Counted from the first letter of the stretch, positions 1-59,215 are shown. The stretch is DNA of 59,215 nt from Candidatus Eiseniibacteriota bacterium (GCA_030622115.1 JAUXGN010000017.1:1-59215), one strand, 5' to 3'. The notes: generated by a model from the sequence alone, not told the origin. Numbers and translations are program-made.

Positions 1-171
1 GAGAGGTCATGCTGGGAGTTCGACTGGCTGAGCTTCTACTCCGCGATGCCCGAGGGCTCAGAGAAGGACGAGTGGAAGCGCGATATGCTCGACTGGTGTG
101 CGAGGTGTGAGATGCGCGAGGAGCACGCGGGTCCGATTGACTCCTTCCTCGAGAACCTTGCGAAAACGTAG
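1..171 (+). CDS. C-terminal end of an unidentified protein (5' truncated by window edge)
   Basis: The first frame is open from the window edge to a TAG at 169-171 and gives 56 residues ending in SFLENLAKT. Codon choice is strongly G/C-ending, like the confirmed genes downstream, so this looks like real coding sequence rather than a chance frame. The fragment is Trp- and Cys-rich (three Cys, two of them in WCARCEM) and highly charged, and has no membrane segment. A CxxC-like pair could bind metal, but the fragment is too short to assign a family. Its start lies outside the window. Function unknown. Confidence 0.6.
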   Translation, partial: ERSCWEFDWLSFYSAMPEGSEKDEWKRDMLDWCARCEMREEHAGPIDSFLENLAKT

Positions 172-332
172 AGGAGTGAGCATGCCGGTTTCGATCACGT
201 ACTGTGCTGTCTCTACAGAGGAATCTTACAGAACTTATCGCAACTTACAGCTTTACGCACCCCACCAGCATACTTGAACAAGCCCACCACTTCGTGCTAC
301 TCTGCAGTCGTGCACTCGGTTCCCCACCTTGA

Positions 333-348
333 GCGCGGGAACCCGCGC
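333..348 (+). other. GC-rich inverted repeat in the 5' leader region
   Basis: GCGCGGG and CCCGCGC meet across two bases, which as RNA would form a six-pair stem with a four-base loop. It lies between the upstream gene end (171) and the lipoprotein gene (411). It is followed by ATTAGCCCCTTTG rather than a clean T run, so it could be a weak terminator for the upstream gene or a leader hairpin. The rest of 172-410 shows no gene; TTGAAC at 274-279 with TACTCT 18 bases later is a weak promoter possibility. Confidence 0.3.
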
Positions 349-410
349 ATTAGCCCCTTTGAACAGCGGACACAGCCACACTTCCGGAAGTCCCTTGAAG
401 GAGGCGCTGT

Positions 411-1409
411 ATGAGAACCATCCAGACAATCACTCTTGCGGCGAGCGTTGCAGCGCTCGTGATTCTGCTCGGGGGCTGCAGCAGCAGCTCAACATCACCG
501 GGTGACGCGGTTCCGGCGGCCGACCTCACGGTCACTCCGGTGGCCGGTACTGTCATTACGGACTTCGTCTTTGACGCAAGTGGAAGCGTGTCGGGAAACA
601 GATCTCTCGAGTTCCGCTGGGACTGGCAGAACGATGGTGCATGGGATACAGACTGGTCGAGTGAGTCCTCCGCATCGAGGCGTTTCGCCTCAGGTGACAC
701 CATCGTGGTTCTGGTCGGAGTCCGGGAGGGGACAAAGATAGACAGCGTCAGCGTGAGCTTCACGCTCGACACGCGTCACGGGGAGATCGTGAGCACGCTC
801 GCCTTCCCCCAAGGCCGTATTGCGTACGGTCTGACGAATGACGGCACGGATTTCTGGTTCACGGGCTGGATGGACGACATCTACAAGATAGACGCCGTGA
901 CCGGGGCGGTCGTGGACTCGATCGATGGTCTGACCAACTGGACCGGTTCCATCACGTGGGATGGAACCCACCTCTGGGTCAAGGACGGGACGACCCTATA
1001 CGAGCGCGATCCTGAGACCGGTGCTACATTGTCCTCCTTCAATGCTGCCTACAGCGGGATCTGCGGTGGAGTAGCCTGGGACGGTGAAGAGTTCTACGTT
1101 GGGAGTGATCAGACCGACCGAGACGGAGATGGTCTCATTCACACGTACACTCCGGACGGAACAGAGACGGGATCATTCCCATCGCCGAGAGGAAGCGTAG
1201 ATCCTCGGGACCTCGCATTCGATGGCGAGAGCCTTTGGGTGACCATCTTGGGGCCCGACACTCTCTACGTTGTCAACCCCGACGACGGGACGGTTCAGCG
1301 AACAGTTGGGGTACCGAATCTCAACTGGTTCGCGACTGTCAAGGACGGCTATGTGTGGGCCGTGACCTGGGCCGGAAGCGACGGTCACCTTGTCAGGATC
1401 GTACCCTAG
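411..1409 (+). CDS. Lipoprotein with PKD-like domain and beta-propeller-like repeats
   Basis: The 332-residue product begins with a lipoprotein signal peptide: a hydrophobic run, then LLGGC followed by a serine-rich stretch, so the mature protein is probably lipid-anchored at Cys23. Residues about 37-120 look like a PKD or Ig-like beta-sandwich (FDASGSVSGN, FRWDWQNDGAWDT). From about residue 125 there are repeated 'YGLTNDGTDFWFT', 'ITWDGTHLWV', 'VAWDGEEFYV' and 'LAFDGESLWV' motifs, about 45 residues apart, as in a SMP-30/YncE-type propeller. An AAGGAGG Shine-Dalgarno lies 6-7 bases before ATG 411. No catalytic residues are apparent; a surface binding or scaffold role is only an inference. The downstream MuiA-like gene follows after 46 bases with its own Shine-Dalgarno. 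Confidence 0.75.
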   Translation: MRTIQTITLAASVAALVILLGGCSSSSTSPGDAVPAADLTVTPVAGTVITDFVFDASGSVSGNRSLEFRWDWQNDGAWDTDWSSESSASRRFASGDTIVVLVGVREGTKIDSVSVSFTLDTRHGEIVSTLAFPQGRIAYGLTNDGTDFWFTGWMDDIYKIDAVTGAVVDSIDGLTNWTGSITWDGTHLWVKDGTTLYERDPETGATLSSFNAAYSGICGGVAWDGEEFYVGSDQTDRDGDGLIHTYTPDGTETGSFPSPRGSVDPRDLAFDGESLWVTILGPDTLYVVNPDDGTVQRTVGVPNLNWFATVKDGYVWAVTWAGSDGHLVRIVP

Positions 1410-1455
1410 GTTCGGACGCAATCACACTGCCGGAAGCCCCCTGAAGGAGGGATCC

Positions 1456-3513
1456 ATGTTTCGGAATGCCCACACTTCGCGCGGCACAGTTGCCGCACTG
1501 GCCGTGGCCTTGGTCGCGGGTCTCGTTGTCGGAGCCATAGCCGATGATACAGGCGACGATGTCTCGCTCGAGACGAAGATTCTCTCGGCAACTGTCTACA
1601 GTCATCAGGCACAGATCGTCAGGAGTGGCACCGTCAGCCTGGACGCCGGGTCGAGCCGCATACTCTGCAGCGATCTCCCGGAGGGCTTCGTCGAGACCTC
1701 CCTCATTGTTGAGGGAAGCGGGAGCGCGGATGCACAGATCGTCGGGATCGACTTCGAGCGGAGAGAAGCCGACTACGAAGGGACGCCCAGGTACCAGGAA
1801 CTGCGCGCCGAGGTTGACGTGCTCGCCGTGGAGCGGGCGGACCTGAAACTTCGGCGGGACGTGATCCGTCGTCGCAGCGCTATGACACAGTCGGTCAGCG
1901 ACCTGTCAGTCGAGCGCGGGCGGGAACAGCTTGCAGCAGGAACGTTCTCCATGCAGGAATGGCGGGAGCTTCTGGCATTCATGGAGGAAGAGACGCTCGC
2001 AGGTGAGCTCCGCCTTCAGGAGATCGAAGCTAGACGCACTGAGATTGGGAAACGTCTGCGATGGATCGAGGGAGAAATCGCGAAGATGTGGACCGGCGAT
2101 AGCAGAGGCAAGGACCTTGTCGTCGACTGCGAAGTCGCATCTCCAGGGGAGCTTACGTTCGAGATCACGTACATCGTCGGGGGCGCATCGTGGCATCCGG
2201 AGTACACGGTGCGATACATCGAGGAACTTGACGAGGTCGAACTCACCTACGCGGCCCGCATCTCACAGAGTACGGGCGAGGACTGGAACGGGGTCGACGT
2301 GCTGCTGTCGACAGCGAGTCCGCATGTAGGTGCTGCTCCACCGACGCTCTTCCCGCACTTCCTTGGCGCAGTACGTGGAGGTATCAGTGGAAGAGTGACC
2401 GATGCCACGACCGGCGCGCCGCTCGGGTTCGCGAACATCTCGATTGTGGGAACGCCGTATGGAGGTATGACGAATAGAGATGGTCACTACGAGATAACGG
2501 GTCTCACGAGCGGCAAGTACACCATCCAGGCCGGCTACATGGGCTACGAGCCGACGCGGCGTGTCAATATCCGGGTCATCGCCGGCGCCACGAAGCGTGT
2601 CGACATGGCGCTCCAACCCGCCCGGATCAGCGCTGGGGAGACAGCGACGCGGCGAGGCATGGACAGTGAGGATATGAGAATTCGGCCGATCAACACCGTC
2701 GCGGAGGCTATCGCAACACAGCCGGGCGTTGTCCTTCACGAAGGGCAGATCCACGTCCGCGGCGGAAGGTCGTCGGAGGTCGAGATGTACGTCGATGGGA
2801 TCGCCTTGTCGCAAGCGGAGATCACACCCACCGTCCCGTACGCGGAAATGACGGTCGCCGGTTCCGAGTTCGCCGCAAGCCTTGTCATTGCGAAGCCCGT
2901 CGAACTCGAGACGGGCGCGGAGCCGAGGCGCGTACTCGTCGTGCAGAGGCGGATCCTGGGGACGTTCGTGCGGGAGGCGATCCCGCGGTACTCGGACCAC
3001 GTCTTCGTGAGAGGGACACTCGTCAATCCGTTGGACGTCCCGATCCTCGCAGGGCCCGCCGAGGTCTACGTTGAGTCGGCCCCCGCTAAGGGAGCGCCAC
3101 CGGTCACGAACTTCGTCGGGAAGGACTCGATCCAAGACGTTGCCCCGGGCGAGGAGTTCACGATGTATCTCGGAGCCGACCAGAGCCTCAAGGTCGAGCA
3201 GGAGATCGCGAGAGAGGTGCTGACGCGCGCCGGCAGCAGGAAGACTAAGATTAGATTCACGGTGAGCATCACCTCTGAGAGCTTCCGGAAGCTTCCTGCT
3301 GAGCTCTGGGTGCTCGATCGCGTGCCGATCTCCATGATCAAGGACGTCGAGGTCCGAGACATCGAGATCCTGCCCGAGCCGGACGAGTACGATGAGGAAG
3401 GACTTCTGACATGGAAGCTAACGCTTGACGCGGGCGAGCGGGCTGAGATCGTGAGCGAGTACACGGTCGAGTTCCCTTCGGACTTCACGCCGCGGGGCAT
3501 CAATCTGGAGTAG
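1456..3513 (+). CDS. MuiA/DUF4139-family protein with inserted CarboxypepD_reg-like and TonB-plug-like module
   Basis: The start is ATG 1456, placed by GAAGGAGGG just upstream and by a signal peptide (AALAVALVAGLVVGAIA); an earlier in-frame start at 1390 would overlap the previous gene. Product 685 residues. Residues about 38-130 match the DUF4140 N-terminal domain (ILSATVYSHQAQIVRSGTV), about 115-215 are helical and coiled-coil-like, and about 225-305 match the first half of DUF4139 (YIVGGASWHPEYTVRY, SQSTGEDWNGVDVLLSTASP). A carboxypeptidase-regulatory-like domain (ISGRVTDATTGAPLGFANIS) then interrupts it from about 309 to 395. A plug-like segment follows (VAEAIATQPGVV, IHVRGGRSSEVEMYVDG). 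DUF4139 resumes at about 472 and runs to the end. Family members are known as mucoidy inhibitor A proteins, with no established reaction. Export to the periplasm or outer membrane is inferred. Confidence 0.8.
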   Translation: MFRNAHTSRGTVAALAVALVAGLVVGAIADDTGDDVSLETKILSATVYSHQAQIVRSGTVSLDAGSSRILCSDLPEGFVETSLIVEGSGSADAQIVGIDFERREADYEGTPRYQELRAEVDVLAVERADLKLRRDVIRRRSAMTQSVSDLSVERGREQLAAGTFSMQEWRELLAFMEEETLAGELRLQEIEARRTEIGKRLRWIEGEIAKMWTGDSRGKDLVVDCEVASPGELTFEITYIVGGASWHPEYTVRYIEELDEVELTYAARISQSTGEDWNGVDVLLSTASPHVGAAPPTLFPHFLGAVRGGISGRVTDATTGAPLGFANISIVGTPYGGMTNRDGHYEITGLTSGKYTIQAGYMGYEPTRRVNIRVIAGATKRVDMALQPARISAGETATRRGMDSEDMRIRPINTVAEAIATQPGVVLHEGQIHVRGGRSSEVEMYVDGIALSQAEITPTVPYAEMTVAGSEFAASLVIAKPVELETGAEPRRVLVVQRRILGTFVREAIPRYSDHVFVRGTLVNPLDVPILAGPAEVYVESAPAKGAPPVTNFVGKDSIQDVAPGEEFTMYLGADQSLKVEQEIAREVLTRAGSRKTKIRFTVSITSESFRKLPAELWVLDRVPISMIKDVEVRDIEILPEPDEYDEEGLLTWKLTLDAGERAEIVSEYTVEFPSDFTPRGINLE

Positions 3514-3522
3514 GCAGTAGCA

Positions 3523-6162
3523 TTGAACGAGAAGCGACTCGACACATCGAAGCTATGTATCACCGACGTCGGCAGCACGACGACGAAGGCCATTCTGTTC
3601 CGTCGCAGTGAGGACGGCACGTGGAGTCATGTCCGCCGTGAGGCGGCGACAACGGTCGAACGACCGCACGAGGATGTGTCGATCGGAGTCCTCAGAGCGC
3701 TCCGTGCGCTCGAGGAGGCGACGGGCGAGACGCTGTTGGAGAACGGCGCGCCGGTCATCCCATACCTCTCGACGTCGAGCGCGGGCGGCGGTCTCGCGAT
3801 GGTCGTCACCGGCCTCGTCAAAGAGCTCACCGCAGAGACCGCGGAGCGGGTTGCACTCGGGGCGGGCGCCATCGTCCTGGACATCATCTGCATGAACGAC
3901 GGGCGTACGGCGTACCGTCAGATCGAGGATCTCAAGCGCCTTCGTCCGGACATGGTGCTTCTTGCGGGTGGCTACGATAGCGAGGCGATCACGGCGCCGG
4001 TCTTTCTTGCCGAACTCCTCGTTGAGTCCGAGCTTCACCCGAAGCTCAATCCCGAGGCGAAGCTCCCCGTCGTCTACGGCGGCAACATCAACGCTCGCGC
4101 CTACGTTGAACGCGCACTCGGTGACGCGTTTCTCTTCCGGTCCGTCCCCAACGTGCGGCCGACTGAGAACCGGGAGGAGACACGTCCCGCACGCGCCGCC
4201 ATCAACGAGATCTTCATGGACCACGTGATGTCGATGGCCCCCGGCTATGAGAAGCTCAAGCCATGGGTCAGAGCACCCATCCGCCCGACGCCGGCGGCGT
4301 TTGGTGATATCATGGCTCTGGCATCGACGGAGCTCGATGGAACCATCCTCGCCATCGACATCGGAGGGGCGACGACGGACGTGTTCACGGCGTGTGGGGG
4401 AGAGGTCGTCCGCACGGTGAGCGCGAACATCGGCATGAGCTATAGCATCCTCAACGTCGCCCGGCTCGCGGGTGCGTCCGCCATCACGGAACTCCTCGCC
4501 ATCGACATGACCGAGCGTGAGCTCTGGAACCACATCGGGAACAAGTACACGCAGCCGACCAGCCTCCCGACAACGCGTGAGGAAGCGATGGTCGAGTGGG
4601 CGACAGCTGCGATCGCGATCAGGGAGGCAGCCAACGAGCACCTCAGGGTGCTGCGTGCCATGCCTGAGCGGGAGCGCCCGGGATCGGCCATCGTGGGCAC
4701 TGCTGAGCCCGGAATTGCCGGATACGATCTCATCATAGGAAGCGGCGGGATCCTTTCCCACTCACCTCGTGAAGCAGCGGCGAAGATCCTGTTGGACGCC
4801 CTTCATCCCAGCGATACGGTCAAGCTCGCCGTCGACCGCGCGTTCATGTTTCCACATCTGGGAGTCCTCTCAGAGGTGGATGAGGAACTCGCGAAGGAGC
4901 TCTTCTTCGATCTCGCGCTCGTTGATCTGGGGACGGCGGAGGAGAACAAGGCGGCGGCCGGACGCGGCCGAGTGGCTTCGAACGCGGGCGCTCCTGCGGG
5001 GAAAGCGGGGGAGCCGGCGGATGGGGTCATCGGTTCTGCAGCAAGGCTGGGGGGCGCTGCATCAGTCCGAGCCGCACTCCAACCTGAGACGCGCGTCCGC
5101 AGCGGGCGCATCACCGCTCGGCGGGAGCTTGCGACGAATGGAGATGTGCTCGTCAAGGTTGGGGAAACAGTTGAATCGGACACGGTAGTAGCGCACGCGA
5201 GCCGAGAGTTCCTACGACCGTTCTTTCTGACAGTCGCTCGTGCGATGCAGGTCGATGCGGAAGCGCTCGACAGCATACTTGTGAAGGGCGTAGGAGACAC
5301 GATCGCGAGGGGCGAGGTCATCGCGAAGCAGCGCATGCGCCTGGGTCGCCCCGGGACCTTCCGCTCGCCCGTTGACGGGATCATCGAGCGCATTCTTCCC
5401 GATGGAACGCTCGTCGTGCGCGAGCGCGCTGAAGATGCGAAGGTCCTGACGACTGTGGAGGTGGCGAAGGAACTCGGCCTGCATCCGAGCCGGCTCAAGC
5501 CATACCTCAAAGTTTCGGTCGGGGATGAGGTCGAGCGGGGCCAGTGGCTTGCCGTGAAGATGACCGGTGGGCGGAACAAGGGCTCCGAGTCGCCGGTTCG
5601 CGGGAAGGTGGCCAAGATAGACCTGCACTTCGGGATGGTCATGATCGAGCCGCTTCTCGAGGAGCTTCGGGTACCGGCGTGGCTTCCCGGCGTGGTTGAG
5701 TCCGTGACGGCACGTGGCTGTACGGTCGTGAGCGAGGGCACCGAGATCGACGGGGTCTGGGGAAGTGGGGGAGCCGTGCTCGGCCCGCTCGTGTTCCCTG
5801 AGCGGGAGCCCGGAGGTACCGGCGCATTGCCGGGAGGTGCAGGCACAGAGACGTGGGATCCCCGCGCTCTTACGCCCGGTTCCGTCGCGGTCATCGACCA
5901 CGCGGACGCTGCAGTGCTCGATGCGTGCCGGGAGGCCGGTGTCGCCGGGCTTATCGCTGGTGGTGTTGATCTGGAGGATGTGCTGGAACCGGGGCTCGGG
6001 TTCACGCTCGTTGTAACCGGCGAGTTCGGCTCCAGTGCGCTTGCCGAGGACGTGCGCGCTACGCTCATGGCGCACGAGGGCCGTCTGGCGCTCCTCGACG
6101 GGACGACCCAGCTCCGCGTAGGTGTCCAACGTCCGAGGATCATCCTGCCGTCGACGATCTGA
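3523..6162 (+). CDS. GlmL/MutL-type ASKHA protein (adenosylcobalamin mutase reactivase-like), with long C-terminal extension
   Basis: TTG 3523 is the chosen start because the phosphate-binding strand CITDVGSTTTKAILF begins only ten residues later; the Shine-Dalgarno is weak. The 879-residue product has a second ASKHA phosphate motif, AIDIGGATTDVFT, at about residues 276-288, and matches the family first named from glutamate mutase MutL (unrelated to mismatch repair MutL). Family members are thought to act as ATP-dependent chaperones for B12-dependent aminomutases or mutases. The part after about residue 480 adds beta-rich segments with repeated VKVGETVESDTVVAH and LKVSVGDEVERGQWLAVK motifs, resembling biotinyl/lipoyl or RnfC barrel-sandwich folds, so the protein is longer than glutamate-mutase GlmL of roughly 460 residues. 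No mutase gene lies in this window, so the substrate partner is unknown. Confidence 0.8.
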   Translation: MNEKRLDTSKLCITDVGSTTTKAILFRRSEDGTWSHVRREAATTVERPHEDVSIGVLRALRALEEATGETLLENGAPVIPYLSTSSAGGGLAMVVTGLVKELTAETAERVALGAGAIVLDIICMNDGRTAYRQIEDLKRLRPDMVLLAGGYDSEAITAPVFLAELLVESELHPKLNPEAKLPVVYGGNINARAYVERALGDAFLFRSVPNVRPTENREETRPARAAINEIFMDHVMSMAPGYEKLKPWVRAPIRPTPAAFGDIMALASTELDGTILAIDIGGATTDVFTACGGEVVRTVSANIGMSYSILNVARLAGASAITELLAIDMTERELWNHIGNKYTQPTSLPTTREEAMVEWATAAIAIREAANEHLRVLRAMPERERPGSAIVGTAEPGIAGYDLIIGSGGILSHSPREAAAKILLDALHPSDTVKLAVDRAFMFPHLGVLSEVDEELAKELFFDLALVDLGTAEENKAAAGRGRVASNAGAPAGKAGEPADGVIGSAARLGGAASVRAALQPETRVRSGRITARRELATNGDVLVKVGETVESDTVVAHASREFLRPFFLTVARAMQVDAEALDSILVKGVGDTIARGEVIAKQRMRLGRPGTFRSPVDGIIERILPDGTLVVRERAEDAKVLTTVEVAKELGLHPSRLKPYLKVSVGDEVERGQWLAVKMTGGRNKGSESPVRGKVAKIDLHFGMVMIEPLLEELRVPAWLPGVVESVTARGCTVVSEGTEIDGVWGSGGAVLGPLVFPEREPGGTGALPGGAGTETWDPRALTPGSVAVIDHADAAVLDACREAGVAGLIAGGVDLEDVLEPGLGFTLVVTGEFGSSALAEDVRATLMAHEGRLALLDGTTQLRVGVQRPRIILPSTI

Positions 6163-6415
6163 GCCGCGACACAATGCGGCACTACCTGTCGCGCTTCGCA
6201 GGCATGGCATTAGCGAGAATCGCTCCACCTGATCACACGGAACCGGACGGGATACTGCGCTGATAATCTCTCCAGGCAACGGCTGCGCGGGGATGAGACG
6301 AACTGCGAGTTTCTTCTGCGAACTCCTGAAGTCGGACTTGCGCCCCGGCGGATCTTCCTGCATCATCGCCTGACATAGGCTGCGCGAAGGTCCGCCTGAC
6401 CATCAGGAGGCATTC

Positions 6416-6868
6416 GTGAGCCCCCACAAGGAGAGCCGCGTGAGCAACATCGTGTGGAATGACAACCTGTCAATCGGCGTCGATCTCATCGATGAGCAGC
6501 ACAAGAGCCTCATCGGTAGGATCGGAGAGCTTGACGATGCGCTTCACACCGGGCAGGGTCCGGCTGAGATTGTTCGCATCCTGACCTTCCTCATGGACTA
6601 CACGAAGTTTCATTTCGGGACCGAAGAGCACAACATGAGAGCGCATGACTACCCGGACCTCGATGCACATCTGGTCAAGCACGGGGAGTTCAAAATCACT
6701 CTCGCGAATCTCAGCGACGACTTCAAAGAAGAAGGTGCTACACAGGGGCTCGCCGACTCTATCGAGACGCTCCTAATGAACTGGTTCGTGAAGCACATCA
6801 AGGATGTCGACCACAAGTTCGGCGAATTCCTTCGCGAGAACGATTTCACGATGAGCGAGGACGCCTAG
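6416..6868 (+). CDS. Bacteriohemerythrin
   Basis: The 150-residue product is a single four-helix hemerythrin domain that binds O2 at a non-heme di-iron site. Family ligands are visible in order: IDEQHKSL, HFGTEEHNM, HLVKHGEF and HIKDVDHKF, which cover the five His plus Glu and Asp of the canonical site. There is no signal peptide, so it should be cytoplasmic. GTG 6416 is preceded by AGGAGG at good spacing; a GTG at 6440 is an alternative that still keeps the whole domain. The 253 bases before it show no gene. A role in oxygen storage, sensing or iron handling cannot be told apart from sequence. Confidence 0.9.
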   Translation: MSPHKESRVSNIVWNDNLSIGVDLIDEQHKSLIGRIGELDDALHTGQGPAEIVRILTFLMDYTKFHFGTEEHNMRAHDYPDLDAHLVKHGEFKITLANLSDDFKEEGATQGLADSIETLLMNWFVKHIKDVDHKFGEFLRENDFTMSEDA

Positions 6869-6919
6869 CTCTGAGAGGCGCGATGTCCAGCACGCTGGCA
6901 CCAGAAAAGGAGAGGAACA

Positions 6920-7498
6920 ATGAGCATGTACCATGTGCGCGCGATCTTTGGCCTGCTGTTGCTGATCGCCATCGTCGCCGGATGTTCTGGTGGGGAAGAG
7001 GGAGCGGAGACGCAGGTCGCCGCAGGAACCGAGATGCAACCTGACGCACGCCAAGGCGACATCCTCGCTGCTTACCCGGCGGACACACTTGATGATGTCG
7101 TGAATGCCGAGCTCTGCTCTGTGGATGCGGCGAGCGCCGACGGACGCGGTTCAATCAAGATCATCCTCGATGAGGCCGCGACGATCCCGCTGTATGAGAT
7201 CGGCGACCTCGACATCGAGGACGCACTTCTCAGCTACTACGCGAAGCTCAGGACCGAAGGGCTGGAGGGCGAAGCCATCCTGGAAATGTGGTGTGTGTTC
7301 GAGGGGGTCGGCGAGTTCTTCTCGCGCGGGTTGCACAACCCCGTCTCCGGAACGACCGACTGGGTCGATGCCGTGGCCATCTTTCGCCTCGAGGCCGGGC
7401 AAAACCCGGACAACGTGAAGTTGAACCTTGTCGTGACCGGTCCCGGCACGGTCTGGATCGACGATATTGTGTTGACGAAGGCGCCGCTTGCTGATTGA
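6920..7498 (+). CDS. Small lipoprotein of unknown function
   Basis: Product of 192 residues starting at ATG 6920 behind AAAAGGAGAGG. The signal peptide ends in a lipobox (AIVAGC, Cys22) followed by a Gly/Glu-rich linker, so it is predicted to be lipid-anchored. The body is acidic, with alternating beta segments (GSIKIILDEAATIPLYEI, LNLVVTGPGTVWIDDIVL). The closing 'VWIDDIVLTKA' strand resembles the end of carbohydrate-binding jelly-roll modules (CBM4/CBM9-like), but I cannot call that family securely. It stands alone between the hemerythrin and MATE genes, and a MATE promoter candidate follows it. Confidence 0.65.
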   Translation: MSMYHVRAIFGLLLLIAIVAGCSGGEEGAETQVAAGTEMQPDARQGDILAAYPADTLDDVVNAELCSVDAASADGRGSIKIILDEAATIPLYEIGDLDIEDALLSYYAKLRTEGLEGEAILEMWCVFEGVGEFFSRGLHNPVSGTTDWVDAVAIFRLEAGQNPDNVKLNLVVTGPGTVWIDDIVLTKAPLAD

Positions 7499-7551
7499 CG
7501 TCCGCCCGCCATGAGTCACCCTCAATGAGGAGCTCACCTGTCCCTTATCCG

Positions 7552-7580
7552 TTGTGATTCCCACCCCGTGACGCTATCCT
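7552..7580 (+). promoter_or_regulatory. Candidate sigma-70-like promoter for the MATE gene
   Basis: TTGTGA (7552-7557) and TATCCT (7575-7580) are separated by exactly 17 bases, each matching four of six consensus positions. The expected transcript start near 7587 would leave a leader of about 70 bases containing the inverted repeat at 7598-7627. This is a pattern match only. Confidence 0.45.
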
Positions 7581-7597
7581 AGAAATCCTGCGTACAA

Positions 7598-7627
7598 ACC
7601 ACGGCTGTCAAGGAGTGCAGCCGTGGT
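7598..7627 (+). other. Perfect 10-bp inverted repeat in the MATE leader
   Basis: ACCACGGCTG and CAGCCGTGGT flank a 10-base loop that holds AAGGAG. It is not followed by a T run, so a terminator is less likely than a leader hairpin or a protein-binding dyad. It sits between the candidate promoter and the preferred GTG at 7657. Confidence 0.5.
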
Positions 7628-7656
7628 CTGTCTGCGACCACCCGGCGAGGGGACAA

Positions 7657-9099
7657 GTGGAAGAACGGGACCAGAGAGAGCACAGAGATTCCACCGAGTC
7701 GCCGGGGACACCCGGCGCCCCCGGAAGCTCCGAATCACCATCCACTGAGACACTCGAGCGCGAGCTCAAGATGGACATCACTAAAGGCAACGTTCTCAAG
7801 AACGTGCTCTACATGGGCATACCCTCGATGATTGGTTTCGGGGCGATGACCATCTACAGCCTCACCGACATCTATTGGGTCGGGAGACTCGGGACGACGC
7901 CCGTTGCCGCCATCACCCTCTTCGCCGCGATAGCATGGATCCTCGGTTCAGCGAACCAGATCGTCGGCACGGGGTCCGTCGCCCTTATCTCGCGCCGCTT
8001 CGGTGAGAGACGCTTTGAGGCCACGCGCGACGTCGTCCGGCAGACGCTGCTTCTCAAGTTCACGGTCGCCGCCCTTATGGGCGCTATTGGATTTGCAGTC
8101 GTGCCCGCCGTTCTCCGCTTCATGACCGACGATGCCGCCACGCGCGAGCTGGCGATGCGCTACGGGAGCATCTACTTAATCGGCCTCCCGTTCATGTTCT
8201 CGTCCTACTCCATCTACACCGCCCTTCGCGGCGTTGGCGATGCCCCGAAGGCGATGTACATCATGCTGATGTCGACCGTCCTCAACATCGGCCTCGATCC
8301 GCTCTTCATATTCCATTTCGACATGGGGATAGCGGGAGCGGCGCTTGCCACGGGGATCTCTGCCACATGCGCCGTTCTTGTAGGGATCTGGGTTCTCTCC
8401 TCGGGCCGATCGAACCTTAGAGTTCCGATCTGGCGGCGCTTCCACCCGCGGATCAGTGTCATGCTCGAAATCCTGAGAATAGGACTGCCGGCCGGTCTGA
8501 ACGGGCTCTTGAGAAGCCTTGCTCATTGGTACGTAGCGACACTGGTCGCGACCTTCGGCATCGTGGTGATAGCCGCTTACGGTCTAAGCCTCCGGATAAT
8601 GGAACTGGGCATCCTCTTCGCCGTGGGGCTCGAACTCGGTATCGGGGCGGTCGTCGGACAGAATCTCGGCGCGAACCAGAAGGACCGGGCACACGAGGCA
8701 GTCGTCAAGGCGACGCTTCTCGTTCTTGCGCTGACGGGCGTTCTCGGACTCATAGAGATTGGTTTCTCGAAAGAGATCCTTGGCCTCTTCAGCAATGATC
8801 AAGCTGTCGTGGCGGCCGGCATCCCGCTCATCAGGCTTATGGCCATCGCGCAAGTGATGATCGCCATGCACATAGTCATGTCGTCGGCTTTCTACGGCTC
8901 GGGCAACACGTGGCCGCCGACCATCATTTCGGCCATCATCGAGTGGGGTGTTCAGATCCCACTCGTACTCGGCGCGATACACATCCTTCACACGGACCAG
9001 ACCGGAGTCTGGTGGTCGATGTTCATTGCTGCTTGTGTGGAGGTTCTGCTGACGTACATCTGGTTCCAGAAGGGGCATTGGAAACACAAGAAGGTGTAG
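7657..9099 (+). CDS. MATE family multidrug/Na+ or H+ antiporter
   Basis: The conserved part (MDITKGNVLKNVLYMGIPSM onward, from 7771) is a typical 12-helix MATE exporter: paired domains, an ALISRRFGE segment in the loop region, and repeated IGLPAGLNGLLRSL and GLELGIGAVVGQNLGANQ segments. Such proteins expel cationic compounds in exchange for Na+ or H+. Start choice is uncertain. GTG 7657 has GAGGGG at fair spacing and adds a 38-residue hydrophilic Ser/Pro/Glu-rich leader; ATG 7771 gives the usual family N-terminus but lacks a clear Shine-Dalgarno; GTG 7615 overlaps its own AAGGAG. From 7657 the product is 480 residues. The kinase gene begins 21 bases after the stop. Confidence 0.88.
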   Translation: MEERDQREHRDSTESPGTPGAPGSSESPSTETLERELKMDITKGNVLKNVLYMGIPSMIGFGAMTIYSLTDIYWVGRLGTTPVAAITLFAAIAWILGSANQIVGTGSVALISRRFGERRFEATRDVVRQTLLLKFTVAALMGAIGFAVVPAVLRFMTDDAATRELAMRYGSIYLIGLPFMFSSYSIYTALRGVGDAPKAMYIMLMSTVLNIGLDPLFIFHFDMGIAGAALATGISATCAVLVGIWVLSSGRSNLRVPIWRRFHPRISVMLEILRIGLPAGLNGLLRSLAHWYVATLVATFGIVVIAAYGLSLRIMELGILFAVGLELGIGAVVGQNLGANQKDRAHEAVVKATLLVLALTGVLGLIEIGFSKEILGLFSNDQAVVAAGIPLIRLMAIAQVMIAMHIVMSSAFYGSGNTWPPTIISAIIEWGVQIPLVLGAIHILHTDQTGVWWSMFIAACVEVLLTYIWFQKGHWKHKKV

Positions 9100-9120
9100 C
9101 TCTCAAGGAGATGAAATCGC

Positions 9121-10062
9121 GTGGAGTTCGGACTTGCGATACGCGGTGACGTTGAATTCGACGTTGTTGGTTTCGGTCTCAATGCCGTCGATCACCTCTG
9201 CGTCATGCCGGAGCAGCCGGAGTACGGAGCCAAGCTTCCGATAGACACCTTTAAGCTTGCTCCAGGAGGGCAGGCCGCGAGCGCGATGGTCCAGTGCGCA
9301 AGACTCGGTCTCCGAGCGAAGTATGTAGGGAAGGTCGGCGGAGATGAGATCGGGGGCTTTTCGCTCAGAAGCATCGAGGCGGCTGGCGTGGACACCTCTG
9401 ATGTGATCGTTGCTGAAGGAGTGACGAACCAGCTCGCGATGATAATCATAGATGGGCGGACGGGTGAACGGACCATCCTGTGGCACAGGCCCGATGAGAT
9501 TGCCACTGTTCCATCAGAGATGACCCCCGAGAAGGTGTGCGCAGGCAGAGTGCTTCTCCTGGACGGACACGACGCGCCGGCAGCCGCCAGGGCCGCAGAA
9601 CTCGCCCGCGAGCACGGCAGCGTGGTCGTACTCGACGCGGAGACCGTCAAGGAAGGAACCGCTGAGCTTGTAGCCAACACGGACCTTCTCGTCGCATCGT
9701 CGAGGTTCCCCAGCCTCTTTACGGGGGAGGAGAACCCGGCTGTGGCCCTCTCGCTCATATCAGAAGCGGGCCCGTCGTTTGTGGCGATGACGCTTGGGGA
9801 GAAGGGCGCCGTTGCGCTCGGACCGGATGGCGACCTTATCGCATCGCCAGGATTCAAGGTGGACGTGAAGGACACGACCGGAGCAGGTGACATCTTCCAC
9901 GGCGCGTTCATCTACGGTCTTCTTCAGGGCTGGTCGGTCGAACGGACCTTCACCTTCTCGAATGCGGCTGCCGCCCTGAACTGCACGGCTCTGGGAGCAC
10001 GCGGCGGGATAGCGGGCCGGGACGAGATAGAGGCCCTGATCAAGCGCGACGGTCGGCTGTGA
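9121..10062 (+). CDS. PfkB-family carbohydrate/nucleoside kinase
   Basis: 313 residues, GTG start with AAGGAG ten bases upstream. Both family signatures are present: the N-terminal Gly-rich PGGQAASAMVQCARLGL with GKVGGDEIGGF, and the C-terminal DTTGAGDIFHGAFIYGLL containing the catalytic Asp and anion-hole Gly residues. The enzyme should phosphorylate a sugar-like hydroxyl with ATP; the family (ribokinase, fructokinase, adenosine kinase) does not let me name the substrate. It stands upstream of a HAD phosphatase and two peptidoglycan enzymes, so a cell-wall sugar substrate is possible but unproven. Confidence 0.88.
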   Translation: MEFGLAIRGDVEFDVVGFGLNAVDHLCVMPEQPEYGAKLPIDTFKLAPGGQAASAMVQCARLGLRAKYVGKVGGDEIGGFSLRSIEAAGVDTSDVIVAEGVTNQLAMIIIDGRTGERTILWHRPDEIATVPSEMTPEKVCAGRVLLLDGHDAPAAARAAELAREHGSVVVLDAETVKEGTAELVANTDLLVASSRFPSLFTGEENPAVALSLISEAGPSFVAMTLGEKGAVALGPDGDLIASPGFKVDVKDTTGAGDIFHGAFIYGLLQGWSVERTFTFSNAAAALNCTALGARGGIAGRDEIEALIKRDGRL

Positions 10063-10147
10063 CCGAGCAGGACGTGCGGCCAGGCCTGGAGCGCGCGACC
10101 CACGCCGCCGCAGCGCGCAGAACCTCAACACGAAACGGAGCGCGGAA

Positions 10148-10870
10148 TTGCGCACGGTAGACCTCATCATCTTCGATCTCGATGGCACTCTCTACTCTTC
10201 GACGGCGACGACCGTGGGAGCGCTCGAATGCGCCGTCCGCGACATCAACGAGCGACATGGCCTGAACATTCCACAACCGACCGAGGCGGAGGTCATGGGC
10301 GGCGTGGGGAATGCGCGCGAGGATTACGTCCACGGCGTACTACCCACCGTTCCCGACGAGCACGTGAATGAAGTGGCCGACCTCATCTGGCACTGGGAAC
10401 ACGAACTCATCGTAGGGGGCAAGGGTTCCCTGTTCCCCGGGATCCTGGGCGGTCTCGACCGCATGAAGGCGAACGGCTACGAACTCGCGGTCGCGACGAA
10501 CGCCGGGACTTCCTACATGAACTTCGTGCTGGACTACTTCGACATCAGGAAGTATTTCTCTGAGACGTGGTGCGCGGGCGAGCAAAACGCCGGCGACAAG
10601 GGAGATCTCATCATGGGCATCATCCAGCGGCTCGGCATCCTGCCGTGGCGGGCCGTCATGGTCGGAGACCGGAGCTCGGATATCCACGCCGCTCAGAAGG
10701 CAGGAGTTTGGTCCGTCGGATGCACGTGGGGGTTCGCGTCGAGTACGGAACTTGATGGAGCCGACGAGATCGCCGCGAGCTTCCCCAAGCTTTTGGAACT
10801 ACTCAAGGAATGGCCGGGCAAAGATGCGATGGCTGCACGACATATCGATGGTCCTTCCCAAGACTGGTGA
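10148..10870 (+). CDS. HAD-superfamily phosphatase (phosphoglycolate phosphatase-like)
   Basis: 240 residues from TTG 10148, the only start that keeps the first HAD motif. Motif I is IIFDLDGTLYSS (nucleophile DxD), motif II is VATNAG, and motifs III/IV are the Lys in NAGDKGDLI and VMVGDRSSDIHAAQKAG. A helical cap lies between motifs I and II, as in the PGP/Gph subfamily. Substrate not predictable. The gene starts 85 bases after the PfkB gene, and its 3' end overlaps the amidase reading frame, indicating co-transcription. Confidence 0.85.
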   Translation: MRTVDLIIFDLDGTLYSSTATTVGALECAVRDINERHGLNIPQPTEAEVMGGVGNAREDYVHGVLPTVPDEHVNEVADLIWHWEHELIVGGKGSLFPGILGGLDRMKANGYELAVATNAGTSYMNFVLDYFDIRKYFSETWCAGEQNAGDKGDLIMGIIQRLGILPWRAVMVGDRSSDIHAAQKAGVWSVGCTWGFASSTELDGADEIAASFPKLLELLKEWPGKDAMAARHIDGPSQDW

Positions 10871-11384
10871 GCCCGAGAGACGCGACGTCGCCGGGATCGA
10901 CACCATAGTCCTTCACTGCACAGCCATGCCCGGCTGGAATGTCTGGGAGACCGCGCGCTACCACACGGGGCCGAATCACATCTCCACGGACGGGTGCCCT
11001 TCAATCGCCTACGCCTATTTCGTGGAGCCCGATGGCCTGCTCTATCGCTGTCTGCCGCATGAGATACGCTCGTGGCACGTCGGGCCGTGGAATGAACGCT
11101 CAATAGGTGTCTGCATGGCGTACGAGGCATGCGATGAGCCGCCGCCGCGCGAGCAGCTGGACGTGGCCGTCGATATCTGTGCCGATCTCGCGCTTGGGCT
11201 TGGTCTTTCCGCCGAGCGCGTGATGGGGCACAGGGAGCTGGAGGGAACGGGTTTCGTCATCGAGAATGGTGAACGCATTCAGAAGAAGGAGTGCCCTGGG
11301 TCTCTGGTTGACATGGACGAGTTCCGGCGTGCGGTCGCGGCCGCGATTGAGCGGCCCCGCGGGCCGGGAGTGATGGAGGCATGA
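10824..11384 (+). CDS. N-acetylmuramoyl-L-alanine amidase, Amidase_2 (T7 lysozyme/AmpD-like)
   Basis: The domain runs from DTIVLHCTAMPG to the end and carries the zinc set of the family: His in VLHCTA, His in GHRELEG and Cys in ECPGS, with the Lys just before CPG that corresponds to the catalytic Lys of T7 lysozyme. It should cleave the amide bond between muramic acid and L-Ala. No signal peptide is visible, which points to cytosolic recycling (AmpD-like) or non-classical export. Start uncertain: ATG 10824 (186 residues, overlaps the HAD gene by 47 bases) or ATG 10848; neither has a strong Shine-Dalgarno. The stop overlaps the next ATG in an ATGA. Confidence 0.82.
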   Translation: MRWLHDISMVLPKTGEPERRDVAGIDTIVLHCTAMPGWNVWETARYHTGPNHISTDGCPSIAYAYFVEPDGLLYRCLPHEIRSWHVGPWNERSIGVCMAYEACDEPPPREQLDVAVDICADLALGLGLSAERVMGHRELEGTGFVIENGERIQKKECPGSLVDMDEFRRAVAAAIERPRGPGVMEA

Positions 11385-12988
11385 TGCGACGCTTGGAGAT
11401 CGCCCCGGTCCTGATACTGACGTTCGTGATGGCGCTGATCTTGTATCCGTGCGGGGCCGACGCCGCTGACGCAGCTTCTCTCGAGAGTCTCTCCTGGATC
11501 ATAGATTCATTCCTGGCGAAGCCGCACCTGCGAGGTGCGGAGCTCTCCATCATCGTCCAGTCGCTGGATCCCTGTCTGCCGGATCACGAGTCGCTCGGTG
11601 GAGACCTGCCGGATCACGAGTCGCTCGGTGGAGACCTGCCGGACCTTGGCTCGGCGGATGCAAGCACGCGCTGGTCGCTCTACGAGCGCCATGCCGACCG
11701 TCCGATGATCCCTGCCTCGAACATGAAGGTAGTGACGGCTGCGGCAACCCTCTCACTGCTGGGGCCCGACTACAGGTTCGAGACCAGCTTCTCGACCGAC
11801 AGCGATGTGACTTCCCCGGTCCTGAATGGCAACCTCTACGTGAGAGGCAGCGGTGATCCATCACTCGTATCCGAAGAACTCTGGAAGATCGCGGATGAGT
11901 TTCGGACAAGGGGAATCGAGCGGATCACGGGGGACATAGTCCTCGATGCATCGTATTTCGACGGCCTTGCGACGGCGACCGATGCCGCCGGAGATGGTGA
12001 TCGCGCCTACCACGCGAGAACGAGCGCCCTCTCCGCGAATTTCAACACGGTTCGCGTGCACGTCCACCCCGGCGCAAAGGCGCGAGATGCCGCCCGCGTT
12101 GAGCTTTCGCCCGAGACCGGATTCGTCGACGTGCTGAGCGACGCCACGACCTGCTCCGCCCACCGCAGCCAGACGATCCAGGTGAGGCGCAGTCTTGAAA
12201 GCGGTCGGAACGTCGTCCGTGTCTCCGGGCGGATACCTGTAGGCCACCGTGGAAAGGTATTCTATCGGAATATCGATGACCCCGTGGGATCGTTCGGTGC
12301 AACGCTCGTGAGCTTTCTGGAAGGCGCCGGCATAGCGCTTGATGGAAGCGTCGTCCAGGGCGCCGAACCCGACAACGCGCGCGAGCTGCTTGTTCACCGT
12401 TCGAAGCCGCTCTCGCTCATCGTCAGGGATCTCAACAAGTTCAGCAACAATTTCACAGCCGAGCAGCTTCTGAAGACACTCGGCGCGATGAACGGCGATG
12501 GGGGAAATCCTGACGACGGGAGTCCGGGCAACGAAAGCACGGACCACGGACCCCGAGCCTCCGGCACGACCGCTTCCGGAGCGACAGTCCTGATGGACTA
12601 TCTTGAGCAGCTTGGTATCGACACAGCCGAGCTGAGAATCGCCGATGGCTCGGGTCTGTCGCGCGAGAACAGGCTGACCGTACGTTCCCTTGCCGGCGTC
12701 ATCCGGGAGATGTACGCTGACTTCGGGGTAGGGTCCGAGTACCTCTCCTCGCTGAGCGTGAGCGGCACGGACGGGACGCTCGGAGACCGGATGGGCTTCG
12801 GCGGGTTGACCGGAGCGCTCAGGGCGAAGACCGGTCTTCTGGACGGTGTGACCGCTATCTCCGGTGTCATGGAGACCGTGACAGGGAAGAGGGTCCTCTT
12901 CTCCATAATCGTCAATGGTTGGTCGTGCGAGGCGTGGAAGGTCCACGACATGGAGCACGCGATCCTCCTTCACATCTACGAGAGCTAA
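11381..12988 (+). CDS. dacB: D-alanyl-D-alanine carboxypeptidase/endopeptidase, S13 (PBP4-type)
   Basis: 535 residues with an N-terminal signal peptide (VLILTFVMALILYPCGADA). The three penicillin-binding motifs are in order: SNMK (Ser113 nucleophile, Lys116), SNN (Ser355) and KTG (Lys483), with the long insertion between the first two that is typical of the S13 family. It trims or cuts cross-linked peptidoglycan in the periplasm. It overlaps the amidase stop by four bases, so the two wall enzymes are probably translated together. Odd features: a perfect 30-base duplication near residues 66-85, and a Gly/Asn/Ser-rich stretch (NGDGGNPDDGSPGNES) just after the SxN motif. Confidence 0.9.
   Translation: MMRRLEIAPVLILTFVMALILYPCGADAADAASLESLSWIIDSFLAKPHLRGAELSIIVQSLDPCLPDHESLGGDLPDHESLGGDLPDLGSADASTRWSLYERHADRPMIPASNMKVVTAAATLSLLGPDYRFETSFSTDSDVTSPVLNGNLYVRGSGDPSLVSEELWKIADEFRTRGIERITGDIVLDASYFDGLATATDAAGDGDRAYHARTSALSANFNTVRVHVHPGAKARDAARVELSPETGFVDVLSDATTCSAHRSQTIQVRRSLESGRNVVRVSGRIPVGHRGKVFYRNIDDPVGSFGATLVSFLEGAGIALDGSVVQGAEPDNARELLVHRSKPLSLIVRDLNKFSNNFTAEQLLKTLGAMNGDGGNPDDGSPGNESTDHGPRASGTTASGATVLMDYLEQLGIDTAELRIADGSGLSRENRLTVRSLAGVIREMYADFGVGSEYLSSLSVSGTDGTLGDRMGFGGLTGALRAKTGLLDGVTAISGVMETVTGKRVLFSIIVNGWSCEAWKVHDMEHAILLHIYES
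11576..11635 (+). repeat. Perfect 30-bp tandem duplication inside dacB
   Basis: Two identical 30-base units (11576-11605 and 11606-11635) are followed by the start of a third (CTGCCGGA). The reading frame is kept, so the protein gains LPDHESLGGD twice. Identity of both copies suggests a recent slippage or duplication event. Confidence 0.95.
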
Positions 12989-13007
12989 GGACGAGGAGGT
13001 GTCGGAC

Positions 13008-14123
13008 GTGGCAAAGGAGCGGCCCCCCAGATTCACAGCCAGGGATTTCGGCGCTACGGCGCGAACTCTCATCCTGTGGGTCGTGGCGAACTCGCTTGCA
13101 GGCGCCCTCGTCGGCGTGGCGATTGCTCTCTTCGCCGATCGCCCCGGTGCGATCCAGAGTTTCGTTCCCTTGAGCATCCTCTTTGCCAACGCCGTTGGCT
13201 TTGCAGCTGGGCTCACCGCGCGCTTCATTTTGCCACGCTACAGTGTGCTACCGGTCTACGTAAGGGTTCCGCTCGCCATCATCACGCTTCTTGCGGGGGG
13301 CGCGTTCGGATCGGTTTTGGTTATCTTTCGGAACCCCTTGTTCGTTCTCTATCAGGGCCGCCTGACCCTTCTGCTCGTGCTGGTCGACAGCGTCATCGCG
13401 GTCATTGTCGGCCTCATCACCTACAACTACGAGCAGATGAGACAGGAGATAGAACGAGGCTACAGGGAACTCGCCGAGAACCGCGTCCGGGAGGAAAGAC
13501 TGAGAGAGCTTGCCACGCGGTCCGAGCTAAAGGCCCTGAAGGCCCAGATCAACCCGCATTTCCTCTTCAATGCGCTGAACTCCATCTCGGCACTGACGAC
13601 CATAGATCCGGAGGCCGCCCGGCGCACGCTCGAGCGCCTCGCCAGCGTGTTCAGGAAAACCCTTCTGGCTTCGGAGCAGGGCAGCGTGCCGCTCACCCGG
13701 GAGCTGGAACTCGTCGACGCCTACCTTGACATCGAGCGGGCCCGCTTCGGAGACCGGATGCGCGTGGAGCACTCGATAGCACCGGGCGCCGGAGATGTGG
13801 AGATCCCGCCGCTCATACTGCAACCGATCGTGGAGAACGCCGTGCGCCACGGGATATCACCGAGCGTGAGCGGTGGAACCGTGAGCATTGATGCAAGGAT
13901 CACGGACGGATTCCTCGTGATCACGGTGCGAGACGATGGTGTCGGTGTCTCGACCGACGATTTGCACGACACAATGTCGACCGGCTACGGTCTAAGGAGT
14001 GTGCGCGACAGGCTCAGCACGCGCTACGGCCCCGGCGACTGGGTCACGATCACGAGCGAGCCCGACCGTGGGATGACCGTCCGCCTCACCATTCCCATCG
14101 GAGCGGGGGAGGAAGAGGAATGA
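13008..14123 (+). CDS. LytS/YehU-type sensor histidine kinase with four-helix membrane module
   Basis: Start GTG 13008 is chosen because ACGAGGAGG lies just upstream and the gene then begins 19 bases after dacB. Product 371 residues: four membrane helices (about 20-42, 50-72, 78-100, 108-130), a coiled linker, then the His_kinase segment QINPHFLFNALNSI with the phospho-acceptor His184, and HATPase_c boxes (LQPIVENAVRHGI, VRDDGVGVS, GYGLRSVRDRL). Such kinases phosphorylate LytTR-type regulators, and that partner overlaps its stop by four bases. The membrane part is not the 5TM LytS or GAF type but matches the N-terminus of the phosphatase encoded at 16444. Confidence 0.9.
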   Translation: MAKERPPRFTARDFGATARTLILWVVANSLAGALVGVAIALFADRPGAIQSFVPLSILFANAVGFAAGLTARFILPRYSVLPVYVRVPLAIITLLAGGAFGSVLVIFRNPLFVLYQGRLTLLLVLVDSVIAVIVGLITYNYEQMRQEIERGYRELAENRVREERLRELATRSELKALKAQINPHFLFNALNSISALTTIDPEAARRTLERLASVFRKTLLASEQGSVPLTRELELVDAYLDIERARFGDRMRVEHSIAPGAGDVEIPPLILQPIVENAVRHGISPSVSGGTVSIDARITDGFLVITVRDDGVGVSTDDLHDTMSTGYGLRSVRDRLSTRYGPGDWVTITSEPDRGMTVRLTIPIGAGEEEE

Positions 14124-14875
14124 TCGATACGATCAGGGTTCTTGTCGTCGACGATGAGGAACTGGCGCGCGCACGGGTGAAGGCCCTCCTTGCAGAATGC
14201 GAGGGGTGCGAGTGTGTGGGCGAGGCGGAGAACGGTCTCGTGGCAGTGGAGAGGATCAAGGAGCTCTCCCCGGATCTTGTCATACTCGACATACAGATGC
14301 CCGGCATGAGCGGTTTCGAGGTGATCGAAGCCCTCGACGACACACCTCTCATCATCTTCGCGACCGCATTCGACGAGTACGCCATCAAGGCCTTTGAGGT
14401 GAACTCAATCGACTACCTTCTTAAGCCGATTGAGAAGGAGAGATTCGCGGAGGCGATCGGGCGGGCGCGCGAGCTCCTCGATAGCGACCCGACACTCAGC
14501 GAACACATAGACCGTCTGGCGACGCTCGTTCGCCACGAGGGCATCAACCGGCTGCCCGTCACGAAGGGCAAGAAAATCGTAGTGTTGGATATCGATCGAA
14601 TCGTATGGATCGAGGCATCCGACGAACTCATTTTCGTACACACGAAGGCCGAGCGCTACCTCGTCAACATGACAATGACGGAGCTCGAACGAAGGCTGGA
14701 TGGAACCGTATTCTTCCGGACCCACCGATCGAGCATCGTGAACCTGAATCGCGTGGTCGAGATCGTCCCGTGGTTCGGAGGGAAGTACAAGGTCGTCATG
14801 GACGACGCCGATCGCACGGAGGTCGTGCTCTCCCGCGCGCGGGCGAAGAGCCTGCGCGGGATTCTGCCCTGGTAG
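14120..14875 (+). CDS. LytTR-family response regulator
   Basis: 251 residues starting in the ATGA overlap with the kinase. Residues 1-120 are a receiver domain with the acidic pair VVDDEE, phospho-acceptor Asp57 (VILDIQMPG), the conserved Thr in FATAFDEYA and Lys in LKPIEK. Residues about 140-245 are a LytTR DNA-binding domain (IVVLDIDRIVWIEASDE, FFRTHRSSIVNLNRV). It should bind tandem direct repeats upstream of weak promoters. Three 20-base repeats begin 25 bases past its stop, in front of the next gene, and are a natural candidate target. Confidence 0.93.
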   Translation: MIDTIRVLVVDDEELARARVKALLAECEGCECVGEAENGLVAVERIKELSPDLVILDIQMPGMSGFEVIEALDDTPLIIFATAFDEYAIKAFEVNSIDYLLKPIEKERFAEAIGRARELLDSDPTLSEHIDRLATLVRHEGINRLPVTKGKKIVVLDIDRIVWIEASDELIFVHTKAERYLVNMTMTELERRLDGTVFFRTHRSSIVNLNRVVEIVPWFGGKYKVVMDDADRTEVVLSRARAKSLRGILPW

Positions 14876-14900
14876 CAGGGCTCCAACTCACCTGCAGGAA

Positions 14901-14960
14901 CCACCACTTCACGGGTGCATCCGTCATTTGACGGGCGTATCCGTCACTTGACGGACATTG
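14901..14960 (+). repeat. Three tandem 20-bp repeats, two of them palindromic (candidate operator)
   Basis: Units 14901-14920, 14921-14940 and 14941-14960 are in exact 20-base register. Units 2 and 3 each contain a dyad (CCGTCA-TT-TGACGG and TCCGTCA-CT-TGACGGA); unit 1 is a degraded copy (CCACCACTTCACGG). A two-turn period puts all copies on one DNA face. The array ends two bases before the -35 position of the promoter candidate for the bactofilin-like gene, as expected for an activator site. The neighbouring LytTR regulator is the obvious candidate binder. Confidence 0.7.
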
Positions 14961-14962
14961 CC

Positions 14963-14991
14963 TTCATGCAATGCCGTCCGGCTCGTATTAT
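14963..14991 (+). promoter_or_regulatory. Candidate activator-dependent promoter of the bactofilin-like gene
   Basis: TATTAT (14986-14991) is a good -10 element; 17 bases upstream the -35 position reads only TTCATG. A poor -35 directly abutting the three 20-base repeats is the classic layout of a class II-like activated promoter. The leader to ATG 15085 would be about 85 bases. Inference from pattern only. Confidence 0.45.
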
Positions 14992-15084
14992 TGCACTGTG
15001 AGAGACATACGAGAGCAAAGCAGCCAGCCCGGCTGGGGGCGCTGCAGACACGGCTCATGTCGAGCCGATAACGGGGGGAAGGAA

Positions 15085-16440
15085 ATGAGTGCGAAGCGGA
15101 ACATCATGGCGAGCATCGTGGTCATAGTGATTGCGCTCGTGATTGGGCTCGCAGTTCCTGCCGCCGCCGACGGAGTGGTTCTCGGGAAGGCCGCCACGGC
15201 GGCCGTCGCCGGAGCGGCAACGAGCGCGGCGTCGGGGATCCAGACGATCGACGATTCGGTCATTCCATCGTCCGGGACGAGCATCACTGCCAACACGATG
15301 CGGTTCGAGCAGACGGGGAGCTTCAACATCCCTGAGGGTGAGACGGAGTCCTACGATGTCTATATCTGGACTCAGGCCTTCAATATCGACGGAACACTCG
15401 ACGGCGACGCCATCGTCTGGGCGCAGTGGGTAACGATCAACGGGACGCTGACCCAGGACCTGCTCGTATTTGCTCAGGACGTCACCATCAACGGTATCGT
15501 CGGTGATGATGTCCGGATCTTCGCCCAGAACGTCTACATCCATGGAACGATAAAGGGTGATGCTTTGATCGGGGCAGCGAACCTCATCATCTACGACGAT
15601 GCCGTCATCGAAGGCAGCCTTCTCGCTGGGGCCGGTCAAATGACGCACCGTGGAACCGTCAAGGGCGACGCGAGAATCGGCCTGGGTGAGCTCACAATGG
15701 CCGGCGTGATCGAGGGCAACGCCGAGCTTTTCACGGACGGAGGTATCACGCTTCTCGACGGAGCGCACATCGGCGGCGATCTCATCTACCAGGGACCGAC
15801 ACAGATCGATTTCGGCAGCGGGGTCTGTTCCGGATCCATCACATTCAGGGAGCAGGACACTGACAAGGATGATATCGCTGACGCCATCAGTTCCTTCGGG
15901 CGCTTTAAGTCTGTCATGCATCTTCTCGGGCTCATCGCTGCCATCATCGCGGGCAGCATCATCATCGCCTTGACGAGCGATCATGCGAAGAAGACGGCCA
16001 ACATTATCAGGACGAAGCCTCTCAAGAGCGTGGGGATCGGGTTCATCGCTTTCATCTGTATGCCGATCATCATCGTTCTCTCGATTGTCTTCATCATCAC
16101 GATTCCTTTCGGTGTCGTGTTGACGATGGCCTATCTCATCGCTCTATACATCGCCAAGTTCTACGTAGCCATCTGGCTTGGTAACACGGTTCTCAGGCGC
16201 GGTGATGCAATCATGACGAAGTCGCCTGTTCCTCCAATGCTGCTTGGTCTACTCGGTGTCTACATCATCACCGCGATACCAGTCATAGGCACGCTGTCAG
16301 GCATCGTCATCATCTTCTTCGGTCTCGGCGCGCTGCTGCAGCGGAAGGAGACCGGTTTGGCCACCGCTTTTGAGCCGACACCGGTTGTGACCGAAGTAGG
16401 ACTTCCGAGTGCATTCCCCGGAACCGGTACGGAGGAATAG
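15085..16440 (+). CDS. Bactofilin-like polymer-forming beta-helix protein with C-terminal membrane domain
   Basis: ATG 15085 follows GGGGGAAGGAA; product 451 residues. A signal peptide or first helix (IMASIVVIVIALVIGLAVPAAA) is followed by a hydrophilic stretch. Residues about 85-260 hold repeated short beta segments (DGTLDGDAIVWAQ, NGTLTQDLLVFAQ, NGIVGDDVRIFAQ, HGTIKGDALIGAA), the right-handed beta-helix pattern of polymer-forming (bactofilin) proteins. From about 277 there are four or five hydrophobic helices. The repeat domain is therefore probably outside the cytoplasmic membrane, unlike classical cytosolic bactofilins. A short charged tail follows. The SpoIIE-type phosphatase gene starts three bases after its stop, so the two are co-expressed. 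Function inferred: an envelope scaffold. Confidence 0.8.
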   Translation: MSAKRNIMASIVVIVIALVIGLAVPAAADGVVLGKAATAAVAGAATSAASGIQTIDDSVIPSSGTSITANTMRFEQTGSFNIPEGETESYDVYIWTQAFNIDGTLDGDAIVWAQWVTINGTLTQDLLVFAQDVTINGIVGDDVRIFAQNVYIHGTIKGDALIGAANLIIYDDAVIEGSLLAGAGQMTHRGTVKGDARIGLGELTMAGVIEGNAELFTDGGITLLDGAHIGGDLIYQGPTQIDFGSGVCSGSITFREQDTDKDDIADAISSFGRFKSVMHLLGLIAAIIAGSIIIALTSDHAKKTANIIRTKPLKSVGIGFIAFICMPIIIVLSIVFIITIPFGVVLTMAYLIALYIAKFYVAIWLGNTVLRRGDAIMTKSPVPPMLLGLLGVYIITAIPVIGTLSGIVIIFFGLGALLQRKETGLATAFEPTPVVTEVGLPSAFPGTGTEE

Positions 16441-16443
16441 CCG

Positions 16444-17793
16444 ATGAGTCGAGGTACACGCGGCACTTCATCTCAGGCACTCTCCCGGAGGCTCACCTTC
16501 AAGACCGTCCTTCTCTGGGCGCTTGCAGCCAGTGCTGCGGGCCTGGCGATCGGTCTGGCGATTCTGGTGTTCTCCGGGAGTGAAGGCGGCGTGGCGCGAT
16601 CGCTCATTACGATGAGCATCGTGTTCGCCAATGTTGCAGTGTTTGCAGCGGTGCTCACGGTACGCTACGTGCTTCCGAAGATGAGCGGTTTTCCGGTCTA
16701 CGTTCGTTTTCCGCTCGCAGTCATCACGCTGATTGCAGCCGGCGTGTTCGGGAGCGGTCTGGCCATTCTCATCAATCCGCTGATTGTTCTCTACCAGATG
16801 AAGAATGCTCTCATGATCGTGACCGTGAACGGAGTTGTCGCGCTTACGATCGGAGCCATCACGTACAACTACGAGCTTCTGAGGGAGCAGATCGAAGTAG
16901 TTGTCGCTGAACGAAGCAAGTTGGAGCGGGAGATGGACATCGCACGGACGATCCAGACTCAGCTCTTGCCCAAGAGCTTCCCCGAACTGCCCGGCTGGGA
17001 CATATATGGATTCAGTGTCCCCGCGCGGCACGTGGGTGGGGACTGCTTCGATGTTATCGACTTGGGCGATGGGAAACTCGCTATCACGATCGGAGATGTG
17101 GCTGGAAAGGGAACTCCGGCTGCGATCCTCATGGCGAACGTTCAGGCTGCGGTCCGGGCTTTGGCGGAGAGCGGAGTTGAGCCGCGGAAACTCATGCGGC
17201 ACGTCAACCGGATTGCCCACAGCTACACAGGGGACAGTGAGTTCATCACGTTCTTCTACTGCGTCCTCGACACGAGGACGGGGGAGATTCGCTACGTCAA
17301 CGCCGGGCACAATCTGCCTTGCGTTCTTCGCAGGAGCGGAGAGAAGGAATTCCTCGACAAGGGCGGGCTGATCGTCGGCATCATGCCTGATGTTGCGTAC
17401 GAGGATGCTGTTGTCACGCTGCGTTCCGGTGACAGCGTCGTTCTCTTCACCGATGGTGTGACGGAGGCGCTGAATCCGCATGATGAAATGTTCGGAGATG
17501 AGCGGCTGGAAGATCTTCTGGTTGAGCATCGACATCTTGGGGCTCATGACATTGAGGAACGTGTCTACTCCGAACTAAAGGGTTTCGTAGCTGGGGCAGC
17601 GCAGGCGGACGACATCACGATGGTCGCCGTGAAGTGCAGCGCGGACACGGTAGCCCCAACGTTCTACGAAGAAAGCTCGGACTCCCCCCGAGAGGCCAAT
17701 GGTGGGCTCTCTGCCGCGCGAGGTGTTTCCTCAGGGAATCACCTTAGAGAGCCCGCCGAGGCTGCCGTTCCGGTCACGACGATTGTGACATGA
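16444..17793 (+). CDS. Membrane-bound SpoIIE/RsbU-type PP2C serine phosphatase
   Basis: 449 residues. Residues about 18-150 form a four-helix membrane module; residues 59-151 match residues 57-149 of the histidine kinase at 13008 at about 53 of 93 positions by hand alignment (shared FPVYVRFPLA-like, NPLxVLYQ and TYNYE motifs). A coiled segment ending EMDIARTIQTQLLP leads into the PP2C domain with its metal-binding acids (GGDCFDVIDLGDGKLAITIGD, GDVAGKG, LFTDGVTEA, ADDITMVAVK). Family members dephosphorylate anti-anti-sigma or STAS proteins in partner-switching cascades; no STAS or anti-sigma gene is in the window. The last 60 residues are a low-complexity tail. Confidence 0.9.
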   Translation: MSRGTRGTSSQALSRRLTFKTVLLWALAASAAGLAIGLAILVFSGSEGGVARSLITMSIVFANVAVFAAVLTVRYVLPKMSGFPVYVRFPLAVITLIAAGVFGSGLAILINPLIVLYQMKNALMIVTVNGVVALTIGAITYNYELLREQIEVVVAERSKLEREMDIARTIQTQLLPKSFPELPGWDIYGFSVPARHVGGDCFDVIDLGDGKLAITIGDVAGKGTPAAILMANVQAAVRALAESGVEPRKLMRHVNRIAHSYTGDSEFITFFYCVLDTRTGEIRYVNAGHNLPCVLRRSGEKEFLDKGGLIVGIMPDVAYEDAVVTLRSGDSVVLFTDGVTEALNPHDEMFGDERLEDLLVEHRHLGAHDIEERVYSELKGFVAGAAQADDITMVAVKCSADTVAPTFYEESSDSPREANGGLSAARGVSSGNHLREPAEAAVPVTTIVT

Positions 17794-17830
17794 TCCGGCC
17801 CGGACGGCGCCTCCTGAGAAAGGACACACA

Positions 17831-19690
17831 TTGAAGCGGAGAAAACTGGTCGTCGGAATCGCGGTTGCCGCCACACTTCTCATCGTCACGGGGCTTTGTC
17901 GGGCGGAGTCGATCGATCCATATGTCGTGATGGAGGATCACATCGAAGCGCTCGGCGGCCTGGATGCCGTCATGGCCGAGAAGACGTCTCATCTCACAGC
18001 AACGATAACCCTTCCCGGTCTCTCCGGAACGATTGAGCAGTGGACGATGCGTCCGGGAATGGAGCGGGTTGAAGCCGACCTGCTCGTTATCAAGCAGATC
18101 GTGGGCGACAATGGAGACGTGGCGTGGGCGTTGGATACTAATGGGAAGCTCCAGATTACGCGTGATGAGGCGGCTCTCAAGAGGCGGATTGTGGACACCG
18201 CATTCGGGGAGCACGAGTATCTCGATCGGGATTCGAGCCTCTTCTCGCTCTCGTACGACGGAACTGACGATGTGGGTGAGGTCGAGTGCCACGTCATTCG
18301 CGTGGCGAACAGCCTGAACTCCGACATTACCGTGTTCTACATTGACACATCCATCCATCTGATGGTGAAGCAGAGCGATATCCATCCTGACGGGGTTTCG
18401 GATTGCGTGTTCTCGGATTACAGAGAAGTGAGCGGTGTGATGCACGCTTTTCGCGCTGAGACGGAGATCCTTCCCATCGGTCAGAAGCATACCGTCGTGA
18501 CAACGACGTACGAAGTGAACCCCGATATCGATCCATCGATCTTCGATCCTCCGTCGGACGAGACCTGCGACTACGTGTTCACGCACGGCACGAATTCGGA
18601 GAACGTCCCGATGCGCTTCATCGAGAACCACATCTACATGAACGTCATCATCGGTTGTCGCGAAAGCACATGGATTCTCGACACCGGGGCCAGCATGACC
18701 GTGATCGATGAGACCTATGCCCGGGAGCTGGGACTTGAGCCCGAGGGCCATGTGAAAGGCGGTGGGGCAGGCAATACGATCGAGGTTTCGTTCGTGGATC
18801 TGCCACCCTTCTCCATACAGGGGATCGAATTCGGAGAGCAGACTGCGGCCGCCATCGATATCGCGGGTCTCTTCGAGCAGACCGGGGACTTGGAAGTGGC
18901 GGGCATCCTGGGATACGATTTCCTCTCGCGATTCGTGACTCGCGTCGACTATGCCAACGAGCTCCTATCGTTCTACGATCCGTCGTCCTTTGCTTATGAC
19001 GGTCCGGGGGTGATGATCGACGCTCCCCTGAGCGGCAACACCTTCACCGTCCCCATGAGTGTGGACGGCATCTACGCGGGGAGATGGAGTCTTGACCTCG
19101 GGGCCACTGGAGAGACCTTCCACTATCCCTATGCAGAAGCGAACGGGATGCTCGACCTTGACGGCGTGGACCGCATCGGGTTCGGCGCCGGCGGGAGTTT
19201 CGCAGTGCGCGGCATCCGGTTTGAAACAGTGGAGATAGCCGGTTACGTTCTGAACGGTCCCCTGATCGGAGTTCCAACCGGTGAGCTCAAGGGAGCGTTC
19301 AGCAGAAGTGAACTCATCGGGAATCTTGGAAACAGAACCCTGAGGAATTTTGTAGTCTACCTCGACTACGAGCGCCAACAGGTAGTTTTCGAGAAGGGCG
19401 AGGACTACGCACGGCAATTTCCTCCGGACAGGTCGGGTCTTCAGTTCTGGCGACCAGAGGGAGACGAGATCGCAGTGCTCTTCGCCGCGCCCGGCACGCC
19501 TGCTGAGCGGGCGGGACTCCGTGAAGGCGACGTGATCGCGGCCATCAACGGCATAGGCGTGGAGCACCTTGGTGGACTCCTTGCCCTGCGCGAACTCATG
19601 CGTGCAGATCCCGGCACAAGGTATGAGATCGGCATTGTGCGCGAGGGCAGACACAAGAAGCTCAAGCTCAAGCTTGACGATCTGTTCTAG
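17831..19690 (+). CDS. Secreted retropepsin-like aspartyl protease with C-terminal PDZ domain
   Basis: TTG 17831, behind GAGAAAGGA, gives a signal peptide (VVGIAVAATLLIVTGLCRA). The first 230 residues resemble an LolA/MucB-like beta fold (DAVMAEKTSHLTATITLPG, DYREVSGVMHAFRAE). A pepsin-like motif follows, WILDTGASMTVID (Asp284), then a second half with the equivalent strand WSLDLGATGE (Asp422), where Thr/Ser is replaced by Leu-Gly-Ala, so only one site is canonical. Residues about 540-619 form a PDZ domain (PAERAGLREGDVIAAING). A periplasmic substrate-binding protease is likely. It sits 37 bases after the phosphatase and is followed by a strong hairpin, so it may end this transcription unit. 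Confidence 0.85.
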   Translation: MKRRKLVVGIAVAATLLIVTGLCRAESIDPYVVMEDHIEALGGLDAVMAEKTSHLTATITLPGLSGTIEQWTMRPGMERVEADLLVIKQIVGDNGDVAWALDTNGKLQITRDEAALKRRIVDTAFGEHEYLDRDSSLFSLSYDGTDDVGEVECHVIRVANSLNSDITVFYIDTSIHLMVKQSDIHPDGVSDCVFSDYREVSGVMHAFRAETEILPIGQKHTVVTTTYEVNPDIDPSIFDPPSDETCDYVFTHGTNSENVPMRFIENHIYMNVIIGCRESTWILDTGASMTVIDETYARELGLEPEGHVKGGGAGNTIEVSFVDLPPFSIQGIEFGEQTAAAIDIAGLFEQTGDLEVAGILGYDFLSRFVTRVDYANELLSFYDPSSFAYDGPGVMIDAPLSGNTFTVPMSVDGIYAGRWSLDLGATGETFHYPYAEANGMLDLDGVDRIGFGAGGSFAVRGIRFETVEIAGYVLNGPLIGVPTGELKGAFSRSELIGNLGNRTLRNFVVYLDYERQQVVFEKGEDYARQFPPDRSGLQFWRPEGDEIAVLFAAPGTPAERAGLREGDVIAAINGIGVEHLGGLLALRELMRADPGTRYEIGIVREGRHKKLKLKLDDLF

Positions 19691-19701
19691 CGGCTGACGC
19701 A

Positions 19702-19725
19702 ACGGGGCCCCGGAAGGGGCCCCGT
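19702..19725 (+). terminator. Strong hairpin after the aspartyl protease gene
   Basis: ACGGGGCCCC and GGGGCCCCGT form a perfect 10-bp stem with a GGAA tetraloop, 11 bases after the stop codon. It is followed by GCCGTTTGG, not a real T run, so it is either a weak intrinsic terminator or an mRNA 3'-end stabiliser. Confidence 0.65.
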
Positions 19726-19836
19726 GCCGTTTGGGCCACGAATCCGTAGGGTTATCCGCCCGCCACGGATTCATCTGTAACCTGAACGGCCGGTGTGTTG
19801 TCTAAGGAAACGCAGACCAGAGCCGGAATCCACCTC

Positions 19837-19865
19837 TTGAGCTTTCGACCGTTCTGTCCTAGGAT
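19837..19865 (+). promoter_or_regulatory. Candidate promoter of the secreted protein gene at 19901
   Basis: TTGAGC (19837-19842) and TAGGAT (19860-19865) are 17 bases apart, each matching four of six consensus positions. The predicted start near 19872 gives a leader of about 30 bases. It follows the hairpin at 19702, consistent with a new transcription unit. Confidence 0.45.
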
Positions 19866-19900
19866 GAAGACAGGTGTCGGTATGCGCTTGGAGTAGCCAG

Positions 19901-21208
19901 ATGAGCAGGGGAGGGACAGATCTCTTCGTTGTCGTGACCGCGGCGGTCGTGCTAGCCGGAGTGCCGCAGTGCCTACCGGCGCAGGCGCCCATCGTGATCG
20001 AGCCTGCGGAGGCAGACCCCACCGCGACTGAGCAGCTCCATTCCATCCTCCACATGGACGCCCTGAGCTCCGCGCTCTGGCCCGGCTGGGAGATGTCCAC
20101 CACTCCACCCGCTCTGAATCTACCCGCGACGTTTTTGGGGACCCTTCCCGCCGCATTTCAGGCGGCCTTCGCCGGCTACCAGTCAGAACACTGTCCCGAG
20201 ATGAATGAGCCGCTTGACTTCGGCGCTGGATTCTCGTCTTCTCCCCGCAATGTGGTTCTTGTTGATATCGAATGCGAGCTTCTCGCAGCAGCACTGGAGG
20301 CGCCGGCCGACTCTTCCGATGCCATCATCCGGGACTTCGTCAGTGTGAGAGGATTCAGACGCACCGGAATGACGAGGCGCTTCGTGGACTATGAGCGCCA
20401 CCGCGAGCACATCATCGGCACGGCGACCTACATAGGCATTGCGTGTAGAGATGCGGCGCCACGCTACCTCAAGGACAAGACCACACCTCTTCCTGCGAGC
20501 GTGCTCGGGACATCTGAGTGCTCGGCCGACCTGTTTGGAGGGGCGCGTGACGTCGATTGGTACAAGGGGAAACGGTTCATGTGCTCGGGCGCAGCCATCT
20601 GCCTTCTCCTTGACCGGATCGAACCCGACTGGAAAACGGAAGTGTCCGAGCGCTGCATCGATCCCTACGCGGTTCTCTGGAACCACTTCTCCGGTGGCTC
20701 GCCGAACGTTAGAGGGCTTCTCAGACGGCACGAGTTCGCGAGTAGAGAGGAAGCCGCCGTGGTGTTCATCGATCAGACGAAGTCCGCTCCGGAGAAACTC
20801 TTTGAGCAGATCACTCTGCGCGGGAAGTCGCTCTTCATCATCAATACCGAGCGGCTGGTGAGCACGACCGTCTCATACGATCGCGCGAACATCGCGGAGG
20901 TTGACACACACCGGGCCGTGCACAAGCGGGTCCTCAAGGTCGAGTACTCAGGAGGATCGCACGTCTACATCACGGGACGCCCGGTTGCCATCGTGCTCGG
21001 ACAGGACGAATTCGATTTCCGACAGCTCACGTTTGAGTGTCCTGACGAGTATGAGATCACCGTAGGAGGTGAGCCGTTCACTCCCGTGTACGGCATAAAT
21101 CATCTGAATGGCGTCCTCTCGGTCAAGGCCCAGGGTCTGGACATCGAGGTCCAAGACGCTGTCATAGTGGTGGCGGACGGCAGGATCTCATTCCTGTTGC
21201 ATCGCTAG
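19901..21208 (+). CDS. Secreted protein of unknown function
   Basis: ATG 19901, with GGAG about ten bases upstream, opens on a signal peptide (LFVVVTAAVVLAGVPQCLPAQA); an earlier start at 19874 is in frame but would put residues before it. Product about 435 residues. It has a Cys-containing middle (ECELLAAALE, GIACRDAA, GTSECSADLFGGARD, ERCIDPY) and a beta-rich C-terminal third (EITVGGEPFTPVYGINHLNG, DIEVQDAVIVVADGRIS). I recognise no catalytic motif or family. It is monocistronic: a promoter candidate lies in front and a bidirectional hairpin behind. The stretch HNSTGG-like asparagine repeats seen in adhesins are absent. Confidence 0.7.
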   Translation: MSRGGTDLFVVVTAAVVLAGVPQCLPAQAPIVIEPAEADPTATEQLHSILHMDALSSALWPGWEMSTTPPALNLPATFLGTLPAAFQAAFAGYQSEHCPEMNEPLDFGAGFSSSPRNVVLVDIECELLAAALEAPADSSDAIIRDFVSVRGFRRTGMTRRFVDYERHREHIIGTATYIGIACRDAAPRYLKDKTTPLPASVLGTSECSADLFGGARDVDWYKGKRFMCSGAAICLLLDRIEPDWKTEVSERCIDPYAVLWNHFSGGSPNVRGLLRRHEFASREEAAVVFIDQTKSAPEKLFEQITLRGKSLFIINTERLVSTTVSYDRANIAEVDTHRAVHKRVLKVEYSGGSHVYITGRPVAIVLGQDEFDFRQLTFECPDEYEITVGGEPFTPVYGINHLNGVLSVKAQGLDIEVQDAVIVVADGRISFLLHR

Positions 21209-21249
21209 AGGGCGGCGGGCGCTTCAGTCTCGGCTGAGCCGAACGAGAA

Positions 21250-21275
21250 AGGCAGGTCACTCCCGTGACCTGCCT
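21250..21275. terminator. Bidirectional terminator between convergent genes
   Basis: AGGCAGGTCAC and GTGACCTGCCT form a perfect 11-bp stem with a four-base loop, between the + gene ending at 21208 and the - gene ending at 21313. On the - strand the stem is followed by TTTCTCGTTC, on the + strand by CATCTCC, so it is better suited to stop the - strand transcript but can serve both. Confidence 0.75.
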
Positions 21276-21312
21276 CATCTCCGGACTTGCCTCCTGGGGG
21301 GATTAGAGTCCG

Positions 21313-22038
21313 TTACTCCACACTCCTGAAGCTGTTCTTGATGGTCGTCCACGTCGCGCGCTGGACCGGCGACGGACCCTGGCATTCGAGCGTTGTATAG
21401 ACACTCAGATTGCCGGGGAAACTGTAGTCGCAGAGATCCTGCCAGCCGGAGCCCCAGTCGTTCCAGGTAAGACACGGAAGACATGGTCCCTCGTCGGTGA
21501 CGAGAGCGGGCATCGCGTCACAAGCGTCGAGGAAGCTGATGCTGGCGAAGAACGGCTCATCAAGCACGGGGCAGTCTTCGGGAAGAGGGATGGTGATTGC
21601 CCACAGTCCTGCCGGGCTGAACGGTCCGACGGCCATCGGACCGGACTCCGCGATGAGCTCACCGGGCATCGGGCAGTCCGGTACACTCCAGTCGACCCGT
21701 TCGACGTCGACAGAGAGTGTCAGCTCACACGCGTTCTCCTCGGCCCAGTACAGATATATGGTAACGCTGATCGGCTTCCATCCACCGACGCAGTCCGGGC
21801 ACTCGGACGGATCGCAGTAGGTCTTGTACGATTCATACCCCAGAAGCCATCCGTCGACCGTCCAGTAGTAGTTGTTGTTGCACGCCTCGCACAGGTCCCC
21901 GGGGGTTCGCTCAACGAGGGAGAAGTTGTTGAGCCTGTTTGTGGTGATGTAGTCGGCATGCAGGTTCGCCTCGCGAGCGGCGAGGGGAGACGCAAGGACG
22001 AGGAGTGCGAAGAGCACAATAGTCGCTCTCGTGTACAT
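21313..22038 (-). CDS. Secreted Cys-rich protein of unknown function
   Basis: The start ATG at 22038-22036 has AAGGAGG seven bases upstream and gives a signal peptide (ATIVLFALLVLASPLAARE); a longer open frame upstream only mirrors the rlmI gene on the other strand. Product 241 residues with many cysteines in pairs (CEACNNNYYWTVDGW, CDPSECPDCVGGW, CLPCLTWNDWG), so disulfide-stabilised. The pattern of 'ISVTIYLYWAEEN..CELTLSVDVE' and 'ESGPMAVGPFSPAGLWAITIPLP' suggests a beta-sandwich. I have seen no defined family for it. It is transcribed alone and ends at the bidirectional hairpin. Confidence 0.75.
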   Translation of the reverse strand: MYTRATIVLFALLVLASPLAAREANLHADYITTNRLNNFSLVERTPGDLCEACNNNYYWTVDGWLLGYESYKTYCDPSECPDCVGGWKPISVTIYLYWAEENACELTLSVDVERVDWSVPDCPMPGELIAESGPMAVGPFSPAGLWAITIPLPEDCPVLDEPFFASISFLDACDAMPALVTDEGPCLPCLTWNDWGSGWQDLCDYSFPGNLSVYTTLECQGPSPVQRATWTTIKNSFRSVE

Positions 22039-22055
22039 GAATTCCTCCTTGTGGC

Positions 22056-22074
22056 ATCGGGCGCATCGCCCGAT
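22056..22074 (-). other. Leader hairpin beside the Shine-Dalgarno of the Cys-rich protein gene
   Basis: ATCGGGCG and CGCCCGAT form a perfect 8-bp stem with a three-base loop, ending a few bases upstream of the AAGGAGG of the minus-strand gene. The rest of the divergent region 22039-22224 shows no further feature I can support. Confidence 0.4.
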
Positions 22075-22224
22075 CATTAGCGAACGCTGCTCAAAGAACG
22101 CGTTCCGCGTCGTTCCTGGTTGCGCTGGCCCTATTCCAGTGCTATTTGTATGCTCTTGTCTGTGGAGGTTGCATAGAGTGTTCCGATAGTTGTGGGGTAG
22201 GCTAGGGATTCGGAGGCGGTGGAA

Positions 22225-23409
22225 GTGGCAGAGAACGTGAAAACAGTAGCCCTCAGGAAGGGTGGGGATAAGCGGCTCCGTTCGGGGCACCTCTGGGTCT
22301 TCAGTAATGAGATTGAGAGCATGGACAAGACTGTCACCCCGGGTGACACCGTCCACGTCCTCGATGACGCCGGCCACGTTCTTGGAACCGGGTACATGAA
22401 CCCGAACTCCCTCATAGCCGTGCGGCTGCTGGCCAGGTCGAGGGTTGAGATCACCCCGTCGTTTCTGAAGCGCCGTCTCAAGCACGCGCTCGCGTTCCGC
22501 GAGAGGCTGTGGCCGGGCGAGACGACATACAGGGCCGTCTACAGTGAATCCGACCTTCTGCCCGGACTCATCGTCGACCGCTACGACTCAACCCTTGCCG
22601 TCCAGTCGCTGACGGCGGGAATCGAGAGTCGCCTGGATGTCATCGTGGAGCTTCTCGATGAGCTGCTCAAGCCCGATACCATAGTTCTCAGAAGCGACAC
22701 CCGCATCCGCGAACTCGAGGGGCTCCCGCGTGAGAAGAAGGTCGTGAAGGGAAACGCGGATAGCCCGGTTGAGGTAGAGCTGGACGGAACCAAGCTCCTC
22801 GTCGATGTTCTGGGCGGCCAGAAGACAGGCCTCTTCCTCGATCAGAGAGAGAATCGCCGCGCCGCGGCGCAACTCGCTGCCGGGCGAGACGTACTCGATT
22901 GCTGCAGCTACACGGGTGCGTGGTCGCTGGCGGCGGCCGCAGCCGGCGCTGCAAGCGTCACCGGTTTCGACTCCTCTGCTCCCGCCCTGGAGCTTGCCGA
23001 GAGGAACGCAACTCTGAACGGGCTCGCGGACAAGGTTGAATTCGTCCGGGGTGACATGTTCAAGAGTCTTGCGAATCTGAGTCGCTCCAAGCGCAAGTTC
23101 GGATTCGCCTTCCTCGATCCTCCGGCGCTTGCGAAGAACAGGAAGCGTATCAGAGAGGCTCTCCGCGCCTACCGGTCGCTCAATCGGCTGGCGATGTCCA
23201 CACTGTCTCCGGGGGGATTCCTTGTGACATCCACATGCTCGCATCTTGTGGAGCGGGAGGCCTTCCTCAACACGCTCGTGGCTGCCGCCAGGGAAGCCGG
23301 TCGGCACGCGAGGGTCGTGGCGGTCCGAGGTCAGAGTCGAGATCATCCCGTCATCCTCGGTCATCCTGAGACCGAGTACCTGACCTGTGTCACTCTGGAG
23401 ATGCTCTAG
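22225..23409 (+). CDS. rlmI: 23S rRNA (cytosine-C5) methyltransferase, RlmI family
   Basis: 394 residues. An N-terminal PUA domain (LRKGGDKRLRSGHLWVFSNEI) is followed by an RFM-type EEHEA-like middle and a class I SAM methyltransferase domain: DCCSYTGAWSLAAAAAGA (motif I), GFDSSAPALELAERNATLNGL (motif II), FLDPPALAKNRK (motif IV) and a Cys in STCSHLV (motif VI), which is the catalytic position of m5C enzymes. It modifies 23S rRNA position 1962 in E. coli. GTG 22225 is preferred to GTG 22219 because CGGAGG lies eight bases before it. It is divergent from the Cys-rich protein gene, and the radical SAM gene follows after 20 bases. Confidence 0.9.
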   Translation: MAENVKTVALRKGGDKRLRSGHLWVFSNEIESMDKTVTPGDTVHVLDDAGHVLGTGYMNPNSLIAVRLLARSRVEITPSFLKRRLKHALAFRERLWPGETTYRAVYSESDLLPGLIVDRYDSTLAVQSLTAGIESRLDVIVELLDELLKPDTIVLRSDTRIRELEGLPREKKVVKGNADSPVEVELDGTKLLVDVLGGQKTGLFLDQRENRRAAAQLAAGRDVLDCCSYTGAWSLAAAAAGAASVTGFDSSAPALELAERNATLNGLADKVEFVRGDMFKSLANLSRSKRKFGFAFLDPPALAKNRKRIREALRAYRSLNRLAMSTLSPGGFLVTSTCSHLVEREAFLNTLVAAAREAGRHARVVAVRGQSRDHPVILGHPETEYLTCVTLEML

Positions 23410-23429
23410 AACGCTCAACGGGGAATCCG

Positions 23430-24497
23430 ATGAACGCGCCCGCCTACGCACTCGCTGCGAGGAGCGGTCTTCTCAAGCGGCAGCTGGAGCGTGCCCGGGA
23501 GATGCTGGCAGCCTGCCGGCTCTGTCCCAGGCACTGCGGCGTTGACCGCACGGCCGGGGAGCTGGGCTACTGCCAAGCTGCCGGGACGGCAGCCGCTGCC
23601 GGGACGGCAGCCGCTGCTGGGACGGCAGCCGCTGCTGGGACGGCAGCCGCTGCCGGGACAGTGGCCGACGGTCGGCCGGCCAAGGTGCTGACCACGGTCG
23701 TGTACAGCCACACCGCTCATATGGGCGAAGAGCCGCCCCTGTCCGGAACCATGGGGTCCGGCACCATCTTCTTCGGTCACTGCACGCTGTCGTGCATCTA
23801 CTGCCAGAACCATCGGTTCAGTCAGGAGGGTGGGGGCCGGGACACGACTGCCGACGAGCTGGCAGGAATGATGATCTCGCTTGCCGGATCCGGATGCCAC
23901 AATATCAATCTCGTCTCGCCGACTCACTACACGACCGCGATACTGGAAGCGCTTGAGATCGCGGCGGGGAAGGGAGTCGATATTCCCCTTGTCTGGAACA
24001 CGTCGAGCTATGAGTCAGAGGAAGTGCTGGCGCTTCTCGATGGGATAGTGGATATCTATCTGGCCGATATCCGCTACTCCGATCGCGAAGCCGCTGCGAA
24101 ATACTCCGACGCTCCGGACTACGTTGAGGTCAGCCGGGCGGCCTTGAAGGAGATGCGGAGACAGGTGGGAGTGCTTGAGCTCGATTCCGAGGGAATAGCC
24201 AAGCGCGGCCTGATCGTTCGACATCTTGTTATGCCGAACGACATATCCGGCACAGACCGGGCGCTCAGGTTCATTGCCGAGGAACTGGGCGCAGACACGC
24301 ACGTGAGTCTCATGGCCCAGTACTACCCGGCATATCGCGCGGGTGACTGCGCGCCTCTGTCGCGCAGGATAACGGCGGGCGAGTGGGCGAAAGCGCTTGA
24401 ATCGCACGGTGAGGCGGGTCTCACGAACGGGTGGATACAGGACCATTTTGAGGGGGTTCCTCCAATAGCGGGGAGCAGGCTGAAACCGGACCCATAG
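23430..24497 (+). CDS. Radical SAM protein, PflA-like COG1313 family
   Basis: 355 residues. The N-terminal family motif CRLCPRHCGVDRTAGELGYCQ (four Cys, likely an extra metal site) is followed by HTAHMGEEPPLSGTMGSGT and the radical SAM cluster motif CTLSCIYCQN (Cys118, Cys122, Cys125). Further conserved strings are CHNINLVSPTHYTTAIL, VDIYLADIRYSD and RGLIVRHLVMP. Such proteins bind a 4Fe-4S cluster and cleave S-adenosylmethionine; they are related to glycyl-radical activating enzymes, but the substrate is unknown. No glycyl-radical enzyme is nearby. Unusual: between GYCQ and the EEP motif, where relatives go straight on, there is a 30-residue Ala/Gly/Thr repeat made by the 18-bp array at 23577. 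Confidence 0.87.
   Translation: MNAPAYALAARSGLLKRQLERAREMLAACRLCPRHCGVDRTAGELGYCQAAGTAAAAGTAAAAGTAAAAGTAAAAGTVADGRPAKVLTTVVYSHTAHMGEEPPLSGTMGSGTIFFGHCTLSCIYCQNHRFSQEGGGRDTTADELAGMMISLAGSGCHNINLVSPTHYTTAILEALEIAAGKGVDIPLVWNTSSYESEEVLALLDGIVDIYLADIRYSDREAAAKYSDAPDYVEVSRAALKEMRRQVGVLELDSEGIAKRGLIVRHLVMPNDISGTDRALRFIAEELGADTHVSLMAQYYPAYRAGDCAPLSRRITAGEWAKALESHGEAGLTNGWIQDHFEGVPPIAGSRLKPDP
23577..23666 (+). repeat. 18-bp in-frame tandem repeat inside the radical SAM gene
   Basis: Four near-identical units (23577-23594, 23595-23612, 23613-23630, 23631-23648), differing at one C/T position, plus a diverged fifth (23649-23666). Each encodes AAGTAA-type hexapeptides and keeps frame. Each unit also contains the short dyad GCTGCC-GG-GACGGCAGC, so the array can fold back on itself. 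Copy number may vary between strains. Confidence 0.95.
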
Positions 24498-24608
24498 TGA
24501 GAAATCCATGAGCGGGTTGACACGGCCATGCCTCCGGTACATACTACGCGAGAAGGGATACAAGCACGGAGACCAAGCGAGGCGGCGAGCGCGCATCGGA
24601 GACAAGAC

Positions 24609-25589
24609 GTGAAGCGGAGTGAGCTGAAGACGAAGACCGTAGCGGAACTCAAGGCGGAGGCCCGTTCTCTTGGGCTTGTGGGCTATTCATCGCTGCGGAG
24701 AGACGAACTGGTCGATCTCCTCGTGCGTTCCACAGCGCCTCCGAGGAAACGGAAGCCGGCGCGTGGCGGCAAGGCGCCCGACAGGACACGCAGGGCAGCC
24801 GGAACGCCGCGCAAGGCAGCGGCCAAGTCGACCGCGAAGCGTGCCCCGACAAAGAAAAGCACATCGAAGGCTGAGTCTCGCGCCAAGGTCATATCGAAGC
24901 GGGCGAAGCCCCGAACTGCGGCAAAGCCGAAGGCTCGGGCGAAGCGCGCGGCGCCTCGCAGCAAGGTCGTCTCGAAGTTGGAGGACAGGCTTCTCTCTCC
25001 ACGGACCAGACGGGCCTTCTCACTCAAACACGCGAACAGCTCGCAGCAGAGAGTCACCGCGGCCAAGTACTACATCGGCGCGGAGGATTCACCTGAGCTT
25101 GATGAGGCGTTCGTCCTGCCACAAGGATACGGTGAGGATGCCATCACGCTGATGGTCCGCGATCCCTACTGGCTCTACGCGTACTGGGAACTCACAGAGG
25201 AGCGGGGGCGAGAGCTCAAGGATATTCTTGGTGAGGACGAGTTCGTAACAAGCAGGCTTGTGCTGAGGGTCTACGACATCACGGGAACAGACGTGAGTGC
25301 GCCCATCGAGCACTACGATATCGATGTCTCTTCGGAGGCGCGCAACTGGTACGTCAATGTGCTGCGTGTGGAGCGTGACTACTCAGTGGATATCGGGGTC
25401 ATTGCTCCGGACGGTTCATTCATTGTCATTGCTCGGTCCAACAGAGTGTCACTTCCGCCGATTGGGCCGTCGTCTGTGATCGACGAAGAGTGGGTCACGG
25501 TCGATGCGCTGGGGCACATCTATCAGCAGGCCAAGGAGTCTCCGAAGTCCGAGTCGAGCGGGTGGGGGCACGGTGGCGGCAAGCGGTGA
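24609..25589 (+). CDS. Rho_N/SAP-like plus DUF4912 protein with Lys/Ala-rich linker
   Basis: GTG 24609 with GGAG at seven bases gives a start MKRSELKTKTVAELKAEARSLGL, a Rho N-terminal (SAP-like) helical motif of about 40 residues. Residues about 45-130 are a basic low-complexity linker of Lys, Ala, Arg, Pro and Ser, like histone H1 tails. Residues about 170-305 form a DUF4912 domain (DPYWLYAYWELTEERGRELKD, RVYDITG, NWYVNVLRVERDYSVDIGV). DUF4912 genes commonly stand next to GH57 branching enzymes, as here (83 bases to the next gene). The basic part may bind nucleic acid or polyanions. Role unknown, perhaps regulation of glycogen metabolism. Confidence 0.8.
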   Translation: MKRSELKTKTVAELKAEARSLGLVGYSSLRRDELVDLLVRSTAPPRKRKPARGGKAPDRTRRAAGTPRKAAAKSTAKRAPTKKSTSKAESRAKVISKRAKPRTAAKPKARAKRAAPRSKVVSKLEDRLLSPRTRRAFSLKHANSSQQRVTAAKYYIGAEDSPELDEAFVLPQGYGEDAITLMVRDPYWLYAYWELTEERGRELKDILGEDEFVTSRLVLRVYDITGTDVSAPIEHYDIDVSSEARNWYVNVLRVERDYSVDIGVIAPDGSFIVIARSNRVSLPPIGPSSVIDEEWVTVDALGHIYQQAKESPKSESSGWGHGGGKR

Positions 25590-25672
25590 GTCCGTTCTGC
25601 TTCCGGCCGGGTCGCCCTCACAGCGAGTCGGTGCGATACTCCGGATCCCCCGACAACGTATGAGGAAACAGC

Positions 25673-27283
25673 ATGGAGAAGGGCTATTTCAGCCTCGTCC
25701 TGCATGCGCATCTGCCGTATGTGAGGCACCCGGAGTACAAGAGCTTCCTTGAGGAGTATTGGCTTTTCGAGGCCATCACGGAGACGTACATTCCGATCAT
25801 CCAGGCGTTTCAGCGTCTCACGGACGACGGCGTCGACTTCCGGATGACGGTCTCCATGAGCCCACCTCTCGTCGCGATGCTGCAGGATCCGCTGCTTCAG
25901 GAGCGCTACCTTACGCACATCACCGGTCTCGTCGAGCTGACGGAGAAGGAGATGGATCGCACGAAGAACGATCCTGTGCTCCTGCGTCTCTCAGAGATGT
26001 ACCACGAGCTCTTCTCGAGCTGCAAGCGAACCTACGCGGACGAGTACGGACTCGATCTCGTCAGCGCGTTCAGAACGTTCAGGGACGCCGGTAAGATCGA
26101 TATCACGACATGTGGAGCCACCCATGGGTTCCTGCCGCTGATGTCGGAGCATCCGGCCTCTGTCCGGGCGCAGATCCGCATCGCCGCGGAGAGCCACGAG
26201 CACGCGTTTGGAGTCCGTCCGGATGGGATCTGGCTTCCCGAGTGCGGCTACTTCCCCGGCGTGGACAAGTACCTCGCCGAAGAGGGTATCCGCTATACCT
26301 TCGTGGATTCCCACGGCGTGCTTCACGCGGATCCCAGGCCCAAATACGGGACATACGCCCCGATAGCCACACCCGCGGGCGTCGCAGTCTTCGGCCGTGA
26401 CATCGAATCGTCGAAGCAGGTCTGGAGCGCTGAGGAAGGCTATCCAGGCGACTTCGTCTACAGAGATTTCTACCGCGACTACACGTACGAACTGGACTAC
26501 GACTACGTGAAGCCATACCTGGGCCCCGATGGCTTCCGCAAGATGCTTGGTCTCAAGTACCATCGCATCTCCGGCAAGGAGGTCGCGCTCGCCGACAAGG
26601 AGTTCTACGATCCGGACATCGCACGCGCACGCGCGATCGAGCACGCCGCGAACTTCGTATTCAACAGGGAACGCCAGTTCGAGCATCTGAACGACATCCT
26701 CGGAAGGAAGCCGTTCATCGTGGCTCCTTATGACGCCGAGCTCTTCGGACACTGGTGGTTCGAGGGACCGATCTGGCTTGAGGAGCTTCTGAAGAAGCTG
26801 GATGAGGTCAAGGGGCCGGTGCTGGGCGCGACGCCGACGGACTTCCTGAACTCGGGAGAGCCGATGCAGACCGCGGATCCGCATCTCTCAAGTTGGGGGT
26901 ACAGGGGCTACAGTGAGGTCTGGCTGAACTCGACCAACGACTACGTCTACCCGCATCTGCACAGGGCATCGATGAGAATGACGGAGCTGGCCAAGACCTA
27001 TCCGAACGCCGAGGGTCTGAGGCACCGGGCTCTCAATCAGGCGGCACGGGAACTCCTGCTTGCTCAGTCGAGCGACTGGGCATTCATCATGAAGACCGGT
27101 ACAATGACCGAATACGCGCACAAGAGGACACGGGACCATATCTCTCGATTCACGAAGCTCTACGAGAGCGTGAGGAGCAACACGGTCGACGAGAAATGGT
27201 TATCGGAGATCGAGTGGCGCGACAGGATATTTCCGCAGATTGATTACATGGTCTACGCTGAGGACCAGTCGCCCCAGGGGTGA
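25673..27283 (+). CDS. GH57 1,4-alpha-glucan branching enzyme (DUF1957 family)
   Basis: 536 residues, no signal peptide, so cytosolic. Conserved GH57 regions are visible: LHAHLPYVRHPE near the N-terminus, GIWLPECGYFPG with the nucleophile Glu, and PYDAELFGHWWFEGP with the acid/base Asp; the C-terminal helical region is present. This set is that of TTHA1902/TK1436-type branching enzymes, which introduce alpha-1,6 branches into alpha-glucans. It ends 32 bases before the second GH57 gene. With DUF4912 upstream this forms a glycogen-like unit. Confidence 0.9.
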   Translation: MEKGYFSLVLHAHLPYVRHPEYKSFLEEYWLFEAITETYIPIIQAFQRLTDDGVDFRMTVSMSPPLVAMLQDPLLQERYLTHITGLVELTEKEMDRTKNDPVLLRLSEMYHELFSSCKRTYADEYGLDLVSAFRTFRDAGKIDITTCGATHGFLPLMSEHPASVRAQIRIAAESHEHAFGVRPDGIWLPECGYFPGVDKYLAEEGIRYTFVDSHGVLHADPRPKYGTYAPIATPAGVAVFGRDIESSKQVWSAEEGYPGDFVYRDFYRDYTYELDYDYVKPYLGPDGFRKMLGLKYHRISGKEVALADKEFYDPDIARARAIEHAANFVFNRERQFEHLNDILGRKPFIVAPYDAELFGHWWFEGPIWLEELLKKLDEVKGPVLGATPTDFLNSGEPMQTADPHLSSWGYRGYSEVWLNSTNDYVYPHLHRASMRMTELAKTYPNAEGLRHRALNQAARELLLAQSSDWAFIMKTGTMTEYAHKRTRDHISRFTKLYESVRSNTVDEKWLSEIEWRDRIFPQIDYMVYAEDQSPQG

Positions 27284-27314
27284 CGCTTGCCTAGGGCGTT
27301 CTTACGGAGCAGAC

Positions 27315-29294
27315 ATGGCCGGCGACAAACTCCCGATCGCAATACTCTGGCACCAGCACCAGCCCTTCTACCGCGCGAGGTGGGATGGGGACCCCCGAGG
27401 GTCGTACATCCTCCCTTGGGTCCGCCTGCACGCCATCAGGGATTACTACTCGATGGCGGCTCTCGTCGGTGAATTCCCCGACGTTCACGTCACGATCAAT
27501 CTTGTTCCTTCACTGATCCTCCAGCTGGAGGATTACGTCGAACATGGTGCGACCGATCTACTGCAGGAGCTGTCAGTAAAGCCCGCGGACAGGCTCTCCG
27601 GAGCCGAGCGTGATTTCATCGTGGCTCGTTTCTTCGACGCCAGTTGGGAGAACGAGATAACCGTCCACCCGGGCTACGCCAGGCTGCTCAATATGCGCCG
27701 AGCGCGCAGGCACTTCGCGGACCAGGACATCACCGATCTCAGGATGTGGTTCAACCTCGCCTGGTTCACTGCGGACGCACAGCGGGGCGCGATCGATCTT
27801 CCGGACGGGACGACGGCGGACGTGAGCGATTTCGTGAAGAAGGGAGCCGCCTTCACGATCGATGACATAGCCGCCGTCCTGGGCGAGCAGACGAAGCTGA
27901 TGCGCAATGTCATTCCGATTCACAGGCAGCTCATGGAAGCGGGGCAGCTCGAGATCTCGGTGACTCCGTTCTATCATCCGATCCTTCCGCTTGTGGCCGA
28001 TACGGATCTGGCCACGATAGACGCAGAGGGGGCGACGTTGCCTGGTCGCTTCTCGCGGCCCGAGGATGCACGCGCCCAGATAGAGAAGGCGGTCGTATTC
28101 TATGAGGAACGTTTTGGGCGACCGCCCAGGGGCATGTGGCCATCCGAGGGTTCAGTTGGACAGCACGTGGCGCAGCTCTTTGTGGATGCCGGACTCAGCT
28201 GGATAGCGACTGATCAGGGTGTGCTCGCGCGCTCAGGCAAGTGGGGCTACGACACAAACGATCCGAAGGTCCTCGCCCGTGCGTATCGCATCGGTGGAGA
28301 AGAACAGAGTGTGAGCGCCTTCTTCCGTCACACACAGCTCTCCGACGACATCGGATTCGCTCTTCAGGGGTATGCGGATTACGATCGTGCCGCCGATGAC
28401 TACCTGACATGGATCAAGGACGGATTCGCGCGCACCATTGACGATCGTGGCGAGCACATCCTCTCGATCATCCTGGACGGTGAGAATGCCTGGGGGTCGT
28501 ACCGCAATAGGGGAACGGCGTTCCTGCGAGGGCTCTACAGACGACTCGCTGATGACCCCGACCTCGTTTCTGTGACGTTCTCCGAGTTCATCGACGGGAA
28601 CGAATCCCGCGGCATACGTCCACATCCGCTCGAGTCGCAGGAACTCGTGTCTCCGCTCTTCTGCGCGAGCTGGATCGATGAGATGGGCTCCGCTCCGGGC
28701 AACGACCTCAATATCTGGATAGGCTCGCCGCAGGAGAACCGGGCCTGGGAGCTTCTCGGGAAGGTGCGCGATCACATGGAGGAGGTGGGTGCGACACCTG
28801 AAAGCCATCCCGACGCCTACGAGTCGATCTACCGTGCGGAGGGCAGCGACTGGTTCTGGTGGTTCGGCGACGATTTCGTCCAGCCGACGGGTGGGGAACT
28901 TGTCTTCGACTATCTGTTCCGCGAGCATCTCAAGGACGTCTATCGTCAGCTGGGCGAAGAACCTCCTTCAGAGCTTGATTCCCCGATAGCTCTCGACATC
29001 GTTATCTGGACGCCGACCGACCCCGCGGTCTCCGTGGGATCGAGCCAGGTCCTGAGAATCGTCGTCGATCGCCCCGGAAAGATCCGTTGGACCGGAGACA
29101 AGTGGGCGACGTTTGCCGAAGTGGTTCTGGTCCCGGCGGGGGACGTCATGTCGAACCGGATCGGTTACGTCGCGACCATCGGGCCGTTTGGTGACGGTTC
29201 CTCGATGGTCGAGTTCCATCTTGACAAAGAAGGGGACGGAGCCTCCGGGCGCCGGGACGACGAGACTGTCTACCGCGTTCCGGTTGAGGACTAA
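27315..29294 (+). CDS. GH57 glycoside hydrolase (alpha-amylase/4-alpha-glucanotransferase-like)
   Basis: ATG 27315 is chosen over in-frame upstream starts that lie inside the branching enzyme; a GGAG is close by. 659 residues, cytosolic. The N-terminal motif LWHQHQPFYR, the nucleophile Glu in MWPSEGSVG and the Asp in IILDGENAWGSY mark GH57 subgroup COG1449 (alpha-amylase/amylopullulanase or glucanotransferase). The last 110 residues (SPIALDIVIWTPT onward) look like a beta-sandwich appended domain. It probably acts on the same alpha-glucan as the branching enzyme. The stop is immediately followed by the tamB GTG. Confidence 0.87.
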   Translation: MAGDKLPIAILWHQHQPFYRARWDGDPRGSYILPWVRLHAIRDYYSMAALVGEFPDVHVTINLVPSLILQLEDYVEHGATDLLQELSVKPADRLSGAERDFIVARFFDASWENEITVHPGYARLLNMRRARRHFADQDITDLRMWFNLAWFTADAQRGAIDLPDGTTADVSDFVKKGAAFTIDDIAAVLGEQTKLMRNVIPIHRQLMEAGQLEISVTPFYHPILPLVADTDLATIDAEGATLPGRFSRPEDARAQIEKAVVFYEERFGRPPRGMWPSEGSVGQHVAQLFVDAGLSWIATDQGVLARSGKWGYDTNDPKVLARAYRIGGEEQSVSAFFRHTQLSDDIGFALQGYADYDRAADDYLTWIKDGFARTIDDRGEHILSIILDGENAWGSYRNRGTAFLRGLYRRLADDPDLVSVTFSEFIDGNESRGIRPHPLESQELVSPLFCASWIDEMGSAPGNDLNIWIGSPQENRAWELLGKVRDHMEEVGATPESHPDAYESIYRAEGSDWFWWFGDDFVQPTGGELVFDYLFREHLKDVYRQLGEEPPSELDSPIALDIVIWTPTDPAVSVGSSQVLRIVVDRPGKIRWTGDKWATFAEVVLVPAGDVMSNRIGYVATIGPFGDGSSMVEFHLDKEGDGASGRRDDETVYRVPVED

Positions 29295-32200
29295 GTGCGA
29301 ACTGGTCTCAAAACGCTTCTCATCATCATCGCCATTCTCGCTGTCATCACCATCATCATGACGATGACGCCGATCGGGTGGTCGGTGGCGCGCTCGTTCA
29401 TCGAGCGGACAGTCGTGGGTGACAGCGGTCTCGATCTGACCATCGGTTCCCTCCGCGGGAGCCTCCTCACTCACGCCACTCTTGGAGACATCACGCTGAC
29501 CGCGCCTGAGGTCGGTGTCATCCTCTCGGTCGAAGAGCTCACTCTCAAGTACAGCCTTCCTGCTCTTGTTGGAGCCAGGACCGTAGCGTCCGACATCAGG
29601 ATCGTGGATGCTCGCTTCCTTGTGGAAATGGGGGAGGACGGTCGCCCGGCCGGGTGGTCGATGTTCGCCCAGGGAGATGAGCGCGAGGACAATGAGGGCC
29701 CTGGTCTCGGGATCTCTCTCAGTATCGACGCCGCCAATCTGTCCGGCAGGATCATCTCCCGGTCCGAGGGGTACGACGTCGGTCTCCGCGGTGTCGATGT
29801 CGACGCAGGCATGAGCATCGGGCCCCCGGCCTTGGCCAACGCGGAGGTTTCTGAGCACTTCGAGGTGACACTCGTCGGCAGCACGAGCATGGTGCTTCCC
29901 ACAATGCTCTCTCCAGTAGAGGCGCTGCTGTCATGCGCGGCATCGGGGGATATGTCAAGCGTGAGAACGGAACTCTCGCTTGAGTCTCCAGCGATTGCGA
30001 TCGGAGTTCGCGGCGGCGTGCGTATCAGCGACGGATCGCTGGAAGAGGTCGCCGTGGAGTCCTCTGCGGACCTTGCGGATCTCGCCTCCGTCTTTGGATG
30101 GAAGAACATGAGCGGCGGAGTTCACATCACAGGCAGCGTCGACGGACCGTTCGAATCCCTCATCTGGGAGGCCGAGCTTGCTTCTGATGGATCAGTCGTT
30201 GAGGGAGTGGAGATAGAGCGGCTGGATTCGTTGCTCAAGGGTGAGAAGCGTGTCATAGAGATCGAGAGACTTCGGGCTTCAACTCTCGGGGGAGAGATCG
30301 AAGCAGCGCTGACCCTGACGATGCCGGAGCGATCTTCGGACGGACCCTGGATGGAGGGGCGCGTCGCAGCGGTCGGACTCGATCTCAAGAGCGTCGGCGA
30401 GGTCATTGCAGATCGTCCGAGCAATGCCGGTGAAGCCGTGACTTCTCAGATGATGGCGGGGATCGTGTCCTTGGATGCGTGCCTGGCTATGAACCCCGCC
30501 GATCTTGCGACCATCTACGGTGATCTGGAAGGGAAGGTCATCGGGCTCAGGGTAGGCGGCAACGATCTCGGAGACGTCGACCTCTCAGGTGCAGTGCAGA
30601 GCGGCACATTTACCCTGTGGGGTAGCTGCTGCGATGCCGCGCTCACAGCCGCCGGGGGATTCTCTTCCAAGGGCGTCTCCTCCGCGGATATCACGGTGGA
30701 GGTTCCGGACCTCGCCTTGAGCGCCGCCAGGTTCGGGATCGGCGATGTCACGGGAGCGGCCACCGGGTCAGTTCATCTTGATGGGCTGGGCGACACGCTT
30801 CGCTACACGGGTGCTGTTGATCTGCGTGGGATCGAGATGCCGAGCCTCACTGTTGGGGACGGACATGCGGCGTTCTCAGGCGACCTTCTGGGCGCGGATG
30901 CTCAGTTCGATGCGTTCGGCGGCACACTCGTCGGTGATGCGTCCGTCGTGTTCGGGGACGAGTACCGCGTCGCGTGCACGTTTGATTCGATGTCGCTCTC
31001 GGGGGATATCGTCGCCGGTTCCGCAGGAGAGCTGGACCTGTCGGGACGGATTACCGGAGAGGCTGTCATCACGGGGGACCTCGCCATGTCCGAGGGTGGT
31101 GGCGCCGGGGATGGCCGTGCTGGGGGCGGCCGCGTCGAAGACGTCGCCCGCGTCGATGGCGATCCTGCCCGGCGGGCGGCATTCACCGTCCACGGCGGTG
31201 TAGAGGCGCTCTCGCTCTCTGTGTCAGACGAGATCATCGAACTCGCGAGCCCCATCACATTTTCGGCCCGTCCCGGGTCGCTCTTCATCACGGAGACGCA
31301 GTTCGCCGGCGACTTCGGCCGCGTTTCGCTGGGGGGCGTATTCGACGCAGACGGATGCAGTCTCCTCACCGCCGAACTCGAGAGCCTTGACATCGCAGCC
31401 GCTCTGCGGCTCGCACCGGAAGGAGTTCCACTCCCGGATGTCCGCGGCTCTGTCTTCGGTCGGGTTGCGATCGAAGGTAAGGTCGGCGACCTTGGCGCCG
31501 CCGCGGACCTTCGCCTGGAGGATCTGATACTGGAAGGACTTGCACTTGGTTCTGTTGCACTCGACGTGGAAACTGATCCCCGCGATGTTCTCTTTGGCGT
31601 GGAGGCGAGAAGCCCGTTCGGGGGCAGGATAACGGCAGACGGAAGTTTCCCATATGCCGGCGTCCCCGGTGGTTTCTTTGAGCTTGATCCATCGCGTGAG
31701 TTCGCAGTTACCGCCGTCTGTTCGAGCTATGCGCTCGAGGGCGGGGTCGCGTTTGTTCCCACACTTCGAGGACGGAAGAGACTGAAAGCCAGCGGGTCAC
31801 TGCTTCTCGTCGGCCGTGCCGATTCTGTGTCGAGTCTGAACGGCGCGGGCAGTTTCGATGAACTGGCCGCGACACTCGATGTCGTCACGTTCTCGCTCGT
31901 CGACACGTTTGAGTTCATCGTCGCCGGGGGAGATCTTGATCTTCATGATCTCGATGTGGAGATCACAAGGATGAGGGCCCTTGGAGAGGAAGTGGGGGGC
32001 AGGATCGATGTGTCCGGAGGGGTGGGGAGTAGCGGTGACATCAGGCTGTCAGCGCGCACCTTCGGCCTCAAGGTCGGGCACGTCTTGAGGGCCTTCCTGC
32101 CCGGTATGCAAGCGCCCGTGCTTGGTGACCTCGATCTCGTCGCCGGGATCACCGGGAGCATCGATGATCCCAAGGTGGAGTTTGCGTGGGAGCTCTCCAA

Positions 32201-33704
32201 GCCGCTCATTTACGGATTTGGATTTGACAGGTTCAGGGGCAACGCCTCGCTCACACGCGAACTCGTTGACTTCGGCCACGCCGAACTCACGGCGGGCGAT
32301 GAAACAATCGCCTTCGGCGGAAGCGTCCCGCTGGGGCGTGGAGACGCTCGGCGTCGTATCGAGCAAGCGTCGCCAGAAGCGGCTGAGCCGTCCGGTTTGG
32401 ACGCGTGGATTGCCGCCGCCGGATTCGATCTCGGGGCCATCGGCCCCTTGCCCGGAGAGATGACGAGACTCGATGGAGATTTGAGCATCGACATGCGATT
32501 GACAGGCGCGGCTGAGTCGCCGATCCCTACCGGTTCACTGGTGGTATCGGAGTGTGAGATCGACGGCTATGGTCTTGAGAGCCCGCTCCATGACATCGAA
32601 CTCAGCATGACCATGGCCGAGGGCATGGCCGTACTTGAACGCGCCTCCATCGGGCTCGGAGACGGGTCGCTCACAGGCACCGGGTTCATCGCAACCGGTG
32701 TTTCAGACGTCCCGCATTTCATGATCGACCTCGACATATCCGGTGCTGAGATCGGCATCGAGAAGACGATGAAGGGTAGATTCGGGGGGAGCCTGAAATG
32801 GATCGGGACACCGGAGGCCTCCGCGCTTTCGGGAGAGATAGATGTAGAAAAGATGGAAGTGACACCGCGCCTGGAGCTCTCGCAGCTTGTCACGCGAAAA
32901 CCCCGGCGTGTGAGCGTCGTGCCGGCGAACGATCCACGCAGGTCGATACATCTGGATGTCGGCCTTGTCATCTCGGATCCCATACAGATCCGCGGGGATC
33001 AGATTCGCACGAAGCTCACCGGGGGGCTTCATATAGGCGGAAGCGCGCTTGTGCCGATGCCGTCGGGCGGCGTTTCGGCTCCGGACGGCACGTTCCGCTA
33101 CATGAGAAACACGTTCTCCATTGAGAGATTGGATCTCGTCTACTCGGACCCACGGCGGCGCGATCCCTATTTGGGTCTGACCGGCAGCGCGACAGTGGAA
33201 AGCCGCTCAGGGGTCTCCTACGATGTCACGCTGTCGTTCGATGGCTTCCTCTCCGAAACGATGCCGGTGCTCGCAAGCTCACCGCCGCTCAGCGGGCCGG
33301 ATATCGCCGCGCTCCTGACGATAGGCGAGACCGTTGGTGTCATGGCCGGAGGGGGTCCGAGCGGGGATTCCGCGTCGGACAGTTTCAGCTCGCTTGCGAG
33401 GTCGGCCTTCGTCGGCAGTCTCTTCGGCATAGCTGAGAGCACCGTGGAGAGGTGGCTCCATCTGGACACCGTCACGGTGGACAGGGAGGCGCTCGACGAC
33501 GGCGACCTTGCCGGGGCGGAGGTCATGCTGGGTAAGCGCTTCGGAGGCGCTTTCCGGATCGACTACGCCACGGAACTGGGTCGATTCGCCGGGCAGTCGG
33601 TCTCGGCCTCGCTCAAGCTGAACAACAGCCTTTCGCTCGTGACCAAGGCGAGCCAGGAAGGGAATCATGCGATCGGTCTCAAGTTCCATTTCAGGTTCCG
33701 GTAG
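29295..33704 (+). CDS. tamB: TamB/DUF490 translocation and assembly module protein
   Basis: 1469 residues from GTG 29295, which directly follows the previous TAA. One N-terminal anchor helix (LLIIIAILAVITIIMTMT) leads into an AsmA-like region and a very long repetitive beta-helical body (many 'GxLxGxAxV'-like strands), ending in the DUF490 C-terminal domain (YMRNTFSIERLDLVYSDP, SSPPLSGPDIAALLTIGE, LGKRFGGAFRIDYATELG). TamB spans the periplasm and helps outer-membrane assembly or lipid transport together with a TamA/BamA barrel. Such a barrel gene overlaps its 3' end by 38 bases. Gly/Asp-rich low-complexity segment at about residue 605 (GGGAGDGRAGGGRVED). Confidence 0.9.
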   Translation: MRTGLKTLLIIIAILAVITIIMTMTPIGWSVARSFIERTVVGDSGLDLTIGSLRGSLLTHATLGDITLTAPEVGVILSVEELTLKYSLPALVGARTVASDIRIVDARFLVEMGEDGRPAGWSMFAQGDEREDNEGPGLGISLSIDAANLSGRIISRSEGYDVGLRGVDVDAGMSIGPPALANAEVSEHFEVTLVGSTSMVLPTMLSPVEALLSCAASGDMSSVRTELSLESPAIAIGVRGGVRISDGSLEEVAVESSADLADLASVFGWKNMSGGVHITGSVDGPFESLIWEAELASDGSVVEGVEIERLDSLLKGEKRVIEIERLRASTLGGEIEAALTLTMPERSSDGPWMEGRVAAVGLDLKSVGEVIADRPSNAGEAVTSQMMAGIVSLDACLAMNPADLATIYGDLEGKVIGLRVGGNDLGDVDLSGAVQSGTFTLWGSCCDAALTAAGGFSSKGVSSADITVEVPDLALSAARFGIGDVTGAATGSVHLDGLGDTLRYTGAVDLRGIEMPSLTVGDGHAAFSGDLLGADAQFDAFGGTLVGDASVVFGDEYRVACTFDSMSLSGDIVAGSAGELDLSGRITGEAVITGDLAMSEGGGAGDGRAGGGRVEDVARVDGDPARRAAFTVHGGVEALSLSVSDEIIELASPITFSARPGSLFITETQFAGDFGRVSLGGVFDADGCSLLTAELESLDIAAALRLAPEGVPLPDVRGSVFGRVAIEGKVGDLGAAADLRLEDLILEGLALGSVALDVETDPRDVLFGVEARSPFGGRITADGSFPYAGVPGGFFELDPSREFAVTAVCSSYALEGGVAFVPTLRGRKRLKASGSLLLVGRADSVSSLNGAGSFDELAATLDVVTFSLVDTFEFIVAGGDLDLHDLDVEITRMRALGEEVGGRIDVSGGVGSSGDIRLSARTFGLKVGHVLRAFLPGMQAPVLGDLDLVAGITGSIDDPKVEFAWELSKPLIYGFGFDRFRGNASLTRELVDFGHAELTAGDETIAFGGSVPLGRGDARRRIEQASPEAAEPSGLDAWIAAAGFDLGAIGPLPGEMTRLDGDLSIDMRLTGAAESPIPTGSLVVSECEIDGYGLESPLHDIELSMTMAEGMAVLERASIGLGDGSLTGTGFIATGVSDVPHFMIDLDISGAEIGIEKTMKGRFGGSLKWIGTPEASALSGEIDVEKMEVTPRLELSQLVTRKPRRVSVVPANDPRRSIHLDVGLVISDPIQIRGDQIRTKLTGGLHIGGSALVPMPSGGVSAPDGTFRYMRNTFSIERLDLVYSDPRRRDPYLGLTGSATVESRSGVSYDVTLSFDGFLSETMPVLASSPPLSGPDIAALLTIGETVGVMAGGGPSGDSASDSFSSLARSAFVGSLFGIAESTVERWLHLDTVTVDREALDDGDLAGAEVMLGKRFGGAFRIDYATELGRFAGQSVSASLKLNNSLSLVTKASQEGNHAIGLKFHFRFR

Positions 33705-35535
33705 GCGTCCCAGCTTTCGGAAGAGCCGCGTCTGTGTCCAGGTCCTCCTGGCCGCAGTTGTGATCGTGGCACTCTCGTCCGACGCGGCGTCGCTCTGTCC
33801 GGGAAGCGGCCTGAGGAAGTTTGAGAGAGAGCGGGCGTTGCGAGACGGACCGGTCGTTCAGAGTGTGCGCTTCATCGGCGTGGACGCGATCGATGAGACC
33901 ACACTGCTTGAGTACATGGCGATTCACCCCGGTGATTTCATGGAGCAGGTGCGATTCGACGCACGGCTCCTCGAACAGGATCTCGTGAACCTGGCTCTCT
34001 TCTACAAGACGCTTGGATACCTGGAGGCCGATCTTTGGGTTGAGGACGTCGCCCTGTCAGCTGATGCGACCCGGATAACCGTTCTGATAGGCGTCCACGA
34101 AGGTAGCCGGTGGACGATCAGCAACGTCACCCTTGAGGGGGGCGTCGATATCGCAGAGGATCATCTTCGCTCGCTTCTTGTTGTGACAGAGGAGACGCCC
34201 CTTCTTTCGAAGGGTCTCTCTCGCGATCGACGCGCCATTCTGGATCACTACGCGCGATTGTCGTATCTCGACGCGCGCGTGCAGCAGCTTGTGACGCGGG
34301 ACGACATCGCGCGAACGGCGAGTGTCGGTTATGTGATCGTGGAGGGGAAGCGCGCCCGCATCGAAAGCACCAGGATCCACGGCGACGAGAAGACCCGCGA
34401 ATTCGTGATCGGGCGGGAGCTGACGTTCGAGAAGGGCGAGTACTTCGATGTGGATGAGATCGGAGAGAGCCAGGCGAATCTCTACAGGACAGGACTCTTC
34501 AACTCCGTCTGGATGGAGCCGGCGAGAGAAGACACCGGGAAGACCAACAGAAGGCTGGATATCTGGCTCAATGAGCGGCAGAGCGTCTCCCTTGACCTGT
34601 CGATCGGGTACGCGACGATTGACGGTCCGGAGGTAACGGCACAACTTGTCAATCGAAACCTGCAGGGACAGGCGACGCGGCTCGAGTTCTACGGGCACGT
34701 AAGCCGACTGCAGCGGGAGGGTGGGGTCTCGGTGGGGGATCCGTGGTTCCTGGGCCTTCCGGTTGCCGGTGAACTCTCGGTCGACTACTCGTGGAGCGAT
34801 GAAGAGGCATATCTTGCCGAGGCGGAGAGAGGCGCCTTTCTCCTCACAAAGGGAATCGGACCGGCGCTCACTCTGAGGGGCGGCTACGAGTTTGAACGCA
34901 ACATTATTCTCGAAACGAACAATGACGAGAACGGTCTGGGAGCCAACTACACGACCGATCTGCTCGCAGCTGTCACGCATGATACACGAGACGATGTCCT
35001 TGATCCCAATCGGGGAATGCTGGCAGGCGTCGAGTTCAGACTAGCCAGCTCTCGCCTTGGCGGCACGAACGACTTCACCAGGACTGAGTTCATCTGGCGA
35101 GGGTACAAGAAGGTTTGGAGACACCGGATAGTCGCGTTCGCCGGGCACGTCGGCTGGGTTCGCCCGCAGGACAACGATGATGTGCCCGTTAACGAGCGCT
35201 TCTTCGCCGGTGGTGACGGTTCGGTCCGCGGATTTGACCGGAACTCCCTTGGACCCACAGGCGAGGACGGAGAGGCCTTGGGGGGACTCGGGGTGCTCGA
35301 ACTTCGCGCCGAGGCTCGCTTCCCGCTGTTCAGACAACTCAGGATGGTGGCCATTGTCGATGCGGGCCAGGTGTTCGACGATTTCCGGGCAATCAGGCCG
35401 TCTGATCTCGCTGTTGGAGCGGGCGGTGGTCTCAGATATCACGCCGGTCTTTGGATAGTGCGTCTGGACGTCGTGGCGCCGGTTACGGAACCTGGTCCGA
35501 CGAAGTTCTATTTCGGGATAGGACAGGCGTTCTAG
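33667..35535 (+). CDS. tamA: Omp85-family outer-membrane barrel (TamA/BamA-like) with POTRA domains
   Basis: 622 residues; ATG 33667 with AGGAAGG upstream, overlapping the tamB end by 38 bases. A signal peptide (CVQVLLAAVVIVALSSDAAS) is followed by about three POTRA repeats (VQSVRFIGVDAIDETTLLEYM, WTISNVTLEGG, ARIESTRIHGDEKTREFVIG) and a 16-strand-type surface antigen domain from about residue 300. The lid-loop motif VRGF (GGDGSVRGFDRNSLGP) and the C-terminal aromatic signature (KFYFGIGQAF) are both present. With only three POTRA domains and tamB beside it, TamA is a better guess than BamA. It inserts or threads outer-membrane proteins or works with TamB. Confidence 0.9.
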   Translation: MRSVSSSISGSGRRPSFRKSRVCVQVLLAAVVIVALSSDAASLCPGSGLRKFERERALRDGPVVQSVRFIGVDAIDETTLLEYMAIHPGDFMEQVRFDARLLEQDLVNLALFYKTLGYLEADLWVEDVALSADATRITVLIGVHEGSRWTISNVTLEGGVDIAEDHLRSLLVVTEETPLLSKGLSRDRRAILDHYARLSYLDARVQQLVTRDDIARTASVGYVIVEGKRARIESTRIHGDEKTREFVIGRELTFEKGEYFDVDEIGESQANLYRTGLFNSVWMEPAREDTGKTNRRLDIWLNERQSVSLDLSIGYATIDGPEVTAQLVNRNLQGQATRLEFYGHVSRLQREGGVSVGDPWFLGLPVAGELSVDYSWSDEEAYLAEAERGAFLLTKGIGPALTLRGGYEFERNIILETNNDENGLGANYTTDLLAAVTHDTRDDVLDPNRGMLAGVEFRLASSRLGGTNDFTRTEFIWRGYKKVWRHRIVAFAGHVGWVRPQDNDDVPVNERFFAGGDGSVRGFDRNSLGPTGEDGEALGGLGVLELRAEARFPLFRQLRMVAIVDAGQVFDDFRAIRPSDLAVGAGGGLRYHAGLWIVRLDVVAPVTEPGPTKFYFGIGQAF

Positions 35536-35569
35536 CTCCACATTGCCCGGGCGCGCCTTCTGTTTTGGG

Positions 35570-35598
35570 TTGCCCCTTGAACACCCTGAGCCTATACT
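35570..35598 (+). promoter_or_regulatory. Sigma-70-like promoter of groL
   Basis: TTGCCC (35570-35575) and TATACT (35593-35598) with a 17-base spacer; the -10 matches five of six positions. The start near 35606 gives a leader of about 70 bases to ATG 35677, which has AAGGAG at 35660. I see no CIRCE (TTAGCACTC-N9-GAGTGCTAA) operator here. Confidence 0.65.
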
Positions 35599-35661
35599 GT
35601 GGGTTCGTATTAAAAGTGGGAAGCATTGTACTACGCCTCCCGCACACGGTGTGCCATTTAA

Positions 35662-37326
<1,665 letters not shown>

Positions 37327-37329
37327 CGA

Positions 37330-37388
37330 GCTGAAGTGCGGCGTAGCCGCAGTTCAGCCATGCTGATGCCGCTACAAGCGGCGTCAGC
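37330..37388 (+). terminator. Two tandem hairpins directly after groL
   Basis: Hairpin 1 (37330-37358) pairs GCTGAA-G-TGCGGC with GCCGCA-G-TTCAGC across a three-base loop; hairpin 2 (37362-37388) pairs GCTGA-T-GCCGCT with AGCGGC-G-TCAGC across another three-base loop. Both have one central mismatch and the same outer GCTGA/TCAGC arms, so they look like a duplicated element. No T run follows, so termination is uncertain; mRNA stabilisation is an alternative. Confidence 0.55.
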
Positions 37389-37402
37389 CGACAACTGAAT
37401 AG

Positions 37403-37770
37403 CGGACCAAAGGCTGCGAAGGAGAGGAGTAGACCGGAGTGGCGCCCCCGAGAGAAGGACTCCACGGCTGAGAGAGTCCCGGGCAGCGCCGGTCGAAAGT
37501 CGCTCTGGAGCCGCCGGGTTGAACGGACCTGTGCGCAACCGAGTGTTCTGCGCCGCGAGTTCCAGTAGACCCGGACGGGTGGGCCCGTCACAGCCCCAAT
37601 TGAGAGCCGGACCGTCTCACGGCAAGTGGACGGCGTGGGTTCCGCACGATGAGGGACCCGACGGTGCAGGAGGCTTATGTCGACCGGCACACCGGAACCT
37701 CGGGATGGTACCGCGGGAGGATTGCTTGAGGTCCTCTCGTTCCTGGGATGGAACGAGAGGACCTTTGTTA
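37403..37770 (+). promoter_or_regulatory. T-box riboswitch (Val-specific) upstream of valS
   Basis: This 495-base gap between groL and valS holds a T-box leader and no protein gene. Visible parts, 5' to 3': AGGAGAGGAGTAGACC (Stem I base and AGUA-like motif), a GAGAGA bulge, the specifier-loop segment CGAAAGTCGCTCTGGAG with GTC (Val) at 37499-37501, the Stem III-like arms GGGTTCC/GGGACCC, the T-box GGGATGGTACCGCG at 37702-37715, and the competing terminator at 37729-37764. The bulge UGGU pairs with an ACCA tRNA 3' end, as in tRNA-Val (discriminator A). ACCTC (37697-37701) can pair with GAGGT (37728-37732) as the antiterminator. Uncharged tRNA-Val should switch transcription on. The 5' boundary is approximate. 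Confidence 0.9.
37729..37764 (+). terminator. Regulated intrinsic terminator of the valS T-box
   Basis: AGGTCCTCTCGTTCC and GGAACGAGAGGACCT form a perfect 15-bp stem around TGGGAT, followed by TTGTTATG. Its 5' arm includes the bases the antiterminator would use (37728-37732), giving the expected mutually exclusive pair. Confidence 0.9.
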
Positions 37771-37821
37771 TGTGCCGGCCATACGGCATGACGCGTACAC
37801 AGAAGAGCGAGAGGACAGACG

Positions 37822-40326
37822 ATGAAGCTCCCCAAACGATACGACCCAAAGGCCGCTGAGCCGAAATGGCAGCAGTTCTGGGAGGACAGAGGACTCTTCC
37901 GCTTCGACCGGTCCCCCGATCGGCCGATCTACAGCATAGACACACCTCCGCCGACGGTCTCCGGGAGAATCCACATCGGCCACGTCTTCAGCTACGTCCA
38001 GACTGAGGTTATCGCGCGCTTCTGGAGGATGAAGGGCTTCAACGTCTACTATCCGTTCGGGTACGACGACAACGGCTTGCCGAGTGAGCGCCTTGTCGAG
38101 AAGGAGAAGGGCGTCAGGGCTACCGACGTGGGTAGGGAGAAGTTCGTGCAGATGTGTCTCGAACTCACGCGTGAGTACGAGAAGGAGTTCAGCACATTCT
38201 GGAAGAGCGTGGGGTTATCAGTTGATTGGAGCCAGGACTACTCAACCATCGACCCGAAGTCGCAGCGCATCTCGCAGCGGTCGTTCATCGATCTCTATCG
38301 GAAGGGCCGAGCGTACACGCGTGAGGCGCCAACTCTCTGGTGTCCGGAGTGCCATACGGCGATTGCGCAGGCGGAGATCGAGGACGTTGAACGCGACAGT
38401 GTCTTCTATGATGTCGCTTTCTCACTGGGAGATCGTGATCTTGTCATATCAACGACAAGGCCCGAGCTTATCCCTGCGTGTGTCGCGATGTTCGCGCATC
38501 CGGACGATGAACGCTATGCGGAGCTCATCGGGAAGAATGCAGTGGTTCCCATATTCGGCCACGAGGTTCCGATTCTTGCCGACGAGAAGGCAGACCCCGA
38601 GAAGGGAACCGGCCTCGTGATGTGCTGCACATTCGGCGACACGACCGACATAGCGTGGTGGCAGGAGCACGGGCTCGAGACGCGGATTGCTATCGACGAC
38701 CGCGGCCACATGAACAAGCTCGCACCGGGCTATGAAGGTCTCTACCTCAAGAAGGCACGCAAGAAGATCATTGAAGATCTTGAGCAGGCGGGTTTCCTGA
38801 AGGCACAGCGGCCCATCAGCCACGCCGTGAACACGCACGAACGCTGCGGAACCGAGATAGAGTTCTCCGTCGCACACCAGTGGTTCATCCACGTGCTCGA
38901 TATCAAGGATGAGATCATCGCGGCCGGCGCCAAGGTTGCTTGGCACCCCGACTACATGGAAGTGCGCTTCCGAAACTGGGTCGAGAACCTGAAGTGGGAC
39001 TGGTGCATATCCAGACAGCGCTACTACGGGGTGCCCTTTCCCGTCTGGACGTGCACGAGCTGTGATGAGGTTATCCTTGCCGAAGAGTCGCAGCTTCCGG
39101 TCGACCCGACAGTCACTGATCCGCCTCTGGATGCGTGCCCGAAGTGTGGCGGCCGAGAGTTCGAGCCGGAGCGCGACGTCATGGACACGTGGATGACATC
39201 GTCGTGCACACCGTTCCTGAACGTCAGGTGGCGGGAGGAAGACTCAAGACTCGATCGCTTCGTGAAGACCGAGGACGGGACTGAGTATGTTATGGACATG
39301 CGGCCCCAGGCGCACGACATCATCCGAACGTGGGCGTTCTACACGATCGTGAAGAGCGTGCTCAATGAGGAGAAGATTCCTTGGCGCACAGCCATGATCT
39401 CCGGCCATGTGCTGCATCCCGACAGGGCGAAGATATCGAAATCCAAAGGAGGCGGCAGCCACTCGCCGTCGGCCATTATCGAGGAGCGCTCGGCCGATGC
39501 GACTCGCTACTGGGCCTGTTCGAGCCGGCTTGGGACCGACACGGTGTTCTCATACGACCTCTTCGATGCGGGGAAGCGCTTCGTCGTGAAACTCTGGAAT
39601 GCCTCGAAGTTCGCCATCATGCGACTCGAGGATTTCGACACGGATGCGCCGAGAGTCCTTGGTGCTCCCGACAGGTGGCTTCTTGCTCGATTCGCCGATA
39701 CCGTCGATCGGGCAACGCGGAGTTTTGAGATTGGTGAGTACAATGGAGCGGTCGAAGCGGTGGAGCGTTTCTTCTGGCACGACCTCTGTGACAACTTCAT
39801 CGAGATCGCGAAGAAACGACTCTATGGGGATGACGGCTACGATGACGCAGCCAGGCGTGGCGCGCAATACGCTCTCTATCACGCGCTTCTCGGTGTTCTC
39901 AAGATGGTGGCGCCCGTCATGCCGCACATCACCGAAGAGATCCACTCTCTCTTCTTTGCGGAGCGGGAAGGAGTGGAGTCGATTCACATCACAGCGTGGC
40001 CGGAACCTCCGGAGGAGTGGCACGACAAGGCTGCACTCAAATCGGGAGAGCTTGCTCTGGCCGTCATCGAGGGAATGCGGAGGATCAAATCGACGAACAA
40101 GGTGTCCGTTGCGACGCCTGTCAGTTGTCTCAGGATCGCCGCGAGTCAGGAACTATGGGCCAAGATCGAGCAACTGACCAGCGAGCTTCGGGATGTATCG
40201 AATGCGGACGCAGTGGAACACGTGCTCTGGAATGGAGACGCCGGGTCTCCGCCGGGAGACGGCTTCGTGAGTACCGACGTCACAGGTATCATGGTCTTCG
40301 CGGAGCTCAAGGAGGTGCAGTCCTAG
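37822..40326 (+). CDS. valS: Valyl-tRNA synthetase (archaeal-like type)
   Basis: 834 residues, class I synthetase. The nucleotide motif is TPPPTVSGRIHIGHVFSY with HIGH at 51-54, and the second is KISKSKG from Lys537 (KMSKS variant). The editing (CP1) domain contains STTRPELIPACVAMFAHPDD. Two zinc knuckles are visible (LWCPECHTA; CTSCDEV...CPKCGGREF). The 'TVSG..HIGHVFSY' and 'NGLPSERLVEKEKGVRATD' strings, and the shorter C-terminus without the coiled-coil arm, are typical of archaeal-type ValS, also found in some bacteria. It charges tRNA-Val. Expression should be controlled by the T-box. A GT9 ATG follows the stop directly. Confidence 0.95.
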   Translation: MKLPKRYDPKAAEPKWQQFWEDRGLFRFDRSPDRPIYSIDTPPPTVSGRIHIGHVFSYVQTEVIARFWRMKGFNVYYPFGYDDNGLPSERLVEKEKGVRATDVGREKFVQMCLELTREYEKEFSTFWKSVGLSVDWSQDYSTIDPKSQRISQRSFIDLYRKGRAYTREAPTLWCPECHTAIAQAEIEDVERDSVFYDVAFSLGDRDLVISTTRPELIPACVAMFAHPDDERYAELIGKNAVVPIFGHEVPILADEKADPEKGTGLVMCCTFGDTTDIAWWQEHGLETRIAIDDRGHMNKLAPGYEGLYLKKARKKIIEDLEQAGFLKAQRPISHAVNTHERCGTEIEFSVAHQWFIHVLDIKDEIIAAGAKVAWHPDYMEVRFRNWVENLKWDWCISRQRYYGVPFPVWTCTSCDEVILAEESQLPVDPTVTDPPLDACPKCGGREFEPERDVMDTWMTSSCTPFLNVRWREEDSRLDRFVKTEDGTEYVMDMRPQAHDIIRTWAFYTIVKSVLNEEKIPWRTAMISGHVLHPDRAKISKSKGGGSHSPSAIIEERSADATRYWACSSRLGTDTVFSYDLFDAGKRFVVKLWNASKFAIMRLEDFDTDAPRVLGAPDRWLLARFADTVDRATRSFEIGEYNGAVEAVERFFWHDLCDNFIEIAKKRLYGDDGYDDAARRGAQYALYHALLGVLKMVAPVMPHITEEIHSLFFAEREGVESIHITAWPEPPEEWHDKAALKSGELALAVIEGMRRIKSTNKVSVATPVSCLRIAASQELWAKIEQLTSELRDVSNADAVEHVLWNGDAGSPPGDGFVSTDVTGIMVFAELKEVQS

Positions 40327-41358
40327 ATGCTGCCGGTGCGGCCGAACATCTTGGTGATGGAGACGGGTCTTCTTGGCGAGGTGCTCGTCATCACTCCCGC
40401 GCTGAGAGCGATTCGGCGGGCGTATCCCGAGGGACGAGTAACGGTGCTCGTGAGCCCCGGATCCGCGGCCGCGCTCGTTGGAAATCCAGGCGTGCAACGC
40501 ATGCTGCCCCTGAGCAGGGAAGAGCGACGTGGAATGGGTGCTCTGCGCGTCGTGTCGTGGATCCGCGCTCAGCGCTTCGATGCCGCGCTTGTCTTTCACA
40601 CTTCATTCCGAAGCGCACTGACGGCGGCCGTGAGCCGCGTGCGTATCCGCGCCGGCCTTTCATGTGAGGGGCGTGGTCCGCTTCTGACGCACAAGGTTCC
40701 GAGAGACAGAGACGCCTACGAGGTAGATGAGCATCTTCGTGTTCTCGAGCTTCTGGGCATAGAGCCTGATGGACAAGAACTTGATCTATTTCTGACGCAA
40801 GAGGAGCACGGCGAAGCGAAGGAAGTTCTCTCCAGCGCGGGTGCGGAAGGCGTACTTGTAGGACTTCACCCCGGGGCGAGCCGAGCGATCCGTCGCTGGC
40901 CGGCCGAGCGGTTTGCGGAACTGGGGGTCCGAGTGGCGAGCGAACTCAAGGCAGCTCCCATCTTCTTCTTCGGGCCGAAGGAACAGGATCTCGCAGAGCA
41001 GATCACGGCATTTCACAAGACCAACGGGCTGGCGGATCCGGTCATCGTCTTTCCCAAGAGTGTTCGGGCTTTGGGTGCACTGTTCCAGAGAATGGACGCC
41101 GTCGTTACGAACAACACGGGTCCTATGCATGTAGCAGCGGCTGTCCGGGCGCCAGGAGTGTTCATCCACGGCCCGACTCCAGTGAGGCGATGGCACCCTC
41201 CTGGAGACAGGTACGTCGCCGTGTACTCTTCAGACGTGGCCTGTCGTCCATGTGACACACCTCGTTGCAGAATGGAGAGTCTTCTCTGCATGGAGGCTGT
41301 GACGATTGATGAAGTGTTCAAGGGGGTGACGAGCGTGCTAGATGGGCAGAGAAAATGA
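40327..41358 (+). CDS. Glycosyltransferase family 9 (ADP-heptose:LPS heptosyltransferase-like)
   Basis: 343 residues; ATG 40327 directly follows the valS stop. GT9 features: LGEVLVITPALRAIRRAYP near the N-terminus, VGLHPGASRAIRRWPAERFAEL in the middle, and the donor-binding VTNNTGPMHVAAAVRAPGVFIHGPTPV near the C-terminus. The family transfers heptose to the LPS inner core, which fits a diderm. No other LPS core genes are beside it except the GT4 that overlaps its stop by four bases, so the sugar is not certain. A CRPC..PRC cluster near the end (VACRPCDTPRC) may bind metal, as in some RfaF-like proteins. Confidence 0.88.
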   Translation: MLPVRPNILVMETGLLGEVLVITPALRAIRRAYPEGRVTVLVSPGSAAALVGNPGVQRMLPLSREERRGMGALRVVSWIRAQRFDAALVFHTSFRSALTAAVSRVRIRAGLSCEGRGPLLTHKVPRDRDAYEVDEHLRVLELLGIEPDGQELDLFLTQEEHGEAKEVLSSAGAEGVLVGLHPGASRAIRRWPAERFAELGVRVASELKAAPIFFFGPKEQDLAEQITAFHKTNGLADPVIVFPKSVRALGALFQRMDAVVTNNTGPMHVAAAVRAPGVFIHGPTPVRRWHPPGDRYVAVYSSDVACRPCDTPRCRMESLLCMEAVTIDEVFKGVTSVLDGQRK

Positions 41359-42488
41359 TGAATAGCTCAGATCGCAAGCTGTCGATTCTGCATCTCATTG
41401 AAGCTCCTCAATGGACGGGCGCCATGTCGCAAACGCTGGAGCTTGTTCTGGGGCTCAGGAATCGGGGTCACCGGGTGGCTCTCGCATGTACACCCAAGAG
41501 CATCCTCGAACGGCGCGCGAGTGACGCCGGAATTGACGTCGTAGGCATGGAGATGCGTTCAGAACTCAACCCTGTCACTATTGCCAGACTCGTCTGGATG
41601 GTCTGGACGCGCCACGTCGACGTCATTCATGCTCACAGAGCGCACGCCCATACCCTTGGGTTGCTCGCGGCCGCACTTACAGGCCGTCCCTTCCTGGTCT
41701 CGCGTCGGGTCTCCTTCAAGCCGAAGCAGAACTGGGGGAGCCGCGTCAAGTACACGAGCCGTCGCGTCACGCGGATCACCGCTGTCTCGCAGGCCGTGAA
41801 GGACATCCTTGTGGATTTCGGCGTTCGGCCGGAGGTGGTCGAGGTCATCTACAGCGGGTCGGATCCAGGCCGTTACAGTCCGGACTCCGACGGCATGCGG
41901 ATTCGCCGTGAATTCGGGATAGCCCCGGACGCTCCTCTCGTGGGCAAGGTTGCCAACTTCTACCACGGCTGGAAGGGACACGATATCTTCCTTGATGCCG
42001 CACGCAGAGTCGTGGGTGATATCCGGGATGCCCGTTTCCTTCTGGTCGGACACAAGACCGACAGTGAGAAAATGCAGGACATGATATCGAGCTTCGGTCT
42101 GTCCGATAGCGTAGTGACGGCCGGTTACCGAACAGACGTTCCTGACATTCTCGCGGCGCTCGATGTGTCGGTGAACTGCCCGAGAGCGGGAGAGGGGTTG
42201 TCGGGCGCCGTGCGCGAGTCGCTCGCCGTCGGAAGGCCGGTCGTGGCAACCGACGTAGGTGGCAATCGAGAGCTCGTCAGGGATGGGGAGACTGGTCTTC
42301 TGGTGCCTCCGGAGGACGCGGCCTCGCTCGCCGAGGCCATCGTGCGCCTTCTCTCCGACGGAGGTCTTGCCGCCGGACTTGCGGCGAACGGAGCGGATTT
42401 CGTCAGAGCGAATCTGACGATCGATCGCATGGTCGAAACGACTGAACAGCTGTATATGGACGTGCTTGCAGAGGTGGGCAAACGATGA
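41355..42488 (+). CDS. Glycosyltransferase family 4 (GT-B fold)
   Basis: 377 residues, overlapping the GT9 stop by four bases. The N-terminal acceptor half starts HLIEAPQWTGAMSQTLELVLGLRNRGH; the C-terminal donor half has VGKVANFYHGWKGHDIFLDAA, LLVGHKTDSEK and the GT4 signature EGLSGAVRESLAVGRPVVATDVGGNRELV, with the E-x7-E pair. It should use a nucleotide sugar to extend a lipid- or polysaccharide-linked acceptor in the cytosol. Together with the GT9 enzyme it suggests lipo-oligosaccharide or glycolipid synthesis. Its stop overlaps the THEP1 ATG (ATGA). Confidence 0.88.
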   Translation: MMNSSDRKLSILHLIEAPQWTGAMSQTLELVLGLRNRGHRVALACTPKSILERRASDAGIDVVGMEMRSELNPVTIARLVWMVWTRHVDVIHAHRAHAHTLGLLAAALTGRPFLVSRRVSFKPKQNWGSRVKYTSRRVTRITAVSQAVKDILVDFGVRPEVVEVIYSGSDPGRYSPDSDGMRIRREFGIAPDAPLVGKVANFYHGWKGHDIFLDAARRVVGDIRDARFLLVGHKTDSEKMQDMISSFGLSDSVVTAGYRTDVPDILAALDVSVNCPRAGEGLSGAVRESLAVGRPVVATDVGGNRELVRDGETGLLVPPEDAASLAEAIVRLLSDGGLAAGLAANGADFVRANLTIDRMVETTEQLYMDVLAEVGKR

Positions 42489-43033
42489 GTGAGTGCATCA
42501 CGAAGAAGAACCTGCTTCTGACCGGTCCCCCGAGGATCGGAAAGACGACCGTCATCCGTGCCGTCGTGGGGGAGCTTGAGGTTGATGTGGGCGGGTTCTA
42601 CACGGCCGAAGTGAGACGAGACGGTGAACGTATTGGGTTCGACATCGTCGATATGCGTGGCGGAAGCAGCATCCTGGCGCGCGTAGGTTTTGAGAGTCCG
42701 TACATAGTTGGGAAGTACGGCATCAATCGGGAGGGTCTCGAGAGAGTGGGTGTTCGCGCTCTTGAACGAGCCATCACCAGGTCGCGCCTGATAATCATGG
42801 ATGAGATAGGTCGAATGGAACTCTGTTCCGAGAGCTTCCGGAATTCCGTGATCCGCGCCCTCGATTCTCCGATTCCCGTTCTCGGCACGATTCAGGACCG
42901 GAGCAATGCATTCCTGGATGCTGTGCGTGCGAGAGACGATGTGGAGATCGTGCGTCTCACTGAGGGAAACAGGGACACGATGCGCTCGGTCGTGGCAGAC
43001 AAACTCAAGGCCATCACTACGGCGCCCGGGTAG
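42485..43033 (+). CDS. THEP1/DUF265-family nucleoside-triphosphatase
   Basis: 182 residues. Walker A is LLLTGPPRIGKTT, Walker B RLIIMDEIGRMEL, with an intervening GGFYTAEVRRDGERIGFDIVDM typical of the THEP1 (cancer-related nucleoside-triphosphatase, NTPCR) family. Members hydrolyse ATP, GTP and other NTPs in vitro; the biological role is unsettled. It overlaps GT4 upstream by four bases and the convergent membrane protein gene by 17 bases at its 3' end. No link to the glycosyltransferases is known beyond the operon. Confidence 0.9.
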   Translation: MSECITKKNLLLTGPPRIGKTTVIRAVVGELEVDVGGFYTAEVRRDGERIGFDIVDMRGGSSILARVGFESPYIVGKYGINREGLERVGVRALERAITRSRLIIMDEIGRMELCSESFRNSVIRALDSPIPVLGTIQDRSNAFLDAVRARDDVEIVRLTEGNRDTMRSVVADKLKAITTAPG

Positions 43034-43442
43034 TATTGCCGAACCGTGAGGGCGGCCACGTACCGGCTCTGATCCCGCCGGCGAATATGAGAAGCACAGA
43101 GGAAACGGCTAGCGGAACGATGAGAAGAAGGACCGTGCGCAGAGTTGATCCGGGGCCGCGGACGCCGACCCTGAAGATGACCCAGGCGAGCGCCACGAGT
43201 GTCTGGAGCCCCAGGACCACTCCGGAGGCGGTGATCCAGCGCGTGCCCAGGATCCCGGCGCCTACGGCGACCATTGCAAAGATTATCTTCGCGAGGGCTG
43301 CAGACAGCGTGGCACTCTGAAGGCTGAGAGTTATGCCGAGCCAGAGAACGGCAAAAAGCGGTGCGGCGACGGTGGCGATGACCGTCATAGTCTTCCATCG
43401 CGTTGCTTCGGGATACTCTTCGGGATACTCTTCGCTGGACAA
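43017..43442 (-). CDS. Small four-helix membrane protein, unknown function
   Basis: 141 residues on the minus strand. The start is TTG at 43442-43440, since AAGGAG lies eight bases upstream; a nearby ATG is out of frame. After a short acidic N-terminus with a 12-bp direct repeat (EYPEEYPE) come four hydrophobic helices (ATVAAPLFAVLWLGITLSL, ALAKIIFAMVAVGAGILG, ITASGVVLGLQTLVALAWVIF, LLLIVPLAVSSVLLIFAGG). The C-terminal 17 bases overlap the THEP1 gene. No family recognised. Its codon bias and length-consistent helices support a real gene. Confidence 0.6.
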   Translation of the reverse strand: MSSEEYPEEYPEATRWKTMTVIATVAAPLFAVLWLGITLSLQSATLSAALAKIIFAMVAVGAGILGTRWITASGVVLGLQTLVALAWVIFRVGVRGPGSTLRTVLLLIVPLAVSSVLLIFAGGIRAGTWPPSRFGNTTRAP

Positions 43443-43579
43443 GGCATGCTCCTTGTTGGCGCCCCTCTCACGCAGAGACTACTCTCGCAGGAGCCGGCGG
43501 CGCAAGAGGATTCAATTGGGGCGCCGGATCCGCCACATCGGTTGAGTGAAAACGCTATCCTCGAACGGAGGAGGAGATC

Positions 43580-44797
43580 ATGGTAGTGAAGCCATCTTGG
43601 ACCATCACGATCCTGGCTGTCACAATCGCTCTGATTGCGGGGCTTTCGCCACCGGCGCACGCCAGGTCTGCCATGATCACCTTCCAGGTTCATACTCCGG
43701 AGTACACTCCAGAGGATGCCCGAGTCTACATCTCGGGCAATCTCATCGCCCTGGGTCCGTGGGATCCTGGCAAGGTGGAACTCGGCAAGGTCGGCGACCA
43801 GCTCTATGCCATTACCCTTGTACTTCCCCTGGGGACCAGGCTCAAGTACAAGTTCACGCGAGGCAGTTGGGAGATGGTGGAGAAGGGGGCGGACTTCGAG
43901 GAGATCCCTGATCGCGAGCACGAGGTTGTTGGTGACGAGGATGTTCCAATAGTCGTGGAGAACTGGCGCGATTTTTCACCCCAGCCTGAAACGCACAGCG
44001 TTACTGGGGACGTTGATCTCCTGCTCGATTTTGCGGCGACAAAGCTTGGCAATTCGAGGCCGATCGTGGTGCTGCTTCCTCCCGGCTACCGCGACGATGA
44101 TGAGCGCAGGTACCCGGTTCTGTACATGCACGATGGTCAGAATCTCTTTGATGCAGGATCCGCCTTCGTGGGCGTTGAGTGGAACGTCGACGAGGCGATG
44201 GCTCGCATGGTAGAGGAGAACCTGGTCGAGCCTCTGATCATCGTCGGCATATACAACACCAGTGATCGCGTCTATGAATACACGCCGACCGCGGACTCGG
44301 TCAGAGGAGGTGGAGGCGCCCGCGTCTACGCTGATTTCATCATCAACGATCTCAAGCCGTACATTGACGCTGAGTACAGAACGCTCACGGATGCGGAACA
44401 CACCGGCGTGATGGGGTCATCACTCGGTGGGATCGTATCACTCTACCTCGGTTGGACGCGCCCGGACATCTTCACACGCATCGGAATCATGTCGCCCTCG
44501 TATTGGTGGAATGACGGCCAGATCGTCAGAATGGTCGAGGAGCTGCCGCCGCCCGGCGGACTCAGGATCTGGATGGACATGGGAACGGCGGAGGATCGTA
44601 CCGACAAGAACGAGGACGGTGTCAGCGACGTCATCGAGACCCACCGGGCCGTGAGAGATACGCTGATCGGATACGGCTTCAAGCTCGGACAGGATCTCAA
44701 GTACGTTGAGGACGAGGACGCCACACACAATGAGCGCGCATGGTCGGCCAGGTTCCCAAGGGCTCTGAGGTTCCTCTTCCCGCCGAAACGACGGTAG
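43580..44797 (+). CDS. Secreted esterase (Fes/YieL-like alpha/beta hydrolase) with CBM20/48-like domain
   Basis: 405 residues from ATG 43580 after GAGGAGGAG. A signal peptide (ILAVTIALIAGLSPPAHA) is followed by a starch-binding-like beta-sandwich (FQVHTPEYTPEDARVYISGN, LGPWDP, LKYKFTRGSW). Residues about 160-400 form the esterase: VVLLPPGY, VLYMHDGQNLFD, nucleophile elbow GSSLGG, and a C-terminal His in DATHNERAW. Enterochelin esterase-like and polysaccharide-ester hydrolases share this domain; the CBM-like module favours a carbohydrate-linked ester. Likely periplasmic or outer-membrane exposed. It is followed after 16 bases by a phosphatase gene. Confidence 0.87.
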   Translation: MVVKPSWTITILAVTIALIAGLSPPAHARSAMITFQVHTPEYTPEDARVYISGNLIALGPWDPGKVELGKVGDQLYAITLVLPLGTRLKYKFTRGSWEMVEKGADFEEIPDREHEVVGDEDVPIVVENWRDFSPQPETHSVTGDVDLLLDFAATKLGNSRPIVVLLPPGYRDDDERRYPVLYMHDGQNLFDAGSAFVGVEWNVDEAMARMVEENLVEPLIIVGIYNTSDRVYEYTPTADSVRGGGGARVYADFIINDLKPYIDAEYRTLTDAEHTGVMGSSLGGIVSLYLGWTRPDIFTRIGIMSPSYWWNDGQIVRMVEELPPPGGLRIWMDMGTAEDRTDKNEDGVSDVIETHRAVRDTLIGYGFKLGQDLKYVEDEDATHNERAWSARFPRALRFLFPPKRR

Positions 44798-44813
44798 ATC
44801 ACACGGAGAGAGC

Positions 44814-45440
44814 ATGACGGACATCATCCTCGTGAGGCATGGCGAGACAGAGTTCAACAAGGAGGGTGTCTTCCGCGGCCGCCTGGATGTGGAACTCAAT
44901 GAACGCGGCCGTGAGCAGGCGGAGGCGGTGGCGAAGGCGCTCAGGTCGCCGCCCATTGTCGCCGTCTACACGAGTCCGCTTGCGAGAGCGCGCTCCACGG
45001 CAGATGCGATCGCCAGGGAGCATGGCGTGAAACCGACCGTAGATGAGGCGTTCAACAACATAGATCTCGGGGAATGGCAAGGCGTCAAGAAGACGCAGGT
45101 CCGTGATCGAGAGCCCAAGGCGTGGGCTCTTTGGACGACCGAGCCTGAGCATCTGAGGATTCCCGGAGGCGAGACGCTCGCCGAGATACGCGAGCGTGCC
45201 TACACCCGGCTGTTGGATCTTGCGATACGGCACGACGGTGAGCGGATCGCCGTCGTCACCCACCGGTCGGTCTCGCGCGTCCTGGCAGGTGCCGTGCTCG
45301 GTATGAGTGAGGGGTATTTCTGGAAGTTCTACATGGACAACGCCGGGTACTCGCTTCTTCAGCACAACGGAAGCGGTTTCATGATAGTCCAATGGAACGA
45401 GAACTCTCATCTCACTGGGAAGGTCGTCGAACGCTACTAG
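44814..45440 (+). CDS. Histidine phosphatase (phosphoglycerate mutase-like, GpmB/CobC type)
   Basis: 208 residues. The catalytic motif is ILVRHGETEFNKEG with the phospho-His; GRLDVELNERGREQAEAVA, YTSPLARARSTADAIA and VVTHRSVSRVLAG supply the remaining Arg, Glu and second His. It is a cytosolic member of the branch-1 family, whose members range from cofactor-dependent phosphoglycerate mutase to broad phosphatases such as alpha-ribazole phosphatase. No cobalamin genes are nearby, so the substrate is open. ATG 44814 has GGAGAG about 8 bases upstream. Confidence 0.88.
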   Translation: MTDIILVRHGETEFNKEGVFRGRLDVELNERGREQAEAVAKALRSPPIVAVYTSPLARARSTADAIAREHGVKPTVDEAFNNIDLGEWQGVKKTQVRDREPKAWALWTTEPEHLRIPGGETLAEIRERAYTRLLDLAIRHDGERIAVVTHRSVSRVLAGAVLGMSEGYFWKFYMDNAGYSLLQHNGSGFMIVQWNENSHLTGKVVERY

Positions 45441-45462
45441 TCAAAGAGCATCCGAGGAGGGC

Positions 45463-48400
45463 ATGTTGAAGATCCATCGAGGAGCGGACGCTCGCAGCCT
45501 GTGTTCCACCGGGATCCTGGCCGCGCTCGTGCTGTTGGCCGTTCTGTTCACGGTTGTGACCGCGTGCGGCGAGAATCCGGTCATGAACGCCAGGCAGCCC
45601 GCACCCTCTCCGGATGGGAGCGCGATAGCGTTCTCCCATATGGGTGACCTGTGGCGAGTCTCTTCCGAAGGGGGAAGGGCGTTGCGCCTGACCGTTCACG
45701 AGGCATATGACGACGCTCCGCGGTGGTCTCCTGATGGAGCGACGCTGGCCTTCGTGTCTGACAGGATGGGAAACGGGGACGTTTACATAATGGACGCTCT
45801 GGGTGGTGTTCCGGAGAAGCTGACTCACCATGACGCCTGGGACAGGGTTCAATGCTGGGCGCCCGACGGCGGCTCTGTCTTCTTCACGTCCACACGGGAT
45901 ACGACCGAGAGTGAGCTCTATGAGGTCTCCATTGCCGGTAGCATGCCGCACAGGATCATCGCTGATGATGCGTACAACGCCTCCGTCTCGCCGGACGGTC
46001 GCTGGATCGCGTTCGTCCGCGGGCACACTCCGTGGTGGCGCAAGCACTACAGGGGAAGCGCCTCGCGCAACATCTGGCTTCGCGCTTATGATGGAGGTCC
46101 CAGCTACCACATTGTGTCTTACGCTGGTGACGATGACAGGCCTATGTGGGGGAGTGACGGCCGGACGCTCTTCTTCATGTCCGAGCGTGACGATGCCGTA
46201 CCGAACATCTGGAAGGTGATCCTCGATCTGCCGGGCGACGATGGAGAGCCGCTTGTCGCCGGACCGGCATCGCAGGTGACGTTCCACGATCATGACGGTG
46301 TCCAGGCGGCGGCTATCTCGGATGATGGGACCCTGATCGTCTACGAGTGGGACGCGGGAATCTGGAAGCTCGCCGCAGACGGTGGGGACCCGGAATATGT
46401 GGAGATCTTCGCGCCGAGCGATAGCAGATGGAACGAGGATCTCAGGCTGACGCTGTCGAGCGGTGTATCGAAGTACGCTCTGAGTCCGAATGAATCCCAA
46501 CTCGCGCTCATCGTGCGCGGGGAAGTCTTCGTCTGTCCTTTCGATGACGGCGACACGGGGACCGCAATACGGATCACCGAGACGGCGGCACGCGAGCGTG
46601 AACTGGCCTGGATGCCCGATGGTGAGACGCTTCTGTTCACGTCTGACCGGAACGGGAATTACGATATCTTCGCTGTTCGATCGACGCATGGGGAGGAGAA
46701 GCGGCTCTCCAAATCACTCGCACGCGAAGTGGTGCAGCTGACCGATTCCCCGGAGGATGACGAAAGGCCAATGGTGTCGCCGGACGGAGAGACCATCGCG
46801 TACCTGCACGGCGATGACTACCTCTGGGCGATGGAGCCTGACGGTTCCAAGCAGAGAGAGCTTCTCCCCGATGCCAATGTCCTCCACGTCAGCTGGTCGC
46901 CTGACAGCAAGTGGGTTGCCTTATCAAGGACAACGTTGGCGCACAGGGAGGACATCTTTGTTCTGCCGGCAGGAGGCGGGGAAGCGCACAACATCACGGA
47001 CCATCCGAACGATGATTTCCAGCCGCAGTGGACAGACGACGGGAAGCGTCTCTGCTTTGCCTCACGGACCGACAACGGCCAGTACATACTGAAGTACATC
47101 TGGCTCGCTCGTGAGGGCTACTGGATGACCGCTGAGGAGCGTGAGGACGCCGAGGCAGGGGAGGAATCCGACGGGGAGGACGAAGCCGAAGATGAGGATG
47201 ATGCGGGCGTCACTGTTGAGATAGAGTTCGATGGTATCAACGAGCGCACCGTCACGATCATGAACATGCGGGGCGGATACAATTTCTACTCTGCGACTCC
47301 GGACGGCCATCACTTTGCATTCCGGTCGGGGACGTTGGGGAGCGACGACCTGTGGATAGTCGACTGGGAGGGCAACAGGCTTCACCAGGTCTCTGAGGGA
47401 GGAGCAGGCCCGGAGGAGATCACGTGGGATCTGGATGGAACGACCTGCTACTACATAAGTCACGGCAGGCTCAAGAGCGTGTCGATATCCTCCGATGATG
47501 GGAGCATCAGCAGGAGGTCCAGCGTAGGTTTCTCCGTCAGAACGACCGTGAATATCCCGGATGAGCGACATCAGATGTTCAACGAGGCGTGGCGACTTTT
47601 GTGGAAGGGCTTCTACGATCCGGAGTTTCACGGTGTGGACTGGGAGGCGATGAGGGACAAGTACGAGCCATGGGCAATCGCCGCATACACCGAAGAGGAG
47701 TTCCGCGCGGTTGTGAGAGAGATGGTCGGCGAACTCTCGGCATCGCATCTGGGCATCTACAAGTGGGGCGGCGGAGGCATCAACACCGGCAGGCTCGGTA
47801 TCCGACACATCGAGGACTGGGACGGTCCCGGGGTGACGGTGAGGGACATCGTTCCCAACAGCCCGGCCGATCGAGCCGGCATTGAGCCCGGTGACCACAT
47901 TCTCTCGATCGATGGCCGCGTGGTTGAGCGAGGTGACAATTGGATACGCCTGTTGGAGGACACGGCGAGGACCAGGATAATGATAGAAGTCGCTGACAAT
48001 CCTGAGGGCAGGAAGGTGCGTGAACTTGAGATTCGCCCGGTAGGCGGCGGGACGCTTCGAAACCTGATCTACGAGAGCTGGGTGGAGAAGAACCGGACGA
48101 CAGTGGAGGAGAACTCCAGCGGTCGGGTCGGCTATCTGCATATAGCGGGGATGGGAGTCGGCAACCTCTTTGAGTTTGAGGAGGATCTGTTCGCCCAGGG
48201 TTCAGGCAAGGACGCGCTCGTTATCGATATTCGTGGGAACGGTGGCGGGTCGGTCCATGATCAGATCCTCAGGTTTCTGGATAGGCGCCCGTACGGCTAC
48301 ACAACGAGCAGGACGAGACCCCCGACCAGGAACCCGCTCGAGTTGTGGGGGAAGCCGCTCGTTCTTGTCATAGACGAGACGTGCTACAGCGATGCGGAGA

Positions 48401-48678
48401 TCTTCCCGATGGGATGGAAGGCTCTCGGCCTCGGTCCGGTGGTGGGCGTCCCCACGTTTGGAGCCGTCATCGGAACGAACGACGTGAGGCTTATTGACGG
48501 GACGATGTTCCGGGTGCCTGGTTCGGGATGGTTCGATCTGGATGATCGCAATCTTGAGAACTGGGGCATCGAGCCGGATATCTTCGTGGAGTCACCCCCG
48601 GAGGAGGCCAGTCGCGGCCACGACGCGCAGCTCGAGAGGGCCGTCGAGGTCGTGCTTGAAGCAATCGGAGATGAGTAG
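45463..48678 (+). CDS. Tricorn-like protease (S41 family) with propeller and PDZ, lipoprotein
   Basis: 1071 residues from ATG 45463 after GAGGAGGG. The N-terminus has a hydrophobic run and a possible lipobox (FTVVTACGEN), suggesting anchoring outside the cytoplasm. Residues about 40-690 form TolB/WD40-like propellers (APSPDGSAIAFSHMGDLW, PRWSPDGATLAFVSDRMGN and more). A core His is in LSASHLGIYKWGG, a PDZ domain at about 785-860 (NSPADRAGIEPGDHILSIDG), and the S41 catalytic Ser976 in ETCYSDAEIFP. An acidic insert (residues about 558-585, GEESDGEDEAEDEDD) interrupts the propeller. Archaeal tricorn degrades peptides from the proteasome; bacterial exported homologues are less studied. Confidence 0.9.
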   Translation: MLKIHRGADARSLCSTGILAALVLLAVLFTVVTACGENPVMNARQPAPSPDGSAIAFSHMGDLWRVSSEGGRALRLTVHEAYDDAPRWSPDGATLAFVSDRMGNGDVYIMDALGGVPEKLTHHDAWDRVQCWAPDGGSVFFTSTRDTTESELYEVSIAGSMPHRIIADDAYNASVSPDGRWIAFVRGHTPWWRKHYRGSASRNIWLRAYDGGPSYHIVSYAGDDDRPMWGSDGRTLFFMSERDDAVPNIWKVILDLPGDDGEPLVAGPASQVTFHDHDGVQAAAISDDGTLIVYEWDAGIWKLAADGGDPEYVEIFAPSDSRWNEDLRLTLSSGVSKYALSPNESQLALIVRGEVFVCPFDDGDTGTAIRITETAARERELAWMPDGETLLFTSDRNGNYDIFAVRSTHGEEKRLSKSLAREVVQLTDSPEDDERPMVSPDGETIAYLHGDDYLWAMEPDGSKQRELLPDANVLHVSWSPDSKWVALSRTTLAHREDIFVLPAGGGEAHNITDHPNDDFQPQWTDDGKRLCFASRTDNGQYILKYIWLAREGYWMTAEEREDAEAGEESDGEDEAEDEDDAGVTVEIEFDGINERTVTIMNMRGGYNFYSATPDGHHFAFRSGTLGSDDLWIVDWEGNRLHQVSEGGAGPEEITWDLDGTTCYYISHGRLKSVSISSDDGSISRRSSVGFSVRTTVNIPDERHQMFNEAWRLLWKGFYDPEFHGVDWEAMRDKYEPWAIAAYTEEEFRAVVREMVGELSASHLGIYKWGGGGINTGRLGIRHIEDWDGPGVTVRDIVPNSPADRAGIEPGDHILSIDGRVVERGDNWIRLLEDTARTRIMIEVADNPEGRKVRELEIRPVGGGTLRNLIYESWVEKNRTTVEENSSGRVGYLHIAGMGVGNLFEFEEDLFAQGSGKDALVIDIRGNGGGSVHDQILRFLDRRPYGYTTSRTRPPTRNPLELWGKPLVLVIDETCYSDAEIFPMGWKALGLGPVVGVPTFGAVIGTNDVRLIDGTMFRVPGSGWFDLDDRNLENWGIEPDIFVESPPEEASRGHDAQLERAVEVVLEAIGDE

Positions 48679-48710
48679 ATCACGTGAATATCTACACGCG
48701 GGAGACGAGA

Positions 48711-49262
48711 ATGAGAACCTCGCTTATTGTACTGTCACTTCTGCTGGTTCTTGCGGGAGCCACTGTGACCCATGCGGGTTTTCTGGGTGTCGGCGTTGGT
48801 GTGTACGGCGGTATGAGTATGCCCATAGAGCTGGACGCCAAGATGGGATCGATCGTCGGGGCAAGGGTGAAGGTGCTTCCAGCGATACCCCTTATTGGCG
48901 TCGAGGCGTACTACGCGTCCATCAACCAGAAGTCGCCCGACGATCTGTGGGACGAACAGGATCTTGGCATCGTCTCTGGGGGCGACACGTACGCCACCTT
49001 CGGTGCGAATCTGTTGATCGGCGGGTTGAGTGGGCCGGGTCTCAGGACGTTTGGTATCGTGGGCGTCAACTTCGTGGAGTTCGAGGATCACGGTACGAAG
49101 GAGTTCAAGTACGGCGGCGAACTCGGTGTCGGCGTGGAGATCGTGCCGCCCTTCATAGGTCTAGGGATCGAAGGGCGGGCCTCGGTGATGCTCCTTGGCT
49201 GGGACGAGGGTGCCGACAGGAAGCTCTCCACAGTAACGGTGGGGGTCAACTACTACTTTTAG
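48711..49262 (+). CDS. Small outer-membrane beta-barrel protein
   Basis: ATG 48711, with GGAGACGAG just upstream, is preferred to GTG 48684 as it begins the signal peptide (SLIVLSLLLVLAGATVTHA). 183 residues, with alternating Gly-rich amphipathic strands (GFLGVGVGVYGGMSMPIEL, YATFGANLLIGG, FKYGGELGVGVEI, STVTVGVNYYF). The terminal NYYF aromatic strand is the usual outer-membrane barrel ending. Family size suggests an eight-strand barrel (OmpW/OmpA-like). The gene follows the tricorn gene by 32 bases, and a terminator hairpin lies about 100 bases after it. Confidence 0.78.
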   Translation: MRTSLIVLSLLLVLAGATVTHAGFLGVGVGVYGGMSMPIELDAKMGSIVGARVKVLPAIPLIGVEAYYASINQKSPDDLWDEQDLGIVSGGDTYATFGANLLIGGLSGPGLRTFGIVGVNFVEFEDHGTKEFKYGGELGVGVEIVPPFIGLGIEGRASVMLLGWDEGADRKLSTVTVGVNYYF

Positions 49263-49361
49263 AAGCAGGCTCGTGACCACCCGAACGGACGGACGAGCAA
49301 CCGGACGGCCAACCGGACGAGCAGCTGGACGAGTAGCCGAGCATATATCGCCGATCAAGAT

Positions 49362-49389
49362 GAAGCCCCCGCCATGCGACGGGGGCTTC
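49362..49389. terminator. Terminator between convergent genes
   Basis: GAAGCCCCCG and CGGGGGCTTC form a 10-bp stem with an eight-base loop, followed on the + strand by GTTGTGTTGG. It lies between the barrel gene (ends 49262) and the S8 protease gene (ends 49419 on the other strand). Upstream, 49270-49340 is a low-complexity run of ACCGGACG-like repeats. Confidence 0.7.
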
Positions 49390-49418
49390 GTTGTGTTGGC
49401 TGAGCTTGATCGACGGCG

Positions 49419-51815
49419 CTATTTCAAGAGCGTCATTTTCCTCGTTGCCTTGTCTCCGCCGTAGGAGAGTTCCATGAAGTAGATGCCGCTCGCCGCCGCG
49501 GATCCGTTCGCTTCCCGTCCGTTCCAGCTCACGGTGTGATTCCCCGGATCCTGGATGCGGTCCACGAGCGTCGTCACGAGCCGGCCATCGATGGTGTAGA
49601 TGTTGAGAGTCGTCCTCGCCTTTCCGGTCTCGACCGGATTCAACACGTAGCTGATCGAAGTCGAGGGATTGAAGGGGTTGGGTGCGATCCCGGTGATCGA
49701 GAAAGCCCGCCCGGCGGGGATGATATCGTCGTCACCAACACCCGTGTCCTCGGGCCAGTTGGCGAACGAGCCCGTGATCGCGAGCGCAAACGCCTGCGGG
49801 GCGTGCGGTACCGTGGCCCCCGAGACTGTGATCGTGTATGTGCCCGATGTCGGGCTGTTGAGCCGGACGACTTCCTCGACGTTGCGTGAGTCGGCCGCGC
49901 CACCGGTAGTGGACTGGCCGCCACTGAAGGTATTGCCGAGGTAGGTGCCGCCGGGTCCCGCCACAGTCAGGTTGAGATTGTTCTGTATGGCGACGCTGGC
50001 GCCGCTCGATGCGGGGTAGTCGCTCCAGACGAGCACGATCTCAAGCGGAACCGAGGACGAGTCGACCTCGAACTCGAACTGATCGGTTCCTCCCTGGCTC
50101 ACGCCCGGCGCAACATCGTGAATGATAAGTTCCCGAGCGTCACCATCAAAGAACAACACGTCGTCCAGGAGCACGCGTCCCCATCCCTCATTGTAGTTCG
50201 GGATGTCGGCCGACGCTATGTCCGTGGCGGAGTTCATGAGACAGGCCTTGACGAGCGCCGCGCTCGGGTTGAACCCGTCGGCAGGCGTCTCATCGCCACT
50301 CGGATACCACCCCTCCTCGAAGTACTGGCGAGTGAGTGCCGCGCATCCCGCAACAGCCGGTGTCGCCATCGACGTTCCTTGGAACGGGGAACTCGATATG
50401 GAGCATGTCTCCGTCGGCGGATTCCCGAGGTGGTTGTTGGCGGAGTTCACGTACGTGTCGCTTGCCTCGCCACCCGGCGCGCACAAGGTCGGCTTGTAGC
50501 GGTTGTCGAACGATGGACCCCTGCTGGAGTAGCCGGCCATCGTGTCCTGGTTGAACGGCCTCCTCGTGGCGCCCACTGTGATGCAGTTCTTGGCCGTGCC
50601 CGGGTACGAAACGGTGCTGGCGCCCGGTCCTGCGTTGCCTGCGGCGAAGACGATGAGGAAGTCTTTGTTGTTCCACATGAAGCTGTCGACACCCTGCGCA
50701 TACGAATCATAGCTGTTCTCGGAACCGCCCCAGGAGTTTGAGTGGATCCTGGCTCCGGCGTCATAGGCATCCTGATACGCCGGTGTGCAGGTCGTGGGGA
50801 CGGCAATAGTGCCAACGGTGCAAGCCCACTCGTCGTCGGCGCCGATGTCCTGCATCATGAGCTTGGCTTTGTAGGCGACGCCGTTGTAGTCGTAGTTGCC
50901 CGGGTTGACGTAGGACTGGTCACCTGCGAGTGTGCCGCAGACGTGGGTTCCGTGGCCGTTGTCGCAACCGTCATATGCCACGCCGCCGCCGTAGACCGTG
51001 TAGTCGTGGACCTTGCGGTTCGTGGGCCCCGGCAGATTGCCTCCATCACGGAACCAGCACGAGTTGTAGTCGAGACCGGAGTCCATGACGGCGACCAGCT
51101 GATCCTCTCCGTGGATGCCCTTGTCCCAGATCGGAGTCTGAGCGGAGATGTTTGACTGAACGCACCAGACGCCGCGATCGTTCATGAGGAGGAACTCGGG
51201 CTTCTCCTCGATCCACCAGACGTTCATCAGTCTCGCGATGGAGATCACCAGGGTTGGAGAAGCGTGGACTACGATGAGCTTCTCGATCCCGTTGTCCGAT
51301 GAACTGAGGACCTTGCCTCCGAGCGCCTCGATGGCCGATGAAGTGGCCTCGATGTCGTCGAAAACCCGAACCATGAGCGTCAGGAACGAATCAGCGGCTC
51401 GCTGAGGGGATTTGAATTCATGGGTTCCGATCGTGGGGCTCATCTTGTACGCGGGGTGGAACGGTCCGGTCCATGTGATCTCGTCCATCTGCGCGAAGCC
51501 GGCGCGAGCATCGGTGGTCGCGCGCACGATATATGTGTTGTCGGGAATGTAGGCGATCAGTTCTCCGCCGGCTGCGATAACTGCATCCTTGCGGGCGTCG
51601 GTCGGCGGCCCGGAGAGCTGGACGAGGTAGTATCCTGCTTCACCCACTGCGGGCTCTTGAGCGCGAAGCCACGAGGCAACGGCGGGTTCGCCGTCCGCTG
51701 GGTCGAAGCTCATCGTGATGAGATGGATGGCGTCACCTGCGGTGGCGGACAGTGCCGCGCAAGCTACCAACAGGACAGAGAACAGCAGTGCGGTCGTGCG
51801 AAGAGCTTTGGACAC
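49419..51815 (-). CDS. Secreted subtilisin-like serine protease (S8) with C-terminal FlgD-like sorting domain
   Basis: The GTG at 51815-51813 follows AAGAGGAGG and opens a signal peptide (TTALLFSVLLVACAALSATA); product 798 residues. The S8 triad is in order: Asp in VAVMDSGLD, His in GHGTHVCGT, Ser in GTSMATPAVAG, with Asn in FAAGNAG as oxyanion residue. After it comes a PPC/jelly-roll-like domain (DQFEFEVDSSSVPLEIVLVWSD). The last 80 residues are the sorting-like domain NPFNPSTSISYVL ... GNHTVSWNGREANG ... GIYFMEL ... KMTLLK. This tail is shared with the C25 protease at 54371. Cells should export it to the surface or medium. A strong promoter and a repeat-rich leader lie upstream. Confidence 0.92.
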   Translation of the reverse strand: MSKALRTTALLFSVLLVACAALSATAGDAIHLITMSFDPADGEPAVASWLRAQEPAVGEAGYYLVQLSGPPTDARKDAVIAAGGELIAYIPDNTYIVRATTDARAGFAQMDEITWTGPFHPAYKMSPTIGTHEFKSPQRAADSFLTLMVRVFDDIEATSSAIEALGGKVLSSSDNGIEKLIVVHASPTLVISIARLMNVWWIEEKPEFLLMNDRGVWCVQSNISAQTPIWDKGIHGEDQLVAVMDSGLDYNSCWFRDGGNLPGPTNRKVHDYTVYGGGVAYDGCDNGHGTHVCGTLAGDQSYVNPGNYDYNGVAYKAKLMMQDIGADDEWACTVGTIAVPTTCTPAYQDAYDAGARIHSNSWGGSENSYDSYAQGVDSFMWNNKDFLIVFAAGNAGPGASTVSYPGTAKNCITVGATRRPFNQDTMAGYSSRGPSFDNRYKPTLCAPGGEASDTYVNSANNHLGNPPTETCSISSSPFQGTSMATPAVAGCAALTRQYFEEGWYPSGDETPADGFNPSAALVKACLMNSATDIASADIPNYNEGWGRVLLDDVLFFDGDARELIIHDVAPGVSQGGTDQFEFEVDSSSVPLEIVLVWSDYPASSGASVAIQNNLNLTVAGPGGTYLGNTFSGGQSTTGGAADSRNVEEVVRLNSPTSGTYTITVSGATVPHAPQAFALAITGSFANWPEDTGVGDDDIIPAGRAFSITGIAPNPFNPSTSISYVLNPVETGKARTTLNIYTIDGRLVTTLVDRIQDPGNHTVSWNGREANGSAAASGIYFMELSYGGDKATRKMTLLK

Positions 51816-51855
51816 TGTGGGCCTCCTCTTGCCGAATGGTACAGTATCGCCTTCC

Positions 51856-51979
51856 GCTGGATATGATGTCGGGACAGGTTCCATCTGCTGGACATGACAG
51901 CACAATGCATCTCATCCGCTGAGCATGGCACCGAAACAGGTTCCATCCGCGGCGCAAGACACCGAGACAGGTGTCTTGC
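51856..51979 (-). repeat. Four tandem 31-nt hairpin repeats in the S8 protease mRNA leader
   Basis: Read on the minus strand, units are 51979-51949, 51948-51918, 51917-51887 and 51886-51856, each exactly 31 bases with a shared GATGGAACCTGTYYCG-like core and CAGC end. Unit 1 forms a perfect 12-bp stem (51952-51981); unit 2 pairs ATGGAACC with GGTGCCAT with one mismatch; units 3 and 4 pair less well. The arms differ between units 1 and 2 while the stem is kept. The array lies wholly between the promoter and the start codon. It is not a CRISPR: units adjoin with no spacers. Confidence 0.85.
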
Positions 51980-52004
51980 GCTGGGCAGATGACATACAGA
52001 GTGT

Positions 52005-52034
52005 ATTATAGCAAAGAAATCAGGGGGTTGTCAA
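52005..52034 (-). promoter_or_regulatory. Consensus sigma-70 promoter of the S8 protease gene
   Basis: On the minus strand TTGACA (52034-52029) and TATAAT (52010-52005) match the consensus exactly, with an 18-base spacer. Transcription should start near 51998, leaving a leader of about 180 bases that contains the 31-nt repeats. Confidence 0.88.
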
Positions 52035-52046
52035 GAAGCCCACCGG

Positions 52047-52874
52047 CTAGAACTCGAGCGCACTCGGCGCGCCTCTGCTGTAGGAGATATCGAGCGCTAT
52101 GACTATCCCGCGCCCCTCCTCATCCAGGTCGCCGATGATCTCCTCGAGCCCATCGACGAACTGCGGAACAGCGCCCTTGTCTATCACGAGAAGGAAGACG
52201 TGGCCGAACTCCTGACCCTCAGAAAAGACCCGGGAGAAATCCGCGAAGAGCGGTACCTTGGTGAGAAAGCCCTCCACATTACGGGCGTCCAGTACCGTCG
52301 CACTCGTGGCGCCGACCTCCGTGAAGTACTCCACGACGGGATCGAAGTAGTCGGAATCGATGAGCTCGAATATCAGAAGCTGGTTTTCACCCGTCGACGT
52401 TGCCTTGCTTGCCGCGCCTTCCATCTTTTCTATTCGATCGTAGATATCTCCGGGGACGTTCGCCGTGACGAGCGTTTCGATGAACGATGGGTCGCTCAGG
52501 AGTCTGGCGATTTTGGCGAGTGTCCTGAGATAGTCCTGCGACTGATCCGGCGGCGCAACCATCGCGACCACGAACTTCACAGGCAATCCATCGACGGAGT
52601 CATACTCGATCCCTCGTTTCGCGACTCCGATAGCGCCGCAGATTCGCTGAAGCCCGGCTATCTTTCCGTGCGGGATGCCGACCTCTTTCCCCACGCCCGT
52701 CGTAGCCGTACTCTCCCGGTCGTTCAGAGCCTTCAGAACCGTCGATTCGTCGATTCCAGCGAGAGCCGGGTTCCTCTTGAGGAGAGACACCATCTCTCCG
52801 AAGAGTTCCTTCTTTGTCTTGGCCTTGAGGCCGGGGTTAATGCTCTCGATAACTACTGCTTCCAGGAGTTTCAT
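52047..52874 (-). CDS. PTS EIIA (PtsN/fructose-type) domain fused to a PII-like domain
   Basis: 275 residues, ATG at 52874 with GGGAGGT upstream. Residues 1-150 are an EIIA-Fru/PtsN domain (GVGKEVGIPHGKIAGLQRI, with the His that takes phosphate from HPr). Residues about 165-275 (NQLLIFELIDSDYFDPVVEYFTEVGATSATVLDARN) resemble the ferredoxin-like fold of PII-type signal proteins. The sugar channels (EIIB/EIIC) are absent, so it is probably regulatory. It lies 12 bases after the CPA2 antiporter gene and should regulate it or share its control; EIIA-antiporter pairs of this kind occur in several lineages. Confidence 0.85.
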   Translation of the reverse strand: MKLLEAVVIESINPGLKAKTKKELFGEMVSLLKRNPALAGIDESTVLKALNDRESTATTGVGKEVGIPHGKIAGLQRICGAIGVAKRGIEYDSVDGLPVKFVVAMVAPPDQSQDYLRTLAKIARLLSDPSFIETLVTANVPGDIYDRIEKMEGAASKATSTGENQLLIFELIDSDYFDPVVEYFTEVGATSATVLDARNVEGFLTKVPLFADFSRVFSEGQEFGHVFLLVIDKGAVPQFVDGLEEIIGDLDEEGRGIVIALDISYSRGAPSALEF

Positions 52875-52886
52875 CTGGTGACCTCC

Positions 52887-54128
52887 CTACTTGCCCTGTC
52901 GCGCGCTCCTGGTTGATCCCGAAGCTTCAAGCGCGAACTTCGTCAGCGGTGGTCCGAGGACTTCGTTAACAAGGATCGATGCGAGTACGATGTTGACCAT
53001 AGCCCCCATGTAGGGGAGATGCGCAAACGCTGCAGTATCTTGTAGTACGAGAATAAGGCCTATTGCGACTCCTGCCTGGGGCAGGAGGGCGAGGCCGAGG
53101 TACTTACGTGTCGCTGGGGAATCCTGTGCCACGACGGCGCCGGCGAAGGCGCCTCCATACTTCCCGGCCGCCCTTGCGAGGAGGTAGACGATTCCCAGAA
53201 CGCCGGTCGTCAGGAGCGTCTTGATGTTGAGTTCGGTTCCCGCCAGTGCGAAGAACGCGGCGTAGATGGGGGGAGCGAGCGGTTCGAGAATCCGCATGAT
53301 CCTCGAATTCTTAGGAGAGAGGTTTATGATAAGGAACCCGACCATCATGTTCGCGATCAGAGGTGAGATGCGAAGCGAGATCGCGATCCCGCTCGTCAGA
53401 AGTACGAAGCCGAGCACAACGATGACGATCTCATTGCTTCTCTTCCTGTTGACGACCAGACGATGGACTATGTAGCCTACCACTGTGCCGAGCGCGATGG
53501 AGAACACGATCTCCCGTACCGGATGAAGCAACATACCAACGGGGCCGGCACCGCTTGTCCCGACCATTGCTGCTGCGAAGGCCATCACGAAACCGAAGAG
53601 AGTAATGGCGAAGGCGTCGTCGAGTGCCACGACTCCAAAAAGCGTGGAGACGAGAGGGCCGCGCGCTCTCAGTTCGCTTGCGATCGCGACGGTTGCGGCT
53701 GGGGCAGTGGCCGATGCTATCGCGCCGAGAAGCAGCGCCATTGGGAGTGGAGCGCCGAAGAGATAGAGCGCGCCGGCGACAGCGCCGAACGTGATCAGAA
53801 GCTGGAAGATGGTGATGATCAGTATGTTCCTGCCGGTCGTTCGCAGCTTGGAAATCCGGAATTCTGAACCGATTGTGATGGCGATGAGCCCCAGAGCTAT
53901 GTGCGGAATCGGAGCGAGGGACTCCACGATATGCTCGGGAACAACGTTCAGGATCGACGGACCGAGGACGAGTCCTGCGACGATGTAGCCGGAGATCGTG
54001 GGGAGCTTGAATCGTGATGCCAGCTTGCCGCCCGCGAACCCGGCAAGCAGGAGCGCGCCGACACCGAAGATGAGGTTGCCGTGCAGGAGATTCCTGAAAT
54101 CGATGAGTGCTTGCAGCATGATTGACAT
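52887..54128 (-). CDS. CPA2-family Na+(K+)/H+ antiporter (Kef/NapA-type)
   Basis: 413 residues, start ATG 54128-54126 with GGGAGAC upstream. Twelve to thirteen membrane helices; the N-terminal family motif FKLPTISGYIVAGLVLGPSIL and the central helix ALDDAFAITLFGF, where the Asp pair forms the ion site, are visible. No RCK/TrkA domain follows, so gating is not by the usual cytosolic NAD domain; the adjacent EIIA/PII gene may replace it. It exchanges monovalent cations for protons across the inner membrane. The minus-strand operon starts here and runs to 52047. Confidence 0.88.
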   Translation of the reverse strand: MSIMLQALIDFRNLLHGNLIFGVGALLLAGFAGGKLASRFKLPTISGYIVAGLVLGPSILNVVPEHIVESLAPIPHIALGLIAITIGSEFRISKLRTTGRNILIITIFQLLITFGAVAGALYLFGAPLPMALLLGAIASATAPAATVAIASELRARGPLVSTLFGVVALDDAFAITLFGFVMAFAAAMVGTSGAGPVGMLLHPVREIVFSIALGTVVGYIVHRLVVNRKRSNEIVIVVLGFVLLTSGIAISLRISPLIANMMVGFLIINLSPKNSRIMRILEPLAPPIYAAFFALAGTELNIKTLLTTGVLGIVYLLARAAGKYGGAFAGAVVAQDSPATRKYLGLALLPQAGVAIGLILVLQDTAAFAHLPYMGAMVNIVLASILVNEVLGPPLTKFALEASGSTRSARQGK

Positions 54129-54226
54129 CAGGTCTCCCGGTGCGCGTCGCCAACCCTAGATCCAACATCATAACACCTACGGCCGGCCACCGCCAGAACG
54201 CCCATTGTACAAGCCGCTCTGCTGCA

Positions 54227-54255
54227 ATGACAAACTCCCACAGATGTGCTATAAT
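54227..54255 (+). promoter_or_regulatory. Promoter of the C25 protease gene
   Basis: ATGACA (54227-54232) and TATAAT (54250-54255) with a 17-base spacer; five and six consensus matches. Transcription should start near 54262, with a leader of about 110 bases to GTG 54371. It is divergent from the antiporter operon. Confidence 0.8.
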
Positions 54256-54370
54256 GAGGGCTGGTGTTACACAAGGCTTTTTGTTGGTCCGGGGCTTCCT
54301 CGGGCCGGCGGATGGATTCACAACGAGTTTGATGACGGGTGATGTCGCACACGAACGTGGGAGGTGTACC

Positions 54371-57300
54371 GTGCCGAAGTCGTTACTCGCGCTGTTTCTC
54401 GTACTGCTGTTCTCGGCGACTCTTGTGTCTGCGGAGACGATCGTCTTGAGCAGTGGTGTTCAGGCCGTTACGGCCAGTGTTGTCGAGTCGGATATCGCGA
54501 CGACTGTTCTTGAGTATGAACTGTCGAGCATCATCAAGGGCGCCGTGGATATCGGCGGTGAGACCTACTACTCCATCTCACTTGGTGAGGAGAGCAAGAC
54601 GATGGAACTGGGTTTCCCCGCAGTTCCGAATGTCTGCCGAAGCATCATCATTCCCGATGATGCCGAGATGGCTGTTCGCGTGATCTCCTCGCACTATGTG
54701 GAGTTCGCGGGCGTACCGGTTGTTCCGTCAAAGGGGAACATCAAGCGTGATGTGGACCCCGCGAGTGTGCCCTACGCGTTCGACAAGTTCTACGATACCG
54801 ATGGATGGTATCCGTCCGAACTCGTGACGCTTCGTGATCCGTATGTCATGCGCGACTTCAGAGGCACCGTAGTTGAGCTCAATCCGATCCAGTACAACCC
54901 CTCGACTCAGACACTGCGTGTCTACGATTCGATCGCTGTCGAGGTCGTGAGCGTCGGTACGGCGAAGCGGAACGCGCTGACGCAGAGACCCGCCCTCATG
55001 GATCGGGAGTTCCGCAACATCTACGCGCGCCACTTCCTCAACTTCGCCGACGCACCACTCGATCGCTACCCGGCGGTCGACGATGGCGGCAACATGCTCG
55101 TCATCTGCTACGACGATGTCGACTTCCTGGCGGAGATGCAGCCTCTGGTCGATTGGAAAAACCAGATGGGTGTTCCGTGCGAGATGGTCACAGTGACAGA
55201 TGCCGGAGGCACGGCGGCCGCCATAGATGGCTACATCGAGGACTACTACAACACGAACGGTCTCACATACGTGCTTCTCGTCGGGGATGCGGCGCAGTGC
55301 CCGACGGTCACGGTTGAGAATCTCTCCGATCCGAGCTACTCGCTCATCTCAGTCGGCGATAGCTATGGGGACCTCTTCGTTGGACGCTTCTCTGCTGAGA
55401 ACAGCAGCCAGGTGGCTACGCAGGTCCTCAGGACGATCGAGTACGAGAAGAGGCCACAGGCCGGCGCAGAGTGGTATCACAAGGGCATGGGTGTCGCGTC
55501 CAACCAGGGACCGGGCGACGACGGCGAATACGACAACGAACACGAGGACTATATTCGGGATGATCTCCTCGCGTTCACCTACACGGAAGTGGATCAGATC
55601 TACGACCCAACTGCGACCGCAACCATGGTGACGACGGCTCTCGAGGACGGCCGGAGCATCATCAACTACACGGGTCACGGCTCGGTTACGAGCTGGGGGT
55701 CGAGCGGGTTCTCGAATAGCCACATCGACGCACTGACGAACGACAATATGCTTGGGTTCGGAGTGAGCGTCGCTTGCTATAACGGTCAGTTCGGCAGCAG
55801 CACATGCTTCGCGGAGGCATGGCTCAGAGCGACCAACAACACCAACGGGGAGCCGACGGGAGCGATCGGATTTTACGCTTCGACCATCGGCCAGTCGTGG
55901 AATCCGCCGATGGACGCGCAGGACGAAGTGGTCGATCTCCTGGTCGGGACCTCTGCTGAAGGGATTCGCCGGACGTACGGCGGAATCTGCTTCAACGGCT
56001 GCGGTCACATGATCGACGACTACGGAACGAATGGCGAGGATGAGTTCATCCACTGGACGATATTCGGTGATCCGTCGCTTCGCGTGCGTACCGACACGCC
56101 GGCCGCGCTCACTGTGAATCATCTGTCCGTGATCTACCCGAGCATGGTCACGTGGGATGTGGAAGTGTTTGCAGGTGCCAGTCCTGTCGATGAGGCGCTC
56201 TGCTGTCTCTACTACGATGGGACGATCTATGGCTCAGGGCTGACTGACGCGACAGGCAACGTTTCGATGGACATCACGACGGCCGTGCCCATCGGCGAAA
56301 TGCTGACTCTTACGGTCACGGGTTTCAACACCGAAACGTACACGGCTGATATCCAGGCGATAGTGCCGGTGACCTACACGATCGTTCCGTCGTCCATTCC
56401 GATCAGCACGCCGACGGATGTGACGATCACGATCCTGGATGACGAGGGACTGCCGCTGCCTGATGTCGAGCTCGCAGTCGACGGCTGGAGCTTCACGACT
56501 GTCGAGGGCACGACCAATATCGACGGTGAGGTGACCCTCTCGCTCGAGAGCGAGTACGGTCAGGATCTCACGATCATCGGCAGCGAGATCGGCGAGTCGT
56601 ACAACTGTCTCGAGGACGTCATCCCGGTGACGGGTGGTGTCGACTTCGCGACGCAGGATATCGATGCGGCGGTGGCGTCGATCGGTCTCTACGGTGCACT
56701 TGCTCCCTTCATCGAGGGCACGGTGACATTCACCAACTCCGAAGCCGAGTTCAATTACACGATCGAAGGCTGTGGCCTTGACGTCTCCGGTGGCTCCGAC
56801 ACTCAGTCGGTGCTCGATGTGGCTGTGACGCCGACGAGCGCGGGCATCGTCGCGGCGGCTATGGGCAAGGCCGGCTTCAACGTCTACTCTGAGGACATCA
56901 CGGTCCAGGTGGTGTACGGCCAGCTGGCGGGCGAGGTGTACGAGGCTCCCGCACGGGCGCCGATCGAGGGCGCGATCATCAAGGGGTACGCCTCGGGCGC
57001 TGATACAACCGGCGCGACGCCCGTCTTCACGGCGACATCGATCGCGGGCGGCGTCTACACGGTCGAGGGTGACCTTGAGGTGAACCACTACGATGTCTAC
57101 GTCCTCAAGTTCGGCTACATCACGCTCCTTGATGATGTATTCGTGATGTACGGTGCTAACGACGTAGACTTCTACATGGAGTTCGCACCTTCGGGCGTTG
57201 TGTCCGGCACGGTGACGGAGCTTAGTACGGGGACGCCTCTCGAGGCGACGATCAAGTTCTACCGAGCGGATGACATGTCGCTCTACGCGGAGACGATGAC

Positions 57301-59107
57301 GGATCCGGTGACGGGCGATTACTCTCAGTCACTTCCTTACTTCAACTACACGATGAACGTCCGTGCTTACCACCACATCCCCGCGACACTCGGGATCACA
57401 GTGGATGAGCCGACGGAGGTGTTCGACTTCCAGCTCGATGAGACTCTGGCGAACATTCTGCTTATTGATGATGAGAACTCGAAGCGGGAGCTTGTGAAGT
57501 ACGACAAGTCGGGCTCAGTCATCGACATTGGGACAGGCGGAGACAGAGTCAGGTCGGCGTCGGAGATCGAGACGGACCTGGTGGCACTCGGGTACGATGT
57601 GGTGCTGGAGACTTCAGCGACGAGCGATCCTCTGACCTGGATGAACTACGACTTCATTATCTCATCAAGTGGAGACGATACGACTCCGGTCGAAGACGAA
57701 GGCTACCGCACAGATCTCGAGGCGTACGTCGCAGGCGGCGGCAAGCTTCTGATCGAGGGCGGCGAGCTGGCGTACGATGCAGTAAGCTACCCGGGTTATC
57801 CCTCGTTCGCGGCGAACGTTCTCTACGCGAACGACTGGGAGCACGACTCGAGCGGCGATCTCAGGGTGTACGATGCATCGCACCCGGTGACGACGTTCCC
57901 GAACACGCTGGGTCCTATTACTGTCAGCTACTCGGGCTACGGCGACCAGGACTCGTACATTCCAGAGCCTGACGCCGACATAGTGATAGGCTGGTCTAAT
58001 TATCCGACGCTTGCGAGCGTGCTGGTGTACGACGACACGCCGGATCCTTCGAGCGGTCAGATAGTGTTCTACTCGTTCAACTACGCGGCGGCCGGCACCG
58101 GCCGGACGGATCTTCTTGAGAACACTGTGGTCTACCTGATCACCCAGGAGAGCGCACCGACAGGCGGTATCAGTGGTGTCGTGACGCTTGACGGAGAGAC
58201 AGATCACACAAACATCCTTGTGACGGCGAGTCCCGGTGGAGCGTCGACCTATACGAACCCGGCGGGGAAGTACAGTATCCTCGGGATGTACCCCGGGACA
58301 TACACGGTGACGGCGACGAAGACGGACTGGTTGACGGGTGTCGTTGAGGGTGTTGTGGTGAACGATGGTGTGGTAACGCCCGGCGTGAACATGGTGCTGA
58401 CGGCGACGACGACGTACGAGTACTGTGAGAGCCCGTCACTGTCGATCCCTGACAGCAGTCCCGCGGGCGTCTACGACTACCTGACGTTCCCTGACGACGT
58501 GGAGATCATGGAGATCGGGATCTACGTGAGCATCACGCACACGTACATCGGCGATCTGATCGTTGATCTTACGTCACCCGAAGGGACGACGGTTCGTCTA
58601 CACAACCAGAGCGGCGGCAGCGTACACAACATTGTCGGCTGGTATCCCGGTGATCTTGCCGTTGACGGCCCGGGCTCGCTTGATGATCTGATCGGCGAGA
58701 ACGCCCAGGGCGAGTGGACTATCTGGATCAGCGACAACGCGGGCGCTGATGTTGGTATGCTGAACAGCTGGTGCGTTCGTGTGATCGGAGGCACCGGCAC
58801 GGACGTAGCCGATGAGTTCGCTACGCCCGTGAGGTTCGAGCTTTCAGGTGTGAGTCCGAACCCGTTCAACCCGATGACGACGGTAACGTATGCGATGCCT
58901 GCGCCGGGTCACGTTGAGCTTGCTGTGTACAACGTGTCGGGTCGGCTGGTGAAGACACTTGTGGACGGTGATGAGACTGCCGGATGGCACGCTGTGGCGT
59001 GGGACGGCCGTGACGACAACGGCGGTTCAGTTGCCTCGGGCGTCTACTTCGCGCGGATGATGGCGGACGGCTTCACCGGCAGCACGAAGATGGTTCTCTT
59101 GAAATAG
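54371..59107 (+). CDS. Gingipain-like C25 cysteine protease with Ig-like, P-domain and C-terminal sorting domain
   Basis: GTG 54371, after GGGAGG, begins the signal peptide (SLLALFLVLLFSATLVSA); product 1578 residues. Residues about 40-210 resemble the C25 propeptide, followed by the C25 domain with catalytic His436 in NYTGHGSVTSWG and Cys469 in VACYNGQFG. Next come Ig-like and carboxypeptidase-regulatory-like beta domains (GVVSGTVTELSTGTPLEAT, GGISGVVTLDGETDHTN), then a proprotein-convertase P-type domain (YLTFPDDVEIMEIGIYVS, GEWTIWISDN) and the FlgD-like tail NPFNPMTTVTYAMP ... GVYFARMMADG ... KMVLLK. It is made as a large secreted pro-enzyme; clients of type IX-like export carry such tails. 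No secretion genes of that system are in the window. Confidence 0.92.
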   Translation: MPKSLLALFLVLLFSATLVSAETIVLSSGVQAVTASVVESDIATTVLEYELSSIIKGAVDIGGETYYSISLGEESKTMELGFPAVPNVCRSIIIPDDAEMAVRVISSHYVEFAGVPVVPSKGNIKRDVDPASVPYAFDKFYDTDGWYPSELVTLRDPYVMRDFRGTVVELNPIQYNPSTQTLRVYDSIAVEVVSVGTAKRNALTQRPALMDREFRNIYARHFLNFADAPLDRYPAVDDGGNMLVICYDDVDFLAEMQPLVDWKNQMGVPCEMVTVTDAGGTAAAIDGYIEDYYNTNGLTYVLLVGDAAQCPTVTVENLSDPSYSLISVGDSYGDLFVGRFSAENSSQVATQVLRTIEYEKRPQAGAEWYHKGMGVASNQGPGDDGEYDNEHEDYIRDDLLAFTYTEVDQIYDPTATATMVTTALEDGRSIINYTGHGSVTSWGSSGFSNSHIDALTNDNMLGFGVSVACYNGQFGSSTCFAEAWLRATNNTNGEPTGAIGFYASTIGQSWNPPMDAQDEVVDLLVGTSAEGIRRTYGGICFNGCGHMIDDYGTNGEDEFIHWTIFGDPSLRVRTDTPAALTVNHLSVIYPSMVTWDVEVFAGASPVDEALCCLYYDGTIYGSGLTDATGNVSMDITTAVPIGEMLTLTVTGFNTETYTADIQAIVPVTYTIVPSSIPISTPTDVTITILDDEGLPLPDVELAVDGWSFTTVEGTTNIDGEVTLSLESEYGQDLTIIGSEIGESYNCLEDVIPVTGGVDFATQDIDAAVASIGLYGALAPFIEGTVTFTNSEAEFNYTIEGCGLDVSGGSDTQSVLDVAVTPTSAGIVAAAMGKAGFNVYSEDITVQVVYGQLAGEVYEAPARAPIEGAIIKGYASGADTTGATPVFTATSIAGGVYTVEGDLEVNHYDVYVLKFGYITLLDDVFVMYGANDVDFYMEFAPSGVVSGTVTELSTGTPLEATIKFYRADDMSLYAETMTDPVTGDYSQSLPYFNYTMNVRAYHHIPATLGITVDEPTEVFDFQLDETLANILLIDDENSKRELVKYDKSGSVIDIGTGGDRVRSASEIETDLVALGYDVVLETSATSDPLTWMNYDFIISSSGDDTTPVEDEGYRTDLEAYVAGGGKLLIEGGELAYDAVSYPGYPSFAANVLYANDWEHDSSGDLRVYDASHPVTTFPNTLGPITVSYSGYGDQDSYIPEPDADIVIGWSNYPTLASVLVYDDTPDPSSGQIVFYSFNYAAAGTGRTDLLENTVVYLITQESAPTGGISGVVTLDGETDHTNILVTASPGGASTYTNPAGKYSILGMYPGTYTVTATKTDWLTGVVEGVVVNDGVVTPGVNMVLTATTTYEYCESPSLSIPDSSPAGVYDYLTFPDDVEIMEIGIYVSITHTYIGDLIVDLTSPEGTTVRLHNQSGGSVHNIVGWYPGDLAVDGPGSLDDLIGENAQGEWTIWISDNAGADVGMLNSWCVRVIGGTGTDVADEFATPVRFELSGVSPNPFNPMTTVTYAMPAPGHVELAVYNVSGRLVKTLVDGDETAGWHAVAWDGRDDNGGSVASGVYFARMMADGFTGSTKMVLLK

Positions 59108-59158
59108 GATGCGGTCCTGAGGGGCGGATCCGCGTCTTGCGGTCGGCGCCACTCGTCC

Positions 59159-59174
59159 GGCGCCTGCGGGCGCC
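59159..59174 (+). other. Short self-complementary hairpin after the C25 gene
   Basis: GGCGCC-TGCG-GGCGCC forms a 6-bp stem 50 bases past the C25 stop. No T run follows, so it is only a candidate 3'-end structure. Nothing else is supported in 59108-59215. Confidence 0.35.
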
Positions 59175-59215
59175 CTGACAGCCGGATCTGATACAAACGG
59201 GGAAGCGGGGTCCAC

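Follow-up and report, generated by a model that had tools for sequence, protein, structure and literature searches.

The locus examined here raises the question of why a histidine kinase and a PP2C phosphatase encoded close together carry the same membrane module, and whether their output domains act as parallel branches or as successive steps of one circuit. The window (the whole stretch of DNA that was analysed, 59,215 nucleotides) comes from a member of the candidate phylum Effluviviacota, and the genes and protein regions under study are as follows.

11381-12988, + strand: DacB-like (PBP4-type) gene, a conserved neighbor of the kinase in the phylum by synteny, named from reading the sequence
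13008-14123, + strand: LytS-type sensor histidine kinase, 371 aa, GTG start (PF06580, E 1.4e-26; HATPase_c, 1.2e-13)
13041-13463, + strand: four-helix membrane module as present in the kinase, residues ~12-152 (BLASTP, alignments and hydropathy)
13431-13559, + strand: helical linker of the kinase, E142 (where TM4 ends) through His184 of the H-box (gap-free in 14 sequences)
14120-14875, + strand: LytTR response regulator, receiver plus LytTR DNA-binding domain (PF00072, 6e-24; PF04397, 2.8e-27)
15085-16440, + strand: bactofilin-like membrane protein, 451 aa (Pfam Bactofilin, E 9e-6, below cut-off)
16444-17793, + strand: SpoIIE/RsbU-type PP2C phosphatase, 449 aa (PF07228, E 9.5e-53)
16489-16899, + strand: four-helix membrane module as present in the phosphatase, residues ~16-152 (BLASTP, AF2 helices)
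16873-16971, + strand: phosphatase linker helix, from TM4 into the PP2C domain (AF2 model; gap-free in 15 sequences)

The shared membrane module and its coupling to two output domains

The kinase, LytTR regulator, bactofilin-like protein and phosphatase are encoded where the original prediction had placed them, all on the + strand, and the membrane parts of the kinase and phosphatase are homologous as it had claimed. BLASTP aligns the two proteins in the membrane part only, with 60 of 116 residues identical, 84 of 116 similar and one gap (E 8e-35). The limits first given to the shared region (residues 57-149) prove too narrow, the homology extending over ~12-152 and taking in all four transmembrane helices of a module of ~140 residues, of which the source genome holds two copies. 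The output domains are indeed unrelated, with PF06580 and HATPase_c in the kinase and the SpoIIE domain PF07228 in the phosphatase.

The module does not correspond to a common named domain, which would have counted against the original prediction; Pfam and NCBIfam scans of the window proteins give no domain match to it. A Pfam scan of 14 members of the module family returns no recurrent match, a PDB sequence search with the module returns none, and the N-terminal 150 residues of the kinase give Pfam matches at chance level only, with no named LytS receptor sensor domain among them. The possibility that the module is the usual N terminus of LytS kinases was rejected on comparison with ~35 other PF06580 kinase N termini; in profile comparison a single kinase, L158, shows weak relatedness (24% over 111 columns, Probab 39), and it is followed by a LytTR regulator, whereas the other scores resemble those of reversed controls.

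Residues strongly conserved in both families are Trp-24, Asn-61, Pro-76, Pro-82, Pro-88, Pro-110, Tyr-115, Tyr-139, Tyr-141, and Glu-142, located in and adjoining the helices. The loops outside the membrane are only ~10 residues long, so the module likely senses a signal within the membrane or a membrane-embedded partner, and the homology of the two copies suggests that both may read the same cue. The short loops and the absence of obvious cofactor residues would also suit a membrane anchor or dimerizer that senses nothing, the real input coming from cytoplasmic partners or through the bactofilin-like protein, as would the coupling of the bactofilin-like gene to the phosphatase gene at 3-4 bp. 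Specific residues in and beside the helices are conserved in both families more strongly than a mere anchor would require, and we regard this explanation as improbable.

Among the labels given to the genes, bactofilin-like is the softest, the bactofilin match scoring 26.3 bits against a Pfam cut-off of 27.9. The protein has an N-terminal hydrophobic segment, a β-helix (~66-256) and C-terminal membrane helices (~259-422). The β-helix blocks are mostly predicted with pLDDT 85-96 by AF2, and Foldseek relates them weakly to bactofilin 6rib (prob 0.82, E 0.25). The positively charged loops suggest that the β-helix may face the periplasm.

The route from the module to the output domains is best seen in the AF2 model of the phosphatase, whose confidence is modest in the membrane part (pLDDT ~55-75) and in which helices span residues 19-44, 49-76, 85-110 and 119-174. 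The last helix runs unbroken from TM4 through the linker to the PP2C domain, and the linker is of invariant length, without a gap in the alignment, in 14 kinases and 15 phosphatases. The single TM4-linker helix and the invariant lengths agree with the published mechanism whereby coiled-coil linkers switch PP2C phosphatases by dimerizing the catalytic domains (PMC12143880). A signal would accordingly pass from TM4 along a rigid helical linker of constant length to a dimeric output domain, either kinase or PP2C. Both catalytic sites are intact. In the kinase the H-box is preserved, with His-184 and the NPHFLFN motif invariant in 14 rows of the alignment, and in the phosphatase the metal-binding residues Asp-200, Asp-218, Asp-337, Asp-389, and Asp-390 are invariant in 15 rows. 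The phosphatase matches RsbU/RssB/SpoIIE domains in Foldseek.

Distribution of the locus and origin of the two modules

The phylum Candidatus Effluviviacota, with its family Candidatus Effluviviaceae, was described from marine seeps in a paper that makes no mention of histidine kinases, two-component systems or phosphatases (PMC11323493). The sample of the phylum comprises 20 genomes of one family and eight genera. The module is present in 19 of the 20 genomes, usually in exactly two copies that are nearly always a kinase/phosphatase pair; the exception, G016 (400 contigs, 90% complete), lacks both. Two genomes have a third copy and look like mixed bins. In G003 the extra copy (C123, L039) has a module identical to the one in G007 and was set aside as a probable binning artefact; in G010 (L046/L047) there are two phosphatases that belong to different branches.

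The neighborhood singled out in the original prediction is conserved throughout the phylum, the order across genera being MATE - PfkB - HAD - amidase - DacB - kinase - LytTR - bactofilin-like - phosphatase, as judged where contigs allow and with flanking genes named from reading their sequences. The kinase and regulator genes overlap by 4 bp in most genomes, including the window, and the bactofilin-like and phosphatase genes are 3 bp apart in the window and, where one contig carries both, 3-4 bp apart in nearly every genome. The regulator and bactofilin-like genes are separated by 200-340 bp and belong to separate transcription units. Downstream, the phosphatase gene is adjoined in most genera by that of a secreted-looking protein (17831-19690 in the window) that joins a LolA-like stretch to an aspartyl protease domain of the retropepsin kind and has a PDZ domain at its C terminus.

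In the tree of the module the kinase and phosphatase copies lie on opposite sides of a branch with 100/100 support, and the copies thus separated before the genera did, in a single duplication. Gene conversion homogenizing the copies was considered and is not seen, the clades being cleanly separated. Outside the phylum, in two overlapping samples of ~385 genomes each that provide ~370 genomes from other phyla, the module has one clear match, in G077, and the other matches have E > 0.002 and are fragmentary. G077 is a single-contig genome and the only member of its own phylum in the sample; its kinase is 47% identical over 354 residues and its LytTR regulator 57%, and no phosphatase or bactofilin-like genes were found near the pair. 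The G077 module groups with the kinases on a long branch. A kinase-LytTR pair lacking the phosphatase, together with the clean split of the clades, is consistent with the module having passed once from kinase to phosphatase, and the simplest reading is that the module originally belonged to a LytS-type kinase and was copied once, in the ancestor of the phylum, onto a SpoIIE/RsbU-type PP2C phosphatase. The G077 pair (L122:8645-10296) is followed by what appears by sequence to be an ECF-type sigma factor gene.

The paired copies could serve mainly for assembly, forming mixed kinase-phosphatase dimers or clusters, perhaps with the bactofilin-like protein, in which the enzymes tune each other. Such an arrangement would account for the fixed linker lengths and for a membrane partner always encoded between the two enzymes, and modules from the same genome exceed the likeness predicted by other pairings by 1.5-2% (p ~0.01, 7-8 genera), which hints weakly at co-evolution. 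The excess comes to only 2-3 residues, for which base composition or gene conversion may be responsible, and the modules have formed separate clades with type-specific residues since the phylum ancestor, so that assembly as the main role seems rather unlikely.

Boxes and predicted promoter upstream of the bactofilin-phosphatase operon

The gap between the regulator and bactofilin-like genes contains tandem boxes in the same place across genera, and in the window the corresponding features are as follows.

14883-14954, + strand: LytTR-type boxes in tandem, ahead of the bactofilin-phosphatase operon (conserved in this gap from genus to genus, period 21)
14883-14893, + strand: box 1, CCAACTCACCT
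14904-14914, + strand: box 2, CCACTTCACGG
14924-14934, + strand: box 3, TCATTTGACGG
14944-14954, + strand: box 4, TCACTTGACGG
14963-14968 and 14986-14991, + strand: predicted promoter, -35-like TTCATG and -10 TATTAT separated by 17 bp (spacing to the last box alike in 16 genomes)

The consensus of the boxes is GC[AG][TC]TTCACC. In a blind fit using one genome per genus, a period of 21 scores 210 compared with 105-144 for the other periods from 15 to 30 and with 99-109 for shuffled sets at period 21, and the leave-one-genus-out total is 159.5 for the real sequences compared with 25-51 for shuffles. Neighboring 9-mers are separated by 12 bp. In 15 of 16 genomes, 10 bp lie between the last 9-mer and a -35-like hexamer downstream of it, and in the remaining genome 11 bp. 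The hexamers were picked by best score, so that the evidence is the convergence on one position rather than the hexamer itself; a -10 element follows at 16-18 bp. A generic sigma-70 scan of the gap does not find the promoter, the predicted elements being too weak for such a scan.

Scanning the 59-kb window for box pairs at a set threshold gives matches in this gap only, and a search across the phylum with a three-box pattern recovers the same gap. Elsewhere the pattern search for a regulon returns mostly CTCGC repeats that are GC-rich and look like coding sequence, together with single arrays of low complexity, and it shows no other recurrent target. The boxes are absent near the distant kinase-LytTR pair of G077 and were not found upstream of the kinase-LytTR operon itself. 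The boxes of the window are diverged; with a matrix trained without their own genus, its box pairs rank high and are not first among all spacings, and the boxes of genus G011 are not significant, so that the support in a single genome is moderate and the strength of the result is comparative. In the genus of the window the boxes at 14915-14960 are near-palindromic (CCGTCATTTGACGG, CCGTCACTTGACGG) with 20-bp spacing, unlike those of other genera.

LytTR sites are described as direct repeats of 9-11 nucleotides with spacers of 11-13 nucleotides (PMC4847170, PMC6193735), and such repeats are present here upstream of the -35. The arrangement of 9-mer, 12 bp, 9-mer, 10 bp, and -35 is that of the operons of LytTR Regulatory Systems, in which 9-mers 12 bp apart end 10 bp before the -35 (PMC6193735). 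The 21-bp period of the direct repeats is likewise that of YpdB, which binds two GGCATTTCAT boxes that resemble those found here (PMC4847170). Based on this match in layout, the LytTR regulator probably activates the bactofilin-phosphatase operon through the predicted sites, although other proteins could bind them.

This bears directly on the original prediction that two output branches read one cue. The homologous sensors stand; an independent, parallel reading by the two enzymes fits poorly with LytTR-type boxes preceding the phosphatase operon, which make it likely that the kinase branch sets the amount of phosphatase. Were the kinase and phosphatase mere neighbors reading the same cue independently, with the boxes belonging to another regulator, homologous sensors with different outputs and separate transcription units across the 200-340-bp gap would be expected. 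The box length, the 21-bp period and the distance to the -35 are those of the LytTR layout (PMC6193735, PMC4847170), the cognate regulator gene lies directly upstream of the gap, and the locus kinase is the only strong PF06580 kinase of the source genome (one match at E <= 1e-15), and we consider parallel branches unlikely.

The reading we favor, with somewhat better than even confidence, is a nested membrane-sensing circuit in which the kinase would phosphorylate the adjacent LytTR regulator, which would in turn bind the tandem boxes at 21-bp period and turn on both the bactofilin-like protein and the sensor-bearing phosphatase. The outputs would then be nested as in a feed-forward loop and not parallel. 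More tentatively, and at rather less than even odds, one cue may act twice, the kinase setting the amount of phosphatase and the phosphatase's own sensor its activity. This would make an AND-type, persistence-detecting feed-forward loop that links two-component signaling to partner switching, possibly with mixed complexes.

Relation to known systems and to partner switching

The kinase and regulator resemble Escherichia coli YpdA/YpdB and BtsS/BtsR in pairing a PF06580 kinase with an adjacent LytTR regulator, and BtsR is the closest NCBIfam match of the locus regulator (E 7e-50, below cut-off). They differ from both systems in the unnamed four-helix sensor and in the predicted target, which is the bactofilin-phosphatase operon. 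LytTR Regulatory Systems, which share the promoter layout, use a membrane inhibitor in contrast to the classical kinase and response regulator present here.

Sensors have been proposed to be exchangeable among PP2C phosphatases, kinases, and cyclases, and some histidine kinases carry the RsbU N-terminal domain (PMC12143880). The locus resembles this toolkit in having one sensor on different output domains and differs from it in that both outputs are encoded as neighbors at a single locus, an association maintained phylum-wide. The original prediction that no system of this composition has been described thus holds in part. The principle of an N-terminal sensor shared by PP2C phosphatases and histidine kinases is not new (PMC12143880), whereas the paired, phylum-wide kinase/phosphatase circuit appears to be undescribed; literature searches gave nothing relevant on LytTR with SpoIIE and histidine kinase, nor on bactofilin with LytTR. 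The exchange of sensor domains between kinases, cyclases, and PP2C phosphatases is considered an open question (PMC12143880), and this locus shows such an exchange, traceable to a single event and retained throughout the phylum. It provides a naturally occurring pair of proteins in which one membrane module would drive two different output domains, each by way of a linker of constant length. Should the predicted promoter wiring prove true, the locus would connect two-component signaling with Ser/Thr dephosphorylation as a feed-forward circuit open to testing, and give a handle on envelope signaling in an uncultured seep phylum.

The phosphatase is similar to RsbU, RsbP, and SpoIIE in its intact PP2C site and N-terminal helical linker and in the presence of a STAS and RsbW-like pair in the genome. 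Unlike these enzymes it carries the membrane module in place of PAS, RsbU-N, or receiver domains, and its gene belongs to the locus of the kinase and is remote from the switch genes. In the source genome a STAS gene (C63:6548-6856) adjoins an RsbW-like kinase gene (C63:6094-6468), and the STAS protein has a Ser-Thr pair at what we take to be the usual phosphorylation motif, INSTGLG. The phosphatase would dephosphorylate the phosphoserine of a STAS-type antagonist, most likely this neighbor of the RsbW-like kinase. The pair is unlinked to the kinase-phosphatase locus, with no sigma factor tied to the switch, and the genome encodes two further SpoIIE phosphatases, which have GAF domains and no membrane part. 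A second STAS protein of the source genome (L089:3394-3771) has VDYQDAARL in place of a phosphorylatable Ser/Thr motif. The C-terminal tail of the locus phosphatase (17640-17793) is of low confidence in the model and probably disordered, and the motif DSPREA.GG.SAARGA...L..PA within it is kept across genera.
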